DNA from: Okeania sp. SIO2B3
Lineage (GTDB): Bacteria; Cyanobacteriota; Cyanobacteriia; Cyanobacteriales; Microcoleaceae
Assembly: GCF_010672525.1 (NCBI RefSeq)
Contig: NZ_JAAHGH010000003.1
Location: 62,001 to 126,000 of the forward strand
Direction: 5' to 3'
Length of the DNA: 64,000 nucleotides
Shown: one piece after another, positions 1 through 64,000 of the stretch
Layout: each line of letters opens with the position of its first letter
How positions within the stretch are numbered: the first letter of the stretch is position 1
Notes under the pieces: generated by a model
What the model was told of the DNA's origin: nothing
Databases searched by the model: none
Seen by the model: only the letters and a program-made list of their open reading frames with translations
Translations under genes and position numbers: made by a program

Positions 1-568
1 TCATTTTCTGATGATGCAATCAATTATATATATATGGATATAAATTTAACTTTTTTACCACATATTCTAGTGGTAAAATATTCCACATAATCATTGTTAT
101 TACTGTGGCGATCGCTCCTACGAGAATACCAAAATTTGACATTAAGATTGCATTTAAAATGTATTTATCCCTACGGTAAATTCAAACATCAAAGTACATT
201 AGACATCTCCAAAAAATCAATAAATTGTGATTTTATAATAAAAAATCTTACTTTGGTCTAGAAATTATGGGCACTATATTAGAACATATTCACAGTCATC
301 ATCAAGAACCAAAAAGTTTCTGAGGAATCAAATATGAACAACTAGAAAAACTCTTAAAACAAGCAATAAAACTACAGGAAGAACGGCATAAATTAGCATC
401 AACAAAAAAAGTAAGGATTATTGCATCTGGTGGTGGTAGACCACCCAAATTATCACCATCAGAGCAAATCATTTTAACCTTAACTTATTTAAGACATTTG
501 ACGAAATTTCAACTACGTTTGAATTCAATTTGGAGTAAGTGAAACTACTGCCAATGATATTTTTAATT

Positions 569-807
569 AGGGCTTGCTGATTAAATATCAAAGCACTGAC
601 AGATATTGGTTTGCTGCCTTTTTAGGCCTTGAAAAAGTGCGCCTGTTTTCGGTCTAAAAAGCTCATGCATGCTAGTATTTTGGGATGATTATGGCAGAAA
701 AATCTTAGGACAAATATACCCGACTACTTCCTCTATAATTTCCATTTCTCCTGTCTCCTGTCTCCTGTCTCCTACACCTACCACTCATACTTTATTCAGC
801 AAACCCT
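569..807. repeat. MITE-A copy 1 (239 bp)
   Basis: Begins AGGGCTTGCTGATTAA and ends TTCAGCAAACCCT, so the ends are imperfect inverted repeats. It is flanked by AATT at 565-568 and 808-811. The interior has the family's CTCCTGTCTCC tract and the tract matching the consensus TGGGA..ATTATGGCAGAAAAATC. It shares the right AATT with the next copy. Confidence 0.8.
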
Positions 808-811
808 AATT

Positions 812-1519
812 AGGGTTTGCGCTCAAAAGTCTTTTTAAGGAGTAAGGGACTCACCCGCGGGCCCCTCCCAGGAGGCAGGGTCAATTTATTGTCACCCTTA
901 GAAAAAGGGAGTGGAGGAGTGGGGGAGTGGGGTCAATTTATTGTCACCCTTAGAAAAATTGTATCCTTTGAAATTTCGTACATCTTGCTAGAATTAGTTA
1001 ACCAAAAATATAGATTTGTAAATATTCTCGCTACGACAAAAAATTAGCCCTGCTCCCAGGAGGGGAAAAGGAGGACTCACTCCTAACCCCTCCCAGGAGG
1101 GAAAAAGGGGAGTAGAGAGTAATTAGGAGAAACGAGGAATTATAGAGGAGATAGTCGGATATATTTGTCAGAGTGATTTTTTTGCTATCCCCCCTGCCTT
1201 TTATACCAAGCGTGATAAATGTTTGTTAAAAATGGTAGGGACGTTGCATAGTCCGTACGAAAGAAGGAAGAGGAAAGAAGGAAGAAGGGATAAATATTGA
1301 AAAAAAGGGAAAAACAATATAAATAACTATCTAAAATGAACTGGAATAGCTATTTTTAAGCATATTCGAGCAAGGTCCACCTTTTTGTAGCATTCTTTTT
1401 TCAAATTGGTATTATACTAACTTGTTGAGCAAAATCAACTGAAAACCAGGCACTTTTTTCGTTCTAAAAAGGCTAAAACCCTTATATGTCAATGCTTTTA
1501 GATTTAATCAGCAAGCCCT
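812..1519. repeat. MITE-A copy 2, enlarged (708 bp)
   Basis: Starts AGGGTTTGCGCTCAAAAG and ends TTTAATCAGCAAGCCCT with AATT on both sides. It is about three times the usual family length. The extra interior includes a duplicated GGGTCAATTTATTGTCAC tract, also seen near 33127 and 33186, and a partial copy of the 28-bp palindrome near 1237. The 76-aa ORF of the track inside it is repeat sequence, not a gene. Confidence 0.7.
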
Positions 1520-1821
1520 AATTACTGGTGGACAATAATTGGGTAATTATTACCACTGAGTCTGTTAGAACAGGTAAAAAAACTCAGGCGACAAGAAATT
1601 GTTAAGTAAATTTTAACAGAGTACGAGTTAATTATAGATAGGTATAAACAGGCCATAGAAAGACCTAAAAAATATGAAAAACAAAAAGAATATTACTCAG
1701 AAAGAAAAAAAGTCATACTAGAAAAAGTCAGGTAATTGTGTTGCCTTCAGGTCAAGATATTGTTTATGTAGAATACCGCTTTTTTTTCTCCATGAATGTA
1801 GAGGCTTTATACCTTAATTTT

Positions 1822-1945
1822 TTGTTCAACAATTAATAATTAACAATTACCTATCCTTGAAAAGAAGAGGATTGACTAATTATAAAAATTTTTCTTTATT
1901 ATCCCCTTAAAAGGGTCGGCTTTAAACCACAATTTTTCGGTCAAA
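1822..1945 (-). repeat. Repeat-B copy in the 1761-2285 intergenic stretch
   Basis: A roughly 120-130 bp dispersed repeat: ACCGAAAAATTGTGGTTTAAAG, then a CCCCTTTTAAGGGG hairpin, then AGTCAATCCTCTT, then AATTATTAATTATT. This copy lies in reverse orientation (AACAATTAATAATTAACAATTACC...GGTTTAAAGCC complement). Apart from it I see nothing coding in 1761-2285. Confidence 0.7.
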
Positions 1946-2285
1946 ATGAATGAAGATCAATTCAGTAAAGTATTTTTCCTACTTTGGCCTTCTGAAATTG
2001 CTATAAATAGATGTAAAATTCATTAATATCCATCCAGCGAGCTAGAGAAATTTATAAAAAATCTTAGATTAGCACAGTGAATAATCTGATAGTTAAAGAA
2101 ACATTTGCCCCTTTAGCTAAAGAAGTTAGAATTTTTTTGCTCTATTTATAGCAATTACCAAAAATCATACTACAAAAAAGAAATTGGAAATTTATACCTC
2201 AAAGGAGAATACTCAATTCTATTGCTTCCCTATTTCTATCATTGTTTACCTTCTTATTATTTCCTATTTCTTGAAATTTATTTGA

Positions 2286-3071
2286 TTATTTTTGCTTTCT
2301 TTTCCTGTCAATATAAGGAGGTAAAAATTTGGTTTCCTCCTCCTCATAAATAGTATATTGCCAAGGAACATTAATATCATGAGTTGTACTTTTACCATTG
2401 TAAGAAGATCGACGTTGGGGTTGAGCTAATAAAATAATCATTCCGATTAAAATAATGCCACCACCAAGAAGTAAAATAGCTAAGACAATTCCTCCAATAA
2501 ACCACAATATGCCTTTTTCTAAATAATTCGCAGAACTATTTGAAGAGCTTCTGCTATAATTATCCATCCCCTGCTGTAGACTCAAGCCAGAAATCAAACG
2601 TTCTTGTTGCTGGACTTGAATCAACAGTCGGTCATTTTGTAGTCTCAGTTGATCTTGTTGTAGTTTGAGTTGTTGTGTCTCTGCCCATTGTTGTTCTAAC
2701 TGAGTTTTCAACTGTCGCATATCAAGTAATTGCTGCTGTAGTTGAGTTTTCAGTTGCTCATAAGCTGAACGTTGTTGTTCTGATTGATTTTTAATTTGTT
2801 GTTCCAACTTATAGTCCTTAAAGTCCGGAACTGAAGGGACTGAAATTGGTGGCGGTGGTAATGGTAGTGGCTGAGGAGAGACGGTTACTAAAGGAGAAGG
2901 ATCTACTTTTGGAGAAGGGGAAAATGCGATTGAGGGAGAGGGAGATGGTTTTGGCGCTTCCGTCCGATAATCAGGAGAAGACTTGCCAAATACAATCCAA
3001 CCCATGAGCAAGAGGACAATCAATATCCCCGTCAGAATACATCCTCCTATAAACGCTGCAGTCTGATTCAT
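2286..3071 (-). CDS. Hypothetical two-TM protein with Pro/Ser and Gln-rich coiled-coil regions
   Basis: Product of 261 aa, not recognised as a named family. Residues about 5-28 form a hydrophobic segment, probably a signal anchor. Residues 35-85 are a Pro/Ser-rich linker with PSPSPSIAFSPSP. Residues 90-165 are a Gln/Leu-rich heptad stretch (QLKTQLEQQWAETQQLKLQQ), a clear coiled coil. A very hydrophobic Gly/Ile/Leu segment follows at about 188-218, then a short polar tail rich in charged residues. The layout suggests a membrane-anchored protein whose coiled coil lies on one side of the membrane between the two anchors. It stands alone; the start ATG has only a weak ribosome-binding site. No function can be assigned. 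Confidence 0.7.
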   Translation of the reverse strand: MNQTAAFIGGCILTGILIVLLLMGWIVFGKSSPDYRTEAPKPSPSPSIAFSPSPKVDPSPLVTVSPQPLPLPPPPISVPSVPDFKDYKLEQQIKNQSEQQRSAYEQLKTQLQQQLLDMRQLKTQLEQQWAETQQLKLQQDQLRLQNDRLLIQVQQQERLISGLSLQQGMDNYSRSSSNSSANYLEKGILWFIGGIVLAILLLGGGIILIGMIILLAQPQRRSSYNGKSTTHDINVPWQYTIYEEEETKFLPPYIDRKRKQK

Positions 3072-3324
3072 TATTTAATTTCACTTTATGGTTAAACCAG
3101 GACTATTTGACAAATCATATAGAGTATCTATTCCCTAATGCCGATTAATATCATAACCAAGCTTATGCAACAAACATCAAAAACATCACTACTGTCTTAC
3201 ATCAAGTCATTTTGTTTCAAATGTTTAACCTTCTGTTAAGAGTAGGATCTTTTGGGCATACTGCACTACTTTCTAGAAAAATTAATATAGAAATAAGGAA
3301 GTTAGAAGAAAAAATGCAAGGATG

Positions 3325-3537
3325 CTAGGAAATCTCAGGGTTATAGTAATCTTCAGATTTGACCTTTCCAACTTCATCTAGATCTTGATTTATACAACCT
3401 TGTTTTTGAGCATATTGACAAACACGAGCCCATAACTTTGCTTTAGTACCAGGTGGTCCAGAAGAAAACAACACTCGATCTCCACCTACTATTTTAACTA
3501 GACAGACTGGGCAAATTTCTTGCTGATTTTCTGACAT
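3325..3537 (-). CDS. Small Cys-containing conserved-type protein
   Basis: Product of 70 aa beginning MSENQQEICPVCLVKIVGGDRVLFSSGPPGTKAKL. A CPVC knuckle near residues 9-12 and two further cysteines (CQYAQKQGC) could bind a metal such as zinc; this is inference from spacing. The soluble, compact composition and the clean ATG start argue for a real gene. It lies between the coiled-coil protein and an 800-bp non-coding gap and points the same way as its downstream neighbour, 253 bp away. I recall similar short cyanobacterial hypothetical proteins but no named function. Confidence 0.65.
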   Translation of the reverse strand: MSENQQEICPVCLVKIVGGDRVLFSSGPPGTKAKLWARVCQYAQKQGCINQDLDEVGKVKSEDYYNPEIS

Positions 3538-4339
3538 TGTTAATTATTTACTGTTTAATCATAAATTGACTTATAAGTATATAACGCTTTTTATTCAATT
3601 TGGCAAATCTCATATCTAGTAGATGTAATATTTTAGGAGGAAGGCACATTGAGATTTTTCTGGAAAATCTCAAATTTCAAGTTATTCATTAAGTTGTTTA
3701 TTGGTATATAGAATTTACATTTGAAATGTGAATAGAGAATTAAATCTTTAAATAAAACAACTATAAATAAATCAAATTACTTTAAAATATTTATGTTCTC
3801 AACAATTCAAAAATAAAGTCATACTAAATCCTGTTGATCTGGGAGCTTTATTGCTAATGAGAAGGTAGGATTTAATAGACTTATGCCAGTTCCCATGCAT
3901 TAATGTTATACTTAGGTAATGCTTCAGTTATTAAGTAATCAACACAGGTAGAATAACCTTTTTGCTAATTTAAGCCAAGTTAATGTTAATTATTTTTATG
4001 TATGGGCGTTAACGATAGTTATGCGAAGCTAACGGCCGTTTGCTAAGGTAGAACTGCCGCTTTACATGTCGCGGAGCGTTAACGGAGTTGTGCGCTAGCA
4101 AAAGCCCCTACTCCTGTAGGGATGTTGCATGCAACGTCCCTACCTACTCCTCTACTACCCAGCTCGATAAAATGTAGAAAAGTTTTTGAGAAATGGTATT
4201 GTAGAAGGCCGACCAGTACCTTTTTATCAACATATCTTTTGATCAACATATTTGGTATAAAAAACAAAAAAAATTACCCTTTTTTCCTGATTTTGCCTAT
4301 GTATTCTATACAAGCATTCTAATAATTTGCATAACATAT
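3538..4339. other. Non-coding stretch with short palindromes
   Basis: No supported gene. It holds a GCGTTAACG/GAAGCTAACGG type short repeat near 4000-4090 and one 28-bp palindrome (next entry). The two overlapping track ORFs at 4079-4322 run across this palindrome and are rejected. Confidence 0.6.
4116..4143. repeat. 28-bp near-perfect palindrome
   Basis: GTAGGGATGTTGCATGCAAC followed by GTCCCTAC folds on itself around TGCA. Other copies: 19658-19685 and 21734-21761, and a partial one near 1237. The 21.7-kb copy carries compensating changes in both arms (AGGTT/AACCT). Confidence 0.75.
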
Positions 4340-5353
4340 ATGAATTACATAAATAAAATCAATCATTTACTTAAACCATCTGTTAATCGCACTAATTTAG
4401 TTATCGATCTATTTGCTGGATGCGGTGGTTTATCTCTCGGTTTTGAAGCCCAGGGATTTCAAACTTATGGTTTTGAAATGGATGCTGATTGTTGTGCAAC
4501 TTATAATCAAAATTTAAAAGATAATTGCGCTCAAATTACCCTAAATTCAGAAACAGAATTACCTCCTGGAAATGTAATAATTGGCGGTCCTCCCTGTCAA
4601 CCTTTTAGTGTTGGAGGAAAGCAAAAAGGTTTGAAAGATTCGCGAGATGGTTTTCCTATTTTTATTAATGCAGTGGCAAGATTGAAGCCGGAAATTTGGT
4701 TATTTGAAAATGTAAGAGGATTACTTTATCGTAATAAATGGTATTTGGATGAAATTACTCAAGCACTTCAATCTTTGGGTTATATTATTGAGGTTAAATT
4801 GTTAAATGCTGTTGATTTTGGCGTGCCTCAAAATCGTCAACGAGTGATAGTTATTGGGCATAAAGGTGAGTTTAAATTTCCTCAAGTTTTAGACAAAAAA
4901 GTAACTGTTGGAGAAGCATTAGGAGAAATGGCATTCCACGCGCCTCCAGAGTCAAAATTTCTCACTCCAAATATGGATAAATATGTGGCAAAGTATGAAA
5001 AAGCTTCTAGTTGTAAACAACCTCGCGACTTATATTTAGATAAACCTGCTAGAACTTTAACTTGTCGAAATATTTCTGCTCCTACTGGTGATATGCACCG
5101 GATAAAATTGCCGGATGGGAGAAGAAGACGTTTGTTATTAAGGGAGGCAGCAAGATTACAAAGTTTTCCTGACTGGTTTGAATTTTTAGGAAAAGAAACC
5201 AGTTGTTTTAATCAGATTGGAAATGCAGTTCCTCCTTTATTTGCTTTTTATTTGGCAGGAAGTATTAGGAGTTATTTAGAATCTGGGAAAAGATTCTCAC
5301 CAGAGGAAATTTCACAAAAAATTATTCCTGTACAATTATCATTACCTTTTTAA
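4340..5353 (+). CDS. DNA (cytosine-5) methyltransferase, type II
   Basis: Methylates cytosine C5 in a restriction site using S-adenosylmethionine. The 337-aa length is usual for type II m5C enzymes. Motif I is DLFAGCGGLSLGF (residues 23-35), motif IV GGPPCQPFS with catalytic Cys86, motif VI ENV (123-125), motif VIII QNRQRV (164-169), and motif X GNAVPP (294-299). The target-recognition region falls between VIII and IX (about 175-260) and is short. The gene is followed, after 228 bp, by a BsuBI/PstI-like endonuclease on the same strand, so this is the protective partner of a restriction-modification pair. All catalytic motifs are intact, so it should be active. The specificity is inferred from the partner, not read from this gene. 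Confidence 0.95.
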   Translation: MNYINKINHLLKPSVNRTNLVIDLFAGCGGLSLGFEAQGFQTYGFEMDADCCATYNQNLKDNCAQITLNSETELPPGNVIIGGPPCQPFSVGGKQKGLKDSRDGFPIFINAVARLKPEIWLFENVRGLLYRNKWYLDEITQALQSLGYIIEVKLLNAVDFGVPQNRQRVIVIGHKGEFKFPQVLDKKVTVGEALGEMAFHAPPESKFLTPNMDKYVAKYEKASSCKQPRDLYLDKPARTLTCRNISAPTGDMHRIKLPDGRRRRLLLREAARLQSFPDWFEFLGKETSCFNQIGNAVPPLFAFYLAGSIRSYLESGKRFSPEEISQKIIPVQLSLPF

Positions 5354-5354
5354 G

Positions 5355-5581
5355 CATTCAGCCGTCAGCTATCAGCTATCAGCTATCAGCTTCATTAGCT
5401 TAAATTGTATGGGTTAAAAACTAAAAACAAGTCTTTCTTGTGCTTCAATTTATGAGTGGAAAATGTAGTATAAGTTAAACGAGTTTTTACTTCATTCATT
5501 AAAAAGCTGTTTGCGTAGCATTCCGTAGGAAAAGCTGACTGCTAATAGCTTAATGCTTACTTACCTTTTTAAGAGATAAAA
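5355..5581. repeat. Short tandem AGCTATC repeats and a palindromic SDR between R-M genes
   Basis: Holds CAGCTATCAGCTATCAGC at 5368-5390 and a GTTTGCGTAGCATTCCGTAGGAAA element at about 5509-5532. The latter is one of about ten dispersed copies (see findings). The endonuclease start follows at 5582; GAGATAAAA just upstream could serve as a weak ribosome-binding site. Confidence 0.6.
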
Positions 5582-6598
5582 ATGCCTCAAATTCCCCAAT
5601 ATCTTACTAAGTCAGATAAGTCTAAACAATTTCAAAAGTTAATCAATGAAGCTTTATATATTATTAGTAAGTTTGGTGTACCTCTTGAGGGGATGACTCA
5701 AAGACGATTGGAAAGAATGGCAATGGCTTTTTTAGCTGTAGCCAACGTTAAGAAAACTAACGAATGGGGAAAAATTGATAATTCTCATGCTTTAAGAACT
5801 AGGGAAATTATTAGGTACTGGAATAATTATTTTAATGAACAAATATCTGAAAGTTCTTATGACGATATTCGCCGGAAAGATTTAAAATTAATTGTTCTTG
5901 CAGGAATTATTATTCCTAGTGCTGCTAATCCAAATTCAGCTAGAAATGATGGTACAAGGTCTTTTGCTTTAAATCCTAATTTTGCAAATTTAATTAAAAA
6001 TTTTGGTTCAGATAATTGGGAAGAAGAAGTAGAGATTTTTTTAGTAGATCGAGTCACTTTAGAACAACAACTTTCTAGTCAACGAGAAATAAGTTTAATT
6101 CCTGTTAATTTTCCTTCTGGTAAAGTCTTAAATTTTAGTCCTGGCAGACATAATGAATTACAGAAAGCAATTATTGAAAGGTTTTTACCTAGATATGGTT
6201 ATGGTGCAGAAATTTTATATGTCGGCGATACAGCTAAGAAGTTTTTACATTTAGAAAAAAACAAGCTGAAAGAACTAAACTTTTTTGAATTATCTGATGG
6301 AGAATTACCCGACATAGTAGCTTATTCAGAACAGAAAAATTGGCTTTATTTGATAGAAGCTGTTCATAGTTCGGGCGTAATTTCTAATGTACGTTTATTA
6401 GAATTGAAAAAATTGACAGAAAAATGTAAGGCTGACATAATTTTTGTCACAGCTTTTCTAGACAATAATACTTTTCGCAAGTTTGCTGCCGATATTGCTT
6501 GGGAAACAGAAGTTTGGATTGCTGATGCACCAGACCATATAATTCATTTTGATGGTGAAAAATTTTTAGGTCCTTATTCTCAAATAACTAATACTTGA
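5582..6598 (+). CDS. BsuBI/PstI-family type II restriction endonuclease
   Basis: Predicted to cut double-stranded DNA at the site protected by the upstream methylase. It has 338 aa, typical for the family. The N-terminal half (1-170) is the helical BsuBI_PstI N-terminal region with QRRLERMAMAFLA. The C-terminal catalytic half has YVGDTAKK (213-220), the PD of a PD-(D/E)XK core in LPDIV (242-246), and LIEAVHSSG (257-265), which are the signatures I recognise for this family. Members of known specificity recognise CTGCAG, so that is the predicted site. Classical PstI/BsuBI partners are adenine methylases, whereas here the partner is a cytosine-5 enzyme. I recall a PstI-isoschizomer system from Arthrospira (AplI) as a related cyanobacterial case; its methylase type should be checked. 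Confidence 0.9.
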   Translation: MPQIPQYLTKSDKSKQFQKLINEALYIISKFGVPLEGMTQRRLERMAMAFLAVANVKKTNEWGKIDNSHALRTREIIRYWNNYFNEQISESSYDDIRRKDLKLIVLAGIIIPSAANPNSARNDGTRSFALNPNFANLIKNFGSDNWEEEVEIFLVDRVTLEQQLSSQREISLIPVNFPSGKVLNFSPGRHNELQKAIIERFLPRYGYGAEILYVGDTAKKFLHLEKNKLKELNFFELSDGELPDIVAYSEQKNWLYLIEAVHSSGVISNVRLLELKKLTEKCKADIIFVTAFLDNNTFRKFAADIAWETEVWIADAPDHIIHFDGEKFLGPYSQITNT

Positions 6599-6607
6599 AA
6601 GACAATT

Positions 6608-6793
6608 ATGAATGAAATTAACTGGCAATTATTCTGGATATTAATGATTTTGCATTGTGTTATTGGTACTGCTGCTGCTTTTGTGGCAAAAAGTAGAGGT
6701 AGGAATTTTAATATTTGGCTAGGTTGGGGTCTATTGGGAGGTACTATTGCTTTGGTAACTGCATTTTTGATGCCAGATAAAAATTTAGATTAA
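6608..6793 (+). CDS. Small two-helix membrane protein
   Basis: Product of 61 aa starting 9 bp after the endonuclease stop, so it is probably co-transcribed. Two hydrophobic helices (residues about 8-26 and 36-56) are separated by the basic turn KSRGRNF. The second helix carries a GLLGG motif. The compact form resembles many small cyanobacterial inner-membrane proteins of unknown role. Nothing ties it functionally to restriction-modification apart from position. Confidence 0.6.
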   Translation: MNEINWQLFWILMILHCVIGTAAAFVAKSRGRNFNIWLGWGLLGGTIALVTAFLMPDKNLD

Positions 6794-6984
6794 AAAGGAA
6801 ATTAATGACTGGATATTTAAAGTAAATTTATCTAGGATGAGCTTGAGATGAAAGTTGGTAGATATTGCTCTTGGCTTACAGATAAAAATTTGTCTGCTTC
6901 TGAATAATTTTAATTTTTTTGGAGATGTAATGAGTGGGAGAAGTTAGAAAGCAATTTGCTGAAGTGATTATGATATTTAGCTAA

Positions 6985-7195
6985 AAAATTTAGTTGAATA
7001 AAAAATCATGTGCAGGGGCGAACAAACCCTTATAGTTTTTAGCATATCACAATTTTTGTGGAGATGCAACCGAAAATCCTTTGAGGCGCGATTTTTTTAG
7101 AGCTTAAGAGAATGAAAATATTTGTGGTTTTCCACGCTAGGAAGGAGGGATGAAAAGATTTGATGAGGGAAAAACAAGCATATATCTTTACTAAA
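6985..7195 (-). repeat. Inverted copy of the 12.86-13.06 kb repeat unit
   Basis: TTTAGTTGAATAAAAAATCATG through AACAAGCATATATCT matches the reverse complement of about 12855-13056 along its whole length with scattered differences. The two copies face each other across the 145-bp array and uvrA. Confidence 0.8.
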
Positions 7196-7199
7196 GCTT

Positions 7200-9275
7200 A
7201 ACAGGATGACAATTTCCAAAAATATCTACTTACCCCTAAATAGAGTAGATATTCTGGAAAATTATCTGACAAATTTGCGACTATCTATATATGGAAGTGA
7301 AATTTTTACCTGTGATGAAAACTGGTAAAAAGTCGAAGGAAGGTAAGAGGCGATCGCTCCACTTCAGAAAATATCTACTTACTTCTAGATAGAGGAGATA
7401 TCTGGGAAAAATCTCTGACAAATTTTCCACTACCTATATATGGAAGTGAAATTTTCAAGTATCTATATATAGGAGTGAAATTTTTATCTATGAGGAAAAC
7501 TGGCAAAAAGTCGAAGGAAGACAAGAGGCGATCGCTCAACTCCAACAAATATCTACTTACCTCTAGACAGACCAGACATTTGGTCAAATTATCTAACAAA
7601 TTTTCCACTACCTATACCTGGAAGTAAAATTTTCATAGGCTCCGAAAACTGGTAAAAAGTCGAAGGGAGACAAGAGGTGGTCGCTCAACTTCAACAAATA
7701 TCTAGTTACCTCTAGGCAGACCAGACAGTTGGTCAAATTATCTAACAAATTTGCCTACCTGGAAGTGAAATTTTCATCTGCTCCGAAAACTGGTAAAAAG
7801 TCGAAGGGAGACAAGAGGTGATCGCTCAATTTCAGAAAATATCTAGTTACCTCTAGGTAGACCAGATACCTGGGAAACTCTCTGACAAATTTTCCACTAC
7901 CTATATATATAGTGAAATTTTCATCTGCTCCGAAAACTGGTAAAAAGTCGAAGGGAGACAAGAGGCGATCGCTCAATTTCAGAAAATATCTATTTACCTC
8001 TAGGCAGACCAGACATTTGGTCAAATTATCTGACAAATTTGCGATTACTTATATATGGAAGTGAAATTTTCATCGGTAGGGAGACAAGAGGCGATCGCTC
8101 AACTTCAGAAAATATCTGCTTACCTCTATAAACAGCAGATATCTTGGAAAAGTTTCTGACAAATTTGCGACCTATCTAGTATATAGAAGTGAAATTTTCA
8201 CCTGTGAGAAAAACTGGCAAAAAGTGGAGGGAAGGCAAGAGGTAGTTGCTCAACTTCAGAAAATATCTACTTCCCTGTGAAAACAGCAAATATTTGGAAA
8301 AAGTCTCTAGCAAATTTTCCACTACCTATATATAGAAGTGAAATTTTCACCTGTGAGAAAAACGGGTAAAAAGTCGATGGGAAGTAAAAGGCAATCCCTC
8401 GACTTTTGAGAAAAATCTCTGACAAATTTTCAGCTACCTATATATAGAAGTGAAATTTTTATCTAACCTCTAGGTAAAGCAGATATTTGGGAAAATTTTT
8501 TGACAAATTTTCGACTACTTATATAAGAGTGAAATTTCCATTTCTTCAGAAAAATGACAAAAAGTCGAGAGAGAAGTAAGAGGCGATCGTTCGACTTCAG
8601 AAAATATCTACTTTCCTCTAGAGAGAGCAGATATTCTGGAAAAGTCTCTGAGAAATTTTCAGCTACCTAATATATAAGAGTGAAATTTTCAGATCTGAAT
8701 AAAACTGGTAAAAGGTCGAGTAGAGGCAAGAGGCGATCGCTCGACTTCAGAAAATATCTATTTCCCTGTGGAAAGAGCAGATATCTGGGAAAGTTCTCTG
8801 GCAAATTTTCGGCTACCTATATAAGAATAAAATTTTCATATGTGAGGAAAACTGACAGAAAGTCTAAAAGACATAAGAAGCAGTTACTCAATTTCAGAAA
8901 ATATCTACTTATCTCTAGGTAAAGCAAAAATTCTGTGAAAATCTCTGAAAAATTCAGAAAATATCTACTTGCTTCTAGATAGACCAGATATTCTGGAAAA
9001 TTATCTGACAAATTTTCGGCTACCTATATATAAAAGTGAAATTTTCATCTCCTCAGAAAACTGGTAAAAAGTTAAGGGAAATTAAGAGGTGATCGCTCGA
9101 CTTCAGAAAATATCTACTTCCCTGTGGAAAGAGAAAATATCTGGAAAAAGTATCTGAGAAATTTTCGGCTACCTACTTAGTTAAAAGTTATTTATTTTGT
9201 CAACTTTCATCTCCTCAGAAAACTGGTAAAAAGTTGAGGGGAAGTTAAGAGGCGATCGCTCTACTATCGATACTA
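7200..9275. repeat. Tandem array of about 13 degenerate units, roughly 145 bp each
   Basis: Each unit runs approximately: TTCAGAAAATATCTACTT, CCTCTAGGTAGA, CAGATATCTGGAAAA, TCTGACAAATTTTC, GCTACCTATATATA, GTGAAATTTTCATC, AAAACTGGTAAAAAGTCGA, then AAGAGGCGATCGCTC. The TTCAGAAAATATCT anchor recurs near 7362, 7834, 7976, 8102, 8253, 8594, 8746, 8890 and 9100, with related forms at 7540 and 7690. Most units end in a HIP1 octamer. Some are truncated. The track ORFs at 7375, 7755, 8680 and 8817 are read-through of these units; their peptides repeat each other (YFLKLSDRLLSPFDFLPVF), as expected of a repeat, not a gene. Confidence 0.85.
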
Positions 9276-9341
9276 TAGACTCATTTACTTTCCTTCCTTC
9301 TTTCTTCTTCCTTCTTTCTTCTTTCTTTACTTCAGTCAATC

Positions 9342-12305
9342 TCAATTTTCCTCCACTTTGGGCGGATATTTTTCCAATACTTCTCGCAAATATTTCCCAG
9401 TATAAGACTTTAAATTCTCTGCCACATCTTCCGGTGTTCCACAAACAATTATTTCTCCTCCTTTATCTCCTCCTTCCGGTCCTAAATCTATTACCCAGTC
9501 AGCACAACGAATCACATCTAAATTATGCTCAATTACTACAATTGAATTTCCCTTATCTACCAATCTTTGCAAAATATTCAATAACTGATGAACGTCATAA
9601 AAAGATAAACCAGTTGTTGGTTCATCTATCAAATAAATAGTTTTTCCCGTTGCTCGCCGAGACAATTCGGAAGCTAATTTTACTCTTTGTGCTTCTCCGC
9701 CAGAAAGAGTCGGTGCAGACTGACCTAATTTGACATAACCTAACCCTACATCTACCAAAGTTTGTAATCGACTCGCCGCCCTCGGAATATTTTTAAATAC
9801 TTCTAAACCTTCCTCCACAGTCATATCTAAAACATCAGCAATTGACTTATCTTTATACCTCACCTGTAAAGTTTCTCTGTTATATCTTGCACCCTTACAA
9901 ACATCACATTGCACATAAACATCTGGTAGAAAATTCATTTCAATTACATTTACACCCTGTCCGCTACAAGCTTCACATCTTCCACCTTTAACATTAAAAG
10001 AAAATCTTCCCGGTTTATAACCTCTTGCCTTGGCTTCAATAGTTTCAGCAAAAATTCCTCGAATTACATCAAATACTCCTGTATAAGTTGCCGGATTTGA
10101 ACGGGGAGTTCTACCAATAGGTGATTGGTCAATTACAATTGCCTTATCTATTGCTTTTAATCCTTTGATTTTTTCTAACTGTTTGGGAAAAGGAATTTTT
10201 CGACTCAGATGATTTTGCAAAGCTGGATAAAGTAATTCGTTAATTAAGGTAGATTTTCCCGAACCAGAAACTCCAGTAATACAGACCAATTTTCCCAAAG
10301 GAATTTCTACATCTATATTTTTGAGATTGTTTCTATGACAATTTTTCAGCAGTAGAGACTTTCCATTTCCCTCTCTTCTTTCTGCTGGAGTAGCAATAAC
10401 TTTTTTGCCAGATAAATAAGCACCAGTTACCGACTCTTCAGTTGCTAATAATGTCTGAAAATCTCCCTGAGAAACTATCCGCCCTCCATGCACTCCTGCT
10501 CCCGGACCAATATCAATAATATGGTCGGCTACTCTAATAGTTTCTTCGTCATGTTCCACGACTATTAAAGTATTTCCTAAATCTCGAAGTTTGGTTAAAG
10601 TCTGCAAAAGACGACTATTATCTCTCTGATGTAAACCAATACTTGGTTCGTCTAAAACATAGAGAACTCCTGTTAAACCAGAACCAATTTGTGTTGCTAA
10701 TCTAATTCTTTGAGCTTCTCCCCCAGAAAGTGTCATTGTTGCTCGGTCTAATGTTAGATAATCTAAGCCAACATCCAACAGAAATTGTAATCTTGCCCGA
10801 ATTTCTCTCAATACTAATTCGGCAATTTTTGCTTGCCGTTCGCTCAGTTGTAAATTATTGATTTTCTCCAAACATTCCCGAATCGAAACTTCTGTAAAAT
10901 CTGTAATTCTGTATTGCCCGACCTCTACCGAAAGTGCTTCTGGTTTTAATCTTTTACCTTGGCAAGTTTCGCAGGTTTGGTTAACTAAATATTGTTCTAA
11001 TTTTTGTTTTACTAAATCCGAACCAGTTTCCTTATATTGCTTTTCCAATATCGGGATAACTCCAGGATAGTAACGATAATCTCCTTCTCCATTTTTCGTT
11101 TCTATCCAGATAGGTTCGTCGCTACCTTCAAGTACCAACTTTTGCTCTTTTTTGCTCAATTTATTCCAGGGAGTTTCTATCTCAAAATCATAAGCTTCAG
11201 CCAAACTATAAAGCAGAGAAAAATAATAGGGATTTTCCTTATTCGACCAAGGAGCGATCGCTGAATATAAGGGTGCATTAGGGTCGGGTACGATTAAGTC
11301 CGGGGAAAATTGCTTCAGGCTACCCAAACCGTGACAAGTCGGACAAGCACCGTAGGGAGAGTTGAAGGAAAATAAGCGAGGTGAGAGTTCTTCCATCACT
11401 GCTCCATGTTCCGGACAGGCAAAATTTTCCGAAAATACTATTTGAGTATGAGATTTTTCTATTTCTGTATCTAGTTCCTGATTGGAATTCTGCGAATTAT
11501 TAGCAGATTTAGAATTAGCTGAAGTTGCTATTTTTGCCGAGGTTAGGTTATACTTATTAAAACTCTGCACTGCACCTACCTCTGCTGATGTATCATTTAC
11601 TACGTCAATCAAAGCAATTCCAGTAGATTGACGTAGACAAGTACTAAGAGAATCTGCTAAACGTTCCTCTATACCAGTTTTTTTAATCAGTCGATCAATA
11701 ACAACCTCTATCGTGTGTGTATGATTTTTATCTAAATTGATGTTTTCAGCAATTTCTACAACCTCTCCATCAACCCTCAAACGAACAAATCCTTGAGCGG
11801 CTAAACTAGACAAAAGTTTCTTATGAGTCCCCTTTTTGCCTCGAACCACGGGAGCTAAGATATGAAATTTAGTGCGGTCTGGCAGAGCCATAATTCTGTC
11901 ACACATTTCATCTATAGTCTGTGGGGCAATATTATGATGGCAGATGGGACAATGAGGTTCTCCTGCTCGGCCAAATAGTAATCTGAGATAGTCGTAAATT
12001 TCCGTGACGGTACCAACGGTGGAGCGAGGATTATGAGATGTAGATTTTTGGTCGATGGAAATGGCAGGGCTTAATCCTTCGATGGAGTCTACGTCTGGTT
12101 TGTCGAGTTGTCCGAGAAATTGTCGGGCATAAGCACTGAGAGATTCCACATAACGACGTTGCCCTTCGGCGAAAATTGTGTCGAAGGCTAGGGAGGATTT
12201 GCCAGAGCCAGAAACTCCTGTGAAGATAATTAGGCGATCGCGTGGTAATTCGAGGTCGATATTTTTGAGGTTATGTTGTCTAGCACCTCGGATGCGGATG
12301 GTCAT
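9342..12305 (-). CDS. uvrA: Excinuclease ABC subunit UvrA
   Basis: Damage-sensing ATPase of nucleotide excision repair; with UvrB it scans DNA and loads UvrB at lesions in the cytoplasm. It has two ABC modules. The first has Walker [15 protein letters not shown] (30-43), signature [11 protein letters not shown] and Walker [13 protein letters not shown]. The second has [23 protein letters not shown] and [12 protein letters not shown]. Zinc-binding CPICH and paired CXXC knuckles ([14 protein letters not shown]) are intact. At 987 aa it is slightly longer than the usual 940-970. The extra length fits a low-complexity Ser/Asn/Ala insert at about 250-285 ([20 protein letters not shown]). It stands alone, flanked on both sides by long repeat arrays. 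ATG is at 12305. Confidence 0.97.
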
Positions 12306-12306
12306 T

Positions 12307-12345
12307 TCAGTTATCAGTTATCAGTTATCAGTTATCAGTTATCAA
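12307..12345. repeat. Heptanucleotide repeat just upstream of uvrA
   Basis: CAGTTAT is repeated about five times immediately before the uvrA start codon, so it falls in the 5' leader. The same motif recurs near 14119-14137. It is a short tandemly repeated repetitive sequence of the kind known in filamentous cyanobacteria. Confidence 0.7.
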
Positions 12346-12377
12346 TTATCGGTGAACTGTTAAATTTTTTCCCACCA

Positions 12378-12945
12378 TCAAATCTTTCCATCCATTCCTC
12401 CCCAGTGGAAAATTACCAAAAGTTTCATTCTGTGAAGCTCCGGAAAAATTAGTCGCCTCAAAGGATTTTCCGGAATCTTCCCCAGGAGCAATGGCAGAAT
12501 CTTTTCATCTTGTGAAGCACTCATAAATATATGCTTGTTGTTCTCAAAATCTTTCCATCCCCAGTGGAAAATTACCAAAAATTTCATTCTGTGAAGCTCC
12601 GGAAAAATTAGTAGCCTCAAAGGATTTTCCGGAATCTTCTCCAGGAGCAATGGCAGAATTTTTTCATTCTGTGAAGCACCTACCTATAAATATATGCTTG
12701 TTGTTCTCAAATCTTTCCATCCATTCCTCCTAGCGTGAAAAATTACCAATATTTTCATCTTGCGAAGCTCCGGAAAAATTAGTAGCCTCAAAGGATTTTC
12801 CGGAATCTTCCCCAGGAGCAATGGCAGAATCTTTTCATTCTGTGAAGCACCTACCTATAAATATATGCTTGTTGTTCTCAAAATCTTTCCATCTATTCCT
12901 CCTAGCGTGAAAAACCACCAATATTTTCATTCTCTAAAGCTCCTG
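12378..12945. repeat. Tandem repeat, about 3.3 units of 165 bp
   Basis: Anchors: CCGGAATCTTC near 12470, 12631 and 12801; ATATATGCTTGTTGTTCTCAA near 12529, 12692 and 12864. The unit includes AAATTACCAAAA, TGTGAAGCTCCGGAAAAATTAG and CAGGAGCAATGGCAGAATC. The track ORFs 12378 and 12760 are translations of the repeat. Confidence 0.85.
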
Positions 12946-13056
12946 AGAAAAATTCGCGCGTCAAAGGATTTTTGGTTGCATCCTGATAAAAATTTTGATA
13001 TCATAAAAACCGTTGGGGGTAGTTCGCCCATACGCATGACTTTTTATTCAACTAAA
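12855..13056 (+). repeat. Repeat unit partnering 6985-7195 and the 17-18 kb array
   Basis: Contains the tract AGGATTT..TTGCATCCT..AAAATTTTGATA and ends GACTTTTTATTCAACTAAAA. The same 3' module closes each of the three 478-bp units at 17.2-18.5 kb, and the inverted copy lies at 6985. Confidence 0.75.
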
Positions 13057-13130
13057 AATAGTATAGCTTCTCAGCGATAGAACTCAATTCCGCTTTCCTA
13101 TGGAATGCTACTCTCAAAAACTTGTGTACC

Positions 13131-13691
13131 ATGTCAGTCCAACTGCTAAAACGACAATTCACCGTCAAAGAATATAACAAAATGCCTGAAGTAGGCATCC
13201 TGAAAGAAGATGAGCGAGTAGAACTAATAAGAGGAGAAATTCTCAAAATGTCCCCAGTAGGTCGTCACCATGCAGCTTGTGTGAATCGTTTAAATAGATT
13301 ATTTTCTCAAAAGTTAGGTGATCGAGTTTTAGTGAGCGTTCAAAACCCGGTTGAATTAGATGATTATTCTGAACCAGAACCAGATATTGCTTTGTTGGAG
13401 ATAAAAGCAGATTTTTACGAGTCAGGACATCCCCAGTCTCAGGATTTATTTTTGATAGTTGAAGTGGCAGATAGTACGATTAAATTCGACCGTGAAGTTA
13501 AAGTTCCTCTTTATGCTGAAAATAATGTAATTGAGGTTTGGTTGGTAGATATTAATGAGGAATGTTTGGAGGTGTATCGACAACCTATTGGTAGTGGTTA
13601 TAAGCAAGTACAAAAGTTAGAGCGTGGTGAAAATTTGTCTGTTCAACAGTTTCCAGATATTAATATTCAAGTAGATGAAATATTGGGATAA
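13131..13691 (+). CDS. Uma2-family (DUF820) putative PD-(D/E)XK nuclease
   Basis: Product of 186 aa from ATG 13131; the track start at 13122 is a TTG three codons earlier and is not favoured. The family signature is clear: FTVKEYNKMPEVGILKEDERVELIRGEILKMSP, then the acidic core EPEPDIALLE and LIVEVADSTIKFDREVKVPLYAE. The E/D-PD-EVADS pattern is the restriction-endonuclease-like fold of Uma2 proteins, which are greatly expanded in filamentous cyanobacteria and often near mobile DNA. The real substrate is unknown. It is complete and stands alone downstream of the repeat array. Confidence 0.88.
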   Translation: MSVQLLKRQFTVKEYNKMPEVGILKEDERVELIRGEILKMSPVGRHHAACVNRLNRLFSQKLGDRVLVSVQNPVELDDYSEPEPDIALLEIKADFYESGHPQSQDLFLIVEVADSTIKFDREVKVPLYAENNVIEVWLVDINEECLEVYRQPIGSGYKQVQKLERGENLSVQQFPDINIQVDEILG

Positions 13692-14549
13692 AATTTAATG
13701 AATAATGAATAATGAATAATTAACAATTGCCTCTTATTATAAAGAACAGAAAGGGATTTGAAAATTTGCTTTTGTAGTAAGTAAAATTTAGTTCTGAATA
13801 ACCAAGCTTTTATGAAAAACTAAAAGTAATAGCTGATAGCTCACGGCTGAATGCTTACGATGCTTTATATCTTAATTTTTCGGTAAAACATAAATAATAA
13901 ACACTAACTGGCTAATAATTATCAAAAGCTTTATTCGGTTTTTGTTAATGATTGAATATGTGATTTACCAAATCTTGAATAATACTTGCCCTATAATTTC
14001 TTTTTTATGAATTAAGTCTCCGATTAGCTGGTTCTTTTTGTCTGGATGTTTGCCTAAAACTAGATAATAATTTTCTGGTACTTCTATTTTCATTTTGTCG
14101 TAATCTTGAGTCGGTAATTTCAGTTATCAGTTATCAGTATCTCCGGATTAAATATCTTGCTTAAAATACTGAAGTTTATTTTTTTCATCCCCTCAAAATG
14201 AGAGACGTGATACTTTGTTTTTCGTTCAAAATATTCTTATTCATCACCGCAAAAATCTATTAGATTTCCTCTTTCTAAGTTACGCTATTTGTAAGTAAAT
14301 TATATTGCTGAAAAACTAGTTGTTTATTTGTATGGCTGAAGTAAATATTTTGGTTGTTGGAGTAATACTGTTTCAGGGAAGTTAAAAGTCAAAAGTAAGA
14401 TTTTATATGCTCAAAACTTTTCGCAGCGACATGAAAGGCGCTACAGTAATTTCAGAAAATTATTTTACATCCTAAAGTTTAAAACTATTAACGAAAAAAA
14501 TAATAATTCTTAGCTAGGAATTTTTGTCTGACTGAGGAGATAAAAAAAG
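13692..14549. other. Non-coding stretch with a doubtful short ORF
   Basis: Holds ATGAATAATGAATAAT at 13700-13716, a partial Repeat-B edge near 13870, and a CAGTTAT repeat near 14119. On the minus strand 13965-14093 encodes 42 aa (MKIEVPENYYLVLGKHPDKK...), open further upstream without a start. It looks like a gene remnant or small ORF and I cannot name it. Confidence 0.4.
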
Positions 14550-16529
14550 TCATCTGGTATAGCTAACAAAATGTTTACGCAGAGAATCATGGATAAAGCG
14601 ATAACGACCTCCAACTTGTTGAATTAATTTTCTTTGGGCAGCATATTTCAGAAATCTGGCATAGTTCCAGGGAATTAATCCATTTTGCCAGAGAATTAGT
14701 CTCAAGCTGAAGTGTTGAATACATGGTAGACCGCCAGTTGATAACCCTGTTATAAATCCCAAAGTTAAGCCATATATAAGTAAATTTTGCTTAAATCCAA
14801 ACAATATATCATCTTTTATAGAGTAGAGAATTAATAAAAAGAATGGGATAGCTATTACGGATGTAAACAAAGAATTTTTGAGTGATTCTCTAATCCCCTG
14901 GTTAGGAGTTTCTATTGATTTTATTTCTGTATTTAGGTTGTAAACCAGAGCAAAAACCACCCAGAAATTAGTACTCAACAAACATAGAAGTAAAACTCCA
15001 TAAAAAACTCCATAAAAAACACCGAAATTCTTCCACAAAATGATTCCAAAAATCGTTCCAAAAATTTCTCCAAAAATTATCGAATACATGAGCGCAGTAT
15101 AATCCTCACGCATCTGATCGTTTTCTTGCATAAGTAATTTTTTAATGTTTTTCCAAGAAAAATCTAATGGTTTTTGTGGTTTAATATTTTTAGTTGTTTC
15201 TACTTGCATTAAAAATAATCCTAAAATTAACCCAAAAAACAACCCTAGTTTTAGTCCAAATAATATCCCTAAAAAGAGACTTAAAAACAGCCAAAAAGTT
15301 AGCCCAAAAATCAAACCATAAATTAGTACAGAAATCAGAATATATAACCACTCTTGTCCAGAGAATAACAAACTAGGCTGCATATTTTCAATCATAAACT
15401 CTGTTTGTTTTTCAGCCTCTAACTGCCATGCTAAAAAAATTAACCAATACATGGTTTGCTCTGGAGAATAGAACAACTTTTCACGTTCTTCCACATCAGT
15501 AGGCTCTCGTTGTAAACATTCTTCAATATAAGCTGCAAATAATTGTTCTTTATTATAAATAGGCTCTCCTTGATAAGCAGTAACCATAATATTTAACAAC
15601 AAAGGAATTTTTGCTAACTCCCACATTTGAGAATTATTTTGAATCACCTCCCGCAAATCAACCTTACCCAAACTTTGTAAATAACGATAAATTTCCCCTG
15701 GTGTAGGAGACTGCAAACAATAAGCACCATTCAACTTTTTCAACCTAACATTTCCCTGTTTATATTCCTCATCCCGACAACAAACAACCAAACAAGTCCC
15801 AATATTCTCCCTGGTAAAATCATTAATTTTCTCAATACAAAGTTGCTGCCGGGCTATACCTAATTCATCCAAACCATCCAACAACGGCAGAATTTTCCTC
15901 TGAGTTAATAAACTTCTACTAAGTCGGCGATCGCTCATCCCATAAAAATCTTTTAAATACTGAATCAACCAATCTCCAATAGATAATTTATCCTCTTGCC
16001 AATTAGATAATTCAAAAATCATAGGAACAGGAGCATCAACATTATTTTCCGCCTCCTCAATTAACTCTTTTGCCAACCTCAATAAAGTAGTAGTTTTTCC
16101 CGCCCCAGGTTTACCCAAAATTAATAACTTACCATCTACATCCTGCCGATAAAAAACATCAATAATCTTAGTTTCAGGAGGTAGAGAAATTATCTTTTTT
16201 CTCTCAAATCTACCAACAGCTTCCTTCCGGGAAAACATCGGTAATTCTAAATATTGATTTATCAATAATTGATTTTGCTGTAGAGAATCTTCCAGTCGTT
16301 TAACAACTTCAACCTTAATTCCTTTCAGAAGTTTTGACCTAACTTTTGCCTCCCGGTCTTCCGGACGAAAAAATTTCAGAAAGCCTTGAAGAAAATCAGC
16401 AAAATTGACATTAATATATGTACCTTCATTGATAAAACCTGCAGCTTTAGCTTTATCTTTAACTTCCCTAATATTTTGACAACCAGTTCCAGTTAGACCT
16501 CTTTGGTCTAACTTATCTTTATTTCCCAT
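14550..16529 (-). CDS. NACHT-type STAND NTPase with C-terminal membrane region
   Basis: Predicted nucleotide-dependent sensor or switch of 659 aa. Residues 7-35 are a short tag (LDQRGLTGTGCQNIREVKDKAKAAGFINE) matching the N terminus of the upstream gene. Walker A GKPGAGKTTT lies at about 139-148, and Walker B LPLLDGLDEL at about 214-223, with the doubled acidic NACHT form. Residues 390-600 carry several hydrophobic segments with Phe/Gly/Leu runs (FWLFLSLFLGILFG, GVFYGVFYGVLLL), so the C-terminal half is probably membrane-embedded. A conserved-looking tail follows (WQNGLIPWNYARFLKYAAQRKL). Bacterial NACHT proteins include phage-defence NLR-like switches, but many cyanobacterial STAND proteins have no known role. 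The gap to the upstream gene is 205 bp, so co-transcription is plausible. Confidence 0.85.
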   Translation of the reverse strand: MGNKDKLDQRGLTGTGCQNIREVKDKAKAAGFINEGTYINVNFADFLQGFLKFFRPEDREAKVRSKLLKGIKVEVVKRLEDSLQQNQLLINQYLELPMFSRKEAVGRFERKKIISLPPETKIIDVFYRQDVDGKLLILGKPGAGKTTTLLRLAKELIEEAENNVDAPVPMIFELSNWQEDKLSIGDWLIQYLKDFYGMSDRRLSRSLLTQRKILPLLDGLDELGIARQQLCIEKINDFTRENIGTCLVVCCRDEEYKQGNVRLKKLNGAYCLQSPTPGEIYRYLQSLGKVDLREVIQNNSQMWELAKIPLLLNIMVTAYQGEPIYNKEQLFAAYIEECLQREPTDVEEREKLFYSPEQTMYWLIFLAWQLEAEKQTEFMIENMQPSLLFSGQEWLYILISVLIYGLIFGLTFWLFLSLFLGILFGLKLGLFFGLILGLFLMQVETTKNIKPQKPLDFSWKNIKKLLMQENDQMREDYTALMYSIIFGEIFGTIFGIILWKNFGVFYGVFYGVLLLCLLSTNFWVVFALVYNLNTEIKSIETPNQGIRESLKNSLFTSVIAIPFFLLILYSIKDDILFGFKQNLLIYGLTLGFITGLSTGGLPCIQHFSLRLILWQNGLIPWNYARFLKYAAQRKLIQQVGGRYRFIHDSLRKHFVSYTR

Positions 16530-16734
16530 AACCCATAATTTAGTTAAAATTTACCCCGCCCAAACTAACCAAAAAGTATAGTTAACTGAGCAGCTAACTA
16601 TACCTTCCATCATTAACAAATACCTGAAAAACTTATTTATAGCAGTTACCAAGGTTGTTAGGACATTCTCAAACTCTCAAATTTATTCACAGCAAGAGTT
16701 TAACCTTCTAACTTCTGACTTCTGACTTCTGACT

Positions 16735-17109
16735 TCAGCTACCTTCCTGCCATCCTTTTATAGCACTAACAACAAAAGCACCTACAGGATTATCTAAAAC
16801 TTTTTCAAAAGCTCCCAACAAACCAGCACTACCAGCACTAATTAATTTCTGTTTCAAAGTAGGGTCACTTTCTATCTTTTTAATAGCTTCCGTCGCCATA
16901 ATCATTTGTTCGGTAGTGGTATTAGTAGGATAGCTCTTGGAAAGCTGTTGCAAAATTTGTTGAATCTGTGCCACTGCCTCAGCTAAATTTTGCTCTTTAG
17001 CTTCATAAATTACCCCTGCAACTTTAGCATCGCCTTTAACTGTATCAATGCTTTGATGGCCTATTCCAACTAAGTCTTTTTGGTTGTAAGTATTTCCGCT
17101 TGATTCCAT
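16735..17109 (-). CDS. Small helical protein sharing an N-terminal tag with the NACHT protein
   Basis: Product of 124 aa. Residues 8-36 (YNQKDLVGIGHQSIDTVKGDAKVAGVIYE) align with residues 7-35 of the downstream NACHT protein at about half of the positions (for example Q, L, G.G, Q.I, VK, AK.AG, E). The remainder is a soluble helical domain, NLAEAVAQIQQILQQLSKSYPT then TTTEQMIMATEAIKKIESDPTLK and a terminal NPVGAFVVSAIKGWQEGS. I recognise this helical domain as a recurrent one in cyanobacterial pentapeptide-repeat and STAND-associated proteins; its function is unknown. The shared tag and tandem order suggest that the two proteins meet through it. That is inference. ATG 17109 is clean. Confidence 0.75.
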   Translation of the reverse strand: MESSGNTYNQKDLVGIGHQSIDTVKGDAKVAGVIYEAKEQNLAEAVAQIQQILQQLSKSYPTNTTTEQMIMATEAIKKIESDPTLKQKLISAGSAGLLGAFEKVLDNPVGAFVVSAIKGWQEGS

Positions 17110-17229
17110 AGGTATTTATTAGATTAATTATTTATATTTACAATTCTCCACTGATTTTTTCTAGCTGGAAATTAGCTATCAGGAGACTATCAACATTCAG
17201 AGCTGAGGGTAGATATTTAGTCTGGCAAA

Positions 17230-18515
17230 TAAAATAAATGATGTGGCTTTTCTTGAGGAGCGATCGCCTCAATCTTGCCTAGCAATATCCCTCCCTATTC
17301 TCCCCAAAATTTTCACTCCACGAAATTCACTCATTTTCTCGCCGAAAAATAAAAATACCGCCAAATTTTTCAATTCATTCAATTAATCTCTTTTCCATAA
17401 TTTCCATCTATCACCCCTAACCACAAAAAAAGTCATCCTGATAAGCTCCTGAAAAAAATTGGCGCTCGGAAGGATTTCTCATTGCATCCTCAAAAAAATT
17501 TTGATACTATTAACTTAGTGGGGGTTGTTCGCCCCTGCGCATGACTTTTTATTCAACTAAGAAAAGTCAGGTTAGGATATTAAGAGATTGTAGCGATCGC
17601 GAAGCGTGGCATCAGCCGTATCGCTAAAAGCAAATAAAACCCCTAGAAAGAGCAGAAGATATACACTCACTTAAAACCACCAGAAAAATCATTCTGTGAA
17701 GCACACTAAAAAACAACCACATCTTTGTTTTCTAGCGATCGCCTCAACCTTGCCAAGGAATATCGCTTCCTACTCTTTCCACAATTTCCACTCCACAAAA
17801 TTAACTCATTTTCTCAGCCATCAAAAATCAAATAAATATCACCACCAAATCTTTCTATTCATCAAATAAATATCATTTCGATGATTCCCACCTATAACTC
17901 CTCACAAAAAATCATCTTGTGAAGCTCCTGAAAAAAAACGGCGCGCGGAAGGATTTCTCATTGCATCCTCAAAAAAATTGTGATACTATTAACTTAGTAG
18001 GAGTTGTTCGCCCCTACGCATGACTTTTTATTCAACTAAAAAGGTAAGGTATAGGGTATTAAGAGATAGTAGCGATCACCAAGCGTGGCATCAGCCGTAT
18101 CTCTAAAAGCAAATAAAACCCCTAGAAAGAGCAGAAGGTATACACTCACTTAAAACCACCAGAAAATCATTCTATGAAGCACACTAAAAAACAACCACAT
18201 CTTTGTTTTGTAGCGATCGCCTCAACCTTGCCGAGAAATATCGCTCCCTACTCTTCCCACAATTTCAACTCCACAAAATTAACTTATTTTCTCAGCCATC
18301 AAAAATCAAATAAATATAACCACCAAATTTCTCAAATTATCAAATTAATATCATTTCCATGATTCCCATTTATCACCCCTCACCACAAAAAACATCATTC
18401 TGTGAAGCTTCTAAAAAAACGGCAGAAATTCCCATTGCATCCCCAAAAAAATTTTGATACTATTAACTTATTAGGAGTTGTTCGCCCCTATACATGACTT
18501 TTTATTCAACTAAAA
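17230..18515. repeat. Three tandem units of about 478 bp
   Basis: The closing module GACTTTTTATTCAACTAA recurs at about 17541, 18020 and 18497 (spacing about 479 and 477). Units include GCGATCGCCTCAA, CCTTGCC, CTCCACAAAATTAAC, ATCAAAAATCAAATAAATAT and CGTGGCATCAGCCGTAT. The first and third units are less complete. The 62-aa track ORF at 18174 is repeat sequence. The rest of 17110-18568 is non-coding. Confidence 0.85.
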
Positions 18516-18568
18516 ATCCAGTCCTTAAATATTGGATAAACTAATCAGATTTTAGAAATTAACCATTA

Positions 18569-19342
18569 CTAAGCAATTGAAGCGATCGCCCCTTCATACC
18601 TGCGATTAATTTCCGGCCAATTAACAACATTCCACCAAGCCTTCAAATAATCACCACGACGATTTTGATAGTTCAAATAGTAAGCATGTTCCCAAACATC
18701 ATTACCCATAATCGGATAATCCCCTTGGAAAAAAGGACTATCTTGATTAGGAGTGCTTGTTACCTTTAACTTTCCATCTTTACCCAAAACCAGCCAAGCC
18801 CAACCACTACCAAAACGACTACCGCCAGCAGCATTAAACTTTTCCTTAAAACTATCAAAATCACCAAAACTTTCTTGAATAGCTGAGGCTATTTTTCCAT
18901 CAGGTTCACCCCCACCATTAGGAGTCATAATTTCCCAGAACATCTTATGATTAACATAACCACCACCATTGTTTTGTACAGCAGTACGAATATCCTCCGG
19001 TAAAGTATTCAAATTACGCAATAAATCTTCTGCATTCTTGTCCTTAAGTTCAGGATACTTAGCGATCGCTCCATTCAAATTTTGAATATAACCAGCATAA
19101 TGTTTATCATGGTGAAACTGCATAGTTTCTTGATCAATATAAGGTTCCAAAGCATCATATCCATAAGGTAGAGGTGTTAATTGAAAAACCCCAGAATTTT
19201 CTACTAATTTAGTATCATTTACTGAAGTAGAAGGAGTTACAGATGAAGAAGAATTATCTCCCGATCCTTGGCAAGCACCTAGAGTAATAAACCCTAAAGT
19301 GGCACTGGTTAAGATTAGGAAATTGCGCCGATTAATATTCAT
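18569..19342 (-). CDS. sodA: Superoxide dismutase, Mn/Fe family, lipoprotein-type
   Basis: Converts superoxide to hydrogen peroxide and oxygen. The 257-aa product begins [26 protein letters not shown], a twin-arginine-like n-region plus a lipobox (LGAC), so the mature enzyme is probably lipid-anchored outside the cytoplasmic membrane. The SOD core starts at [15 protein letters not shown]. Metal ligands are seen in [10 protein letters not shown] (first His), NHKMFW (second His) and [15 protein letters not shown] (Asp and third His). GGGEPDGKI and FGSGWAWLV resemble the membrane-bound MnSOD of filamentous cyanobacteria; the Mn assignment is family-based. The length beyond about 200 aa is the leader and linker. 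It is monocistronic, next to the 478-bp repeats. Confidence 0.92.
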
Positions 19343-20232
19343 TATTAGTTTTTCAGAAAAATAGTTTACAGAAAATATATTAACAACTATGACAGCTAAT
19401 TGGGAGTAGAGGAGTGAGGGACTGGGAAGTAGGGGAGTAGGGGAGTGAGGGAGTGGGGGAGTAGGGGAGAATTTAATAATTGATAATGAATAATTGATAA
19501 TTACCTCTTCCTAAAAGGAAAATTTTTTCTTGTTCCTCCTTTAAAGGAGAAGTTTTAAACCTTAATTATTTGGTAAACATAAGAATAATTAGGGTTTGCT
19601 GAAAAAGTCTTTTTTAAGGAGTAGGGGAGCGGGGGAGTAGGGGAGTAGGGGAGTATGGTAGAGACGTTGCATGCAACGTCCGTACGGGAGAATTTTTTTG
19701 CCCAACTATGCGCTAAAAATGCGCTCCATGCATGAGCATGAAGAGCTGAAAACCATGTACTTTTTAAATACCTAAAAAGGCTAAAAACTTTATCTGGTAA
19801 TTATTTAAGATTTAATCAGCAAACCCTAATTAGGGTGAATTTCAATTTCGAATAAAGCCAAAAATTTATCCTTTTAGGCAACAGCTAATCTAGCAACAGG
19901 GAACAGGCAACAGGGAATAGGGAATATATAGAAAAAAAGTATTTTTGCAAAATATGAGATGCACCCAATAATTAACATGATTTTTGTGAATAGACTAACT
20001 AAAATGATATTACTCCTTACAAATAAATTCGGCTTTTTTTTATTAAAAAATATCATGTCTATCGGGAGGTATTTGTGTAAATTCAAGGGTGAATATTTAC
20101 AGGAAATTTAGGTTTTTTCTGCTCATCAGGCGAAATATTTTTGGAGAGTTACTCAAATCCCCTACTTCCCCTCCACGGTCGGGGTTAGGGGTGGGTTAAA
20201 TTCTGACTTCTGACTTCTGATTTCTGACTTCG
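19343..20232. other. Repeat-filled intergenic region
   Basis: Holds GGGGAGTAGGGGAGT runs (19420-19470), a Repeat-B copy (about 19474-19580), a MITE-A copy, and a roughly 45-bp tract at 20075-20120 (TTCAAGGGTGAATATTTACAG). That tract recurs inverted at 43083-43130. It also holds TTCTGACTTCTGA tandem repeats at 20202-20231. The 70-aa track ORF at 19874 has no support. Confidence 0.6.
19591..19827. repeat. MITE-A copy (237 bp) carrying the 28-bp palindrome
   Basis: AGGGTTTGCTGAAAAAG to TTTAATCAGCAAACCCT with AATT at both flanks. The palindrome GTAGAGACGTTGCATGCAAC lies inside at 19658-19685, apparently a nested insertion. Confidence 0.8.
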
Positions 20233-21444
20233 TTAACCCAGTTCATCAGTGATTAAACGCCTCAGAATTTCTGTAACTTCGGTTGCCATCCGAGCATCTA
20301 TTTCTACTGCTTCTTTGTCAAAATCTCCTAAAGCTTTTGCTCCTCGCAAAGTCATCGCAATAGACCTAACTTTTTGCTGATATTCAAACTGTGTAAAACA
20401 AGTATAAGTAAGTTCTGTACGTTTGCGACTGCTACTATATCCAAAACCTAATTTAGATAGAATAACAGGATATTTAATACTATTTTGAATCCCCAATTTT
20501 TCCAGAGCTACATCAACATAACGGGCAGTATCTTTACCAGCATTACGAATAAAAGGTTGCAAATTTTCCCCAGACATTCCTGGCAGTTTTGCCGACTCTG
20601 GTAAATGATAATAGCAACCAACCATTGACATAATTCTAGTTAAATCATAAGTAGCGACAGTATTTTCTCCAGGTTGTTCTGCTCGCTTTTTACTTTCTGA
20701 TACTGCACTTAATAAAACCCGATTTTCTTGTGTTATTTGGGGAGAAAAAATAAACGGTTCTTCACCATATAAACCTTGAAATTCTGTATGATTATTACCT
20801 GTCATTTCCTTTAGCCATGATTCTAAATCTACATAATTTTGAAAACATTTAAACATTGCAGCTAAAGCATTTGAACTACCAATTTTTTCTCCATAAGTAA
20901 AAATATCTTCCACAACTTCATTAAAGTCTAAATTTTTTCCATCTCCGCAGATTTTGCATTTATTAATATCGCTATTAATAGAACAAATAACATTTAAAAC
21001 TGCGATAATTTTAGTAGAACTCCAATATTGACATTTATCCAAAGAATTTCTACCTAACCAACGAGATTTAAACGGTCCGCCAGCAGTACCAGCTAGACAA
21101 ATACAAGCCTCTTTAATATCAGGATGAATAAAACTAAGAGCCTGTTCATCAATATCAGGAAGTTCGCCAACATTGGGGAAAATTTTTGCTCCAGGGATTG
21201 CTAAATTAGACAGTCTAGTTAAATGTTCTGGATAATTTTCTACCTGGTTTTGATAGGGAGAATTTTTAATGCCTTTATCCAGAAAAGCTAGTTTATAACT
21301 GTTAAAACCAGCCTCAGCTTTTAAGAAGTCGTTATATACTTTTTCTCGGTCAATTGCTAGTAGTAGAGTAAATGCTTCTTTTTGACCAAAAGAGGCAAAA
21401 AGCTCTACCACTATATTGATAATTTTATCGTTGATATCTTCCAT
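20233..21444 (-). CDS. Unassigned 403-aa protein
   Basis: I do not recognise a named family with confidence. The track start (21480) is a TTG; the first in-frame ATG is at 21444 (MEDINDKIINIVVELF), which I prefer. Features: an SSTK motif in CQYWSSTKIIAVLNVI near residue 145-155; a CKICGDGK pair of cysteines; a segment YDLTRIMSMVGCYYHLPESAKLPG; and a late KLGFGYSSSRKRTEL. The SxxK and later segments faintly recall serine beta-lactamase-like folds, but this is weak. No signal peptide or membrane segment is seen. The gene is of interest because a fragment of a homologous sequence occurs at 25.0-25.1 kb. Heptad-like TTCTGACTTC repeats lie just past its stop. Confidence 0.6.
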   Translation of the reverse strand: MEDINDKIINIVVELFASFGQKEAFTLLLAIDREKVYNDFLKAEAGFNSYKLAFLDKGIKNSPYQNQVENYPEHLTRLSNLAIPGAKIFPNVGELPDIDEQALSFIHPDIKEACICLAGTAGGPFKSRWLGRNSLDKCQYWSSTKIIAVLNVICSINSDINKCKICGDGKNLDFNEVVEDIFTYGEKIGSSNALAAMFKCFQNYVDLESWLKEMTGNNHTEFQGLYGEEPFIFSPQITQENRVLLSAVSESKKRAEQPGENTVATYDLTRIMSMVGCYYHLPESAKLPGMSGENLQPFIRNAGKDTARYVDVALEKLGIQNSIKYPVILSKLGFGYSSSRKRTELTYTCFTQFEYQQKVRSIAMTLRGAKALGDFDKEAVEIDARMATEVTEILRRLITDELG

Positions 21445-22316
21445 AATTTGAGTTGGTAAAAATACAAATACATCGATCAAAGAGTTATTTTTTTTGCTAC
21501 TACTATTATATTTGTTAATCTTGATGATTCATATGTAATTTCATCTTAATTTTGTATTAGTTAAAAATCTATAGCTAACTAGAAACTTTAAATCATAAAG
21601 TAAGCATTCAGCTATTAGCAGTCAGCTATTCCTTTGAAATACTAGGTAAACAGCAATTAATAATAGACATCTGGCGGTCATCAAAAATCAAATCAATTAT
21701 CGCGAAAAATCATCAATTCTTTCCCTCTACTCTGTAGGGAGGTTGCATGCAACCTCCCTACTCCCTATTTTCTGGAGAGGTCTAATGAATTATTACTTCT
21801 AAAGTGGGATAAGGAAACTTTGGCAATAACTTTTTGTTCTTTCTCAATTCCTTAATGATAGGTTTAATTACTGGTGGCTAATTATTGGATAATTATTACC
21901 ATTAGTAGATTATAACAGGTAAAAAAACAAACTTAATATAATTTTGGTGTTGCACAGTGACAAATGATTTGATATTTTTGATGAACAGTATTTTGGATTT
22001 GAGAATTGCTATAATGATCAATCTGAGTTTTTTTTACTCAAAGTATAAACTAATTTTTAGCAATATCATTATATCATGTACAACCCCATAATTTTAGAGT
22101 CAAAAAAGCATTATTCAATACCTGAAATTAATTAAAAATCATATTCTATTTTTGAGATAATTTTTAAGATAAAATATCTCAAGTGCTTATTTGACAGTAA
22201 AAATCAGCTATTTTCACTATTAAGCGATCGCTACTCATTAGCTAGAGTACTAAAAAACTATATTGCAAGTCATACTAACTTTTCCCCATAACTTTTATTC
22301 GTATTGTAAACCAATT

Positions 22317-22817
22317 AGGGTTTGCGTATGGAAAGTCTTTTAGTAGAGGTAGGAGACAGGAGACAACCCACCCCTCGCCCCTCCCCCTCCCAACCCACCC
22401 CTAACCCCTCCCAGGAGGGGAAGAAAGGAGAAATGGGAATTTACCGAATTATTAATTATTAATTATTAATAATTAAATAATTATGGTTTAAAGCCTCCCC
22501 TTTTAAGGGGAAAAATGCGGTTGAGGGATGGCGAGGTCCCCTCGCCATATCCAATCAACCAAGAGAAGAAATAATATCTCCTTATATTCAATTACGTAAC
22601 GGTTTTAACCAGAGGTAATTATCAATTATCCATTATCAATTATCAATTAATGAAAGGAGGTAAGAGCGGGCGTTTTTTCCCTTAATTTTTCGGCCCAAAT
22701 CTTGACCAAAATCCGCTCCTAATTGAATAATTACCACTTAAAACCTCGAACTTTTTGATACTTAAAAAGGCACTTACCTTTATCTATAAAGACTTTTAGA
22801 TTTAATCAGCAGAGCAA
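22317..22817. repeat. MITE-A copy with Repeat-B nested inside
   Basis: Left end AGGGTTTGCGTATGGAAAGTC is intact; the right end TTTAATCAGCAGAGCAA is degenerate. A long Repeat-B variant (about 22442-22660, with CCCCTTTTAAGGGG) sits inside, giving about 500 bp in place of about 250. Confidence 0.65.
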
Positions 22818-22889
22818 TAATTAAAACAACAAAATCATTGAGATGATCAAAAAAGACATACTCATGAACTTAGTTGATCGCTCATTATT

Positions 22890-23035
22890 TTGACTTACCG
22901 AAAAATTGTGGTTTAAAGCCTCCCCTTTTAAGGGGATAATAAATAAAAATCTTCATGATTAGTCAATCCTCTTTTTTTCAAGGAGAGGTAATTATTAATT
23001 ATTCATTATTAATTATTCATTATTAATTATTGAAA
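22890..23035 (+). repeat. Repeat-B copy
   Basis: TTACCGAAAAATTGTGGTTT, CCTCCCCTTTTAAGGGGATA, AGTCAATCCTCTTTTTTTCA, AGGAGAGGTAATTATTAATT. This is one of the least degraded copies and defines the family consensus; 55198-55336 is nearly identical. Confidence 0.8.
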
Positions 23036-23323
23036 GCACTTTTTAGGAAGAGTGAGGTACAGTTTTAAAATTAATCTTTTTTCCCCTACTCCCTATTCCC
23101 TACTCCCTACTCCCTAAAGTCCTCAAATTTTGTACCCGATCAACTCCAACACTGCTGTAATTTATAGCCATTCGTTCAGAATTTGTGAAAAATTTGAGAA
23201 TAGTTAATATTAACTAAAAAAAAATCAAATCCTGACATTACCTCACAAATATCACTTCTAGTCAGATTCAAAATGTTACAACTGAAATAGGATTACTATA
23301 TAGATTTTACAAAACTTTAAACG

Positions 23324-24943
23324 ATGTTCAACGTAACAAAGATTTCCTCTTTACCCAAGCTCAAGTCCACATTACCAACAGGATTCGTATTTGGAGCTGC
23401 AATGGTAGTAGCGATCGCCAGTGCAACTGCAATTTATCAACTCAATCATATAACAGAAAAGAGTAGTAATGCCAGACTACTCTTAACTCAATTAAAAGAG
23501 CAAGTTAGCCGACTTAATTCTCTAGAATGGGAAGGTATTTCCAAAGGTGAAATAGATCAAAACTTAACTGAAGAACTTGCTGAAAATAAAGAAAATACCG
23601 ATGCAATTATTCAAGGAATTCAAGAACTTGAAGAACAGGACTATCTGAAAAATCTTTGGGAGCTATATACCAGTTATCAAGCCAAAATGGAAAGCTCCCT
23701 GGAGCTAATTGCTCAGAGAAAAATTCAGGAAGCAATAGAGATTAATGCCAATGAAATTGATGAAATTTATGATGAGCTATACGATGAAATTCAAACCTTA
23801 GAAAAAGGCTATATAGAACAGCATCAGCAAACCAGAAAACTTGCGGATCTTGGAACCACCTTTACCTTAATTATGGCAGCCCTTGTGATTGGTATTTTAT
23901 CCTACATATTTAGTAAAAGATTGTTGAACAAAAATCAGGAATTAAAAGTTGCCTTAATCAATCTTCAACAAGCACAAAATCAATTAATCCAACGAGAAAA
24001 AATGGCCGCGTTAGGACAACTAATTGCCGGAATTGCCCATGAAATCAATAACCCCCTCGGCGCAATTCAAGCCTCAGCAAACAACACCGATAAAGCTTTA
24101 AAAGAATTCCTTGATGAACTCCCCCATTTAGATCAATTTCTCAGTAGCCAAGAACAAAACCATCTTTTTCAACTCATCAATTGCGTACTCAAAAACAAAC
24201 CTTCTATTGCCTCTCAAGAAACTCGCGCCCTCAAGCGTAGAATTACAGCTCAACTTCGAGAAAATGACATTAAAAATGCTCGATATATAGCAGACCTCCT
24301 AGCAGACATGGGAGTTCCGGAAACCCCCGAGCTGTGGCTACCCATACTCAAGAGCGAACGGGGAGAATGGGCCACAGAATTGGCCTATAACTTAGCCTCC
24401 TCCTGTACAAACAATCAGATTATCCTCCGTGCCGTGGAACGCTGCTCCAAAACCATTTTTGCTCTCAAAAGCTACGCTCGTTTTCAGCCTTCTGGAAAGA
24501 AGCAGTTGGTCAAAGTAGTTAATGGCCTAGAAACAGTATTAGAAATTTATCATAATCAACTCAAACGTAATATCCATGTAATTCGAGACTATGAGGAAAT
24601 TCCTGATATCTGGGGATATACCGACGAACTGATTCAGGTGTGGACAAACCTAGTCCACAATGCCATTCAAGCCATGGAATCAGGAGGGACACTAACAATT
24701 GTCACTCGTAAACAGGAAAATGGCATTCAGGTGAGTATTCAGGACACCGGGTTGGGAATACCGCCAGAAGTACAGTCCAAAATATTTGATGCCTTTTTCA
24801 CCACCAAGTCAGCAGGTGAGGGAAGTGGTTTGGGACTCCACATTTGTCAGAAAATAATTAACAAACATCAAGGAAAGATTACAGTGGACAGTAAACCAGG
24901 ATATACATTATTCTGTATAGAGTTGCCTATTGGTTCTTCTTAA
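23324..24943 (+). CDS. Membrane sensor histidine kinase
   Basis: Autophosphorylating sensor of 539 aa. The first TM is at about 21-40 and the second at about 177-197; between them lies an acidic helical sensor domain of four-helix-bundle type. The H-box is GIAHEINNPLGAIQ with phospho-acceptor His239. An insertion of roughly 120 residues separates the H-box from the second dimerisation helix (VERCSKTIFALKSYARF), a variant I know from other cyanobacterial kinases. HATPase_c follows: N-box LVHNAIQAM (Asn446), DTGLGIPP near 473, and GEGSGLGLHICQKI. Two response regulators lie downstream on the same strand, so its partners are probably those. ATG 23324 has no strong ribosome-binding site. The 3' 280 bp are duplicated just downstream. 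Confidence 0.92.
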   Translation: MFNVTKISSLPKLKSTLPTGFVFGAAMVVAIASATAIYQLNHITEKSSNARLLLTQLKEQVSRLNSLEWEGISKGEIDQNLTEELAENKENTDAIIQGIQELEEQDYLKNLWELYTSYQAKMESSLELIAQRKIQEAIEINANEIDEIYDELYDEIQTLEKGYIEQHQQTRKLADLGTTFTLIMAALVIGILSYIFSKRLLNKNQELKVALINLQQAQNQLIQREKMAALGQLIAGIAHEINNPLGAIQASANNTDKALKEFLDELPHLDQFLSSQEQNHLFQLINCVLKNKPSIASQETRALKRRITAQLRENDIKNARYIADLLADMGVPETPELWLPILKSERGEWATELAYNLASSCTNNQIILRAVERCSKTIFALKSYARFQPSGKKQLVKVVNGLETVLEIYHNQLKRNIHVIRDYEEIPDIWGYTDELIQVWTNLVHNAIQAMESGGTLTIVTRKQENGIQVSIQDTGLGIPPEVQSKIFDAFFTTKSAGEGSGLGLHICQKIINKHQGKITVDSKPGYTLFCIELPIGSS

Positions 24944-25004
24944 ATTTTAAAATTTTTTATTTGTGGAGATTGAGTTAATCAAAGAATCACAATATAACTG
25001 AGAA

Positions 25005-25110
25005 TTACCAATTTTTTCTGCATAATTAATAATATCTTCCACAACTTCATTAAAATCTAAATTTTCCCCACCACTTCAAATTTTGCAACTATTAATATTG
25101 CCATAAAAAT
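25005..25110 (-). pseudogene. Scrap homologous to the 403-aa gene
   Basis: The tract AATATCTTCCACAACTTCAT (25031-25050) and its flanks match 20885-20990 within the 403-aa gene over about 100 bp with few differences. The rest of the gene is missing. The fragment lies between the kinase and the duplicated kinase tail. Confidence 0.75.
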
Positions 25111-25129
25111 ATTAAATTGGTTGTGGAAA

Positions 25130-25462
25130 AATCATCATACACCAAAAAATTATAACTGAACATAGAATTACTATATCATTGCCATTCAAGCCATGGAATC
25201 TGGAGGGACACTAACCATTGCCACTCAGAAACAGGAAAATGGCATTCAGGTGAGTATTCAGGACACCGGGTTGGGAATACCGCCAGAAGTGGAGTCCAAA
25301 ATATTTGATGCCTTTTTCACCACCAAGTCAGCAGGTGAGGGAAGTGGTTTGGAACTCCACATTTGTCAGAAAATAATTAACAAACATCAAGGAAAGATTA
25401 CAGTGGACAGTAAACCAGGATATACATTATTCTGTATACAGTTACCTATTAGTTCTCCTTAA
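25130..25462 (+). pseudogene. Internally deleted second histidine kinase
   Basis: 25180-25462 repeats 24660-24943 at very high identity and encodes the last part of HATPase_c (DTGLGIPP retained; GSGLGL changed to GSGLEL). The preceding bases TATAACTGAACATAGAATTACTATAT resemble the region just upstream of the intact kinase start (ACAACTGAAATAGGATTACTATAT at 23279). So this looks like a tandem kinase copy that lost about 1.3 kb from its start to the middle of the ATPase domain. The 89-aa track ORF lacks the H-box and N-box and cannot be a kinase. Confidence 0.8.
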
Positions 25463-25491
25463 CTTTTTAATCTGTGGAGCAAGATTAAAGT

Positions 25492-25884
25492 ATGTGTGAT
25501 ACAGCCATTCTCTGTGTAGATGATGAAATGCCTATTCTCAAGGTTCTCAAGGAACAACTACAACGTTGCTTCGGCAATAAGTATATTTATGAGGTTGCTC
25601 AAAGTGCTGAAGAAGCATGGGTTGTAATTGATGAGTTAGAAGAGGAAGACATTAAAATTCTGGCCATTGTTTCTGATTGGCTGATGCCTAATGTCAAAGG
25701 TGATGTATTTTTAACCCAGGTACATCAACGTTTTCCAAACGTAGTTACCGTGATGCTGACCGGACAAGCTGACGAAGCCGCCATTGAGCGAGCTAGAGAA
25801 CAAGCCAACCTTTATGCTTGCATCCATAAACCCTGGACAGAAGAACAATTGCAGCAAATTATTAGTAAAGCTTTAAATCGCTAA
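25492..25884 (+). CDS. Single-domain response regulator
   Basis: Product of 130 aa, one REC domain only. Acidic pocket CVDDE at 5-9, phospho-acceptor Asp in VSDWLMP at about 64, switch Thr in MLTGQAD, and conserved Lys in HKPW. It has no output domain, so it probably relays phosphate or acts by protein contact. It follows the kinase remnant by 29 bp and precedes a REC-PAS-GGDEF gene. The close resemblance of LTGQAD and KPW motifs to the next gene suggests that the two receivers take phosphate from the same kinase. Confidence 0.92.
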   Translation: MCDTAILCVDDEMPILKVLKEQLQRCFGNKYIYEVAQSAEEAWVVIDELEEEDIKILAIVSDWLMPNVKGDVFLTQVHQRFPNVVTVMLTGQADEAAIERAREQANLYACIHKPWTEEQLQQIISKALNR

Positions 25885-25980
25885 GCTGTTCAGCATTTAG
25901 TTTTGAAATGAGAATAGCATATTTAACAAAGGGTGTCGGGCCTTTAAAATAAAAATTAAAACCCACTACAGCTTTAGAAA

Positions 25981-27324
25981 ATGAAAGCAGCAATTATTTG
26001 TGTTGACGATGAGTGGACAATACTTACAACTTTGGGACAACAACTCAAGCGCTATTTTGGTAAAAACTATGAAATTGAGTTAGCCAATAGTGGTGCAGAA
26101 GCACTTTCACTCTGTGCAGAATTGACAGCAGAAGGTTTAGAAATTCCTCTAGTGATTTCCGATCAACGGATGCAAGGAATGGAAGGGGATACATTGTTGA
26201 TTCAACTCCACAACCTTTATCCCAAAATGTTAAAAATCATGCTGACTGGGCAAGCTGATGCTGATTCAGTAGGGAATGTTGTCAATGCTGCCGCTTTATA
26301 CCGCTATATCCGTAAACCTTGGGATGAAACGGATTTAATTCTCACAGTTGCTGAAGCCTTGCGAAGCTTTGAGCAAGAACAACAACTTGCTTATCAAAAT
26401 ACGCTACTCAAGGAAATTAATGCCAAGTTAGAAAGCTCTTTATCATTACTATTAGCGAGTTTAGAAGCAACAATTGATGGAGTTCTGGTTTTGGACTTTG
26501 CCGGAAAAGTGGTCAGTTTTAATCAAAAGTTTGCTGCAATTTGGAATTTGCCTGCCTCAACCTCAACGGATGATAGCCAAAAGTTAGTTGATTTGATTTT
26601 AGAACCATTAATAGAAGCAGATGCGATCGCCTTTCAAGCATTACTTATGGAAGAGAATATCAAAAAACGGGATTTATTAAGATTAAAAAATGGTAATGTG
26701 ATTGAGTATTATTTACAGCCTCAACAGTTGGCAGGTAAAATTGTCGGGCAGGTATGGAGTTTCCGAGATGTAACTCAAGAAAAGCGAACAGAAGAAACCT
26801 TTAAACATCAAGCATTGCATGATCCTCTCACTAACCTCCCGAATCGAGCTTTATTCGATCAGAAACTTTCCGAAGCCCTAACCTATGCAGCTTATCACTC
26901 AGAAACCATGGCAATGATGTTTCTTGATTTAGATCGGTTTAAGGAAGTTAATGATACATTCGGTCACTCAGTAGGAGACCTATTGTTACAGGGTGTTATT
27001 AAGCGTCTTGTCAGCTGTCTCAGGGAAGTTGATTTGATCGCGCGTTGGGGAGGAGATGAATTTGCGATCGTCTTGCCCCAAATTCGCTCTCGAAAGGATG
27101 CCGGAGAGATTGCTCATAGATTAGTTACAGCTCTGCAACCCGAATTTATTCTGGAAGGCCATCGTATTCATGCCACAGTTAGCATTGGAATAGCAGTGTA
27201 TCCTGATGATGGTTTAGATAGTGGCACATTACTCCGGAGTGCCGATCGAGCGTTGTACCACGCCAAAAAATCTGGGCGCAACAATTATTCTAGTTTAGAG
27301 CAACTTACCGAAAAGCTAGGTTAA
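25981..27324 (+). CDS. REC-PAS-GGDEF diguanylate cyclase response regulator
   Basis: Makes cyclic di-GMP from GTP under phosphorylation control. It has 447 aa. REC spans 1-125 (CVDDE, VISDQRM with the acceptor Asp, MLTGQAD, RKPWDE). A PAS-like domain lies at about 155-265 (LEATIDGVLVLDFAGKVVSFN). The GGDEF domain starts at DPLTNLPNRALF. The active-site loop RWGGDEF begins near 355, so it is catalytically competent. The RxxD inhibitory site REVD sits five residues upstream of GGDEF, predicting product inhibition. No EAL domain is present. The gene completes a kinase, REC, REC-GGDEF cluster on one strand. Confidence 0.94.
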   Translation: MKAAIICVDDEWTILTTLGQQLKRYFGKNYEIELANSGAEALSLCAELTAEGLEIPLVISDQRMQGMEGDTLLIQLHNLYPKMLKIMLTGQADADSVGNVVNAAALYRYIRKPWDETDLILTVAEALRSFEQEQQLAYQNTLLKEINAKLESSLSLLLASLEATIDGVLVLDFAGKVVSFNQKFAAIWNLPASTSTDDSQKLVDLILEPLIEADAIAFQALLMEENIKKRDLLRLKNGNVIEYYLQPQQLAGKIVGQVWSFRDVTQEKRTEETFKHQALHDPLTNLPNRALFDQKLSEALTYAAYHSETMAMMFLDLDRFKEVNDTFGHSVGDLLLQGVIKRLVSCLREVDLIARWGGDEFAIVLPQIRSRKDAGEIAHRLVTALQPEFILEGHRIHATVSIGIAVYPDDGLDSGTLLRSADRALYHAKKSGRNNYSSLEQLTEKLG

Positions 27325-27427
27325 GCTCTTTCTTGAGTGGGGGAGTGGGGGAGCATTGACTTAATCAAAGAATAACGATATAATACGTATTTAAGCATAC
27401 TTTTAGACAGGCTGCGCTAACTCGTAC

Positions 27428-28580
27428 ATGAAATCCATTAGAACCAAACTCAAATTAAATAATAAGCAGAAAACTCTGATGGCTCAACACGCGGGCTACT
27501 CTCGATGGTGCTATAACTGGGGTAAAAGGTTTGTGGAATGCTGCTTACAAGGATGGTTTCAAGCCAAACGCTTCCTGCGGAATGCTGCGCAAACGTAAGC
27601 TCAGAGATGTGTTTACCAATCACACAAAACCTCTTTATCCCTGGATGAAAAACTTGTCGTCTAAAGTTTATCAATATGCTTTTATCAACTTATCTGAAGC
27701 GTTTAAAAGGTTCTTTAAAGGATTAGGTAAATATCCAAGATTTAAGAAGAAAGGTAGGTCTGATTCATTTCCTTCGGAATGCTTCCCTACGGGATGCTAC
27801 GCAAACGCAAACACAATTGAAAACCAGTGGAAAGCCAATAGAATTAAACGGATGGAATCATAAATTACCTTTTATTGGTATGGTCAAAACTTATGAACAA
27901 GAGTGAGGCAACAGTTCAAAAAATAACTATTAGTAGGCAAGCAGGAGATTGGTATATTAGCTTTAGCTTTGAATTTCATCCTCACACCATACCCAAAAAA
28001 ACTGATGTTATAGGTGTAGATTTAGGTGTAAAAACCTTAGCCACTTTAAGTGATGGTAAGGTGTTTCCTAGCATAAAACCATATAGAAAAGCTGAGAAAA
28101 AACTGACTAAGTTGCAACGTCAAGTTAGTCGAAAACTCAAGTATTCAAAGAATTGGTACAAAGCTGTAATCAAGTTAGCGATCGCAGCATAGACGAGTAG
28201 CTAATATCCGCAAAGATGCACTTGATCAACTGACAACTTACGCAAGCCTTGAATCACGGCAGTGTTGTCATAGAAGATTTGAACGTTCGCGGAATGTTGG
28301 CTAATCATAAGCTAGCTAAAATCAGTTAGCAGATAGTGATTTTATGAGTTTAGGCGACAGCTTAAATATAAATGCGAATGGTACGGAAGTGAATAAGTAG
28401 TAGTAGATAGATTTTTTCCATCGTCAAAGACTTGCTCAAACTGTGGTCACGTTCAAGATATGCCATTAAATCTGAGAACTTATGATTGCCCTGAATGTGG
28501 CTTATCAATGGATAGAGATTTAAACGCCAGTATAAATTTAACAAATGCGGTCGGCTTGACCGTCAATGCCTGTGGATGAG
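27428..28580 (+). pseudogene. Broken TnpB (IS200/IS605 OrfB-type) gene
   Basis: RNA-guided nuclease relic of a transposon, read in several frames. From ATG 27428: KSIRTKLKLNNKQKTLM; then YPWMKNLSSKVYQYAFINLSEAF, IGVDLGVKTLATLSDG (RuvC Asp), VIEDLNVRGMLANH (RuvC Glu), a zinc finger CSNCGHVQDM...CPECG and DRDLNASINLTN. At least three frameshifts or stops. Two short palindromic inserts lie inside the coding frame at 27571-27594 (SCGMLRKR) and 27768-27809 (PSECFPTGCYANAN). No TnpA is nearby. Confidence 0.85.
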
Positions 28581-28676
28581 TAGCTGCCGACGGTCTCAGT
28601 GGAAGCAGGAAGTAAACATTAAAATATCACGCTATGTGACGTTTTATATCAGTTTTATGAAGCAGTAGGACTAATT

Positions 28677-29035
28677 AGGGTCTGCTGAAAAAATTGGCTG
28701 GTGGGAGTAAGACACGGGGACGTGGAGACGCGGAGACGGGTCGATTTGTGGGGGAACAGGCAACGGTTTCGACCATTTTATGTGAAGAAATTTTCTTGAT
28801 TTTCAGCAGAAAATTTCAGTAAATTGATGCCAATAAGAGCCATAAACTTAGAGATAAACTGAATATAAAAAGCTCAATTACCGTAAGCTATCCTGACTTT
28901 TATAGCAATGTGCGCTGGCATATTTACAAATTGCAGGAGGTGTCCAATAGCTAAAAGCCTTATATTATCAGCAATTTATTCCCCCAGATGAGCTGTTGCC
29001 TGCGCACAGCGCTATAACTTTATTCAGCAAACCCT
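28677..29035. repeat. MITE-A copy with MITE-C nested
   Basis: AGGGTCTGCTGAAAAA to TTATTCAGCAAACCCT, AATT on both sides. The insert 28901-29016 accounts for the extra length. The right end lies only 28 bp before the ApeA-like start codon, so it replaced whatever stood upstream of that gene's ribosome-binding site. Confidence 0.8.
28901..29016. repeat. MITE-C copy 1 (116 bp)
   Basis: Ends TATAGCAATGTGCGC and GCGCACAGCGCTATA are imperfect inverted repeats. The interior CTGGCATATTTACAAATT..GTCCAATAGCTAAAAG recurs at 40439-40568 with the same ends. Confidence 0.8.
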
Positions 29036-29063
29036 AATTAAAAAATCTTGAAAGAGAGTAAAA

Positions 29064-30587
29064 GTGAATAATTTTGAGACAAATGGAATATGGTTTTTAC
29101 CAGAAACTCCAGAGAGAGAAATCACTGGAACATTGAGTTTTTCACCAGAAAAAATACCTCTACTCAAGTTGGTAGGAGAATTGAAACAATTTGAGAGCAT
29201 CGAAGCAAAATTTGATAATCCCCTAACATATCCAATTATTAATGGTTGGCTTGTTTCTGCCCCTGGTAAATCAGAAGCAGTAACTTTGTGTAACTCTTCA
29301 CAGAGGAAAGAGATTAAGACAGGAATACAGACTAGCGAAATATATCCCGATATTATTATTAAGGGCTACCATTTTTCTGCATTAGAAGATATTCAATTTA
29401 CGGCTTTAATTGTGCGATATACGCAATTAGAAAAATGGGTTAATTTACCAAATGTTGAAATTAAGGCTACACCCAGTTCCAGTAATCCAAATTGCTATAG
29501 AGAAATAAATGTCAAACAAACGATACAAGAACCAATTGAAATTGGTAAATTGAATGAATTCTCTATTAGTATTTTAGATATACCATGGCTTACGCCAGAG
29601 AAGTTACAGTTTTTTAAGTTTTTGGGATTAGACACTACCAAGCTTCAACTGGAAGAACGGAAAAAGATTTTGTTCAAAGCAAATACCCCTAAAAATCTTG
29701 ATGAATTCATAAAAGTTATTGACCTTTTTCAAGAATTTTTAACCTTTGCTTGTGGGCAAATTATTTTGCCAGACACTATTGAATCATGTGTTTCAGGAAC
29801 ATCAATGGAATATGATTTTCCGAGGCAAATATTTATGGAAATAGAAAATTCCGAAAAGCTAATTTTTTTAGGTCAACAGGTAAGTAAAAAGGAAGTAGAG
29901 AAATATTATCCGATTAAAATTTTCTATCAAAATATTTCAGCTCAAATCTATAGACCCTTTTTTGAAGAAAATCAAATTCTGTTTCGCTTTACAGATATAC
30001 AAGAGAATTCTCAAATAATTTTAGAATCTTGGAAAGATATTAGCGAAACACTAGGTTCTATTCTAGAAATTTATATGAGAGTTTATTACACGCCAATACG
30101 TCATACTAAAGACTTATTCTTGAGTTTTGCTCAAGCAATTGAGGGATTTCATCGGATTCATCATAATGGAAAATATTGCGACGATTCAGTTTTTGATAAT
30201 ATTAGAGAGGAACTGAAAAAAGTTTTTTCAGCAGAGCTAAAAAAGCATAAAGTTAAGGAGGAATATCACGAATCTCTTTTAAATAAAACAAAATACTGGA
30301 ATGAGTTTTCTTTAAAAGAAAGATTGGAAAATTTGTTTAAGGATGAAAAAATTTCTAGTTGTTTACCTGACAGATTATTTGAAAATTCAGATGCCAAGGA
30401 TAAATTTGTTAAACAAGTCAGAGATACAAGAGGGAGTTTAACGCATCCTACGAGTAAAACAAACAAAATAAAAAGTAAATATATTGTGACAGATTCAGAT
30501 TTAACACTACTTACAACAAAGTTAAAAATAATTCTAGAAGTCTGTCTATTGGAAACATTAAAAATACCTCCACCTAAAATAAAATAA
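29064..30587 (+). CDS. ApeA-like protein with HEPN RNase domain
   Basis: Product of 507 aa from a GTG start with AAGAGAG upstream. The N-terminal region opens GIWFLPETPEREITGTLSFSPE, the signature I recognise for the ApeA N-terminal domain. The C-terminal part (about 325-505) is helical HEPN. Its RNase motif is RDTRGSLTHP near residues 453-462, giving R-x4-H. ApeA is a known single-gene anti-phage family in which HEPN nuclease activity is thought to act as an abortive response; whether this one is active is inference. No signal peptide or TM is seen. It is complete, uninterrupted and monocistronic, lying between a tnpB relic with nested MITEs and another MITE-A copy, as expected of a mobile defence gene. 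Confidence 0.85.
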   Translation: MNNFETNGIWFLPETPEREITGTLSFSPEKIPLLKLVGELKQFESIEAKFDNPLTYPIINGWLVSAPGKSEAVTLCNSSQRKEIKTGIQTSEIYPDIIIKGYHFSALEDIQFTALIVRYTQLEKWVNLPNVEIKATPSSSNPNCYREINVKQTIQEPIEIGKLNEFSISILDIPWLTPEKLQFFKFLGLDTTKLQLEERKKILFKANTPKNLDEFIKVIDLFQEFLTFACGQIILPDTIESCVSGTSMEYDFPRQIFMEIENSEKLIFLGQQVSKKEVEKYYPIKIFYQNISAQIYRPFFEENQILFRFTDIQENSQIILESWKDISETLGSILEIYMRVYYTPIRHTKDLFLSFAQAIEGFHRIHHNGKYCDDSVFDNIREELKKVFSAELKKHKVKEEYHESLLNKTKYWNEFSLKERLENLFKDEKISSCLPDRLFENSDAKDKFVKQVRDTRGSLTHPTSKTNKIKSKYIVTDSDLTLLTTKLKIILEVCLLETLKIPPPKIK

Positions 30588-30744
30588 ATTATAGAACAGC
30601 GATATTAAAGTGCATTTGTGGGGTTTATTTTGTGGATAAGCTACGAAGATCGTTCCTAAACCAAACCTACAAAACTACAAAACTTATAGCATATTCTGTG
30701 ATTAATGTGGTACAACATTATGATAGGAATTGTGCAATTTGGTA

Positions 30745-30953
30745 TTAGTGGGGGGTAGGAGTCAGGAGTCAGGAGAAACAGAGGAATTTAGAGGAGATAG
30801 AAGTAAGAATTTTCCCTCAATTTTTCTGTTCTTGATTTGCCCAAAATGTGCTCCTTTTTGAACATTTTAGACTAAAACAAGCACACTTTTGGGGAATCTC
30901 AGAAGGATAAAACTTATATCTATCAATGCTTTTATAGTTAATCAGCAAACCCT
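30745..30953. repeat. MITE-A copy, left end lost
   Basis: Only the right end TTATAGTTAATCAGCAAACCCT and the interior with GGGGGTAGGAGTCAGGAG remain. It lies between the ApeA-like gene and the porin; the rest of 30588-31020 is non-coding with AATTATTAATTATT repeats. Confidence 0.65.
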
Positions 30954-31020
30954 AATAATTAATAATTAATTATTAATTATTAATTGTTGAATTCTCCCTC
31001 ACTCCCCTACTCCATTCCAG

Positions 31021-32763
31021 TTAAAACCTAAAAGTAGTCCGTAATGTTGTCACCCAAATAGTATCATTAAAATCATCGTGATTCGGATTAGTAATCACAA
31101 ACAAACCAGGAGTAACAGAGATATTATCATTAAGTTGGAAGCGATAAATAGCCTCTATATGTATAGAAGTATCATCATCCTTGAGTGAATCATCATCACC
31201 CCCATCAGTAACAATAGGAGGAACCCCTACCATAATACCGCCCATATTACCTTCCTTAAACAAATCTGGAAAAGCAACATAAAACATTCCATTAATAATA
31301 GTAACGTCATCATCATCACCGTCGTCAGTTTCAGGACGAGCCCAAGTAGTACCAAACCAACCACCCACTTCAATCTTGTCATTTACCCTCCAATTAGCTT
31401 GAAACCCAACGTTATCAGCAGTAGTAGGAGTACCATCAAAAGGATCTTGAGCCTTAAAACTACCTGTAGCTGCACTCACATCAACAGCATCTTTACCCCA
31501 ATACTTGCGAACATAACCCAGACCAAAAGACAAGTTTGGGTTAGGCTCAATAATAAGCTGACCCAAAGCACTATAGTCACCATTAAACAAACCAGCACCT
31601 TCATTGGGGTCGCTAGGCTCGGCAGCTAAGTAACCAACTTCGAGTAAAAAGGTATCATTAAATGCGTATTGAATCCCAAGACCAGCACCAGCAGGACCTC
31701 GGAAACTTGTGGGGTTACGTCTACCAAAGCGGGAGATAGTGCCGTCGCCTTCATCTTGAATAGGTGATAAAACTGTGGAAACGTCGTCAAGGTCTACTCC
31801 AGTAGGGCCAACTAAAACTTGAGCCTTATCGCCTACAGGGAAACTATAGAAGAATAAGTCAATGATGACTGTATCATCACCATCACCTTCATCAATACCT
31901 GCAAGAGTCATTAAGGTATTAGTAAGGTTTTCTCCGCTGAGGTCTGGAATATCCGTGGCTTGCAGACGGGTAAATAGTAAATCTTCTCCAGTAAAGCTCG
32001 TCTCAAAATTCAGACGTATTCGGTAAGACAAAGTAGTTTCGGTTTTATCGTTAGCTGATGCTTCTCCCCGAGCTTGTGCTCTTTCTCCATAGGTATCAGT
32101 TAACCAAAATATTATTTCACCATCTAGTTTGGTTGTAGTGGAAAATTGATTGGCTTCTAATTCTGCGCTGCGTGCTTCTAAAGCATCTACACGACCGCGC
32201 AATTCTGCTAATTCTACGGCAAATTCTTCTTGCAACCTTTGTAGTACGGCTAGGTCGTCGCGAGTTACTAAGTCTGCGGTTGCTGCTGCGACTAATTCAG
32301 TAATTCTGTCTAAACAAGCGTTTAAACCTGCTGCAAATTCGTAACGAGTCATGGCACGGTTGCCTTTGAATGTGCCGTCGGGATAACCTGCGATACAACC
32401 ATAACGTTCTACTAATGATTGTAAAGCTTGAAAAGCCCAATCTGTGGGTTGGACATCTGATAACTGGGAAACAGATGTTACTTGGCCCATGGGGTCTACT
32501 ACTTCTAAGTCTGATGTCCCTTTAATTCCTGAAGTTATCCCTTCAATAGAGGTCTCTGATTCTAGGTCGGATACCCCAATGGAATTTTTGGGTGATGCCT
32601 GAGTAGGTTTTTTTGATTCTAGGTCGGATACCCCAATAGAATTTTTGGGTGATGTCTGATTCTCTGGTGAGTTAGGCAGTGCCTGGGCAGTATTAGCCAT
32701 TAGTAGGGTGAGACTGAGGATACTAGGACTAAATCTTACAACTTTATTAAGAGTTTTATTCAT
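31021..32763 (-). CDS. SLH-domain OprB-type outer membrane porin
   Basis: Outer-membrane channel of the cyanobacterial SLH-OprB type; its members are proposed to pass small inorganic ions or solutes. It has 580 aa with a signal peptide ending near NTAQA. The linker carries a 13-residue tandem duplication (SPKNSIGVSDLES twice). One SLH domain (about 100-155: DVQPTDWAFQALQSLVERYG..YPDGTFKGNRAMTRYEFAAGLNA) anchors to periplasmic pectic or peptidoglycan polymer. A coiled coil (about 165-205) precedes the beta barrel (about 215-580). The protein ends TLRTTFRF with a terminal Phe, usual for barrel assembly. It is acidic (DDGDDDD loops). Monocistronic, ATG start. Confidence 0.93.
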   Translation of the reverse strand: MNKTLNKVVRFSPSILSLTLLMANTAQALPNSPENQTSPKNSIGVSDLESKKPTQASPKNSIGVSDLESETSIEGITSGIKGTSDLEVVDPMGQVTSVSQLSDVQPTDWAFQALQSLVERYGCIAGYPDGTFKGNRAMTRYEFAAGLNACLDRITELVAAATADLVTRDDLAVLQRLQEEFAVELAELRGRVDALEARSAELEANQFSTTTKLDGEIIFWLTDTYGERAQARGEASANDKTETTLSYRIRLNFETSFTGEDLLFTRLQATDIPDLSGENLTNTLMTLAGIDEGDGDDTVIIDLFFYSFPVGDKAQVLVGPTGVDLDDVSTVLSPIQDEGDGTISRFGRRNPTSFRGPAGAGLGIQYAFNDTFLLEVGYLAAEPSDPNEGAGLFNGDYSALGQLIIEPNPNLSFGLGYVRKYWGKDAVDVSAATGSFKAQDPFDGTPTTADNVGFQANWRVNDKIEVGGWFGTTWARPETDDGDDDDVTIINGMFYVAFPDLFKEGNMGGIMVGVPPIVTDGGDDDSLKDDDTSIHIEAIYRFQLNDNISVTPGLFVITNPNHDDFNDTIWVTTLRTTFRF

Positions 32764-33284
32764 TAAATACTAGGACTATATTTGACATTTCACCAAGTTA
32801 TTAAAAATAATTTTCATTTAATTTTTGCTGATACCTCTTGATTATTAATGGAATTTACTCCGTTATTAACCATTAAAGTCATAGTTTATCAGCACTGACT
32901 GCTTTGTCTAGCTTGTCAATAGATAATAACTTATTGAGTTATTTTACTATTATTTTTTTATTTGGCAAGGTGAAGCTTGTGAGTCTACTATATTTCAATT
33001 ATCAATATCTAAGAAAATATAGTAATCGACACTAATATCATGTCCGGTTAAACAGTGATAAATAAATAACTACGGAGTCCTCAGGAGTCAACCCACCCCT
33101 CGCCCCTCCCACTCCCAGGAGCAGGGTCAATTTATTGTCACGAGAGAAAAAGGGAGTGGGGGAGTGGGGAAGTAGGGGAATAGGGTCAATTTATTGTCAC
33201 GCGATCAAAAAATTGTATCCTTAAAAGTTTTAAACAATTTTTTTGCATAATGACCAATGGTAAACATCTTATTATTCTTATTGA
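32764..33284. other. Non-coding stretch with a piece of MITE-A interior
   Basis: 33070-33240 holds CCCCTCCCACTCCCAGGAG and two GGGTCAATTTATTGTCAC tracts also present in the enlarged MITE-A copy at 812-1519. No gene is visible. Confidence 0.6.
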
Positions 33285-33460
33285 CATCCTCCCGACGCTG
33301 CTCTACGAGACAGCGCGGGATTCCTTAACATCACTGTTAGGGGTTTTCTGTTTCATAGCACCCGCATAAACGAGATTTACTCCCAGATGGTCTTACAGTC
33401 GCTCCACAGACTGACACTGCTCCTCCCGCAGCCTTCGAGCGTGGGCGTTCCCTCTCTTGG
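33285..33460 (-). ncRNA. Putative right end and omega-RNA region of a TnpB element
   Basis: Directly follows the TnpB stop on the minus strand. It contains the hairpin-forming GCGCTGTCTCGTAGAGCAGC and ends near GTCGGGAGGATGTCA. In TnpB elements the guide RNA overlaps the gene's 3' end and right terminus. The end motif AACAGTGATGTT is shared with the relic ending at 36850. RNA production is inferred, not shown. Confidence 0.45.
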
Positions 33461-34613
33461 TCAGCATTCCCTTGCGCCTATCGGCGGCGCGGGGTCTGAC
33501 CGCTTGCGTCTGTCGCCGACGCGGGTTCCCATCCGCAAAATATTTACTGAAGCGTTTATGTCCCTGTCATGGTGAGCTGCACACTCTGGGCAATCCCACT
33601 CTCTAATACTTAGAGGTAATTTTTCTACTATGTGTCCACAATTAGAGCAACGTTTAGAACTAGGAAAATATCTATCAATCTTAATTAATTCCCGCCCATA
33701 CCATTCAGCTTTGTATTCTAATTGTCTGACTAATTCCCCCCAGTTGGCGTCACTTATTGCCCTTGCTAACTTATGGTTTTTAACCATGTTTTTTACCGCT
33801 AAATCTTCAACTACTATCGTTTGGTTTTCTTTGATTAGCTGAGTAGTTAGCTTGTGGGTATAGTCAAGCCTTGAATCTTTGATTTTTGCGTGTATCCTAG
33901 CTAATTTCAGCCTAGCTTTTTGATAGTTATTAGATCCCTTAGTTTTTCTAGATAGAGACTTCCCTGCTAACCTCAATTTTTTATGTAATTTCTGAAGATT
34001 CTTTGGATTGGCAATTTTTTCTCCATCACTTGTAGTTAGTAAACTGGTAATTCCTAAGTCAATACCTATTTGTTTCAGTACTGGTTTGATTTTTAAATTT
34101 CTAGTGTCGCTGACTCTCAAAGATATAGACCATCTGCCAGAAGGGTCAAGTTTTACAGTTATTGTGGTTGGTACACAGTTTTGTGGTAGTTGCCTACTCC
34201 ATCTTATAGGTAATGGTTCAACACATTTGGCTAGATAGACTTGACCATCTTTCCACTTAAATGCTGATGAGCGTGAACTCAGCACTACCACCATTCCGTT
34301 TTTTCTTGAAGTTTGGGTATTTAGCACGGCCACTAAAAAAATTAGAGAAGGCACTCTGTAAATGTCTCAAACCTTGCTGTAATGGTACACTACTTACTTC
34401 TGTAAGAAAATCTAAATCTTCCTGCTTTTTCCATAAAGTAAGCATAGCAGAAGTTTGCTTATACCCTACCCGTTCTTGTTTCTCATACCAAGCTTGGGTC
34501 CTTTGTGCTAAAGCTTTATTGTAGACCAAGCGTACACAACCCAAAGTCCTCCGCAACAGACTTTCCTGCTGCTTAGTAGGGTAAAACCTAAATTTGTACG
34601 CTTTTTCAACCAT
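33461..34613 (-). pseudogene. TnpB with a single frameshift (ORF pair)
   Basis: N-terminal ORF (34257-34613): MVEKAYKFRFYPTKQQESLLRRTLG to NGGSAEFT. The C-terminal ORF continues as SSAFKWKDGQVYLAK. The two frames meet at about 34275, where one extra base (ACG C TCA) separates EFT from SSAFKW, so one indel breaks an otherwise complete protein of about 400 aa. RuvC residues are intact: IGIDLGITSLL (Asp), VVEDLAVKNM (Glu), DRDINASVN (Asp). Zinc finger CSNCGHI..CPEC is intact too. It is the best preserved TnpB here. A GC-rich stem (CTCCCCTGCGGGAGAGCGCG, about 34695) lies at the 5' side and may mark the left end. No TnpA. Confidence 0.88.
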
Positions 34614-34833
34614 CTATTGTTTACTTTTCCACATTTACATTTTAACAGACTATTTGTAAAACCGCAGCATTGATTGGTTTTCCCATGCGACGCTCCCCTG
34701 CGGGAGAGCGCGGGTCTTCAACCAACGTTGAGATAAAATATGATGAGGAGCAAAGCTTTAAAAACGAAGTTTATCCTTCACTCCTAATGCTTTACTCCCC
34801 ATTAAAATTGTTCAGCTAAATAACTCAGTCTAC

Positions 34834-35823
34834 CTAAAAATTCATTTCAGCAGCTTGAACTTTCTCGACTTGTTTCTTCTTCAGAACTAACAGAATCTGA
34901 GCTAACATGACCAGAGCAAAGAATGCCATCAACCATTTAACTCGATTTGCATCTTGCAGCACAATTTCAATATCTGTTTGACCAAAACCACCGACATTAG
35001 GGTCATTTGTAATAACTTGACCTGCTTCAACAGTATCTCCTACAGCAACTAAAAGTTCTGGACCTGGAGGCACAGTATCCACAACAGTCTCACCATCAGT
35101 AGTTTCAATAGTAATATTATTACCTACATACTCTTCAAAAGTAATATCAGTAATCTTACCACTAGCAGAGATGTTGTAAACAGTATTATTGCTCTTATTA
35201 CCAGCAGGATAAACCTGACCACGACCTCGGTTTCCACCTACATGAATAGCATACTTACCAAAGTGGATAGATTTATCAGTGGCAGGATCTGGAGATAAAA
35301 CCGGGAAAACAATCTCTTGATATTCTTCTCCAGGTATTGGTCCAACTAAAATAACGTTTTCTTGGTCTTCAGAGTAGGGTTGGAAGTAGAGACCAGAAAC
35401 CTCTTCTTCCCATTCTTCAGGTATTCTATCTTCCGGTGCAATTTTGAAGCCTTCAGGCAACATCAATACAGCACCTACATTTAAGCCACCTTTACTACCA
35501 TCACCCAAGACTTGTTGAACCTCAGTATCATAAGGAACATTTACAACAGCCTTAAATACTGTATCTGGTAGTACAGACTGAGGTACTTCTATTTCCGTAG
35601 GTTTAGCACCAAGGTGACAGTTAGCACAAACAATTCTACCTGTAGCTTCTCTAGGAGTTGCTGGAGCAGTTTCCTGCGCCCAGAATGGATAGGCATTTGC
35701 TGCCTGGGGATTAACTATATCACTGGTAAAGAATAGAGCTATAGTTGCGATCGCGACTACCATCATCTTGGCGATCGCCTTAGTCATACTACCCAATATT
35801 GCCGCTCGGTCTACTTTTGACAT
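34834..35823 (-). CDS. petA: Cytochrome f (apocytochrome)
   Basis: Haem c subunit of the cytochrome b6f complex, passing electrons from the Rieske protein to plastocyanin or cytochrome c6 in the thylakoid lumen. It has 329 aa. The leader has a hydrophobic stretch ([17 protein letters not shown]) ending near ANA; the mature protein begins [10 protein letters not shown], where Tyr1 is the axial haem ligand. The haem site is CANCHLG. A C-terminal anchor ([22 protein letters not shown]) precedes the stromal tail. It lies downstream of petC on the same strand, the standard petC-petA order. The 379-bp gap between them is long for this operon and holds a Repeat-B copy. Confidence 0.97.
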
Positions 35824-35869
35824 CAGTTGTTCTGTCTTCTCTCAAAATCTTACAAATATTTTGGATTTA

Positions 35870-36030
35870 CCGAATAATTAATAATTAATAATTAAATAAT
35901 TCTGGTTTAAAACCTCCCCTTTTAATTAAGGGGAAAAAAAAAGACAATATTCCTTATATTCAATCAAGAACGGTTTTAACCAGAGGTAATTATCAATTAT
36001 CCATTATCCATTATCCATTATCCATTAATG
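35870..36030 (-). repeat. Repeat-B inside the petC-petA intergenic region
   Basis: AATTAATAATTAATAATTAA, then GGTTTAAAACCTCCCCTTTT with AATTAAGGGG completing the hairpin, then GGTTTTAACCAGAGG and TATCCATTATCCATTATCC. The remaining gap has CAGCTTTTAGCATTTAGCTC short repeats. Confidence 0.75.
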
Positions 36031-36202
36031 AATGATTGCTTACCAATCAAAAATCTCTTAACTAGCTATCAGCTTTTAGCATTTAGCTCTCAGCTCTGGG
36101 TTAAAAGTTCCCAGCAACTATTACGCTGGATGGTTGAGTCGGGGTTAAAATTCCCCTTCTCAAGTTCAAAAAAAACGATTCTACTGAGTGCTGACCGCTT
36201 CT

Positions 36203-36742
36203 TTAAGTCCACCAAGGATTTTCTCCGGTGCGGAAGTCTGTTTCTTCCCATTGGGTGAAGACCAGTTTATCATCACTAACATTAGCATGGACTAATGCCA
36301 AAGACAAAGGTGCTGGCCCCCTAACTACTTTCCCTGTACTATCGTACTGAGAACCATGGCAGGGACAAATAAATTTGTTTTCACTACCATTCCAAGGGAC
36401 TACACAGCCTAAATGAGTACAAACTGCATTTAAGCCATAGTTAGCCAAAGTTTGGTCTTCTTCAATAACTACATAGGTAGGGTCTCCCTTGAGACCTTGT
36501 GCCAGAGTTCTTTCTCCAGGATTGTGATTGGCCACAAAGTCACTAACAATAATATCGTTACCAAGGGCATCTTTAGCGGTCACCCCACCACCTGTACCAC
36601 CACTGGATGGAGGAATAAAGTAGTTAACTACTGGATAGAGTGCTCCGAGAGCTACCCCTGTCACAGTACCAAAGGTGAGAAGATTCATAAATTGGCGACG
36701 TCCCATATCGGGTACATCTGGTGTTCCTTCTGCTTGAGCCAT
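36203..36742 (-). CDS. petC: Rieske iron-sulfur protein of cytochrome b6f
   Basis: Carries the [2Fe-2S] cluster that oxidises plastoquinol in the b6f complex. It has 179 aa. The N terminus [33 protein letters not shown] gives a twin-arginine (GRRQFM) signal that stays as the membrane anchor. Cluster motifs are [10 protein letters not shown] and CPCHGSQYD, both intact. The Gly-rich hinge GGTGGG follows the anchor. It is first gene of petC-petA on the minus strand. ATG 36742. Confidence 0.97.
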
Positions 36743-36849
36743 GAATAGATTGAGTGTTTTTTATTAATTTACGTTTGGTGTTTTTGAATTATGTGCAGAC
36801 GAAAAATAATTGCTGTTAGTCTGCGACTACAGCCAAGCTTACAATATCT

Positions 36850-37199
36850 TGGTGACATCCTCACGAAACTGACCTCTAGGAGATGCAGTGCGGGCTTCCA
36901 ACATCACTGTTGGACATTGCTACCCTGCACCACTTGTCTAGACAAAAAGTCCCCGATAGCCCGACTTGACAGCCTATTTCTTGACCCCAGAGTCCCTGGG
37001 TACTAAGTTGCTTATAGCCTGGGTTACAGATTTCCTGTGGTGAAGCTACGTCTCTATCAGCCTCATATTTACATTCTGGACAGCTATGCCATTTGGGGAA
37101 GTCCATATATCCCGACACCAAATCGTAGATTCTGGCGCGGGACTTAGAGCTGCCCTCAAACCCCCTCAAATAGTTAAACAAATTGCAACTTAAAGCCAT
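36850..37199 (-). pseudogene. TnpB 3' relic with right end
   Basis: The 107-aa ORF of the track contains only the TnpB zinc-finger end, KWHSCPECKYEADRDVASPQEICNPG. The end motif (reverse of GACATCCTC..AACATCACTGTT at 36852-36910) matches that of the 33-kb element. The front of the gene is absent. Confidence 0.7.
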
Positions 37200-37790
37200 T
37201 TCCTGATTATTATTACATTATTTAAACTTTTATTGTTTTTCCTATGTAAGAAAAAAGTCCCCCTAGAAGGGCTATCCCTTATAAGGAACTCCTGAAAACT
37301 TTGTGGGGAGTGTGGGGGGCAAAAATCTTATCTACAGTTCTCAAAAAAATGTATTTTTCAATACACTTTTCTCCTCAAAAAGTCGGTCTAAGACAAATAC
37401 ATAACTTGTCTATTTTGTCAAGTTTTATATTAAGAAAGGTGTTTATAAAGCATAGCTAGAAGTGGGAGGCTTTAGACCCAATTTTTCGGTAAATGTTGTG
37501 ATTGCAAGGTCTTTGACTAGATAATTTAGATTTATAGCAGAAGGTAAAGACCGAAGGACTGAAAAATTTCGTGTTGTCTGAGTTTTAAGCTTTTGATATA
37601 TTTGTGCCCTTTCCTTCGACTGCCATTTGAATGTAGTATAATTTTTAACTTTTATAAACTTGTTAAATAGTTAGTTTTTCCCAAATTAACTATTGAGCTT
37701 GAAAATTTACGCAAAAACACTACATAGTCCTAAATAAAACTATAGTGCCACACTATATTTAGTGTTTACAGCTCAAAACTGTAGAAGTTA
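37200..37790. other. Non-coding stretch with a palindromic motif
   Basis: Nothing coding. At 37739-37755 TATAGTGCCACACTATA is a palindrome. A similar tract with the same flanks (AAAACACTA..; AAAACTATAGTGCCACACTAT) occurs at about 63220-63262. Confidence 0.55.
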
Positions 37791-37794
37791 TAAT

Positions 37795-39149
37795 CTATGT
37801 GACATACTCCCACACGCTTGCTGGCGCTATTGTGTGGGCTTCTCGTTTCGCAGTCCTGCCACTGCATCGGACAAGCGCGTGCTTTAAGGACGGGATGCCC
37901 CACCGCCCTATTTTTTATATTTATTGCTGCATTTCCTACGGAATGCTACGCAAACAAGTCGCGGTCTATTACAATACCGCAGTGTGGGCAAGAATGAGTT
38001 CGTATGTTTAATTCTTTCGGAACTTTTTTACCGCAATTCGAGCAATCTTGGCTGGTATTTTGAGGATTCACTGCTATGGTTTTCACCTCCAGCATTTCCG
38101 GCTTTGACAGTCAAAATAGACAGGAATTGTCCCCATCCAGCATCGTTAATTGATTTACTCAAACGAGTCTTTAGTTAGTCCTTTAATATTTAAGTTTGCC
38201 TCCGGCACGCCGCTCCGCGTCTACATGGGCGATTACTTCTGCTTTTAATAACAATTCATTGGCTGTTTTGAAATGAAAGTCTTTACGTTTATCGGCAATT
38301 TCTTGGTGCGCGTTCCGCAAGCGAGCTGTCGTCGTCGCGGGGTCGCATCCGCTTTTTTATGTTGTTTGGCAACAGCTTTGACAGCTTTTAACCATCTTTT
38401 GCTACCTTTCTTTTTACGAGATAAACGTTTTTGTAAAGTCTTTAATCGCTGCTGATATTTTCGATAGTATTGAGGGATGGGGACTGATTCTCCTTCACTT
38501 GTTACTAAGAATTCCTTCAACCCCATATCGATTCCCAGAGTGTTTTTGAATGTAGGTTCAACTTTACTTGTTAAAGCTGGAACTGATTTTTCTTCTAGGG
38601 ATAAAGTTACATAATAACCGTCAGCTTTACGACTAATTGTTACTGTTTAAGAGTGAAAACTATCAGGTAACGGCCGATGTTGAATCAACTTTATCTTGCC
38701 TATTTTTGGCAAATTAATTTGATTTTCTTCAATACAGTTTTGTTTGATTTGAGGATAAGTAAGACTACGATAACGCCCAATTCCATTCAACCTTGGTTTT
38801 CCTAATTTATGTCCATTTTTGTCTGCCTTAAACCATCTATCAAAGGCAAGTTTTACCCGTTTTATGCAATCGCGGTAATACTTGAGAATGAATCAGTTTG
38901 TAGTCAGGAAACTTGTCTTTGGTATTGACCAAATCTTTTTTTTGAAAGTAATAATCTGGATTATCTCTGAGTCTTGGAATTGGCATCTACCTTGGGGCAA
39001 GCATTAACCGGACAACGGTTTTCTGACCACCATGAGAATCTTTCACCTAACCGATAGTTGTACTGCCGACGCAACAATTCCAACCACATTTCTATTGTGG
39101 CTACTTGTTCTTTGTTGGGCCTTAATTTATATTGGTAGGCAGTGCGCAT
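37795..39149 (-). pseudogene. Decayed TnpB with in-frame palindromic inserts
   Basis: N terminus MRTAYQYKLRPNKEQVATIEMWLELLRRQYNY starts at 39149. The middle piece (38245-38526) has [41 protein letters not shown], and the zinc-finger end is at about 37960-38090. Stops and frameshifts separate them. A block [15 protein letters not shown] (38300-38345) interrupts the helix between HKKA and KKLPINV and looks like an inserted palindromic element. Another insert (GCCTCCGGCACGCCGCTCCG at about 38203) is shared with the 43-kb relic. Confidence 0.85.
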
Positions 39150-39159
39150 GGTGGAAAAT

Positions 39160-39340
39160 TTCCGGGGTTATAGCAATATAATATACAAGTTTTTTAACCA
39201 GAGAGAAAGCTTCTGCTGGGATATTTACCCATTGAATGGGCATTGAACCCATTCAATTGGCCGCCGATTCATCTCACACTCCTCTTTAAAATTATGGTGT
39301 GAGGCTTCTCGACGGTTTAGCTAAAATCTAAAATCTAAAA
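39160..39340. other. Hairpin-rich leader upstream of DUF3067 gene
   Basis: CCCATTGAATGGGCATTGAA with following CCCATTCAATTGG forms stems; ATCTCACACTCC pairs loosely with GGTGTGAGG. These may be the left end of the TnpB relic. Confidence 0.4.
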
Positions 39341-39343
39341 TAT

Positions 39344-39664
39344 ATGATAACTGGCAAGGAATTACATCAACTATTACTGGATAAGTGGGGTAAGTCTTAT
39401 GATATTCAACTACGGCGGACAAAAGGCAAAATATTTGTGCAGGTGATGTGGAAGTACCTTGAACAAGTATCTTTTCCGATGACAGAAGTAGATTATTTGG
39501 CCCATCTAGATGCAATAGCTACCTATATAAATGGTTTTGGTGCTGTAGAAACTGTTAAGAACTACATTGAGAATACGAAAGAAAGACCTAGACTAGGTAA
39601 GGCAGTTAGTATTCCTCTAGACTTAGGTGAGAGAGCTTCAGAATGGATGGTGGAAGAATTTTAA
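39344..39664 (+). CDS. DUF3067 conserved cyanobacterial protein
   Basis: Product of 106 aa beginning MITGKELHQLLLDKWGKSYDIQLRRTKGKIFVQVMWKYLEQVSFP and ending with PRLGKAVSIPLDLGERASEW. I recognise this as the DUF3067 family, present in most cyanobacteria and in plastids; its molecular role is unknown. It is full length, soluble and intact although surrounded by decayed elements. ATG 39344 has no obvious ribosome-binding site. It is divergent from the tnpB relic upstream and convergent with the csaA-like relic downstream. Confidence 0.85.
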   Translation: MITGKELHQLLLDKWGKSYDIQLRRTKGKIFVQVMWKYLEQVSFPMTEVDYLAHLDAIATYINGFGAVETVKNYIENTKERPRLGKAVSIPLDLGERASEWMVEEF

Positions 39665-39683
39665 CTAGAGGGTGTTCAAAACA

Positions 39684-39860
39684 CTACAAGATTCTTCGGC
39701 CTGGTAGCACATCTCTATCTGGGTGTATTAGAGCAACTTCTCCATTATCCATTACCACACCTAAAACTAAGACCTCAGATATAAAGTTAGCGACTTGACG
39801 TGGTGGCAAGTTTGTCACTGCTAGAATTAATTTGCCCACTAAATTTTGACAAATATTCAG
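39684..39860 (-). pseudogene. C-terminal relic of a CsaA-like tRNA-binding protein
   Basis: The minus strand reads NLVGKLILAVTNLPPRQVANFISEVLVLGVVMDNGEVALIHPDRDVLPGRRIL then TAG. This is the conserved C-terminal part of the small CsaA/tRNA-binding (OB-fold) family. The N-terminal half is absent or scrambled (about 39861-39910 gives no clear match). It was not in the ORF track because no start remains. Confidence 0.6.
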
Positions 39861-40438
39861 TCTCAGTACAAGGTCAAAAATTAGTCTGAGTATGATGCCT
39901 CTCTAAAGGAACAAGGAAATCTGACATTTTGACTGAGTCTAGAGGTAATAGCACAATGGCTCAACAATTACGAAAACAGGACGCAAGGGAGCATCAAATA
40001 CCTAAAGTAATGTGGCTATTGAATTGATGGCAACACTTTCTTCTTTGTTTAGCTTGGCTGGATGTCAAACTGAAGGTTTTTTAGAATCTATATTTGCTCT
40101 GATGGGAATAGAGTGTCAACTAACGATTAACTTGGCTCATGTCAGGGTAGCGATCGCCGGCAGCTACTCCCTGGGGTGCTACGGCTTCAATTTGTTTGAG
40201 TTCCTCTGGAGTCAAAATAATATTGACAGCAACTAAATTTTCTTCTAAATATTTGCGTCGCTTAGTTCCAGGAATCGGTACAATATCATTCCCTTGAGCG
40301 AGTAACCAGGCGATCACGAGTTGAACAGGTGTTATATCATGTTCGGATAAGAGCGTGATCAAAAAACTTTCTCCTTCAACTCCAGTTCTTCTTCTTCCTT
40401 CTGATGTAGTCGATGGGGATATCGCTATCCCTCACCTC

Positions 40439-40568
40439 TATAGCAATGTGCACTGGCATATTTACAAATTACAAGAACTGTCCAATAGCTAAAAGTCTTA
40501 CAATATCGGTTTTTTATTCCTCCTGTTGCCTGTTGCCAGATGAGCTGTTGCCTGCGCACAGCGCTATA
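40439..40568. repeat. MITE-C copy 2 (130 bp) in the reductase relic
   Basis: TATAGCAATGTGCACTGG to GCGCACAGCGCTATA, same ends and interior as 28901-29016, plus a small extra tract (CCTGTTGCCTGTTGCC). Confidence 0.75.
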
Positions 40569-40915
40569 CTACAAAACCGTGCGTGAGAGTTTCCAGCTCA
40601 CACGGCTCCTAACATTGCAGGATTATTCAAGGTTGGTTACACCTAATTTCACACCTATATTTCAAGGTTTGTCCACCCTTGTAGCGCCTCAGTTTTCGCT
40701 ACTCTTCGGCTTTATACCTGGAGATTTTTCACGGGCAAGAGTCTCTTACTCTCGATTTGAGTCTACTTACCCAGGCAAGTGCGTTTTGGCTTAATACAAT
40801 TTCGGTTTCACGGCTAAGAGCAATGCCTCCCCTGGTCTGCATATGCTGAACATTACTCCAGGATATGCAGACCAGGGGAATCGTTATCCCGATCAAGACG
40901 TTGCTTAAACTTTCC
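40569..40915 (-). mobile_element. Group II intron-like RNA segment
   Basis: On the minus strand the sequence GGAGCCGTGTGAGCTGGAAA..CTCTCACGCACGGTT (about 40570-40606) is the stem-loop I recognise from group II introns just before the reverse-transcriptase ORF. Upstream of it AATGCAGACCAGGGG-type sequence is repeated in inverted form (40827-40846 and 40862-40880). No reverse transcriptase follows, so it is a fragment. Identity is recalled from the motif, not proven. Confidence 0.45.
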
Positions 40916-41264
40916 CTACGAGCGTGGTCGAAAGCTGAGAGTCTCAAACAAAAAGCCATGACCTAGAGGACTGTAAGCCACAAAGCCAATACCTAACTCA
41001 CGCACAGTGGGTAAGATTTCATCTTCAGGTTCGCGACTCCAAGCAGTATCAAGTAGGGTTACCCCCAGTTCAAAAGCGCGGTGAATTGTAGCGATCGCTT
41101 CTTGTTCATTACGTCCACGGTAAAACTCTGACATTCCCATGCACCCCAGTCCGAGAGCTGAAACTTCTAGTCCCTGACTACCTAATTTACGGATTTCCAT
41201 TTTGATTCTCCAATTTAATTTATAATTTAATTTTTCCTCATTTATTAAGTAAACTGGGTTTAGC

Positions 41265-42737
41265 ATGAATTGGATATTTATAGAAATAAAAAATGTATTT
41301 AGTTTATTGGTTCAAATCTTTCAAATAAAACTATTTGAGTTAGGAAATCAATCATTTTCCATCAAGAATATTACTGAAATAATTTTCTTAATTGTTTTAG
41401 TAGTATTTTTCTCCCGCACAATAAAAAAGTGGATGAAAGAATGGATATTAGTTAATTTAGGAATCAAAAAAGGTACAAGAGAAGCCATCGCTGCCATTAT
41501 TAATTACATAATTACAATAGCTGGTATCTTAATAGTGCTTCATAATGCGGGCATTGACTTAACCTCAATTACTGTAATTGCTGGTGCTTTAAGTATTGGC
41601 ATTGGTATTGGCATGAAAAATATTATTAGTAATTTTGTTAGTGGTTTAACAATTTTGATTGCTCAACCAATTAAAATCGGAGATTTTATCGAAGTTGATG
41701 ATTTATCAGGAATAGTAGAAAAAACCTCAATTCGTTCAACTGTAATCCGAACTATTGATGGTATTTTTGTGATTATTCCTAATAATTTTTTAGTAGAACA
41801 AAATATTATTAATTGGAGTCATAAAGATTCGACATCTCGCCTACATATTCCTATTGGTGTTGCCTATGGTAGCGATACAATCTTAGTAACAGAAGCACTT
41901 TTAGATGCAGCTAGAAAAGAAAAAAAAGTTTTATCAAATCCTTCACCAAAAGTTTGGTTTAAAGGGTTCGGAGATAGTGCCTTAAATTTTGAACTATTAG
42001 TCTGGATTAAATATCCTCCTCTTATAGATTCAATCACAAGTTCTTTAAACTTTTTAATAGATTCAGAATTACGTTATCGGAATATTTCTATTCCTTTTCC
42101 CCAAAGAGATTTACATATTCGCCAGATTAATGATTTAATTCAAACACATAAAAAAACCGAGTCAACAACTGTTGTAAAAGATCAAAAAAACCTTTCAACT
42201 TCCTTAGTCAAAAATATAGCAAAAACTCAGCAAAATCCTTCAAAATGGAATTTACGAGATTTATTACGACAGATTAGTTATTTCCATAATTGTAATAATA
42301 TTGAACTACGAGACATCATTGAAAATGGATATAGAAAAATTGTTCCTCGCGGTGAAATAATCTGTTTAGAGGGAGAGTCAGGAGACTCATTTTATATTAT
42401 TCTTTCAGGGTCGGTAGAAGTCTTTTCAGAAAAAGCAAATAAGTATATAACAACTAGATATGCAGGAGAATTTATTGGAGAAATGTCACTAATATTAGGG
42501 ATTACTCGTACAGCGAGTCTTCGTGCCACAGAAGATACAATTTTATTTGTAGTAGACCGAGACAATTTACACAATCTTTTGGCAAAACACCAAAGACTAG
42601 CAGACAAAATTTCTGAAGAATTATCCCGACGTTTAGAGACTTTAAAAAACTTAGGATTACTTGATAACCAAGAAAATTCCCAAGAAACAGCAATGATTTG
42701 GATTCGGAATCGAATTTATACTTTATTTGATATTTAA
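41265..42737 (+). CDS. MscS-family channel with C-terminal cyclic-nucleotide-binding domain
   Basis: Predicted inner-membrane channel of 490 aa. Helices lie at about 5-22, 32-52 and 72-95; the pore-lining helix follows as [27 protein letters not shown] (about 104-130). The MscS beta domain follows: [34 protein letters not shown] and [16 protein letters not shown] linker (about 290-335) leads to a cNMP-binding domain (about 350-470): [23 protein letters not shown] and phosphate-binding cassette [21 protein letters not shown] with the key Arg. This architecture matches the bCNG subset of MscS proteins. In that family nucleotide gating dominates over mechanosensation. The start lies head-to-head with the reductase relic. 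A MITE-A copy abuts the stop codon. Confidence 0.92.
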
Positions 42738-42739
42738 AT

Positions 42740-43017
42740 AGGGCTTGCGTATGGAAAGTCTTTTTGTAGGGGTAGGATACAGGAGACAGGAGACAACCCA
42801 CCCGCAGGCCCCGACCGTGGAGGGGAAGACAGGAGGAACGGGGAATGAGCGAGGAGGTAGGAGTAACAATTGTCAATTTGGGATTTTTCTGCCCAACTAT
42901 GCGCCTAAAATACGAGCTTTTTGAGGGTTTTCAACGTGATACCTGGCACTGCAATTTGACCCTCACAGTACTCAAACCTTTATATATCAATACTTTTAGA
43001 ATTAATCAGCAAGCCCT
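42740..43017. repeat. MITE-A copy (278 bp) at the channel gene stop
   Basis: AGGGCTTGCGTATGGAAAG to AATTAATCAGCAAGCCCT, flanked by AAAT at 42736-42739 and 43018-43021. The left target duplication overlaps the TAA stop of the channel gene. Confidence 0.85.
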
Positions 43018-43082
43018 AAATAATCAAAGCTTGAAGAAGGAAGAGGGAAGAAGGAAGAGGGACAAAGACTATTGAGCAACAA

Positions 43083-43130
43083 AAAAACCTAAATTTCCTG
43101 TAGATATTCACCCTTGAGTTTACACAAACG
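43083..43130 (-). repeat. Dispersed 48-bp tract
   Basis: AACCTAAATTTCCTGTAGATATTCACCC then TTGAGTTTACAC; inverted relative of 20075-20120. Function unknown. Confidence 0.55.
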
Positions 43131-43238
43131 ATAAAGTGCAGACATGATGCTATAACAAATCTGGTTATTATAGGGTAGTTACCTAGATACCCAAATCCTT
43201 ATCAGACAAAGATTTTGAATTTTTTGAATATCTCCTTA

Positions 43239-43788
43239 GTGACATCTCCCACACTAAGCTGATGCTATAGTGTGGGCTTCTAGTTTCGTAGCCCCGGTAT
43301 CCCATCGGGCAAGCGCGTGCTTTAAGGACGTCTGGGTCCTACCGCCCTATTTTTGATATTTATCGCAGCATTTAAGTCGCGGTCTATTACAATACCGCAA
43401 TGCGGACAAGAATGAGTTCGTATGTTTAATTCTTTAGGGACTTTTTCCCCACAATTTGAGCAGTCTTGGCTAGTATTTTTGGGGTTCACTGCTATGGTTT
43501 TCCCCTCCAGCATTTTCCTCCTGCGGAGGAGCTGCGCTAACAGCTTTGACAGTTAAAAAGTTAGAAATTGGCCCCCAAATTGCATCGTTAATTGATTTAC
43601 TCAAACGGGTCAATGCTTGCCCTTTAATGTTTAAGTTTGCCTCCGGCACGCCGCTCCGCGTCTACGTGGGCAATAACATCCGCTTTTAATAACAATTCAT
43701 TGGCTGTTTTGAAGTGAAAGTCTTTACGCTTGTCAGCTACCTTTTTATGTTGTTTAGCCACAGCTTTGACAGCTTTTACATGTCTTAC
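43239..43788 (-). pseudogene. TnpB 3' relic, sister of the 37.8-kb copy
   Basis: Holds GKTIAVNPKNTSQDCSNCGEKVPKELNIRTHSCPHCG and DRDLNAAINIKN, then stops. The right-end motif GACATCTCCCACACTA..TAGTGTGGGCTTCT matches that at 37801-37842. Inserts: CTCCTGCGGAGGAGCTGCGC (43521-43545, VSAAPPQE in the reverse frame) and the shared GCCTCCGGCACGCCGCTCCG at about 43643. The gene is cut at 43780, where a short hairpin and tatC follow. Confidence 0.8.
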
Positions 43789-43809
43789 ATTCTGAGGAGA
43801 CCTCAGAAT
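43789..43809. repeat. Perfect hairpin ATTCTGAGG-AGA-CCTCAGAAT
   Basis: Nine-bp stem, three-base loop, no U-tract. A sister (CTCTGAGGAAACCTCAGAG) lies inside the IS relic at about 47094-47112. So it is a dispersed palindrome, not the tatC terminator. Confidence 0.65.
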
Positions 43810-43845
43810 TACACACTCGCTTCTGACTTCTGATTTCTGACTTCG

Positions 43846-44700
43846 TTAACGTCCTATCAACTTTACGACAAAACTACCACTTAGATAAAGAGCAACTACT
43901 GCTCCACCTAATAAACTTTGAGTTAAAGGGTCAGTTGAAGGAGTTAAAACTGCTCCTAAAACTGCTGCACCTAACAATACATATCTCCAGCCAGAAAACA
44001 TTTGTTGAGAAGAAACAATTCCTGAAATACCTAACAATAATTGCAGAATCGGAATTTGAAATGCTAATGCCGTACTAAACATTAATAGCAATACAAATTC
44101 AAAATATTGTTCAATTGACCAAGCTTGTTCTACTACTTCCGAGCCGTAACTAATAAAAAACTTCAAAGCTGCTGGTACAATTGCAAAATAAGCAAATACT
44201 AATCCCAATCCAAATAAAACTGTAGAACCTAAAAAAATCGGTCCGAGAAATCTTCTTTCTCTAATAGTTAGACCTGGTAGAACAAACTTAACTATTTGAT
44301 AAAGTATAAAAGGACTTGCCAAAAGAAAACCACTATAAGCAGCTACTTTAATAGTTACAAAAAAATATTCTCCTGGAGCCAGTTGGAGAAACTTTACTCC
44401 TTGGGCAGGAACTTCTAGGAATTGGACAATAGGTTTAACTACAACGAAGCAACCGATAATACCTACTACTCCTGCTATTAGAGAATAAAATATTCGCATC
44501 CGTAACTCTTCGAGATGGTCAAATATAGACATTTCCACATCATCAGGAGATCGATCGAGATAATCATCTTCTTCTAAATCTTGGCGATCGCCTACTCGAT
44601 CTGTATTATTCGGCTTAACTTCAGGCTCTTTCAAGCTTACAGGTGCTAAATTATGATTATCTGAACCCTCTGGAGGAGTGTTAGTTTCTGGAGGTGTCAT
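43846..44700 (-). CDS. tatC: Sec-independent translocase TatC
   Basis: Core receptor of the twin-arginine pathway, which moves folded proteins over thylakoid and plasma membranes. It has 284 aa with an acidic, Pro-rich N-terminal extension of about 55 residues ([20 protein letters not shown]) before the conserved [15 protein letters not shown]. Six membrane segments follow, including [18 protein letters not shown] and the [14 protein letters not shown] region. The C terminus is [11 protein letters not shown]. Substrates in this window with RR signals are PetC and possibly SodA. ATG at 44700. TTCTGACTTC tandem repeats end the gene on its 3' side. Confidence 0.96.
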
Positions 44701-45389
44701 ATCTGTTTTTGATTTTAGATTTATCTATATATAAAGTTCCTATTTTCCACAGTGTAGACCATTGTACCGAGATTCAGTAAGCAAATTCATCTTCCCATAG
44801 TGTAGTTTGCGGGTAATTTAAGTCTATTAATCAGCCTTGAAAGGAAGTAAAAATCACGAAAACAAGAAAAACTGACTATTGATAGTTGAATATTAATTGC
44901 TATATTTAACCCATCTATAATTTTGCCTAAATCACAATTAATAGAGTTGGCAATAAAAATATTGGAGCCAAATTATGTTTAACAAAAGATGGAAAAAAAA
45001 TCTGATTTTATCCTTAACTAGAGGATTAGAATTTCATAAATTCTTGCTATTTTACTACTCACAATCATAAATATTCGTGCAGCTATAAAAACATAGCTAA
45101 AGAAAAGGTTGGTGCTTGAGATAGGCTGATGATAAATCGAACACGGTTTGATTTTTTCCCACGGTTTCTTATTGCCTGATGGAGCTGTTCCCTACTACAG
45201 GTATCCATGAAAATTAATTTGACATTTGATAAAAGTAGATAACAGAGAACAACAAATATACTTATATACAATAACCGTAGATATATAATTAATTTTGCTT
45301 AACTACTTAAAACAAAAAACACATTACTAATCCACAAGTTTTGGGGTTTTCAGTTGAGAATCAATCACAAAATTCAGCTTTCAAATCCC
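44701..45389. other. Intergenic stretch between gpsA and tatC
   Basis: I see no repeat family or credible gene; the 62-aa ORF at 45083 has no supporting motif. Confidence 0.5.
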
Positions 45390-46382
45390 TTATTCAGCTT
45401 TCAAATCTCTTTCCATTAGAGCTACTACTGCTTCTTCAGGAGTAATTTTTCCATTTAATAAAAGAAAAACCTGATGAGAAATAGGTACGCGAATTTCCTC
45501 TCGGTAAGCAAGATCGATCAAAACATTCGTAGTATTAACACCCTCAGCAGTACCTTGTAATTCGTCTAAAATTTTCTCCAAACTTTTACCTTGAGCTAAA
45601 GCATAACCAACCCGATAATTTCTACTCAAAGAACTACTACAAGTTGCCAACATATCTCCTAAACCAGATAACCCAAAAAAAGTTTCAGTTTGTCCGCCTA
45701 AATGATTACCAACCCGAATAATTTCTGTCAAAGCACGAGTTAACAAAGCTGATTTAGCATTAGTACCAAGTTCCAAACCATCACAAACTCCAGCAGCAAT
45801 AGCAATAACATTTTTCAAAGTTCCACCTAACTCCGTACCAATAGGATCGGGACTACTATAAACCCGAAATAAACCAGAAGCAAAAATATTTTGTACTGTT
45901 GTTGCTGCTGCCTTATTTTTACTAGCAACTACCGTTGCAGTAGGTAATTTATCATTAATTTCTTTTGATAAATTAGGACCAGATAAAACTACGACTGAAT
46001 TATTAGGAAAATTTGTTTCCCAAATCTGAGAAGGAGTCCGCCTTGTTGCCGAATCTAATCCTTTTGTAGCAGTCACAATAATTACCTTTTCTGATAATCC
46101 AATTTTTTTGATTTTTTCTGCCGTTTCATTCACTCCTTTCATAGAAATTGCCGAAACTATAATATCAACATTTTGGAGTATTTCTGATAAACTTACATTC
46201 AAGCTACGAGACCATAAATGTATTTCATGTTGATTATGACCAGCCAATTTTGCTAAAGAAGAACCCCATGCACCTGCACCTAGAATCGCTAAGGTTGCCT
46301 TTTTTTTCGATACTGGATAAGCAGAGTCTAAAGTTCTAATAATTTTTCTTATTTTATCAGCTTGAGATATTTTACTTACCAT
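45390..46382 (-). CDS. gpsA: Glycerol-3-phosphate dehydrogenase [NAD(P)+]
   Basis: Reduces dihydroxyacetone phosphate to sn-glycerol 3-phosphate for membrane lipid synthesis, in the cytoplasm. It has 330 aa. After a roughly 27-residue N-terminal extension comes the Rossmann motif LAILGAGAWGSSLAKLAG. Further motifs are VSAISMKGV, LSGPNLSKEI, GTELGGTLKNVIAIAAGVCDGLELG (active-site Lys in LKN) and GLSGLGDMLATCSSSLSRN. Full length and intact. The 3' end has a duplicated TTCAGCTTTCAAATC in its last codons and just beyond (45378-45405). Monocistronic. Confidence 0.95.
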   Translation of the reverse strand: MVSKISQADKIRKIIRTLDSAYPVSKKKATLAILGAGAWGSSLAKLAGHNQHEIHLWSRSLNVSLSEILQNVDIIVSAISMKGVNETAEKIKKIGLSEKVIIVTATKGLDSATRRTPSQIWETNFPNNSVVVLSGPNLSKEINDKLPTATVVASKNKAAATTVQNIFASGLFRVYSSPDPIGTELGGTLKNVIAIAAGVCDGLELGTNAKSALLTRALTEIIRVGNHLGGQTETFFGLSGLGDMLATCSSSLSRNYRVGYALAQGKSLEKILDELQGTAEGVNTTNVLIDLAYREEIRVPISHQVFLLLNGKITPEEAVVALMERDLKAE

Positions 46383-46562
46383 AATTTATGAATTTGATTT
46401 ATTAATTAATTATTGATTTTCAGAGAAGTCAGTACAATAAGTCAATGGTGATTTTTCACTAACTCATAATTAATTTGTTCTCAGATATTCTCACTCTTCT
46501 AGAGAAAATATATATAGCGCTATTAATTCCACCACCAATAATTAGGACTTACGCAAAAAAAA

Positions 46563-47618
46563 CTATAGAACCCCTGAGTGGTATCTTTTTAGGAAAAGCT
46601 ATATAGTTAAATAGCGATCACCAATTATCATCAATAAGAGTTGGACAAATGCCAGCCTTCAAGCAGTTTGACAGACAAAGAATGGGTTCTTATTGAACCA
46701 TCCCATACCAAAAAAGAAGAAAACTTGTCCAACATGCAGGGAGCAAGAGAGAAATTTTAGATGGTATCTTGTATCAACTCAAGAATGGTTGTAACTGGTG
46801 TTACTTATAGTGCATATTTACCACCCTATTCAACCGTATTTTGGCTTTACTTGCAGTGGCGAGCATCAGGGGTAATTGAAAAAATTAGAGATGTATTGCA
46901 TTCTCAAGTATGTCAATAGGTAAAAAAAAGCGATCGGGGACAACTTTAATCATCATTGATTCACAGGCAGTAAAAAATACCTGTAATGCTAGTATCAAGT
47001 CAATCATGATTTTGTTTTTACAAATCTACGAACGGAATTAAGCGACATCTGGCAGTAGATAGTCTCGGTTTTCCTTCTTGCTCCGTCCTTACTCTGAGGA
47101 AACCTCAGAGCGGGCGGTGCGCTTTTTTTACTTATTGCAGCAAAGCTAATGTATCTGATGATCAGGGATTAAAAGAAATATTGTCAGATAACGTTGATTA
47201 CTTCAAGTCCAAACCTGTTAATATCCCTAAAATTACTATCCTACTTGACAATGGATATCCCATAGGAAAAAATAACACAGGAGTTAAAGAAAATTTATCC
47301 AACAATTATGACCAAGATTCGGTTTAAACTATCACCAAAACCTTCAAAGGTGAAGAAAAAACAGCAAGGAAAAACAGGGTTTGTGCCCGTCAAAGCCAGG
47401 TGGGTCATCGAAAGAACCAACTCTTGGATGGAGAGATGTCAAAGCTTGACTAAAAATTTTGTTTGCGTTTGCTTCCGCATCCCGTAGGGAAGCATTCCGC
47501 AGGAAAAGAACCCTGGAAAATGCTACCGCCAAGATTAATATCCAGTTTTATTCGACTAATGCTCAAGAGACTGGCGATCGCCTAGGTTTTTAAAAGATAC
47601 CACTCAGGGGATCTATAG
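46563..47618 (+). mobile_element. Decayed IS element with intact 28-bp terminal repeats
   Basis: Ends CTATAGAACCCCTGAGTGGT and, inverted, CTATAGATCCCCTGAGTGGT, each followed by ATCTTTT. Between them a transposase is readable in pieces: LTDKEWVLIEP, GILYQLKNGCNW, PPYSTVFWLYLQWRASGV, RHLAVDSLGFP, LLDNGYP, and a late RKNQLLDGEM region. This is the IS5-like (DUF4096) group. Multiple stops and frameshifts. Two palindromic inserts lie inside (hairpin at 47094; GTTTGCTTCCGCATCCCGTA at about 47464). Confidence 0.85.
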
Positions 47619-47983
47619 GTATTGATTTTAATGCTGAGTTGATTTCAGTCTACAGGACAACGACAAGCATCCAATAGAAATATTGTTTGTAAGTTGTCAA
47701 ATTAGCAGAATTTTTTGAATGTGCTATTGCCATTGAGTCTCTAGATTTTACCAATAAAAAATGGCGTTGGTGATTTGAGGTATGATATAATATCAGACTC
47801 AGAGGGCGACAGAACTCTGTTCCGCTTACGTGATAGAACCCCGTTCCGCGCTCCACGACCAAAAAACTTTCTCCTTCTACTCCTCTTTCTTCTTCTTTAC
47901 TTCCCTACTGACTCCTGAGTTCTGACTCCTGACTCCTAAGTAATTAAGATTAATATCATACACTAATTCAGCAACACCATATA

Positions 47984-48412
47984 ATGAATATATTTTCCAA
48001 AAATTCTGTACTTGTGCCCATAGATTTTTCCGATAAATCTGTTGAGGCGATCAATGTAGCTCTAGAATTTGTTCGAGATCCTTCTTATTTATGGATTCTC
48101 CATGTGTTGCCTCATCTCAATCCTACTGAACCAGGAGTAAGGTGGCATACTGTCGATGACCAGAGTCGCAAACAGCACATTGAAAAAGTGTTTCACGAAC
48201 AGATTCAAGGTGCTAAATATGAAGGTATTAATTTTAGTGTGGCGATCGGAAATCCTAGCTCAGAAATTTTGGATTATGCTCAGGAAAAAAAAGCAGATTT
48301 GATTGTCATTCCTTCCCAAGGACATAGTGGTCTTGGTCGATTTTTACTAGGATCAGTTGCTGAACGAGTTGTCAGGTATTCTCATTGTCCTGTTTTAGTT
48401 CTACGAAATTGA
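47984..48412 (+). CDS. Universal stress protein (UspA family)
   Basis: Soluble single-domain Usp of 142 aa. It opens SVLVPIDFSDKSVEAINVALEFV and closes GHSGLGRFLLGSVAERVVRYSHCPVLVLRN. The nucleotide-binding loop G-2x-G-9x-G(S/T) is nearly complete: the first Gly is Pro (PSQG-x9-GS), so ATP binding is likely but unproven. These proteins help survival under stress and starvation by mechanisms that vary. It lies alone between two IS relics. The upstream 47619-47983 has no gene. Confidence 0.92.
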   Translation: MNIFSKNSVLVPIDFSDKSVEAINVALEFVRDPSYLWILHVLPHLNPTEPGVRWHTVDDQSRKQHIEKVFHEQIQGAKYEGINFSVAIGNPSSEILDYAQEKKADLIVIPSQGHSGLGRFLLGSVAERVVRYSHCPVLVLRN

Positions 48413-48777
48413 CATACTATCCTGCGGTCAGATACGGAAATTATTCTTCAAGCAGGATTATACCAAGCGCGATAAATGTTTGCTACATTTTCTTAGGCGT
48501 TGGTAATTGCTAAGATGATTTTCTGTTAGGGGTAATAAGTATCCGGATAATTAGTTATTGTATGATGAGAGGACTCAGGAGTCAGAACTCAGGAGTCAGA
48601 ACTCAGGAGTCAGTAGGAAAAAAGGATGAGAGTTGGAATTATCTGGGGATAAGTAGGCATTTTATGTCTGCATTGCATGGAAGTAGAAAGTGCGATAACT
48701 GTATAACCGGATTTTATATAACACCCCTTGCCTACTCTGGTTGGATATTTACAACTATCACAGGGGAATAAACCTTA
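48413..48777. other. Short tandem repeats before an IS relic
   Basis: AGGAGTCAGAACTCAGGAGTCAGAACTCAGGAGTCAG at 48567-48613 is a 14-bp tandem. A TACCAAGCGCGATAAATGTTTG tract near 48462 recurs at 1206. The 69-aa ORF crosses the tandem and is not supported. Confidence 0.55.
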
Positions 48778-49729
48778 GGGCGTGTCATCAATTAAAGAGG
48801 TTGACATTAAATGTATAGTATGCTTATGAAGAATAACTACAGGAACAACATGCTAAGAACTGTTCTAAATGACTAGACGTTATGCCTTGCGTATGGGATC
48901 AATGGGAACGCCCATACAAATTTACTACCAGGGTGTAAAGGAACTGTAGGAAGGAAAGCATTGGACAACCGCCTCTTTGTGGAAGCTGTTTTATACAGAT
49001 ATAGAGCCGGAATTCCGAACCAGAGATAACCCAGAAAGATTTGGGGACTTCCGCGTTATCCATACCCGTTTTAGTCGCTGGAGTCGCTCAGGGGTAACAG
49101 AAAGAGTGTTTCACGCTTTAGCTGAGGATGCAGAAGTCCAAATATGCCATGATCGATGCTACTACTGTTCGTGCTCATACTCGTAGTGCAGGAGCGAAAG
49201 ACAGTAGTGCAGAACAGGAAAATATTGGCCTAAGCATTGGGGGATTGAGTACGAAAATACATGAGGTAGTAGATGCTCTGGGTAATCCCACCCCTAGCAT
49301 TTTTAACCCCAGGCCAAGGATGCGACTTAGATGGAGCAGATGTTTTATTACCGATGGTAGAAGCGACAAGCAGTTTTGGCTGATCAAGCCTATGATGCTC
49401 AAGAGCGGGTGCTAATCGCCTTTAACTGAGAGAGGAATAGAAGTAGTAATTCCCCCGAAAAAAAACCGCGCGTGAACTCCGCAACTACGATGAGATATTG
49501 TACAAAGCACGCCATCTCATAGAAAATTTCTTTGCCAAACTCAAACAATATAGAGCGTTGGCGGAGCAAGTGCGGCAGCTATATCGCTACAAGATATGAC
49601 AAGCGTTCAGTAAACTTTCACCGGAGGAATTCCTACAGGTAGCCTCAGCCATTTTATTAGCATAGCGATCACCATTGACCTACAGCATACAATACCAATT
49701 TTGTCAAAATTTTAATTGATGACACGCCC
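48778..49729 (+). mobile_element. Decayed IS5/IS427-type element with perfect ends
   Basis: Ends GGGCGTGTCATCAATTAAA and its exact inverse TTTAATTGATGACACGCCC, with TA on both sides. The transposase is read as MTRRYALRMGS..., GDFRVIHTRFSRWSRSGV-like pieces and YAMIDATTVRAHTRSAGAKDSSAEQENIGLSIGGLSTKIHEVVDALGNP (IS5-type DDE signature). Frameshifts throughout. It is not autonomous. Confidence 0.88.
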
Positions 49730-49983
49730 TAACGTTAAGCATTCTTTTTTCACCCTTGGTATTACAGGATTATTGGTTTGTGTTCCGCAAGGACAGGCCA
49801 ACATTTAGTCCAATTTTTCGGTATATTAAAAACCAGATATTACCTTCAATGATAAAAATCCAGTTTATTTGAATTTTACTTTATTATTTATTAACTTTAA
49901 TTAAGAGGATCGACCTAAATGATTATTCAGGAGATTACAATAATTATATAGAGTTATCCTGATTAAATAGGGGAGTAGGAAAT

Positions 49984-50145
49984 ATGTTAAGAACTCCTAC
50001 ATTTCATGTCAATCAATACCAAGCATTATTACAAAATCTCAAGCAAACTATTCTATATTGGCTGAAATATTTTTGGAAATTTAGTTTATTTTATGGTAAA
50101 TATACTGCTTCTCCACCTTGGCAAAAAACCATTAATATAAATTGA
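49984..50145 (+). CDS. Possible 53-aa small protein
   Basis: ATG with AGGA 7 bp upstream. The sequence MLRTPTFHVNQYQALLQNLK then TILYWLKYFWKFSLFYGKYTASPPWQ has a Trp/Tyr/Phe-rich amphipathic part. It is too short for the ORF track. It may be a small membrane-associated peptide or a relic; I do not recognise it. Confidence 0.35.
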   Translation: MLRTPTFHVNQYQALLQNLKQTILYWLKYFWKFSLFYGKYTASPPWQKTININ

Positions 50146-50582
50146 CATAACTAACTATAGTTTTCAAGGTAGGTCTATTGGCTAGACAGCTAGGTTTTTA
50201 GAACAGTTAAATGCCTTGATCGCTTATGGCTATTTTGGAGTAAACATCAAGTCATCCTTTTAGGAGGAAGATTTATATCCAAATTATCAATTAGCCAGCT
50301 TATCAATAACCTTGATTATTTTCAGAGCTTTATATTAAGCTCCAATCTTTCTGCTAAAATTATCTTGGTTACTCTTACAGTTTATCGGTAAAACAACTAA
50401 ATACCTCTAATAAATGAGGCCCTGGTATTTTAGCAGTACTTATATTTAGATTAACAGGAGCAATTTGCTTGGAGTATTGCTCCTGAAATCAACTATTAAT
50501 CTTGAAAAGCTTTGAGATTAAAAGCTCTAATGCTTTATTGTTGTTTGAGCAACCCCATCAGCAATGAAGCTAACTTTTATTT
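50146..50582. other. Intergenic stretch, no gene seen
   Basis: AT-rich with a loose pair of AGCAATTTGCTTGGAGTATTGCTCCTG elements near 50460-50487. Nothing else stands out. Confidence 0.4.
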
Positions 50583-51071
50583 TTAGTAGAAACCTAAAGC
50601 TTCTTTAGTGCGACGTCCAACAATTCCATCTGGCCTTAAGCCATGATCACGTTGGAATGCTTTAACTGCATGCTTAGTCTTAGGCCCAAAATAGCCAGTT
50701 GCACGATGATGATGAAAATAGCCCATCATTCCTAGTTGGTGTTGCAACTTGGATACTTGATGTCCCCGACTACCATAGCTCAAATAATATCCACGACGGC
50801 GATGTCCCTTATAGGAAGCATGACGATAGCTGGGGCGATGATAACCTTTGCCATAATAGCGACCGCGACCATAACCACCACAAGGGTTCTTATGGTGACA
50901 TGCAGCAGCAGAATTAGCGGTCGCGCTAATAGCACCTAGAATAGTAGCAGCTGATAGAAGACCCATCATACCTAATGTAGATAACTTTTTCCAGTTAACT
51001 CCTTTAAAGGTAGGTTCAACTATAGAACTTTCTTCGGTGGTAGCTAGATGGGAATATGCTAGTGTTTCCAT
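50583..51071 (-). CDS. Secreted-type peptidoglycan-binding protein
   Basis: Product of 162 aa. N-terminal leader METLAYSHLATTEESSIVEP...NWKKLSTLGMMGLLSAATILG then ANSAAA. A His/Gly/Tyr/Arg-rich linker (GGYGRGRYYGKGYHRPSYRH) follows. The C-terminal 70 residues form a PG_binding_1 domain: SRGHQVSKLQHQLGMMGYF, TGYFGPKTKHAVKAFQRDHGLRPDGIVGRRTKEAL. So it probably binds cell-wall glycan outside the cytoplasmic membrane. A strong AGAGGAG ribosome-binding site precedes ATG 51071. The leader is shared with the next gene upstream, and the leader-plus-PG-binding arrangement is one I recall in other filamentous cyanobacteria. Confidence 0.85.
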   Translation of the reverse strand: METLAYSHLATTEESSIVEPTFKGVNWKKLSTLGMMGLLSAATILGAISATANSAAACHHKNPCGGYGRGRYYGKGYHRPSYRHASYKGHRRRGYYLSYGSRGHQVSKLQHQLGMMGYFHHHRATGYFGPKTKHAVKAFQRDHGLRPDGIVGRRTKEALGFY

Positions 51072-51350
51072 AACTCCTCTGATGAGTAATGTTTTACAAC
51101 TTTTTTTATAAGTGTCTTACCCACTTGCCTTATAGCATTTTGGGTTTCGTTTGAAGTGCGACACTCAAAAAAAGTAAATTTAATTTTGGTAGAACCTTAA
51201 TTTAGGCTATTAACAACTAAGGAAATCTTATAATTTCCCTAGTTGCATTACTAAGCTACCATGTTAGGTGGATTATTTATGCAGAATATTCAAAAAATTT
51301 TAAAAGTCCAAAACTTTAAGATAATTGAGGACTTTTAGACTATTAAAAAT

Positions 51351-51761
51351 TTAGTAGCAGTCACCACCGTAGCCACCATAGCCACCACCGTAACTACTGC
51401 CGTAGCGACCATAACCACCACGACGACCATAGCGACTGTAGCCACCATAGCTACCATAGGAACGGCTGTAGGAGCGGCTAACAACTTTTTTATAATAATG
51501 GCCTGAGCTACGACCATAGCTACCATAACGACCAGAACTACCGTAGCCACCATAGCCACCATAGCTACCGTACCTGCTACCACCATAGTAAGCAGAAGCA
51601 GAATCAGCAGTTACGTTCATTCCTACAGCTAAAGTAGCAGCGGATAATAAACCCATTGCTCCAACACTGGATAGCTTTTTGAAATCTACACAAGCAGTAA
51701 ACTCTTTGTTAGCAGAGTCTTCTTCGTTGAAAGCTAAATGGGAAAATGCTAATATTTCCAT
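51351..51761 (-). CDS. Gly/Tyr/Ser-rich secreted-type protein sharing the same leader
   Basis: Product of 136 aa. The leader MEILAFSHLAFNEEDSANKE...DFKKLSSVGAMGLLSAATLAVG then ADSASA aligns with that of the PG-binding protein. After it the protein is almost wholly low-complexity: YGGSRYGSYGGYGGYGSSGR and SYGGYSRYGRRGGYGRYG, ending GGDCY. No folded domain is visible. Such Gly-Tyr arrays occur in structural or adhesive extracellular proteins; a role in sheath or septal wall is inference. AGAGGAAT lies before ATG 51761. The tandem opposite-frame ORF at 51335 is a shadow. Confidence 0.75.
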   Translation of the reverse strand: MEILAFSHLAFNEEDSANKEFTACVDFKKLSSVGAMGLLSAATLAVGMNVTADSASAYYGGSRYGSYGGYGGYGSSGRYGSYGRSSGHYYKKVVSRSYSRSYGSYGGYSRYGRRGGYGRYGSSYGGGYGGYGGDCY

Positions 51762-52262
51762 GAATTCCTCTGTTTAGTTAAATTATATGAAATCCCGCAT
51801 AACAGGAACTTTCCTACATAACTGTTACATCTTTGATAGGCCTCTGAAGCTGGGCAATACGTAGGACGTAAAAGTTATTTCTGGGGTTTGCTAGATGCAC
51901 GAAGTATGCCAAAACTTTTGAGATAAGCTTTGATTTGGCATATCTACAATATCACAAAAAATACATTACTCAAGTCAAATTGTCAAAAAAAAATCCTGGC
52001 CTCTGCGTCAAATAGATTAGATAAATGGACTTTTTTGCTTGACCAAATTTGCCTAAGACTTGACTTATAGTAGAGCAGGCAAAAAAAAAGACGTTGCATT
52101 TTTAATCAAAAAACCTCTAAAAGCAATTAATATCAACTTTTGAGTTGATTTACAATTTGATACATAGCGCCCAAAATTTACCATGTTCTACTTAAAATGG
52201 TTTTATCATGGCTAAACAACTAAAAGCAAGTTTTTTTATAATTAATATAGAAATCTCATATT
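51762..52262. other. Intergenic region before the ABC exporter
   Basis: No repeat family or gene seen. It holds the divergent promoter regions of the Gly/Tyr-rich gene and the exporter. Confidence 0.4.
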
Positions 52263-54014
52263 TTGAAACATAATATTAAGTTTGATTTCTTGAAACCTAG
52301 ATCCAATTATTGGAAGCTCTTACCCTATATCTATGACCATTGGCCTACCATTGTCAAAGCATTAGGTTGTACGTTGGCTTTTACAATTTTCTGGCCTATT
52401 TTAGCATGGCTATTGGGTGAAATGGCAGGTCATATTGGTAGGGGAGATGTAGGAGCGATCGCTCAACTTGCAGGTCTTGCAGCTATTATTTTCCTCGTCA
52501 AAGGAACTGTACAGTATGGTCAAGATACCCTAATGGCAAAAGCTGCTTTTACTATTGCTCTAGACTTGCGGAAGGAGGTTTATTCTCATTTACAAAGACT
52601 CAATATTAGTTACTTTGAAAAGTCAAAAACAGGAGACCTTTCTTATCGATTGACAGAAGATATTGACCGTACTGGAGAGGTTGTCAATAAATTTTTTCAC
52701 CAATTTGTTCCTTGTATTTTACAGTTGGTAGTTGTGCTGGGTTACATGACTTATCTCAACTGGCAATTAACTGTTGCGACTTTGGTAGTTGCACCGCTAA
52801 TGGCATTGTTAATAGGTTGGTTTGGAGAATTATTACTTTCTTTTTCGCACCAAAGTCAAAATCGAATTTCTAATTTATCAGCTTTAATAACAGAGGTATT
52901 TAGTGGTATTAGAATAGTACAAGCATTTGCTGCTGAGGAATATCAAATTGCTATATTTTCTGTGGAAGCTGAACAAAATCGACAAGCAAAATACATGGCA
53001 GAAAAAGTCAAAGCGCTCCAGTTTGTAGTAGTCGGTTTTTTAGAGGCAATGAGTGTAGCTTTTTTGTTTTTTTTGGGGGCGTGGCAAATATCTGAAGGAA
53101 ACTTATCTGGAGAAGGTTTTATTAGTTATTTAACAGGTGTGGCGTTGTTAATCGATCCGATTTCTTTAACAACAAGTAATTATAGTGAGTTTAAACAAGG
53201 AGAAGCATCCTGTGACCGGATTTTTGAACTTTTAAATATTCAACCTCAAGTTATAGAAAAATCAGATGCTATTGCTCTTCCTCCAGTAGTGGGAAAGGTA
53301 GAATATAAAAATGTATGTTTTGATTATCAGCCAGAAAAAAAGGTTTTAAAGAATCTAAATTTATTAGTAAATTCAGGAGAAATAATTGCTCTGGTAGGAG
53401 CTTCTGGAGCAGGTAAAACTACATTGGCAAATTTGTTACCTAGATTTTATGATGTTCAGTCAGGGGAAATATTAATTGATGATATAAATATCAAGGATGT
53501 TACTCTTACAAGTCTCAGAAGACAAATTGGAATTGTACCTCAAGAAGTAATTTTATTTTCAGGAACTATCTCCCAAAATATTGCTTTTGGTCAGCTAGAT
53601 TATAATATTGATGCAGTAAAAAAGGCGGCTAAAGTTGCTAATGCTCATCAGTTTATTTCTAAGCTGCCAAAAGGTTATCAAACTTGGGTAGGAGAAAGGG
53701 GTGTTAATTTATCTGGAGGGCAAAGACAAAGAATAGCTATCGCTCGTGCAATACTAGAAAATCCGAAGATATTAATATTAGATGAAGCGACTTCTTCTCT
53801 TGACTCTGAATCTGAATTTTTAGTACAAGAAGCGTTGGAAAGATTGATGCAAGGAAGAACGGTATTTATTATTGCCCATAGACTAGCTACTGTACGTCGT
53901 GCTAATCGGATTTTGGTTATGGAAAATGGTGAAATATTAGAATCAGGAACTCACACAGAATTATTAGAAAAAGGTACGCTTTACGCTCGTTTTTATCAGC
54001 AACAATTTAGTTAA
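52263..54014 (+). CDS. ABC exporter, fused permease-ATPase half transporter
   Basis: Homodimeric exporter of 583 aa. The TM domain has six helices over about 30-320 (for example FTIFWPILAWLL and LTVATLVVAPLMALLIGWF). The ATPase half carries Walker A GASGAGKTT, Q-loop IVPQE, signature LSGGQRQRIAIARAIL, Walker B ILILDEATSSLDS and the switch His in IIAHRLATV. The form is MsbA/HepA-like; substrates of such proteins are lipids, polysaccharide precursors or peptides. The substrate here is unknown. The start is TTG 52263 (TTGAAACAT); no in-frame ATG occurs before the first helix. It points away from the two leader-bearing genes, so co-function is not shown. Confidence 0.93.
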   Translation: MKHNIKFDFLKPRSNYWKLLPYIYDHWPTIVKALGCTLAFTIFWPILAWLLGEMAGHIGRGDVGAIAQLAGLAAIIFLVKGTVQYGQDTLMAKAAFTIALDLRKEVYSHLQRLNISYFEKSKTGDLSYRLTEDIDRTGEVVNKFFHQFVPCILQLVVVLGYMTYLNWQLTVATLVVAPLMALLIGWFGELLLSFSHQSQNRISNLSALITEVFSGIRIVQAFAAEEYQIAIFSVEAEQNRQAKYMAEKVKALQFVVVGFLEAMSVAFLFFLGAWQISEGNLSGEGFISYLTGVALLIDPISLTTSNYSEFKQGEASCDRIFELLNIQPQVIEKSDAIALPPVVGKVEYKNVCFDYQPEKKVLKNLNLLVNSGEIIALVGASGAGKTTLANLLPRFYDVQSGEILIDDINIKDVTLTSLRRQIGIVPQEVILFSGTISQNIAFGQLDYNIDAVKKAAKVANAHQFISKLPKGYQTWVGERGVNLSGGQRQRIAIARAILENPKILILDEATSSLDSESEFLVQEALERLMQGRTVFIIAHRLATVRRANRILVMENGEILESGTHTELLEKGTLYARFYQQQFS

Positions 54015-54121
54015 TATAGTCATTTCAAATAAGGATGAAACACTTTTTTGGCTGAAACCCTTTCCAGGAAAGAAACACTCGTCCCAGTCTTATTCAGAAT
54101 GACTATATCTTGTAATTATTT

Positions 54122-54349
54122 AGGGTTTGCTGATTAAATATCAAAGCATTGACTGATATTGGTTTTAGTATTTTTTTGTCTAAAAAAGTTCCAGCTTTTC
54201 AGCTCTTTGAGCTGCATAAAGCTAGTATTTTGGGACAATTATGGCAGAAAAATCACTCTTAAAATTTTTCCGACTATCTTCTCTATAATTCCCATTTCTC
54301 CAGTATAGCTGTCTCCTACCCCTACTAAAATAATTTTTCAGCAAGCCCT
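54122..54349. repeat. MITE-A copy (228 bp)
   Basis: AGGGTTTGCTGATTAAATATC to TTTTCAGCAAGCCCT with ATTT on both sides (54118-54121, 54350-54353), an independent target sequence that confirms the 4-bp duplication. Confidence 0.85.
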
Positions 54350-54502
54350 ATTTAGCCGTCAGCTAGCCTTCTGGGTGCTCAATAATAATAATTAATAATT
54401 ACCTATTTATTTCTAAGAAGAGGATTGACTAAACGGATTTTTTTATCCATGAATGGAGAGAGTTTATACCTTGATTTTTCCGGAACTTTGTTATCAGTAA
54501 TT

Positions 54503-54735
54503 AGGGCTTACCGATCTAATCTAAAAGTATTTACAGATCAAGGTAAGTGCCTTTTTGGACTCGAAAAAAATGCCTGGTTTTCAGCTCTTCATGCTCAAAA
54601 AGTTAGTATTTTAGACTTATAGTTGGGCAGAAAAATCATTCTTACAAAATTTATATCCTACCTCCTCGCTCATTCTTTTTTACCTAGTATAACTGTCTCC
54701 TACCCTTACCCATAAGACTTTTGAGCGCAAACCCT
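54503..54735. repeat. MITE-A copy (233 bp)
   Basis: AGGGCTTACCGATCTAATC to TTTTGAGCGCAAACCCT, AATT on both sides. It sits at the edge of a Repeat-B copy. Confidence 0.8.
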
Positions 54736-55197
54736 AATTAGCTTCATACAAAATGAACTTATAAGGCAGTATTGAAAAATAATATATGTTTGTATTTTTT
54801 ACTGAAAAATATTTTGGAGTTGCAAATATTGTCTACTTCAGCAGGGAGATAAAAAATGACTCGCTTGTTTTAATAAATGTAAAGAAATGAAATTCTTTAG
54901 TGGCAGCTTTAATCTACTTGCGTTAAATTTAGGTTATAGGGTAGGAGTAAGTATTAGGTCGATGCCTTTTACTTTCAAGTTTAAAGTGAAAAAGCATTTC
55001 CTGACGGAATGCTCCGCAAACAGATACCTAATTGCAAAAATTTTTCGGCTGATAGTTGATAGCTAGTTAAAGCTAATAAAACTTAATACTTAGAAATAGA
55101 CGAATTAATCTGAGTAGGCCAATTTCTTTGGGAAAGATATATGGGTTTGTACCCTTCAATTAAATTAATAGGGAAAAATCAAGGAAATAGAGGAATC

Positions 55198-55336
55198 ATA
55201 ATTACCGAAAAATTGTGGTTTAAAGCCTCCCCTTTTAAGGGGATAATAAATAAAATTTTTCATGATTAGTCAATCCTCTTATTTTCAAGAAGAGGTAATT
55301 ATTAATTATTAATTATTCATTATTCATTGTTGAATG
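55198..55336 (+). repeat. Repeat-B copy adjoining the SpoIIAA-like gene
   Basis: Almost identical to 22890-23035. It supplies the TTG and upstream codons of the track ORF at 55327, which therefore overstates the gene. Confidence 0.8.
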
Positions 55337-55419
55337 CATCAATGGATAAAAAATCTGGGGAAGTTCTACCAAAAAATATCAGATTAAAATTAGAAGTATC
55401 TCAGAAGGAGAAAAATACT

Positions 55420-55812
55420 ATGATGGAAATTATACCTCTAGCAAATAAGAACATCATTGGTCTTAGTATTGATGGCAAAATTGAAACAAGAGACATTGAA
55501 GAAATGAAAAATTTAGTGGAGGAAAGATTAAAATCTCAACCTAAATTACGAGTTTATGTTGAAGTTAAAAGTTTTCAAGGAATATCTGTGGAGGCTTTAT
55601 GGGAAGATTTAAAATTTGGTCTAGGACATCTGAAATATTTTGATAAAAAAGCAGTTGTATGTGACGCAGCTTGGGTAAATAAATTGACTATTGCTGGTAA
55701 TAAAATTTTTAGTAATATGACCCATATAGAGGCAAAATGTTTTTCCTGGTCAGAAAAAGACCAGGCTTTAGAATGGATAATAACTGACACTCCATGGACT
55801 CAAGTCGCGTAG
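55420..55812 (+). CDS. SpoIIAA-like (STAS-type) protein
   Basis: Product of 130 aa from ATG 55420, chosen because AGAAGGAG lies 8 bp upstream; the track start 55327 is a TTG in a repeat. Sequence: MMEIIPLANKNIIGLSIDGKIETRDIEEMK, then LRVYVEVKSFQGISVEALWEDLKFGLGHLKYFDKKAVVCDAAWVNKL and a C-terminal EAKCFSWSEKDQALEWI. This is the SpoIIAA-like family, often found in single-gene contexts in many bacteria; the fold binds lipids or protein partners in related proteins, but the role is unknown. A clear terminator follows. Confidence 0.85.
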   Translation: MMEIIPLANKNIIGLSIDGKIETRDIEEMKNLVEERLKSQPKLRVYVEVKSFQGISVEALWEDLKFGLGHLKYFDKKAVVCDAAWVNKLTIAGNKIFSNMTHIEAKCFSWSEKDQALEWIITDTPWTQVA

Positions 55813-55864
55813 ATTCTGTTTTCTCCGTGACATGAAAAACGTCAACATTGGGAAGCAAAAATTG

Positions 55865-55900
55865 TTAAGACAGGTGAATTTATCCCCTGTCTTAATTTTT
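55865..55900 (+). terminator. Rho-independent terminator of the SpoIIAA-like gene
   Basis: Stem TTAAGACAGG / CCTGTCTTAA (10 bp) with an 11-base loop, followed by TTTTT. It lies 52 bp past the stop. Confidence 0.85.
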
Positions 55901-56557
55901 CATCAGTTTACTGAAAAATTATGCCAAATTTTGTCAAAGTTAGGAATAGAGTAATTGTCAAACAAAAAAATTAGACTAAAATCTGGGTCAGGTATTTAGT
56001 AATTTAAGTTCTTCTTGAGAGACAGAATATTAAGGGTTAAAAATTTTCCTAGTTGATAGTACTTTTCAATTTAATTAAATAAATAACGTCTGCCCTCTAA
56101 TTTCTACCTCTCTCCTTTAAGCAAGAGTATCTTTGGTCTACCTAAATGAAAATTTCTAGAATTCATAATTCTATTTATTCACAGCTAATATAAAAATTAA
56201 GGAAACTCTGATAGAACAACTATATAATTTTAATTAATCTAATTGTAAAATAAAAGGACTTATGTAATACAACCTATAGTCATCATTGCCACCTATGGGG
56301 AAGCAATCTCAAATCCTAGTTTTTCCCATCTCATGCGTAAGTTCCGATATAAATAGTTTCAACAATGTCAAAGATATAGCTAAGAAAGAATGGGTTAGGA
56401 CAATTACTGATGATAAATCTTTAGACTAGGAAATGTTTTTCCAACTTTTCCCTCCTCCCTATTCCCTGCTATATAAAATTAAAACTTGAAAATAGCTAAT
56501 CACCTAACAGTTAGGTAATAGAATTTCTAGCTTTTGACAAAATTGTAGTTAATAATT
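55901..56557. other. Non-coding stretch
   Basis: No gene or recognised repeat family apart from an AGGACTTATGTAATACAACC tract near 56256. Confidence 0.4.
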
Positions 56558-56804
56558 AGGGTTTGCGTATGGAAAGTCTTTTTGCTGAGGTAGGAGACAG
56601 GAGACAGCTATACTGGAGACAGGAGAAATGGGAATGAGCAAGGAGGTAGGAGTAAGAATTCTAAGAATGATTTTTCTACCCAACTATGAGGCTAAAATAC
56701 TAGCTTTTTGAGCAAAATCAACTGAAACAGGGGCACTGCAATTCGACCCTAAAAATGCTCAAACCTTTATATATTAATACTTTTATAATTAATCAGCAAG
56801 CCCT
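56558..56804. repeat. MITE-A copy (247 bp)
   Basis: AGGGTTTGCGTATGGAAAG to AATTAATCAGCAAGCCCT with AATT both sides. It ends 14 bp from the stop of the AEC transporter gene. Confidence 0.85.
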
Positions 56805-56817
56805 AATTCTCTTAAAA

Positions 56818-57726
56818 TTAAGATGTTGCACCAATCGCCCACAATACTAAAGGCAAAGTTAAAAAAGACAACAATGTTGATACCACAACAACTCTAGAAG
56901 TTCGTGGTGCATCACCACCAAATTCATTAACTATTAAAAAAGAAACTAAAGCACTTGGCATTGCACTTTCTAAGACTAACACTTGTAAATCAAGCATTTC
57001 TAAACTCATAAATTTACCAATTAAATAAGCAACGATCCCTCCTCCCAATAAACGCATCAAACTAGCACCCACTTCATAATTACTAGGTTGAAAACGATTA
57101 TTAGCTATTTGTATTCCCATTAATAACAAAGAAATTGGAATTGCAGCTTCTCTCAAAAGATGTAAACCATCATCAAGTTTTAGAGGTAGTTGAATATCAA
57201 ATGAATTTAAAATTAAACCCAAAATCATTCCCCAAATTATGGGTAATTTGAGAGTAAAAATAATAGAAGACCAAACACCTCCTCCTCTGAGAATTGCAGG
57301 CATTGTACCTAGCACGATTAGATTAAAGGATATTAAATATATTACCGCCCTTTCTAACCCAGCTTCTCCTAATGCAAATAAAGTTACAGAAAGACCCATA
57401 TTTCCAGCGTTTGGTAAAGCTGTTGTAGCTACTAAACTTTTTTGTATAGCCACAGAAAAACCTAATTTCCATCCTATTGCCCAAGTTATTAAACAGAGTA
57501 AAATATAAGTTAGCCCAAAGGCTACAAACATTTCAATTGCTTCTTCAATACTAATAGTAGTTCGATACATTATATCTGTTAGTAATGCCGGAAATAACAC
57601 ATATAAAGCTAGTTTGGAAAGTGTCGGTTCATCAATGGAAAATTTTTTGGCAAATATAAAACCAATTAAAACAATACATCCCACTGGAAAAACGGCAGAT
57701 ACAACCGAAAATAAAATCTCAATCAT
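56818..57726 (-). CDS. AEC-family transporter (Mem_trans)
   Basis: Integral membrane permease of 302 aa with about ten helices in two five-helix halves. The first half opens FSVVSAVFPVGCIVLIGFIFAKKFSIDEPTLSKLALYVLFPALLTD, the usual start of the auxin-efflux-carrier family. A cross-over motif is seen at ALPNAGNMGLSV (about 102-113). The second half has LREAAIPISLLLMGIQIA and ESAMPSALVSFLIVNEFGGD. Bacterial members export small organic or amino acids; the substrate is unknown. Monocistronic. Confidence 0.9.
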   Translation of the reverse strand: MIEILFSVVSAVFPVGCIVLIGFIFAKKFSIDEPTLSKLALYVLFPALLTDIMYRTTISIEEAIEMFVAFGLTYILLCLITWAIGWKLGFSVAIQKSLVATTALPNAGNMGLSVTLFALGEAGLERAVIYLISFNLIVLGTMPAILRGGGVWSSIIFTLKLPIIWGMILGLILNSFDIQLPLKLDDGLHLLREAAIPISLLLMGIQIANNRFQPSNYEVGASLMRLLGGGIVAYLIGKFMSLEMLDLQVLVLESAMPSALVSFLIVNEFGGDAPRTSRVVVVSTLLSFLTLPLVLWAIGATS

Positions 57727-57756
57727 AGTTGAAAAAAATCTGAGTCAATCATTTTA

Positions 57757-57930
57757 CCAAATAATTAATAATTAAATAATTCTGGTTTAAAGTCTCCTCT
57801 TTTAAGGAAAAAAAACGGTCAAGGGGTAGCGATGTCTCCTCGGCATATCCAATCGACCAAGAGAAGAAATAATATTTCCTGATATTCAATTCCGTAAAGG
57901 TTTTAACCAGAGGTAGTTATCAATTAATGA
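57757..57930 (-). repeat. Repeat-B variant upstream of the AEC gene
   Basis: AATAATTAATAATTAAATAATTCTGG, CTCCTCTTTTAAGGA, GGTTTTAACCAGAGG. Same long form as 22442-22660 and 35870-36030 (AGAGAAGAAATAATATTTCC interior). Confidence 0.7.
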
Positions 57931-57950
57931 AAAAATTATTTTCCTGATAT

Positions 57951-59246
57951 TTATTGGTTCTTAATTTCTATAGCTACTTTTTGCACTTCACTAAAAACTC
58001 GCATTAAATTTCCACCCCAAATTTTTTGAATATCCTCTTCAGGATATCCCCGTGCTACTAATTCTTTTGTAATATTTGGCATTTCTGAAACATCATTCAT
58101 TCTTCTAACTCCACCACCACCATCTAAATCTGAACCAATGCCAACATGATTGATACCCATAACTTTTACCATATAATCTATATGGTCTACTACATCAGCA
58201 ACATTAGGTTTATTTTTGGGATATTTATCATTAATTAGATCGCATTTTTCTCTAAATTTTTCTCTTTCTACTTGACTCAGTTTTCCCTGCCAATAAGCAG
58301 TTCTTTCTTTGGCAATTGCTTTCATAGCTTTTTCTCTTTCTGGTGCTTGAGGTAGTTTTTTGATATAAGTATCAAAAATACAAACTTGTACCACTCCACC
58401 ATTCTCTTTAACAGCTTTTAGCATTTCATCACTCATATTTCGAGGATTGTTTTCTAGCGATCTAGCACTAGAATTAGAGGCAATTATTGGTGCTTTTGTT
58501 AACTTAATTACATCCCAAAATGTATCATCATGGACGTGATAAATGTCAACCATAATACCCAAACGATTCATTTCTTTGACAACTTTTTATCCCAAATTAC
58601 TTAACCCATTCCATTCTTGTTTTTCATCGGTAGAAGAATCGGCTAGTTCATTATTTTTGGAATGAGTTATTATTATATATCTAATACCTTGGTCGTAGAA
58701 AAATTTAACATTACTAATATCTTTACCAATAGGATAGCCATTTTCAATACCCATAAATATCGCTATTTTACCCATTTTATCCAGGCGTTCAGCATCCTCT
58801 GGATTTAAGGCAATTTCAACTTTTTCTGAATTTTCTTCTGCCATCTTTTTTGTTATTTCAATCATTTTAATGGCTTTTGCTTTTGCCTGTTCGTGCCCTT
58901 GACGATCGCGTTCTCTTTGAGGAGTAAATATTGACATAAAGACAGCATCTAATCCACCTTCTTGCATCCTAACAATGTCCCATTGACCACTTCCTAGTTT
59001 TCCTGGTAGATGTCTAATATTAGGTTGAAAATCAGGATTTAAAAATTGACGATAAGGCCAATCAATATGGCTGTCAATTGTTAAAACTTTTTCGTGTATT
59101 TCTTCAGGAGTTAATACTTTTTGTTGCTGCTCTTGAGTTGCTTCAGGAGATGGTGGTAATTTTTTGTTAGAGATAGTACATCCATGTACTGTTAAAGAAA
59201 GTAGAATTATTGACAATGATAAGACTGGATTTTTTGATAAATTCAT
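57951..59246 (-). pseudogene. Membrane dipeptidase (M19) lipoprotein, nonsense-broken
   Basis: Zinc dipeptidase of the renal-dipeptidase family, here split. The first ORF (58587-59246) has a lipobox leader (LSLTVHGCT), ILTIDSHIDWP-like metal site (VLTIDSHIDWPYR) and metal-bridging Glu in IFMGIENGYP. It ends NGLSNLG-TAA. The same frame resumes at once with KVVKEMNRLGIMVDIYHVHDD and the C-terminal half (57951-58571, INHVGIGSDLDGGGGV). So one AAA or GAA to TAA change separates them. A second lesion: the family has IASHSSAR, but this reads IASNSSAR, replacing a zinc-ligand His by Asn. Two independent hits favour a decaying gene. Confidence 0.85.
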
Positions 59247-59978
59247 CTAGATTACACCTCAAAATTAGTATCACAAAAGGGTAGGATTCAATAATTAATA
59301 ATTAATAATTAGGGTTTGCTTATGGAAGTCTTTTGGTAGGGGTAGGAGTTAACCCACCCGCGGGCATCTCCCAGGAGGGGAAGTCAGGATAAATGGGAAT
59401 TATAGAGGAGATAGTCGGAAAAATTATCCCTTGATTTTTCTGCCATAATCGTTCCAAAATACTAGATTTTTGATCTTTTTTCACCGAAAAGCTGACACTT
59501 TTTTAGACCAAAAAATACTATTCAGCTATTAACACTCAGCTATCAGCAATGTGAGTAATAGACATCTCTATAAAAGAGGGAACAGGTAATACCATTTCTC
59601 TGTAAAAATGCGCTTAATAATTGTTGCTCAGACCTTATTAAACTGACTATTTTCATCTTTATATTAAGTAAAAATTCATGGATAAATGGTATAACAGGGA
59701 GAAATAATTGATAATTTATGGATAATAATTGATTTTATTTGGAATTTCTACCCGATTTATAATCAATAATTACTTCTAAGAGCTGATAATAGACATCGTA
59801 AGCATTTCCTGTGGACTGCTGCGCAAACAGCATTCAGCAGCCAGTTTATCAGCTCTTGATAAACATCTACTATTTTCCGCTACAGAATTGCATGAATTGA
59901 ACTCAAACTCGTCGTTCTTGTGGTTAATTCTCTGATGAAAAATGTAATTGTTAATTATTAATTATTAATTGTTGAATC
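59247..59978. other. Non-coding stretch with a truncated MITE-A and SDR
   Basis: A MITE-A left end AGGGTTTGCTTATGGAAGTC starts at 59311 with the family interior to about 59515, then stops in CAGCTATTAACACTCAGC repeats. An SDR (TTTCCTGTGGACTGCTGCGC) is at 59804-59830. Confidence 0.65.
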
Positions 59979-60233
59979 TTACTCATCTTCTGGTTTCAGA
60001 GATCGTACAGTTTCTTGAATTGACCCTATAAAAAATCCCATAATTGCACCTATTGTTGCATAAGTACGAGGTGCTTTTGCACTGCTATAACCTTTATCTA
60101 TTCTCGTAAAATTACAACATTGATAACGACTTTTACTCATCTCGGCAGCAGCTAATCCAATTACTGAACCGATTAAAGCCATCATCAAGCCAGAAAATAT
60201 TACTAGCTTTAAATTAATTGTTTTTTCTTCCAT
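59979..60233 (-). CDS. Small two-TM protein
   Basis: 84 aa from ATG 60233, chosen because GGAGG lies 10 bp upstream; the track start (60239) is a TTG two codons earlier. Two glycine-rich helices (LVIFSGLMMALIGSVIGLAAAEM and ATIGAIMGFFIGSI) flank a short basic loop with paired Cys (YQCCNFTR). Unknown function. It precedes the GUN4-domain gene's end by 110 bp in the same direction, so a joint transcript is possible. Confidence 0.65.
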   Translation of the reverse strand: MEEKTINLKLVIFSGLMMALIGSVIGLAAAEMSKSRYQCCNFTRIDKGYSSAKAPRTYATIGAIMGFFIGSIQETVRSLKPEDE

Positions 60234-60342
60234 TACCAATTAACCTCCATAATTGGAATTAAAATAAAATTATTTATATATTTTTTTTCTAGCATAATTT
60301 TGACTATTTTCAACTATTAACAGTAAAAAAATTCATAAAAAT

Positions 60343-60957
60343 TCAATCAATGTTACAGGCATTAAGGCGAGCTAAAAAGTATACTGCTAGTTTAGCTCCA
60401 TAAGGAGAATCCCACCAAGCAACAGGAAAACAACCTTTAGGTGCTTCTAGACTAAAATTCAGTTTTTCATAAGGTATTGATTTATTGTTTGATAATAATC
60501 CAAGTCGTTCACAGGTCATATTCAACACTTTCATATCTATTTGAGAAATATCATAAGTTCCTCCCATACTTTCATAAATTTTCTTTTGTATACTAAAGCC
60601 AAAATGACCTTTACTATAATTCATCCAAAGCTCGTCGATTAAATTTATTACGCTACATGGAAATTTTATAACATCATCAGGAGTCAGTTTTTCTTTGTCA
60701 GTTTGACCAGATATTTCTAACATTACTTTTGCAGTTTCTTGGTCTGCTTCTTTCCATTTTCCTGCGGATAATAAATCTCTTAATTTTCCGTAGCGGTAAA
60801 TATCAGAAATCAACATTAATGCTTCATCTAACTTTTTTTCTAGTTGAGCTACTCTTTCTGATAATTCTAACTCCCTTGAATTTTGTTGTGATGAGAAAGA
60901 TTCATCAGAGGAAATAGTAGATGTATTTATCTCTTTATATTCTATTTCGTTAGACAT
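60343..60957 (-). CDS. GUN4-domain protein
   Basis: Product of 204 aa. Residues 20-50 are a coiled coil (RELELSERVAQLEKKLDEALML). The GUN4 domain follows (about 55-195): LRDLLSAGKWKEADQETAKVMLE, FPCSVINLIDELWMNYSKGHFGFSIQKKIYESMG. GUN4 binds porphyrins and boosts magnesium chelatase in chlorophyll synthesis. Cyanobacteria carry several GUN4-domain paralogues, many not chlorophyll-related, and this one with an N-terminal coiled coil is probably such a paralogue. GGAG before ATG 60957. Confidence 0.88.
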   Translation of the reverse strand: MSNEIEYKEINTSTISSDESFSSQQNSRELELSERVAQLEKKLDEALMLISDIYRYGKLRDLLSAGKWKEADQETAKVMLEISGQTDKEKLTPDDVIKFPCSVINLIDELWMNYSKGHFGFSIQKKIYESMGGTYDISQIDMKVLNMTCERLGLLSNNKSIPYEKLNFSLEAPKGCFPVAWWDSPYGAKLAVYFLARLNACNID

Positions 60958-61044
60958 AATTACTCCAAAAATTTTGCTCTAAACTATTTTTTTAGTATTT
61001 AGTAGTTCCTGGTTAGGGAAAAGTGGTAATAGTTTCTGACTTGA

Positions 61045-61165
61045 TTATTTACTGAATAATTAAGGTTTAAAGCCTCTCCTTTAAAAAGAGAAATAAGAAA
61101 AAATTTTCCTTTTAGTCGATCCTCTTCTTTTTAGAGAGAGGTAATTATCAATTATCAATTCTTGA
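61045..61165 (+). repeat. Repeat-B copy
   Basis: ACTGAATAATTAAGGTTTAA, CCTCTCCTTTAAAAAGAGA, TCGATCCTCTTCTTT, GAGGTAATTATCAATTATC. It lies between the SGNH and GUN4 genes. Confidence 0.65.
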
Positions 61166-61206
61166 AAGTATTGACTTTCTCACAAATCCTGTACATATTT
61201 TTATAG

Positions 61207-62133
61207 TTAATTCTGCTCTAGAATTGATTTACTAATTACTTCACTAATAACTAAATTACCTTCAGGACTTAAATGAATATGGTCTCGATATAAACTATCT
61301 GGTTCTGAGACAGATTTAAAAATAGGTAGTAAATCTAGATATAAAATATTCTCTGCCTGAGTAAATTCTTCTAAACGTTTACGAGTTTTAATTTCATAAT
61401 CGCGGGGTCCAGGTTCACTTACTTCCCGTAGTAAAGGAGTCATTGCTAGAATAAATTTAGCATTGTTTAAATTAGCCAATTCATGAATTTTTTTAATTGC
61501 TACTAAATTAAAACCAATCCGGTCGCCTTCTTCTTTAATTTCAGGAACTTTTGGAGCCTTGAAAAAATAACGATTTATCAATTCTGCAATAGCTGAAGGA
61601 GGTTTTTTATCTGGATAATTGCGGTCTAGTCCGACCACGGATGAACTAGGTGCTTTAGCAAATAAATCATCAGTATTAATTAGTAATATTACTATTTGAG
61701 AATTAAACAAACCGAACTTTTCTAAATAAGCAAATTCATTTCTCGGACCCCAAGAATTAGCTGAGGCATTAAGAACTTCAACTATTTTATCTTTACCAAA
61801 TTTTTCACTTAAATAGTTTTCTATAATTGCAGAAACTGTATCATTTTGGTCAGTCCACCAATTACCATTAGCCACAGAGTCTCCTACAAGAAATATTCTC
61901 AATGTAGTATTTTCTTTTGACTCTTCTATTGGTTTTGACCGCATAGAATACTGATTGATTTTGATGCGATTTCCAAAGCGACTAACATTTTGATTTGGTG
62001 CTAAGAGATAACCAATTTGATTATCTGCAATATAAGTCAGAGGATTACCAAAACCCACTATAACTCGGAGTCCTATTTCCAATATCCCCAATAATCCAAG
62101 TATAAGTGCTGAAATTATAAGTAGAATTTTCAC
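61207..62133 (-). CDS. Membrane-anchored SGNH/GDSL hydrolase
   Basis: Product of 308 aa from a GTG start. Residues 1-22 form an anchor helix (LLIISALILGLLGILEIGL). SGNH blocks: IFLVGDSVANGNWW with nucleophile Ser86, the N block NASANSWGPRNEF, LINTDDLF, and the C-terminal DHIHLSPEGN with Asp284 and His287 completing the triad. Such enzymes remove acyl groups from polysaccharides or lipids at the cell surface; the substrate is unknown. It lies near the GUN4 gene but there is no evidence of linkage. Confidence 0.85.
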   Translation of the reverse strand: MKILLIISALILGLLGILEIGLRVIVGFGNPLTYIADNQIGYLLAPNQNVSRFGNRIKINQYSMRSKPIEESKENTTLRIFLVGDSVANGNWWTDQNDTVSAIIENYLSEKFGKDKIVEVLNASANSWGPRNEFAYLEKFGLFNSQIVILLINTDDLFAKAPSSSVVGLDRNYPDKKPPSAIAELINRYFFKAPKVPEIKEEGDRIGFNLVAIKKIHELANLNNAKFILAMTPLLREVSEPGPRDYEIKTRKRLEEFTQAENILYLDLLPIFKSVSEPDSLYRDHIHLSPEGNLVISEVISKSILEQN

Positions 62134-62241
62134 TAATCTAAATTAAATAAATGAATCAATTTTATTTTCAATGATTTAGTCTCTAGTCTTGAGGGTAATA
62201 AATATTGCTTTTTTGACCGATTATATTATTATTTACTAATT

Positions 62242-62514
62242 AGGGCTTGCTGATTAATTATCAAACCATTAACAAGTAAAGGTTGGAGCCTTCTTTGATT
62301 CCCCAAAAGTGTGCTGGTTTTAGTCTAAAACCCTCAAAAAGGCACGCATAAAAGGCAAACCTTCGGACAGAAAAATTGAGGGACAAAACGCCCGCTCCTA
62401 TCTCCTCGCTCATTCCCTGTTTTTCCTGTCTTCCCCTCCCCTCCACGGTCGGGGGAGGGGCTAGGGGTGGGTTGTCTCCTACCCCTACCAAAAGACTTTC
62501 CATACGCAAACCCT
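62242..62514. repeat. MITE-A copy (273 bp)
   Basis: AGGGCTTGCTGATTAATTATC to ACTTTCCATACGCAAACCCT, AATT on both sides. It is one of the most complete copies. The 82-aa track ORF inside it is repeat. Confidence 0.85.
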
Positions 62515-64000
62515 AATTCTCAATATTTTCTATAGATAAATAATAGCTAAAATTGGCTGAAAATAGTTGGAATTACTACTGATGAAAATTTCCTATGATT
62601 GACAAAGTTCATAAACATTATAATTCAAATAAAATTTCTTATATAGTACTAAGTAAATAGGGTGCGGACATTTCTCTACTTCCTACTCTTTTACAAGCAA
62701 AATTTATTGTCAAACACCAAAAAATTTACTGCTTATAGATATCTATATTTATCCTATCTTAATTTTAAGAAGTTATAGATCGCCATACATTATCATAATG
62801 TAAAGATTCAGCTATTAGCACCTGGGGGATGCTACGCAAACAGCAATAACACCCTGCTTTTTAGGGCAGGGTTTAAATTCAAATAGATTTGAACGACTTT
62901 TGTAGTAAGATTTAATCCGGACTGAATTAATACAACTTTGAAAGTTTACCAAAAGTAATAACTGATAGCTGATAACGCAGTTCCTCCGATAGGAGGCTAG
63001 CTGACTGCTGTTTGCGCAGCATTCCGTAGGAAATGCTTAGATCATAATAACGCTCAAATCTAAGCATTTAATTTATTGACACTCTCATGACTAAATCACA
63101 TATTATAGAGGGAGTCCTCTTACCAGTTTTTGATAGTATTTAACAGATTTTTCAGTATAAATATTATCATACTAAAAATTTATACACTAAAATCAAATTT
63201 TGATAGGACTTAGACAAAAACACTATATGTAGCAATAAAAAACTATAGTGCCACACTATCCATAGTTTTTATAGCTGAAAAATGCCTAAGTTCTGTTTGA
63301 TTAAGTAAGGGAACATAAATAAACATTAAAACGAAGAATCTGAAAATAAAGCCAGAAGACAGTTTTCAAGCTTGTTTTCATAATTTTGAATTTCCATCAC
63401 CATTTTACGAATAATTAAACCCACCTACTTAATATTCCTATAGAAGAAAAGACATAGGCAAGAAAACTTTTATAACTATTATAGATACAGCATATTCGCT
63501 TATTTATGTGGTACAATTGATGGCTTAAACAATTAATAATTAATAATTAATAATTAATAATTACCTCTCCTTGAAAACGGATAGGATTGACTCAAAGGAA
63601 AAATTTTTTCTTTTTTCCCCTTAAAAGGGGAGGCGCATACCCACAATTTCTCGGTAAAATTTTTTCCTTGTTCCCGGCTTCCCTACTCCCTAAAACCATC
63701 AATATATGTACTTTCAGAGAGTAGGAAACTGCTGTATTTTCAATAAAATAAATATAAAATAGCGTCAAGTAAAGTATGGAATATTCAATAATTTGAAGAA
63801 CAAACTATATAAAGTTTTAAAATTATGATGACCAAAAATTGACATAATACTAGCAGAGTCTAGATAATAAGTACCTTCTAGGCCATAATTTCTAGTGTAA
63901 ATTCTGTTATGTTATTGCAAAATAACCGTGGTTTCAGGTAAACCCGTGGACTTAAAGCAAATATTTAAAACCAGACATCCAATCATTGGGGTAGTACATT
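62515..64000. other. Non-coding tail of the window
   Basis: Contains SDR pieces (GGGGATGCTACGCAAACAGC at 62825; GTTTGCGCAGCATTCCGTAG at 63009) and a hairpin ACACCCTGCTTTTTAGGGCAGGGT at 62850. It also has the ACTATAGTGCCACACTAT tract at about 63245 and a Repeat-B copy at 63530-63660. No gene is seen. Confidence 0.6.

Follow-up and report, generated by a model that had tools for sequence, protein, structure and literature searches.

In bacterial amyloid-signaling (BASS) and BELL systems, a two-gene cluster encodes an NLR and a neighbor that share a short signaling motif, which is located at the N-terminus of the STAND/NLR protein and at the C-terminus of the effector; the BELL effectors contain a hydrophobic transmembrane helix and the clusters occur mostly in filamentous bacteria, including cyanobacteria (Dyrka 2020, via PMC7889193 and PMC8086366). 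The BASS motifs are 21-40 aa in length (PMC12261475). In EAD and bDLD systems, one module is present on both the switch and the effector of neighboring genes, with neighboring copies being the most alike, in the company of caspases, TIR, TRADD-N and STAND proteins (PMC7159879, PMC8195603). In the fungal NWD2/HET-S and PNT1/HELLP pairs, a prion-type motif at the N-terminus of a NACHT or NB-ARC receptor is matched by an adjacent cell-death protein (PMC7889193). Finally, the bNACHT antiphage proteins are NACHT NTPases of the bacterial STAND type (Kibby 2023, via PMC10907252; EruA model NF058535).

The gene pair analyzed here is located in a stretch of 64,000 nucleotides from Okeania sp. SIO2B3 (hereafter "the window"), in a genome of 10.0 Mb in 249 contigs, and encodes a small protein with a C-terminal four-helix domain (CTH) and a NACHT protein (Table 1). 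It is best read as a variant of the known BASS receptor-effector pairs, with both proteins tagged at the N-terminus. As in the BASS/BELL clusters, a motif at the N-terminus of the STAND protein is common to the product of the adjoining gene, and the tags of the CTH proteins and their partners, 25-45 aa, are near the BASS length range. Moreover, homologs of the window NACHT protein occur with upstream, C-terminally tagged neighbors (L146-L148, L156, and probably L183 and L187) that we call BELL-like, an assignment made by position and a hydrophobic N-terminus, with no Pfam match. Filing the window pair itself under BELL was rejected, because the tag of the small protein is N-terminal (residues 9-36 of 124) and its four-helix CTH lacks a helix of transmembrane length (maximum 19-residue hydropathy 1.06).

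The resemblance to the EAD and bDLD systems includes both the sharing between neighbors and the domain company. However, the EAD module is a globular domain, whereas the module shared in the window is a short tag modeled with low confidence, with a globular CTH on one side only. Assignment to the EADs was rejected since the CTH profile matches only the small protein of the pair and the tag has a pLDDT mostly below 50. No Pfam EAD model was among the matches of the two window proteins at E up to 1 and no EAD appeared in the list of 25 families obtained for 33 relatives; a search for EAD1 in the Okeania genome gave no match, and the control likewise matched nowhere. In the fungal systems, a HeLo or HELL domain that targets membranes precedes the motif, and no homology of these to the window pair was seen. 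Unlike the bNACHT proteins, the window NACHT protein scored below the cut-off of every NCBIfam model. The sequence-only reading had described the pair as an undescribed two-gene candidate. This holds in part: clusters of an NLR and a neighbor with a common motif are known as BASS/BELL, but no description was found of the CTH module or of an N-terminal tag on both partners, with the proviso that Dyrka 2020 may list the CTH module.

The gene pair and its shared tag

The two ORFs, which were called mechanically, are adjacent on one strand, as had been proposed, with the NACHT gene located 205 bp downstream of the gene for the small protein. The tag of the NACHT protein, DQRGLTGTGCQNIREVKDKAKAAGFINE, precedes the NACHT domain and aligns with the tag of the small protein, NQKDLVGIGHQSIDTVKGDAKVAGVIYE, at 14 identical residues out of 28 (BLOSUM62 score 58-59). 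Thus, the previously noted gapless match at about half of the positions stands, while its residue numbering was off by one.

Table 1. Features of the gene pair, with positions in the window.
Feature	Position	Strand	Basis
Small protein, 124 aa (tag and four-helix C-terminal domain, CTH)	16735..17109	-	ORF; CTH profile E 3e-37; AF2
Tag of small protein, residues 9-36	17002..17085	-	Ungapped match to NACHT protein 8-35; pLDDT mostly <50
CTH domain of small protein, residues 39-124	16738..16995	-	97 related ORFs
NACHT protein, 659 aa, with C-terminal multi-helix membrane region	14550..16529	-	Pfam NACHT, 1.6e-8; homologs at E up to 1e-40 in 107/196 genomes of the order
Tag of NACHT protein, residues 8-35	16425..16508	-	Match to small-protein tag; absent from most homologs
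NACHT NTPase core, residues 136-233 (Walker A GKPGAGKTT, Walker B LPLLDGLDE)	15831..16124	-	Pfam PF05729; sequence
Hydrophobic segments of NACHT protein, about residues 392-577	14799..15356	-	Several 19-residue windows with hydropathy >1.6
Intergenic terminator-like hairpin (possible attenuator)	16570..16609	-	Consensus match only

A chance match was rejected, given the recurrence of tag matching in related loci and a p-value of about 5e-6 for the 60-residue N-termini (10,000 shuffles). The score for the whole proteins was weaker (p about 2e-4 by shuffling), and it is therefore the N-terminal position of the match, together with the related loci, that makes it significant. When the tag was compared to 800 ORF ends from other loci, the maximum score was 35, as compared to 58 for the window pair, and of the 1422 pairs of non-overlapping ORFs in the window, only two, both obviously paralogous, scored higher. 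A search of the same genome with the 100 N-terminal residues of the NACHT protein, tag included, recovered the protein itself and the adjoining small gene (E 1.7); the one further match, at E 0.55, was weak and unrelated and lay outside the tag. Common upstream DNA was ruled out as a source of the match (score 14 versus a shuffled mean of 14.6).

In 46 matched tag pairs, synonymous sites are saturated and the amino acids are kept (pS 0.78, pN 0.22); taken by itself, the window pair has a weak, intermediate codon signal (pS 0.48, pN 0.31). The low synonymous divergence of the pairs at L016 (pS 0.16) and L022 (pS 0.08) shows that tag DNA has been copied recently in some loci. NACHT cores that are 84-87% identical bear unrelated tags, each of which is matched by its own adjoining CTH protein. 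Such swaps on near-identical NACHT proteins, which follow the neighbor, and the preservation of the tags as protein at saturated synonymous sites confirm the proposal of a real pairing tag rather than a chance resemblance. They also constitute a natural specificity experiment on how bacterial immune receptors choose their outputs.

Terminator-like sites, identified by consensus match only, number two in 1 kb, versus 0.5 in shuffled sequences. If the intergenic hairpin acts as an attenuator, it could possibly hold the NACHT protein below the level of the small protein. An inverted repeat, AGTTAGACCTCTTTGGTCTAACT, is located within the coding sequence of the NACHT tag (window 16491-16513).

The CTH domain and pairing across cyanobacterial loci

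The AF2 model of the small protein, built from a shallow alignment of 33 rows, has helices at residues 27-57, 65-80, 83-104 and 108-123, with a pLDDT of about 85-94 over residues 41-90 and of 70-88 beyond; the low values over the tag suggest that it is disordered in the model. No enzymatic or transmembrane features were identified. A Foldseek search of the CTH model against the PDB gave no usable fold relative (best E 1.9), a sequence profile search of the PDB gave weak helical-repeat noise, and CTH is covered by no model in Pfam, NCBIfam or PADLOC, searches in which NACHT was the only domain above the curated cut-off in either window protein.

About ten further proteins encoded in the Okeania genome contain the C-terminal part of the small protein, with different upstream regions (pentapeptide/membrane, caspase-like with nSTAND1, and others). 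The CTH profile matched 97 ORFs among the window, 12 loci of the same genome and 80 GTDB loci, the last of which were cyanobacterial without exception. In 90 of 93 cases, CTH, a four-helix unit, is located at most 12 residues from the C-terminus; a variable tag rich in Gly, Asn and Tyr precedes it. It was present in 36 of the 292 genomes sampled across the phylum and on cyanobacterial plasmids, and none was found in the phage records searched. Fusions were observed to pentapeptide repeats, CHAT, AbiTii, TPR/Macro/CHAT and a region with a weak match to DpnII/MboI.

For each CTH gene, the partner was selected without regard to score as the largest ORF on the same strand that starts at most 300 bp downstream. 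The downstream ORF shared the CTH tag in 31 of 50 loci, with no match in the other 19, a rate that is not a phylum-wide frequency since the 80 GTDB loci were those with the greatest similarity to the query, and the loci overlap in ancestry. The mean tag score was 66.2, whereas 5000 permutations of the partners gave at most 49.1. After reduction to 13 tag clusters, of which six were paired and seven were not, the margin was narrow (mean 53.2 versus a maximum of 52.5 in 20,000 permutations). What was a single weak resemblance thereby becomes a countable, recurring cyanobacterial system. STAND proteins make up most of the partners; a NACHT domain is present in 20 of 31, and many of these are relatives of the window NACHT protein (36-48% identity); the others contain AAA_35, NB-ARC/TPR, iSTAND with trypsin, TIR, CHAT or TRADD-like domains. 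The Okeania genome contains a second pair, at L016, whose matched tag is a different one. Because related pairs in many cyanobacteria carry different yet matching tags, the tag very probably serves as a lock-and-key that joins the NACHT protein and the small protein.

In two loci, the tag is C-terminal on a DUF6232 protein and N-terminal on an adjacent small CTH protein: L025 in the Okeania genome (5460-6327), and L241 on plasmid B of Trichormus variabilis ATCC 29413 (3290-4276; CTH gene AVA_RS27845, DUF6232 gene AVA_RS27850). Part of the system is thus testable in this well-studied strain.

A profile of the window's own tag matched 23 places in 18 genomes, mostly CTH proteins. Here, the outcome for the tag as a mark of paired genes was mixed: adjacent tagged pairs were found only at the window, at L226, where a CTH protein is located beside a tagged TRADD-like/glycosyltransferase protein, and at L229, where the neighbor is a truncated ORF, while in most of the 18 genomes the tag is on CTH proteins with no tagged gene close by. 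In one of the genomes, a CTH gene and an NB-ARC/TPR gene both bear the tag and are located on separate contigs (L230, L238); L240, from a genome within the same family, contains decayed remnants of both window genes. The tagged protein at L226 (5224-7365) consists of a TRADD-like domain and a glycosyltransferase of the starch-synthase type.

In the NACHT protein, the Walker A and B motifs were confirmed and are largely invariant in 17 homologs; the model, from an alignment of 17 rows, has a mean pLDDT of 59, fair in the core and poor in the tag and the membrane part. Alignments to homologs mostly start past about residue 55, and the tag is thus not common to most of them. Detailed examination covered 62 NACHT-family ORFs, partly chosen for short N-termini; about 18 of these have a tag-matched upstream gene, 13 with a score of at least 50 and five weaker, a few of the 18 representing similarity outside the tag (e.g., L184). 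Besides the BELL-like proteins, the upstream partners include CTH proteins (L143-L145), further small helical proteins that are tagged at the N-terminus (L154, L157) and, at L158, a caspase (Peptidase_C14) tagged at the C-terminus. The membrane region of the NACHT protein is constant in the family with all of these partner types, and its length varies strongly. The partner NACHT membrane proteins at L070 and L066 have an extra C-terminus, and two proteins of the partner set have a Peptidase_S26 (signal peptidase) match.

A proposed receptor-partner module and its alternatives

We propose that the pair is probably a receptor-partner module, in which the NACHT protein would be a nucleotide-driven switch that gathers the 124-aa partner by tag templating. 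Once triggered, the NACHT protein would oligomerize so that its N-terminal tags cluster; these would serve as a template for the corresponding tag of the small protein, with stacking probably of a beta-type (amyloid-like) kind, and the CTH helical bundles would then gather at the assembly. We infer both the recruitment through the tag and its amyloid nature. At other loci, pentapeptide/membrane, CHAT, restriction-endonuclease-like or AbiTii regions precede the tag-CTH unit, which would hence recruit such effectors, while at the window locus the bare tag-CTH protein may itself be the recruited adaptor or output. An output role of CTH is a guess, since the domain has no recognizable fold relative and no segment of transmembrane length. 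The domain company suggests an immune function; the trigger would be invaders, and the outcome most likely membrane damage or cell death. A broader reading, plausible without being probable, is that CTH may be an undescribed, phylum-wide cyanobacterial adaptor domain, always with an interchangeable homotypic tag. Its modular wiring would pair effectors (pentapeptide/membrane, CHAT, nuclease-like, AbiTii) by tag type with STAND, TIR, TRADD-N and glycosyltransferase proteins, in several insulated immune circuits per genome.

All of the pairing evidence would fit equally well if the small protein capped the resting NACHT protein and was released on activation, with the tags pairing once and no polymer growth. 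The intergenic hairpin, which could make the small protein more abundant, and a CTH bundle with no transmembrane segment are also consistent with such docking and autoinhibition. Yet the tags look disordered and are rich in Gly and Asn, unlike a heterodimer interface, and the same tag is found on many other proteins distant from any tagged switch gene; furthermore, the tags are alike on both sides, which favors homotypic assembly. We therefore consider docking unlikely.

A similarly low probability is given to the suggestion that the membrane region of the NACHT protein executes the response and that the small protein is an adaptor or stabilizer. The several hydrophobic segments of the region and a small protein free of enzymatic or transmembrane features agree with this suggestion, but a region that is kept with CTH, BELL-like, caspase and helical partners alike, at highly variable length, behaves as a constant part of the receptor, and two homologs have an additional signal-peptidase-like C-terminus. 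Hence, the membrane region as the executing part, as put forward in the sequence-only reading, is not favored, and the exchangeable neighbor is more likely to be the output arm. That the shared N-termini are functionless leftovers of a segment duplication is very improbable, and pure recent duplication was rejected as the cause of the match: the tag copying at L016 and L022 would agree with it, but equal pS and pN are predicted over many independent pairs, contrary to the saturated synonymous sites observed, and the partner permutations did not reproduce the matching. The preferred reading thus remains tag-templated gathering of the small protein by the NACHT switch.

Several other features were observed in the window. 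About 8 kb from the gene pair, positions 4340-6598 encode a Type II restriction-modification pair, with a C-5 cytosine methylase and a BsuBI/PstI-type endonuclease. ORFs similar to transposase OrfB, apparently fragmentary or frameshifted, are located at 27531-28192 and 33461-34613. Positions 23324-25462 contain a histidine kinase gene and, after it, a short ORF (25193-25462), a near-exact repeat of the C-terminal ATPase part of the kinase. At 50583-51761, two adjoining small proteins have a similar N-terminal leader (score 130) and unlike C-termini, one of which is a peptidoglycan-binding-like end.

What the first reader, a model, noticed from the sequence alone, without database searches (positions are those of the whole stretch)
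27571..27809. GC-rich palindromic inserts keep the reading frame inside tnpB
Seen: within the tnpB relic, SCGMLRKR (24 nt, from CTTCCTGCGGAATGCTGCGC) sits between FKPNA and KLRDVF. PSECFPTGCYANAN (42 nt) sits between GRSDSF and TIENQW. Both have lengths divisible by three and leave the flanking TnpB sequence in frame. The element TTTCCTACGGAATGCTACGC with AAAC occurs elsewhere between genes (5509, 37932, 54997, 59804, 63009). Rickettsia palindromic elements are a known case of in-frame protein-invading repeats; the parallel here is inference.
Basis: partly seen in the sequence, partly recalled or inferred. Interest (0 to 1): 0.7.

Follow-up and report, generated by a model that had tools for sequence, protein, structure and literature searches.

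The report
21-base mobile repeat invading TnpB genes
A tiny hairpin-forming repeat, present in hundreds of copies in this marine cyanobacterium (an Okeania relative), drops into genes as exactly 21 bases, so it adds seven amino acids without breaking the reading frame; it has done this again and again at the same spots in transposon-encoded TnpB genes and once in an intact polyketide-synthase gene.

Summary
Both inserts in the tnpB relic are copies of a repeat (24-nt motif TTTCCTACGGAATGCTACGCAAAC) with 555 copies in this 10-Mb genome (0 in the control). Compared with empty sites the net gain is 21 nt, not 24: the motif includes 3 nt of the target (TT^C). The second insert is one copy nested in another (2 x 21 nt).

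Across tnpB genes, 31 of 34 empty-site comparisons give 21 nt. Among 118 homologous matches in seven genomes the extra length is 0, 21, 42, 63 or 84 nt in 114. Intergenic copies also peak at 21 nt, so frame preservation is mainly built into the element; a 22-nt variant is common outside tnpB and nearly absent inside. Other genes are almost free of copies. One exception is an intact polyketide-synthase gene with in-frame copies in four species.

Occupancy does not follow the tnpB tree, the element stays near-identical where flanks differ by 15-20%, and one site can hold different subtypes: repeated insertion or overwriting at hotspots. Closest known kind: 21-27-nt small dispersed repeats of cyanobacteria; the protein invasion resembles Rickettsia palindromic elements without being one. 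What moves it is unknown.

The parts
27428..28578 (+). tnpB relic (IS605 OrfB / TnpB), broken by several frameshifts and stops, none of them at the inserts
   Evidence: PF01385 matches window 27875-28189 (7.4e-14); three-frame translation; PF01385 hit at G000:C173:89983-90177
27571..27594 (+). element copy 1: 24-nt motif, 21 nt net; reads SCGMLRK between FKPNA and KLRDVF
   Evidence: net 21 nt against an empty homologue from the same genus (L192, 87% identity)
27768..27812 (+). element copy 2: nested double, 42 nt net; reads FPSECFPTGCYANAN between GRSDS and TIEN
   Evidence: 21 nt net against a homologue carrying a single element (L004, 89% identity)
27785..27805 (+). inner 21-nt unit CCCTACGGGATGCTACGCAAA of copy 2, sitting at TT^C of the outer copy
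   Evidence: exact cut and join seen in the sequence
37932..37955 (+). exact consensus copy, antisense in a second tnpB relic (minus strand, about 38350-39161) just after the DRD motif; in frame but carries TAG
   Evidence: (net 21 nt, 95% identical empty site)
5509..5532 (-). exact consensus copy outside called genes, in a compound repeat; net 21 nt
63010..63033 (-). copy outside called genes, 1 mismatch (TTTCCTACGGAATGCTGCGCAAAC), preceded by TAAGCA
54998..55021 (+). subtype C copy TTCCTGACGGAATGCTCCGCAAAC (4-nt loop, usually 22 nt net), outside called genes
59805..59828 (+). diverged copy TTTCCTGTGGACTGCTGCGCAAAC preceded by GTAAGCA
47483..47506 (-). outer part of another nested copy (TTTCCTGCGGAATGCTTCCCTACG...)

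Best explanation
It is a very small mobile repeat of the cyanobacterial small-dispersed-repeat kind. The unit is 21 nt (about [T/C]CCTACGGAATGCTACGCAAA) and can form two tiny hairpins. It enters precisely at TT^C, makes no target duplication, and with its target looks like the 24-nt motif TTTCC...CAAAC. Because 21 nt is seven codons and the sequence has no stop in any of the three sense frames (and in one of three antisense frames), a copy that lands in a gene adds seven residues and leaves the frame intact. Copies in constrained genes are purged; copies in tnpB, which is multi-copy and dispensable, persist at intergenic-like or higher density, and the same few sites are entered repeatedly. 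Shown: repeat, copy number, 21-nt unit, target, nesting, tnpB enrichment, empty sites. Inferred: that it is mobile now, that the hairpins matter for movement, that tolerance explains the tnpB bias, and that some other enzyme moves it.
For: 555 copies, control 0. Core of 24-25 nt bounded by unconserved or locally repeated flanks. Empty sites give net 21 nt: 31/34 in tnpB, mode 55/121 outside. Independent counts of extra length in seven genomes: 0 x81, 21 x24, 42 x5, 63 x2, 84 x2, four others. Target TT^C read directly, e.g. AATACGCTTTCATGAAC against AATACGCTTT[21 nt]CATCCAC. Nesting at TT^C inside another copy. Density per kb: tnpB 0.26, non-coding 0.094, other coding 0.003; 10 of 80 copies in the 1.9% of DNA that is tnpB, p=2.7e-6. 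Of 84 exact copies in other Okeania/Hydrocoleum/Trichodesmium-type contigs, 28 lie in or beside tnpB. Occupied and empty tnpB copies intermix on a tree; C7:6766-7235 has three copies, its sister L172 none. Hairpin pairs 2-10 and 12-20 are the two highest mutual-information pairs of 276 (chance 5.5e-4). Single-copy PKS host with in-frame copies in four species.
Against: No movement was observed and no mobilising enzyme identified; Y1 transposases and reverse transcriptases occur in element-free relatives as well. Hairpins are weak (-2 kcal/mol) and subtype B lacks the first one. Shared sites could partly reflect gene conversion between tnpB copies. Insert-bearing tnpB are less often intact (open frame >=350 aa 3/15 against 35/56, p=0.007). 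The 118-match count sees only in-frame changes by construction. Some antisense copies carry a stop.
Confidence: 0.77

Rival explanations
1. Coding selection shapes the inserts: insertions of many lengths occur and only multiples of three survive in genes.
For: 22-nt variants (subtype C, 4-nt loop) are common outside tnpB but near-absent inside (31:1 against 55:28, p=5e-4); motif length 24 in 30/30 tnpB copies against 102/118 elsewhere. dN/dS 0.06-0.20 between closely related insert-bearing tnpB.
Against: 21 nt is also the commonest net length outside genes, so selection is not needed to explain most of the pattern. Many of the 22-nt copies belong to one compound repeat and are not independent. 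The dN/dS may record constraint before insertion.
Confidence: 0.3
2. The copies sit in tnpB as descendants of a few old insertions that spread when the transposon copied itself, kept uniform by gene conversion between tnpB copies; little independent insertion.
For: Identical sites in several paralogues (KVAK, FGEKP, YQYA, DS-F, LQTA). The same triple (YQYA, FKRF, DSF) occurs in own C7 and in Okeania SIO3B5 L240.
Against: Occupancy is not clustered on the tree for any site. Element identity is 93-99% where flanks are 80-87% and synonymous sites differ by 0.6-1.7, although many copies were found through exact matches, which biases this. The same site holds subtypes A, B and D in paralogues and A or B in orthologous PKS genes.
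Confidence: 0.3
3. It is a REP-type repeat moved by a Y1/RAYT transposase or a passenger of the IS605 machinery, which also enters at a short T-rich site without duplication.
For: Reverse complement contains GTAG twice; GTAG-tagged REPs are described in cyanobacteria (PMC3733652); Y1 genes are present (15 in own genome). IS605 insertion without duplication is established knowledge.
Against: Y1 gene counts do not track element presence (G007 has 26 Y1 hits and no element). No element cluster beside a Y1 gene was looked for in detail; no paired REPIN arrangement was tested.
Confidence: 0.2
4. The segments are ancestral parts of TnpB or chance similarity.
For: Some TnpB subfamilies carry the segment in most held copies (FGEKP site).
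Against: Copies occur genome-wide outside genes; empty relatives up to 97% identical exist; shuffles and reversed pattern give 0.
Confidence: 0.02

Closest known systems
Small dispersed repeats (SDR1-SDR8) of Nostoc and relatives (Elhai et al. 2008, Genome Res 18:1484; not held here; cited in PMC4390886 and PMC3116915; details of size, structure, nesting and heptamer context from memory)
   Same: Unit of 21-27 nt, hundreds of copies, small hairpins with compensatory change, nesting in its own copies, placement in heptamer-like repeats, precise entry into a short target (SDR5 enters HIP1 between its 3rd and 4th base, PMC4390886).
   Different: Sequence identity with any SDR could not be checked. 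Target here is TT^C, not HIP1. Coding sequence as a regular home (tnpB, PKS) is not mentioned in any source I could read. Hosts are Okeania, Hydrocoleum and Trichodesmium-type filaments, not Nostocales.
Rickettsia palindromic elements (Ogata et al. 2000, 2002; reviewed in PMC10969869)
   Same: Dispersed hairpin repeats found in frame inside protein genes, adding residues without breaking the frame.
   Different: RPEs are about 150 bp and add tens of residues, and about half lie in genes of ordinary metabolism; this one is 21 nt, adds 7 residues, and lies mostly in tnpB.
GTAG-tagged REPs / REPINs with RAYT transposases (PMC3733652, PMC3116915)
   Same: About 20-40 bp palindromic repeats, present in cyanobacteria; GTAG occurs in the reverse complement.
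   Different: No terminal unpaired GTAG tag beside one hairpin, no doublets shown, no RAYT link found.

Membership tests
Cyanobacterial small dispersed repeats (SDR) | unit of 21-27 nt, highly repeated and dispersed | tested here: met
   21-nt net unit, 555 copies
Cyanobacterial small dispersed repeats (SDR) | small hairpins supported by compensatory changes (SDR4-6) | tested here: met
   top two mutual-information pairs are predicted pairs; T-A to C-G at 2-10. Only one pair shows clear double change; double changes overall 16 against a shuffled mean of 6, with a shuffled maximum of 16
Cyanobacterial small dispersed repeats (SDR) | sequence match to a published SDR family | not testable with these tools
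   the 2008 paper is not in the library
Cyanobacterial small dispersed repeats (SDR) | nesting in its own copies | tested here: met
   window 27768-27812 and other loci
Rickettsia palindromic elements | in-frame insertion in protein genes | tested here: met
   tnpB and PKS
Rickettsia palindromic elements | unit of about 100-150 bp | tested here: not met
   21 nt net
GTAG REP / REPIN with RAYT | association with a RAYT (Y1) gene | tested here: inconclusive
   Y1 counts do not track element presence; neighbourhood of individual Y1 genes not examined

The most novel reading that the evidence does not exclude
A site-specific 21-nt mobile element, probably the smallest protein-invading one, whose length is tuned to seven codons and which repeatedly enters or overwrites the same codon positions of tnpB and of a PKS gene, so that one site carries different subtypes in different lineages.
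Probability: 0.35. Interest if true: 0.75.

Novelty: new variant of a known kind. Interest (0 to 1): 0.6.

Why it matters
If right, a mobile unit as small as 21 nt can enter proteins without frameshift, a limiting case for how selfish DNA adds residues to proteins. Recurrent occupation of fixed sites with precise empty alleles in close relatives makes the movement of such tiny repeats, an open question since they were described, testable: one can look for the enzyme or RNA that recognises TT^C in that context. It also marks these genomes' roughly 150 tnpB matches as a natural insertion library.

Tried and rejected
Orientation bias: 26 sense to 4 antisense in own tnpB but 13:15 in other genomes and 12:4 over distinct sites (p=0.08); rejected as not robust. 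Y1 transposase and reverse transcriptase counts as a clue to the mover: not diagnostic. Other transposases as a control: tnpB makes up almost all large multi-copy families in the sample, so no comparable control family exists. Rfam: no match. Apparent host C207:17731 is a CAP-domain-like protein with a natural chance match. First tblastn run failed on an option, one script on a file header. Literature searches found no in-frame use of such repeats in cyanobacteria, but the key 2008 paper could not be read.

Full report
WHAT IS THERE. The window is C173:62001-126000 of a 10.0-Mb assembly. The tnpB relic at 27428-28578 reads in pieces in three frames. One open piece, 27531-27860, runs from WNAAYKDGFKPNA through both inserts to TIEN; the frameshifts lie outside the inserts.

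THE ELEMENT. In 2.04 Mb of own DNA 181 copies are found at up to 4 mismatches, control 0; conservation stops abruptly after 24-25 nt. Most lie outside called genes, many between GTAAGCA and AGCTATTAGC-type repeats. Subtypes: A (TTTCCTACGGAATGCTRCGCAAAC), B (TTTCCTAGGTCATGCT...), C (TTCCTGACGGAATGCTCCGC..., 4-nt loop), D (TTCCGTTTGTCATGCT..., seen at one tnpB site). Type A folds as two hairpins, TTCC-TAC-GGAA and TGC-TAC-GCA. Over distinct copies the two strongest mutual-information pairs of 276 are exactly two predicted pairs, 2-10 and 12-20 (chance 5.5e-4).

NET LENGTH AND TARGET. Joined flanks were aligned with empty relatives. In tnpB the net insertion is 21 nt in 31 of 34 comparisons; outside tnpB 21 nt is the mode (55 of 121), 28 are 22 nt (many of subtype C), the rest scatter by alignment noise. 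An independent protein-diagonal method gives 21 nt most often. The native target is TT^C, commonly TTTCA or ATTCA, with no duplication: AATACGCTTTCATGAAC becomes AATACGCTTT-TCCTACGGAATGCTGCGCAAA-CATCCAC. The window's second insert is a copy at TT^C of another copy, 21+21 nt. So 'multiple of three' belongs to the element, inside and outside genes.

CODING HOSTS. The genome has 154 PF01385 matches. In the unbiased 2.04-Mb sample, copies per kb are 0.26 in tnpB, 0.094 in non-coding DNA and 0.003 in other called genes; 10 of 80 copies lie in the 1.9% that is tnpB (p=2.7e-6). The gene caller is crude (65% coding), so densities are approximate. About a dozen distinct sense sites and four antisense sites were seen, in all three sense frames (FPTECYAN, SYGMLRK, FLRNATQ) and chiefly in the open antisense frame (VCVAFRRK); antisense copies in a closed frame either carry a variant without the stop (FAQHDLG, FAKHSEG) or do stop (window 37932). 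In seven genomes 118 matches to the N-terminal 136 residues have 0 (81), 21 (24), 42 (5), 63 (2) or 84 (2) extra nt, four others differ by 3 nt from these values; frame-breaking changes would not be seen in that count. Full-length matches with inserts are less often in a long open frame (3/15 against 35/56, p=0.007), so inserts go with relaxed or lost function. Yet closely related insert-bearing genes show dN/dS of 0.06-0.20, which may predate the insertion.

A NON-TRANSPOSON HOST. C44:2999 lies in frame in a gene with a PKS dehydratase domain (PF14765). Orthologues in G001, G003 and G004 are open for 2307, 2099 and 2120 aa; own copy ends at 389 aa within a 15.6-kb contig, its upstream state was not examined. 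All four carry the element in frame at the same TT^C in an AATTCAG heptamer-like stretch. It is subtype B in three species; in G004 it is subtype A, with a second copy one heptamer upstream. A further copy lies in a repetitive stretch of a 2506-aa ORF.

RECURRENCE. On a tree of 27 related tnpB segments, occupancy at the three main sites needs as many changes as shuffled labels. Pairs sharing a site have 80-87% identical flanks but 93-95% identical elements, near 99-100% in several clusters; synonymous distances are 0.6-1.7 or saturated. Part of this is ascertainment, since many loci were fetched by exact match; the unbiased pair C1:5363 and C112:27967 is exact too. The DRD site holds A, B and D in paralogues. 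Either the element re-enters preferred sites or resident copies are overwritten.

MECHANISM. Shown: precise 21-nt gain, TT^C, no duplication, nesting, hairpin covariation, recurrence. Inferred: mobility in trans, by a Y1-type strand transfer or an RNA intermediate; counts of Y1 and reverse-transcriptase genes do not decide.

KNOWN KINDS. It works like an SDR in size, structure, nesting and context, and like an RPE in entering proteins. It fails RPE membership by size; SDR membership cannot be settled because the defining paper was not available.

Noticed in passing
G000:C44:2999, G004:C20:116843-116962: In-frame element copies in a large PKS gene, with subtype switch between species and a second copy in G004.
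   Followed up: partly
window 37932-37955: Exact antisense copy just after the DRD motif of a second tnpB relic, in frame but introducing a stop; the same site holds subtypes A, B and D in paralogues and in other Okeania contigs.
   Followed up: partly
G000 whole genome: 154 PF01385 (TnpB) matches, against 15 Y1 transposase matches: a strong excess of tnpB without tnpA.
   Followed up: no
e.g. window 5506-5562, 21598-21654, 59790-59840: A second repeat family, GTAAGCATTCAGCTATTAGCTGTCAGCT-like, is the commonest intergenic home of the element.
   Followed up: no
window 7207-9179: Long tandem array of about 149-nt units, each with a conserved 40-nt part containing GCGATCGC in many copies.
   Followed up: no
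G000:C195:71890-79389: ORF of about 2500 aa with a repetitive insert region (KLEVGSRKSVPQSQ repeats) holding a nested element copy; possibly TamB-like.
   Followed up: no
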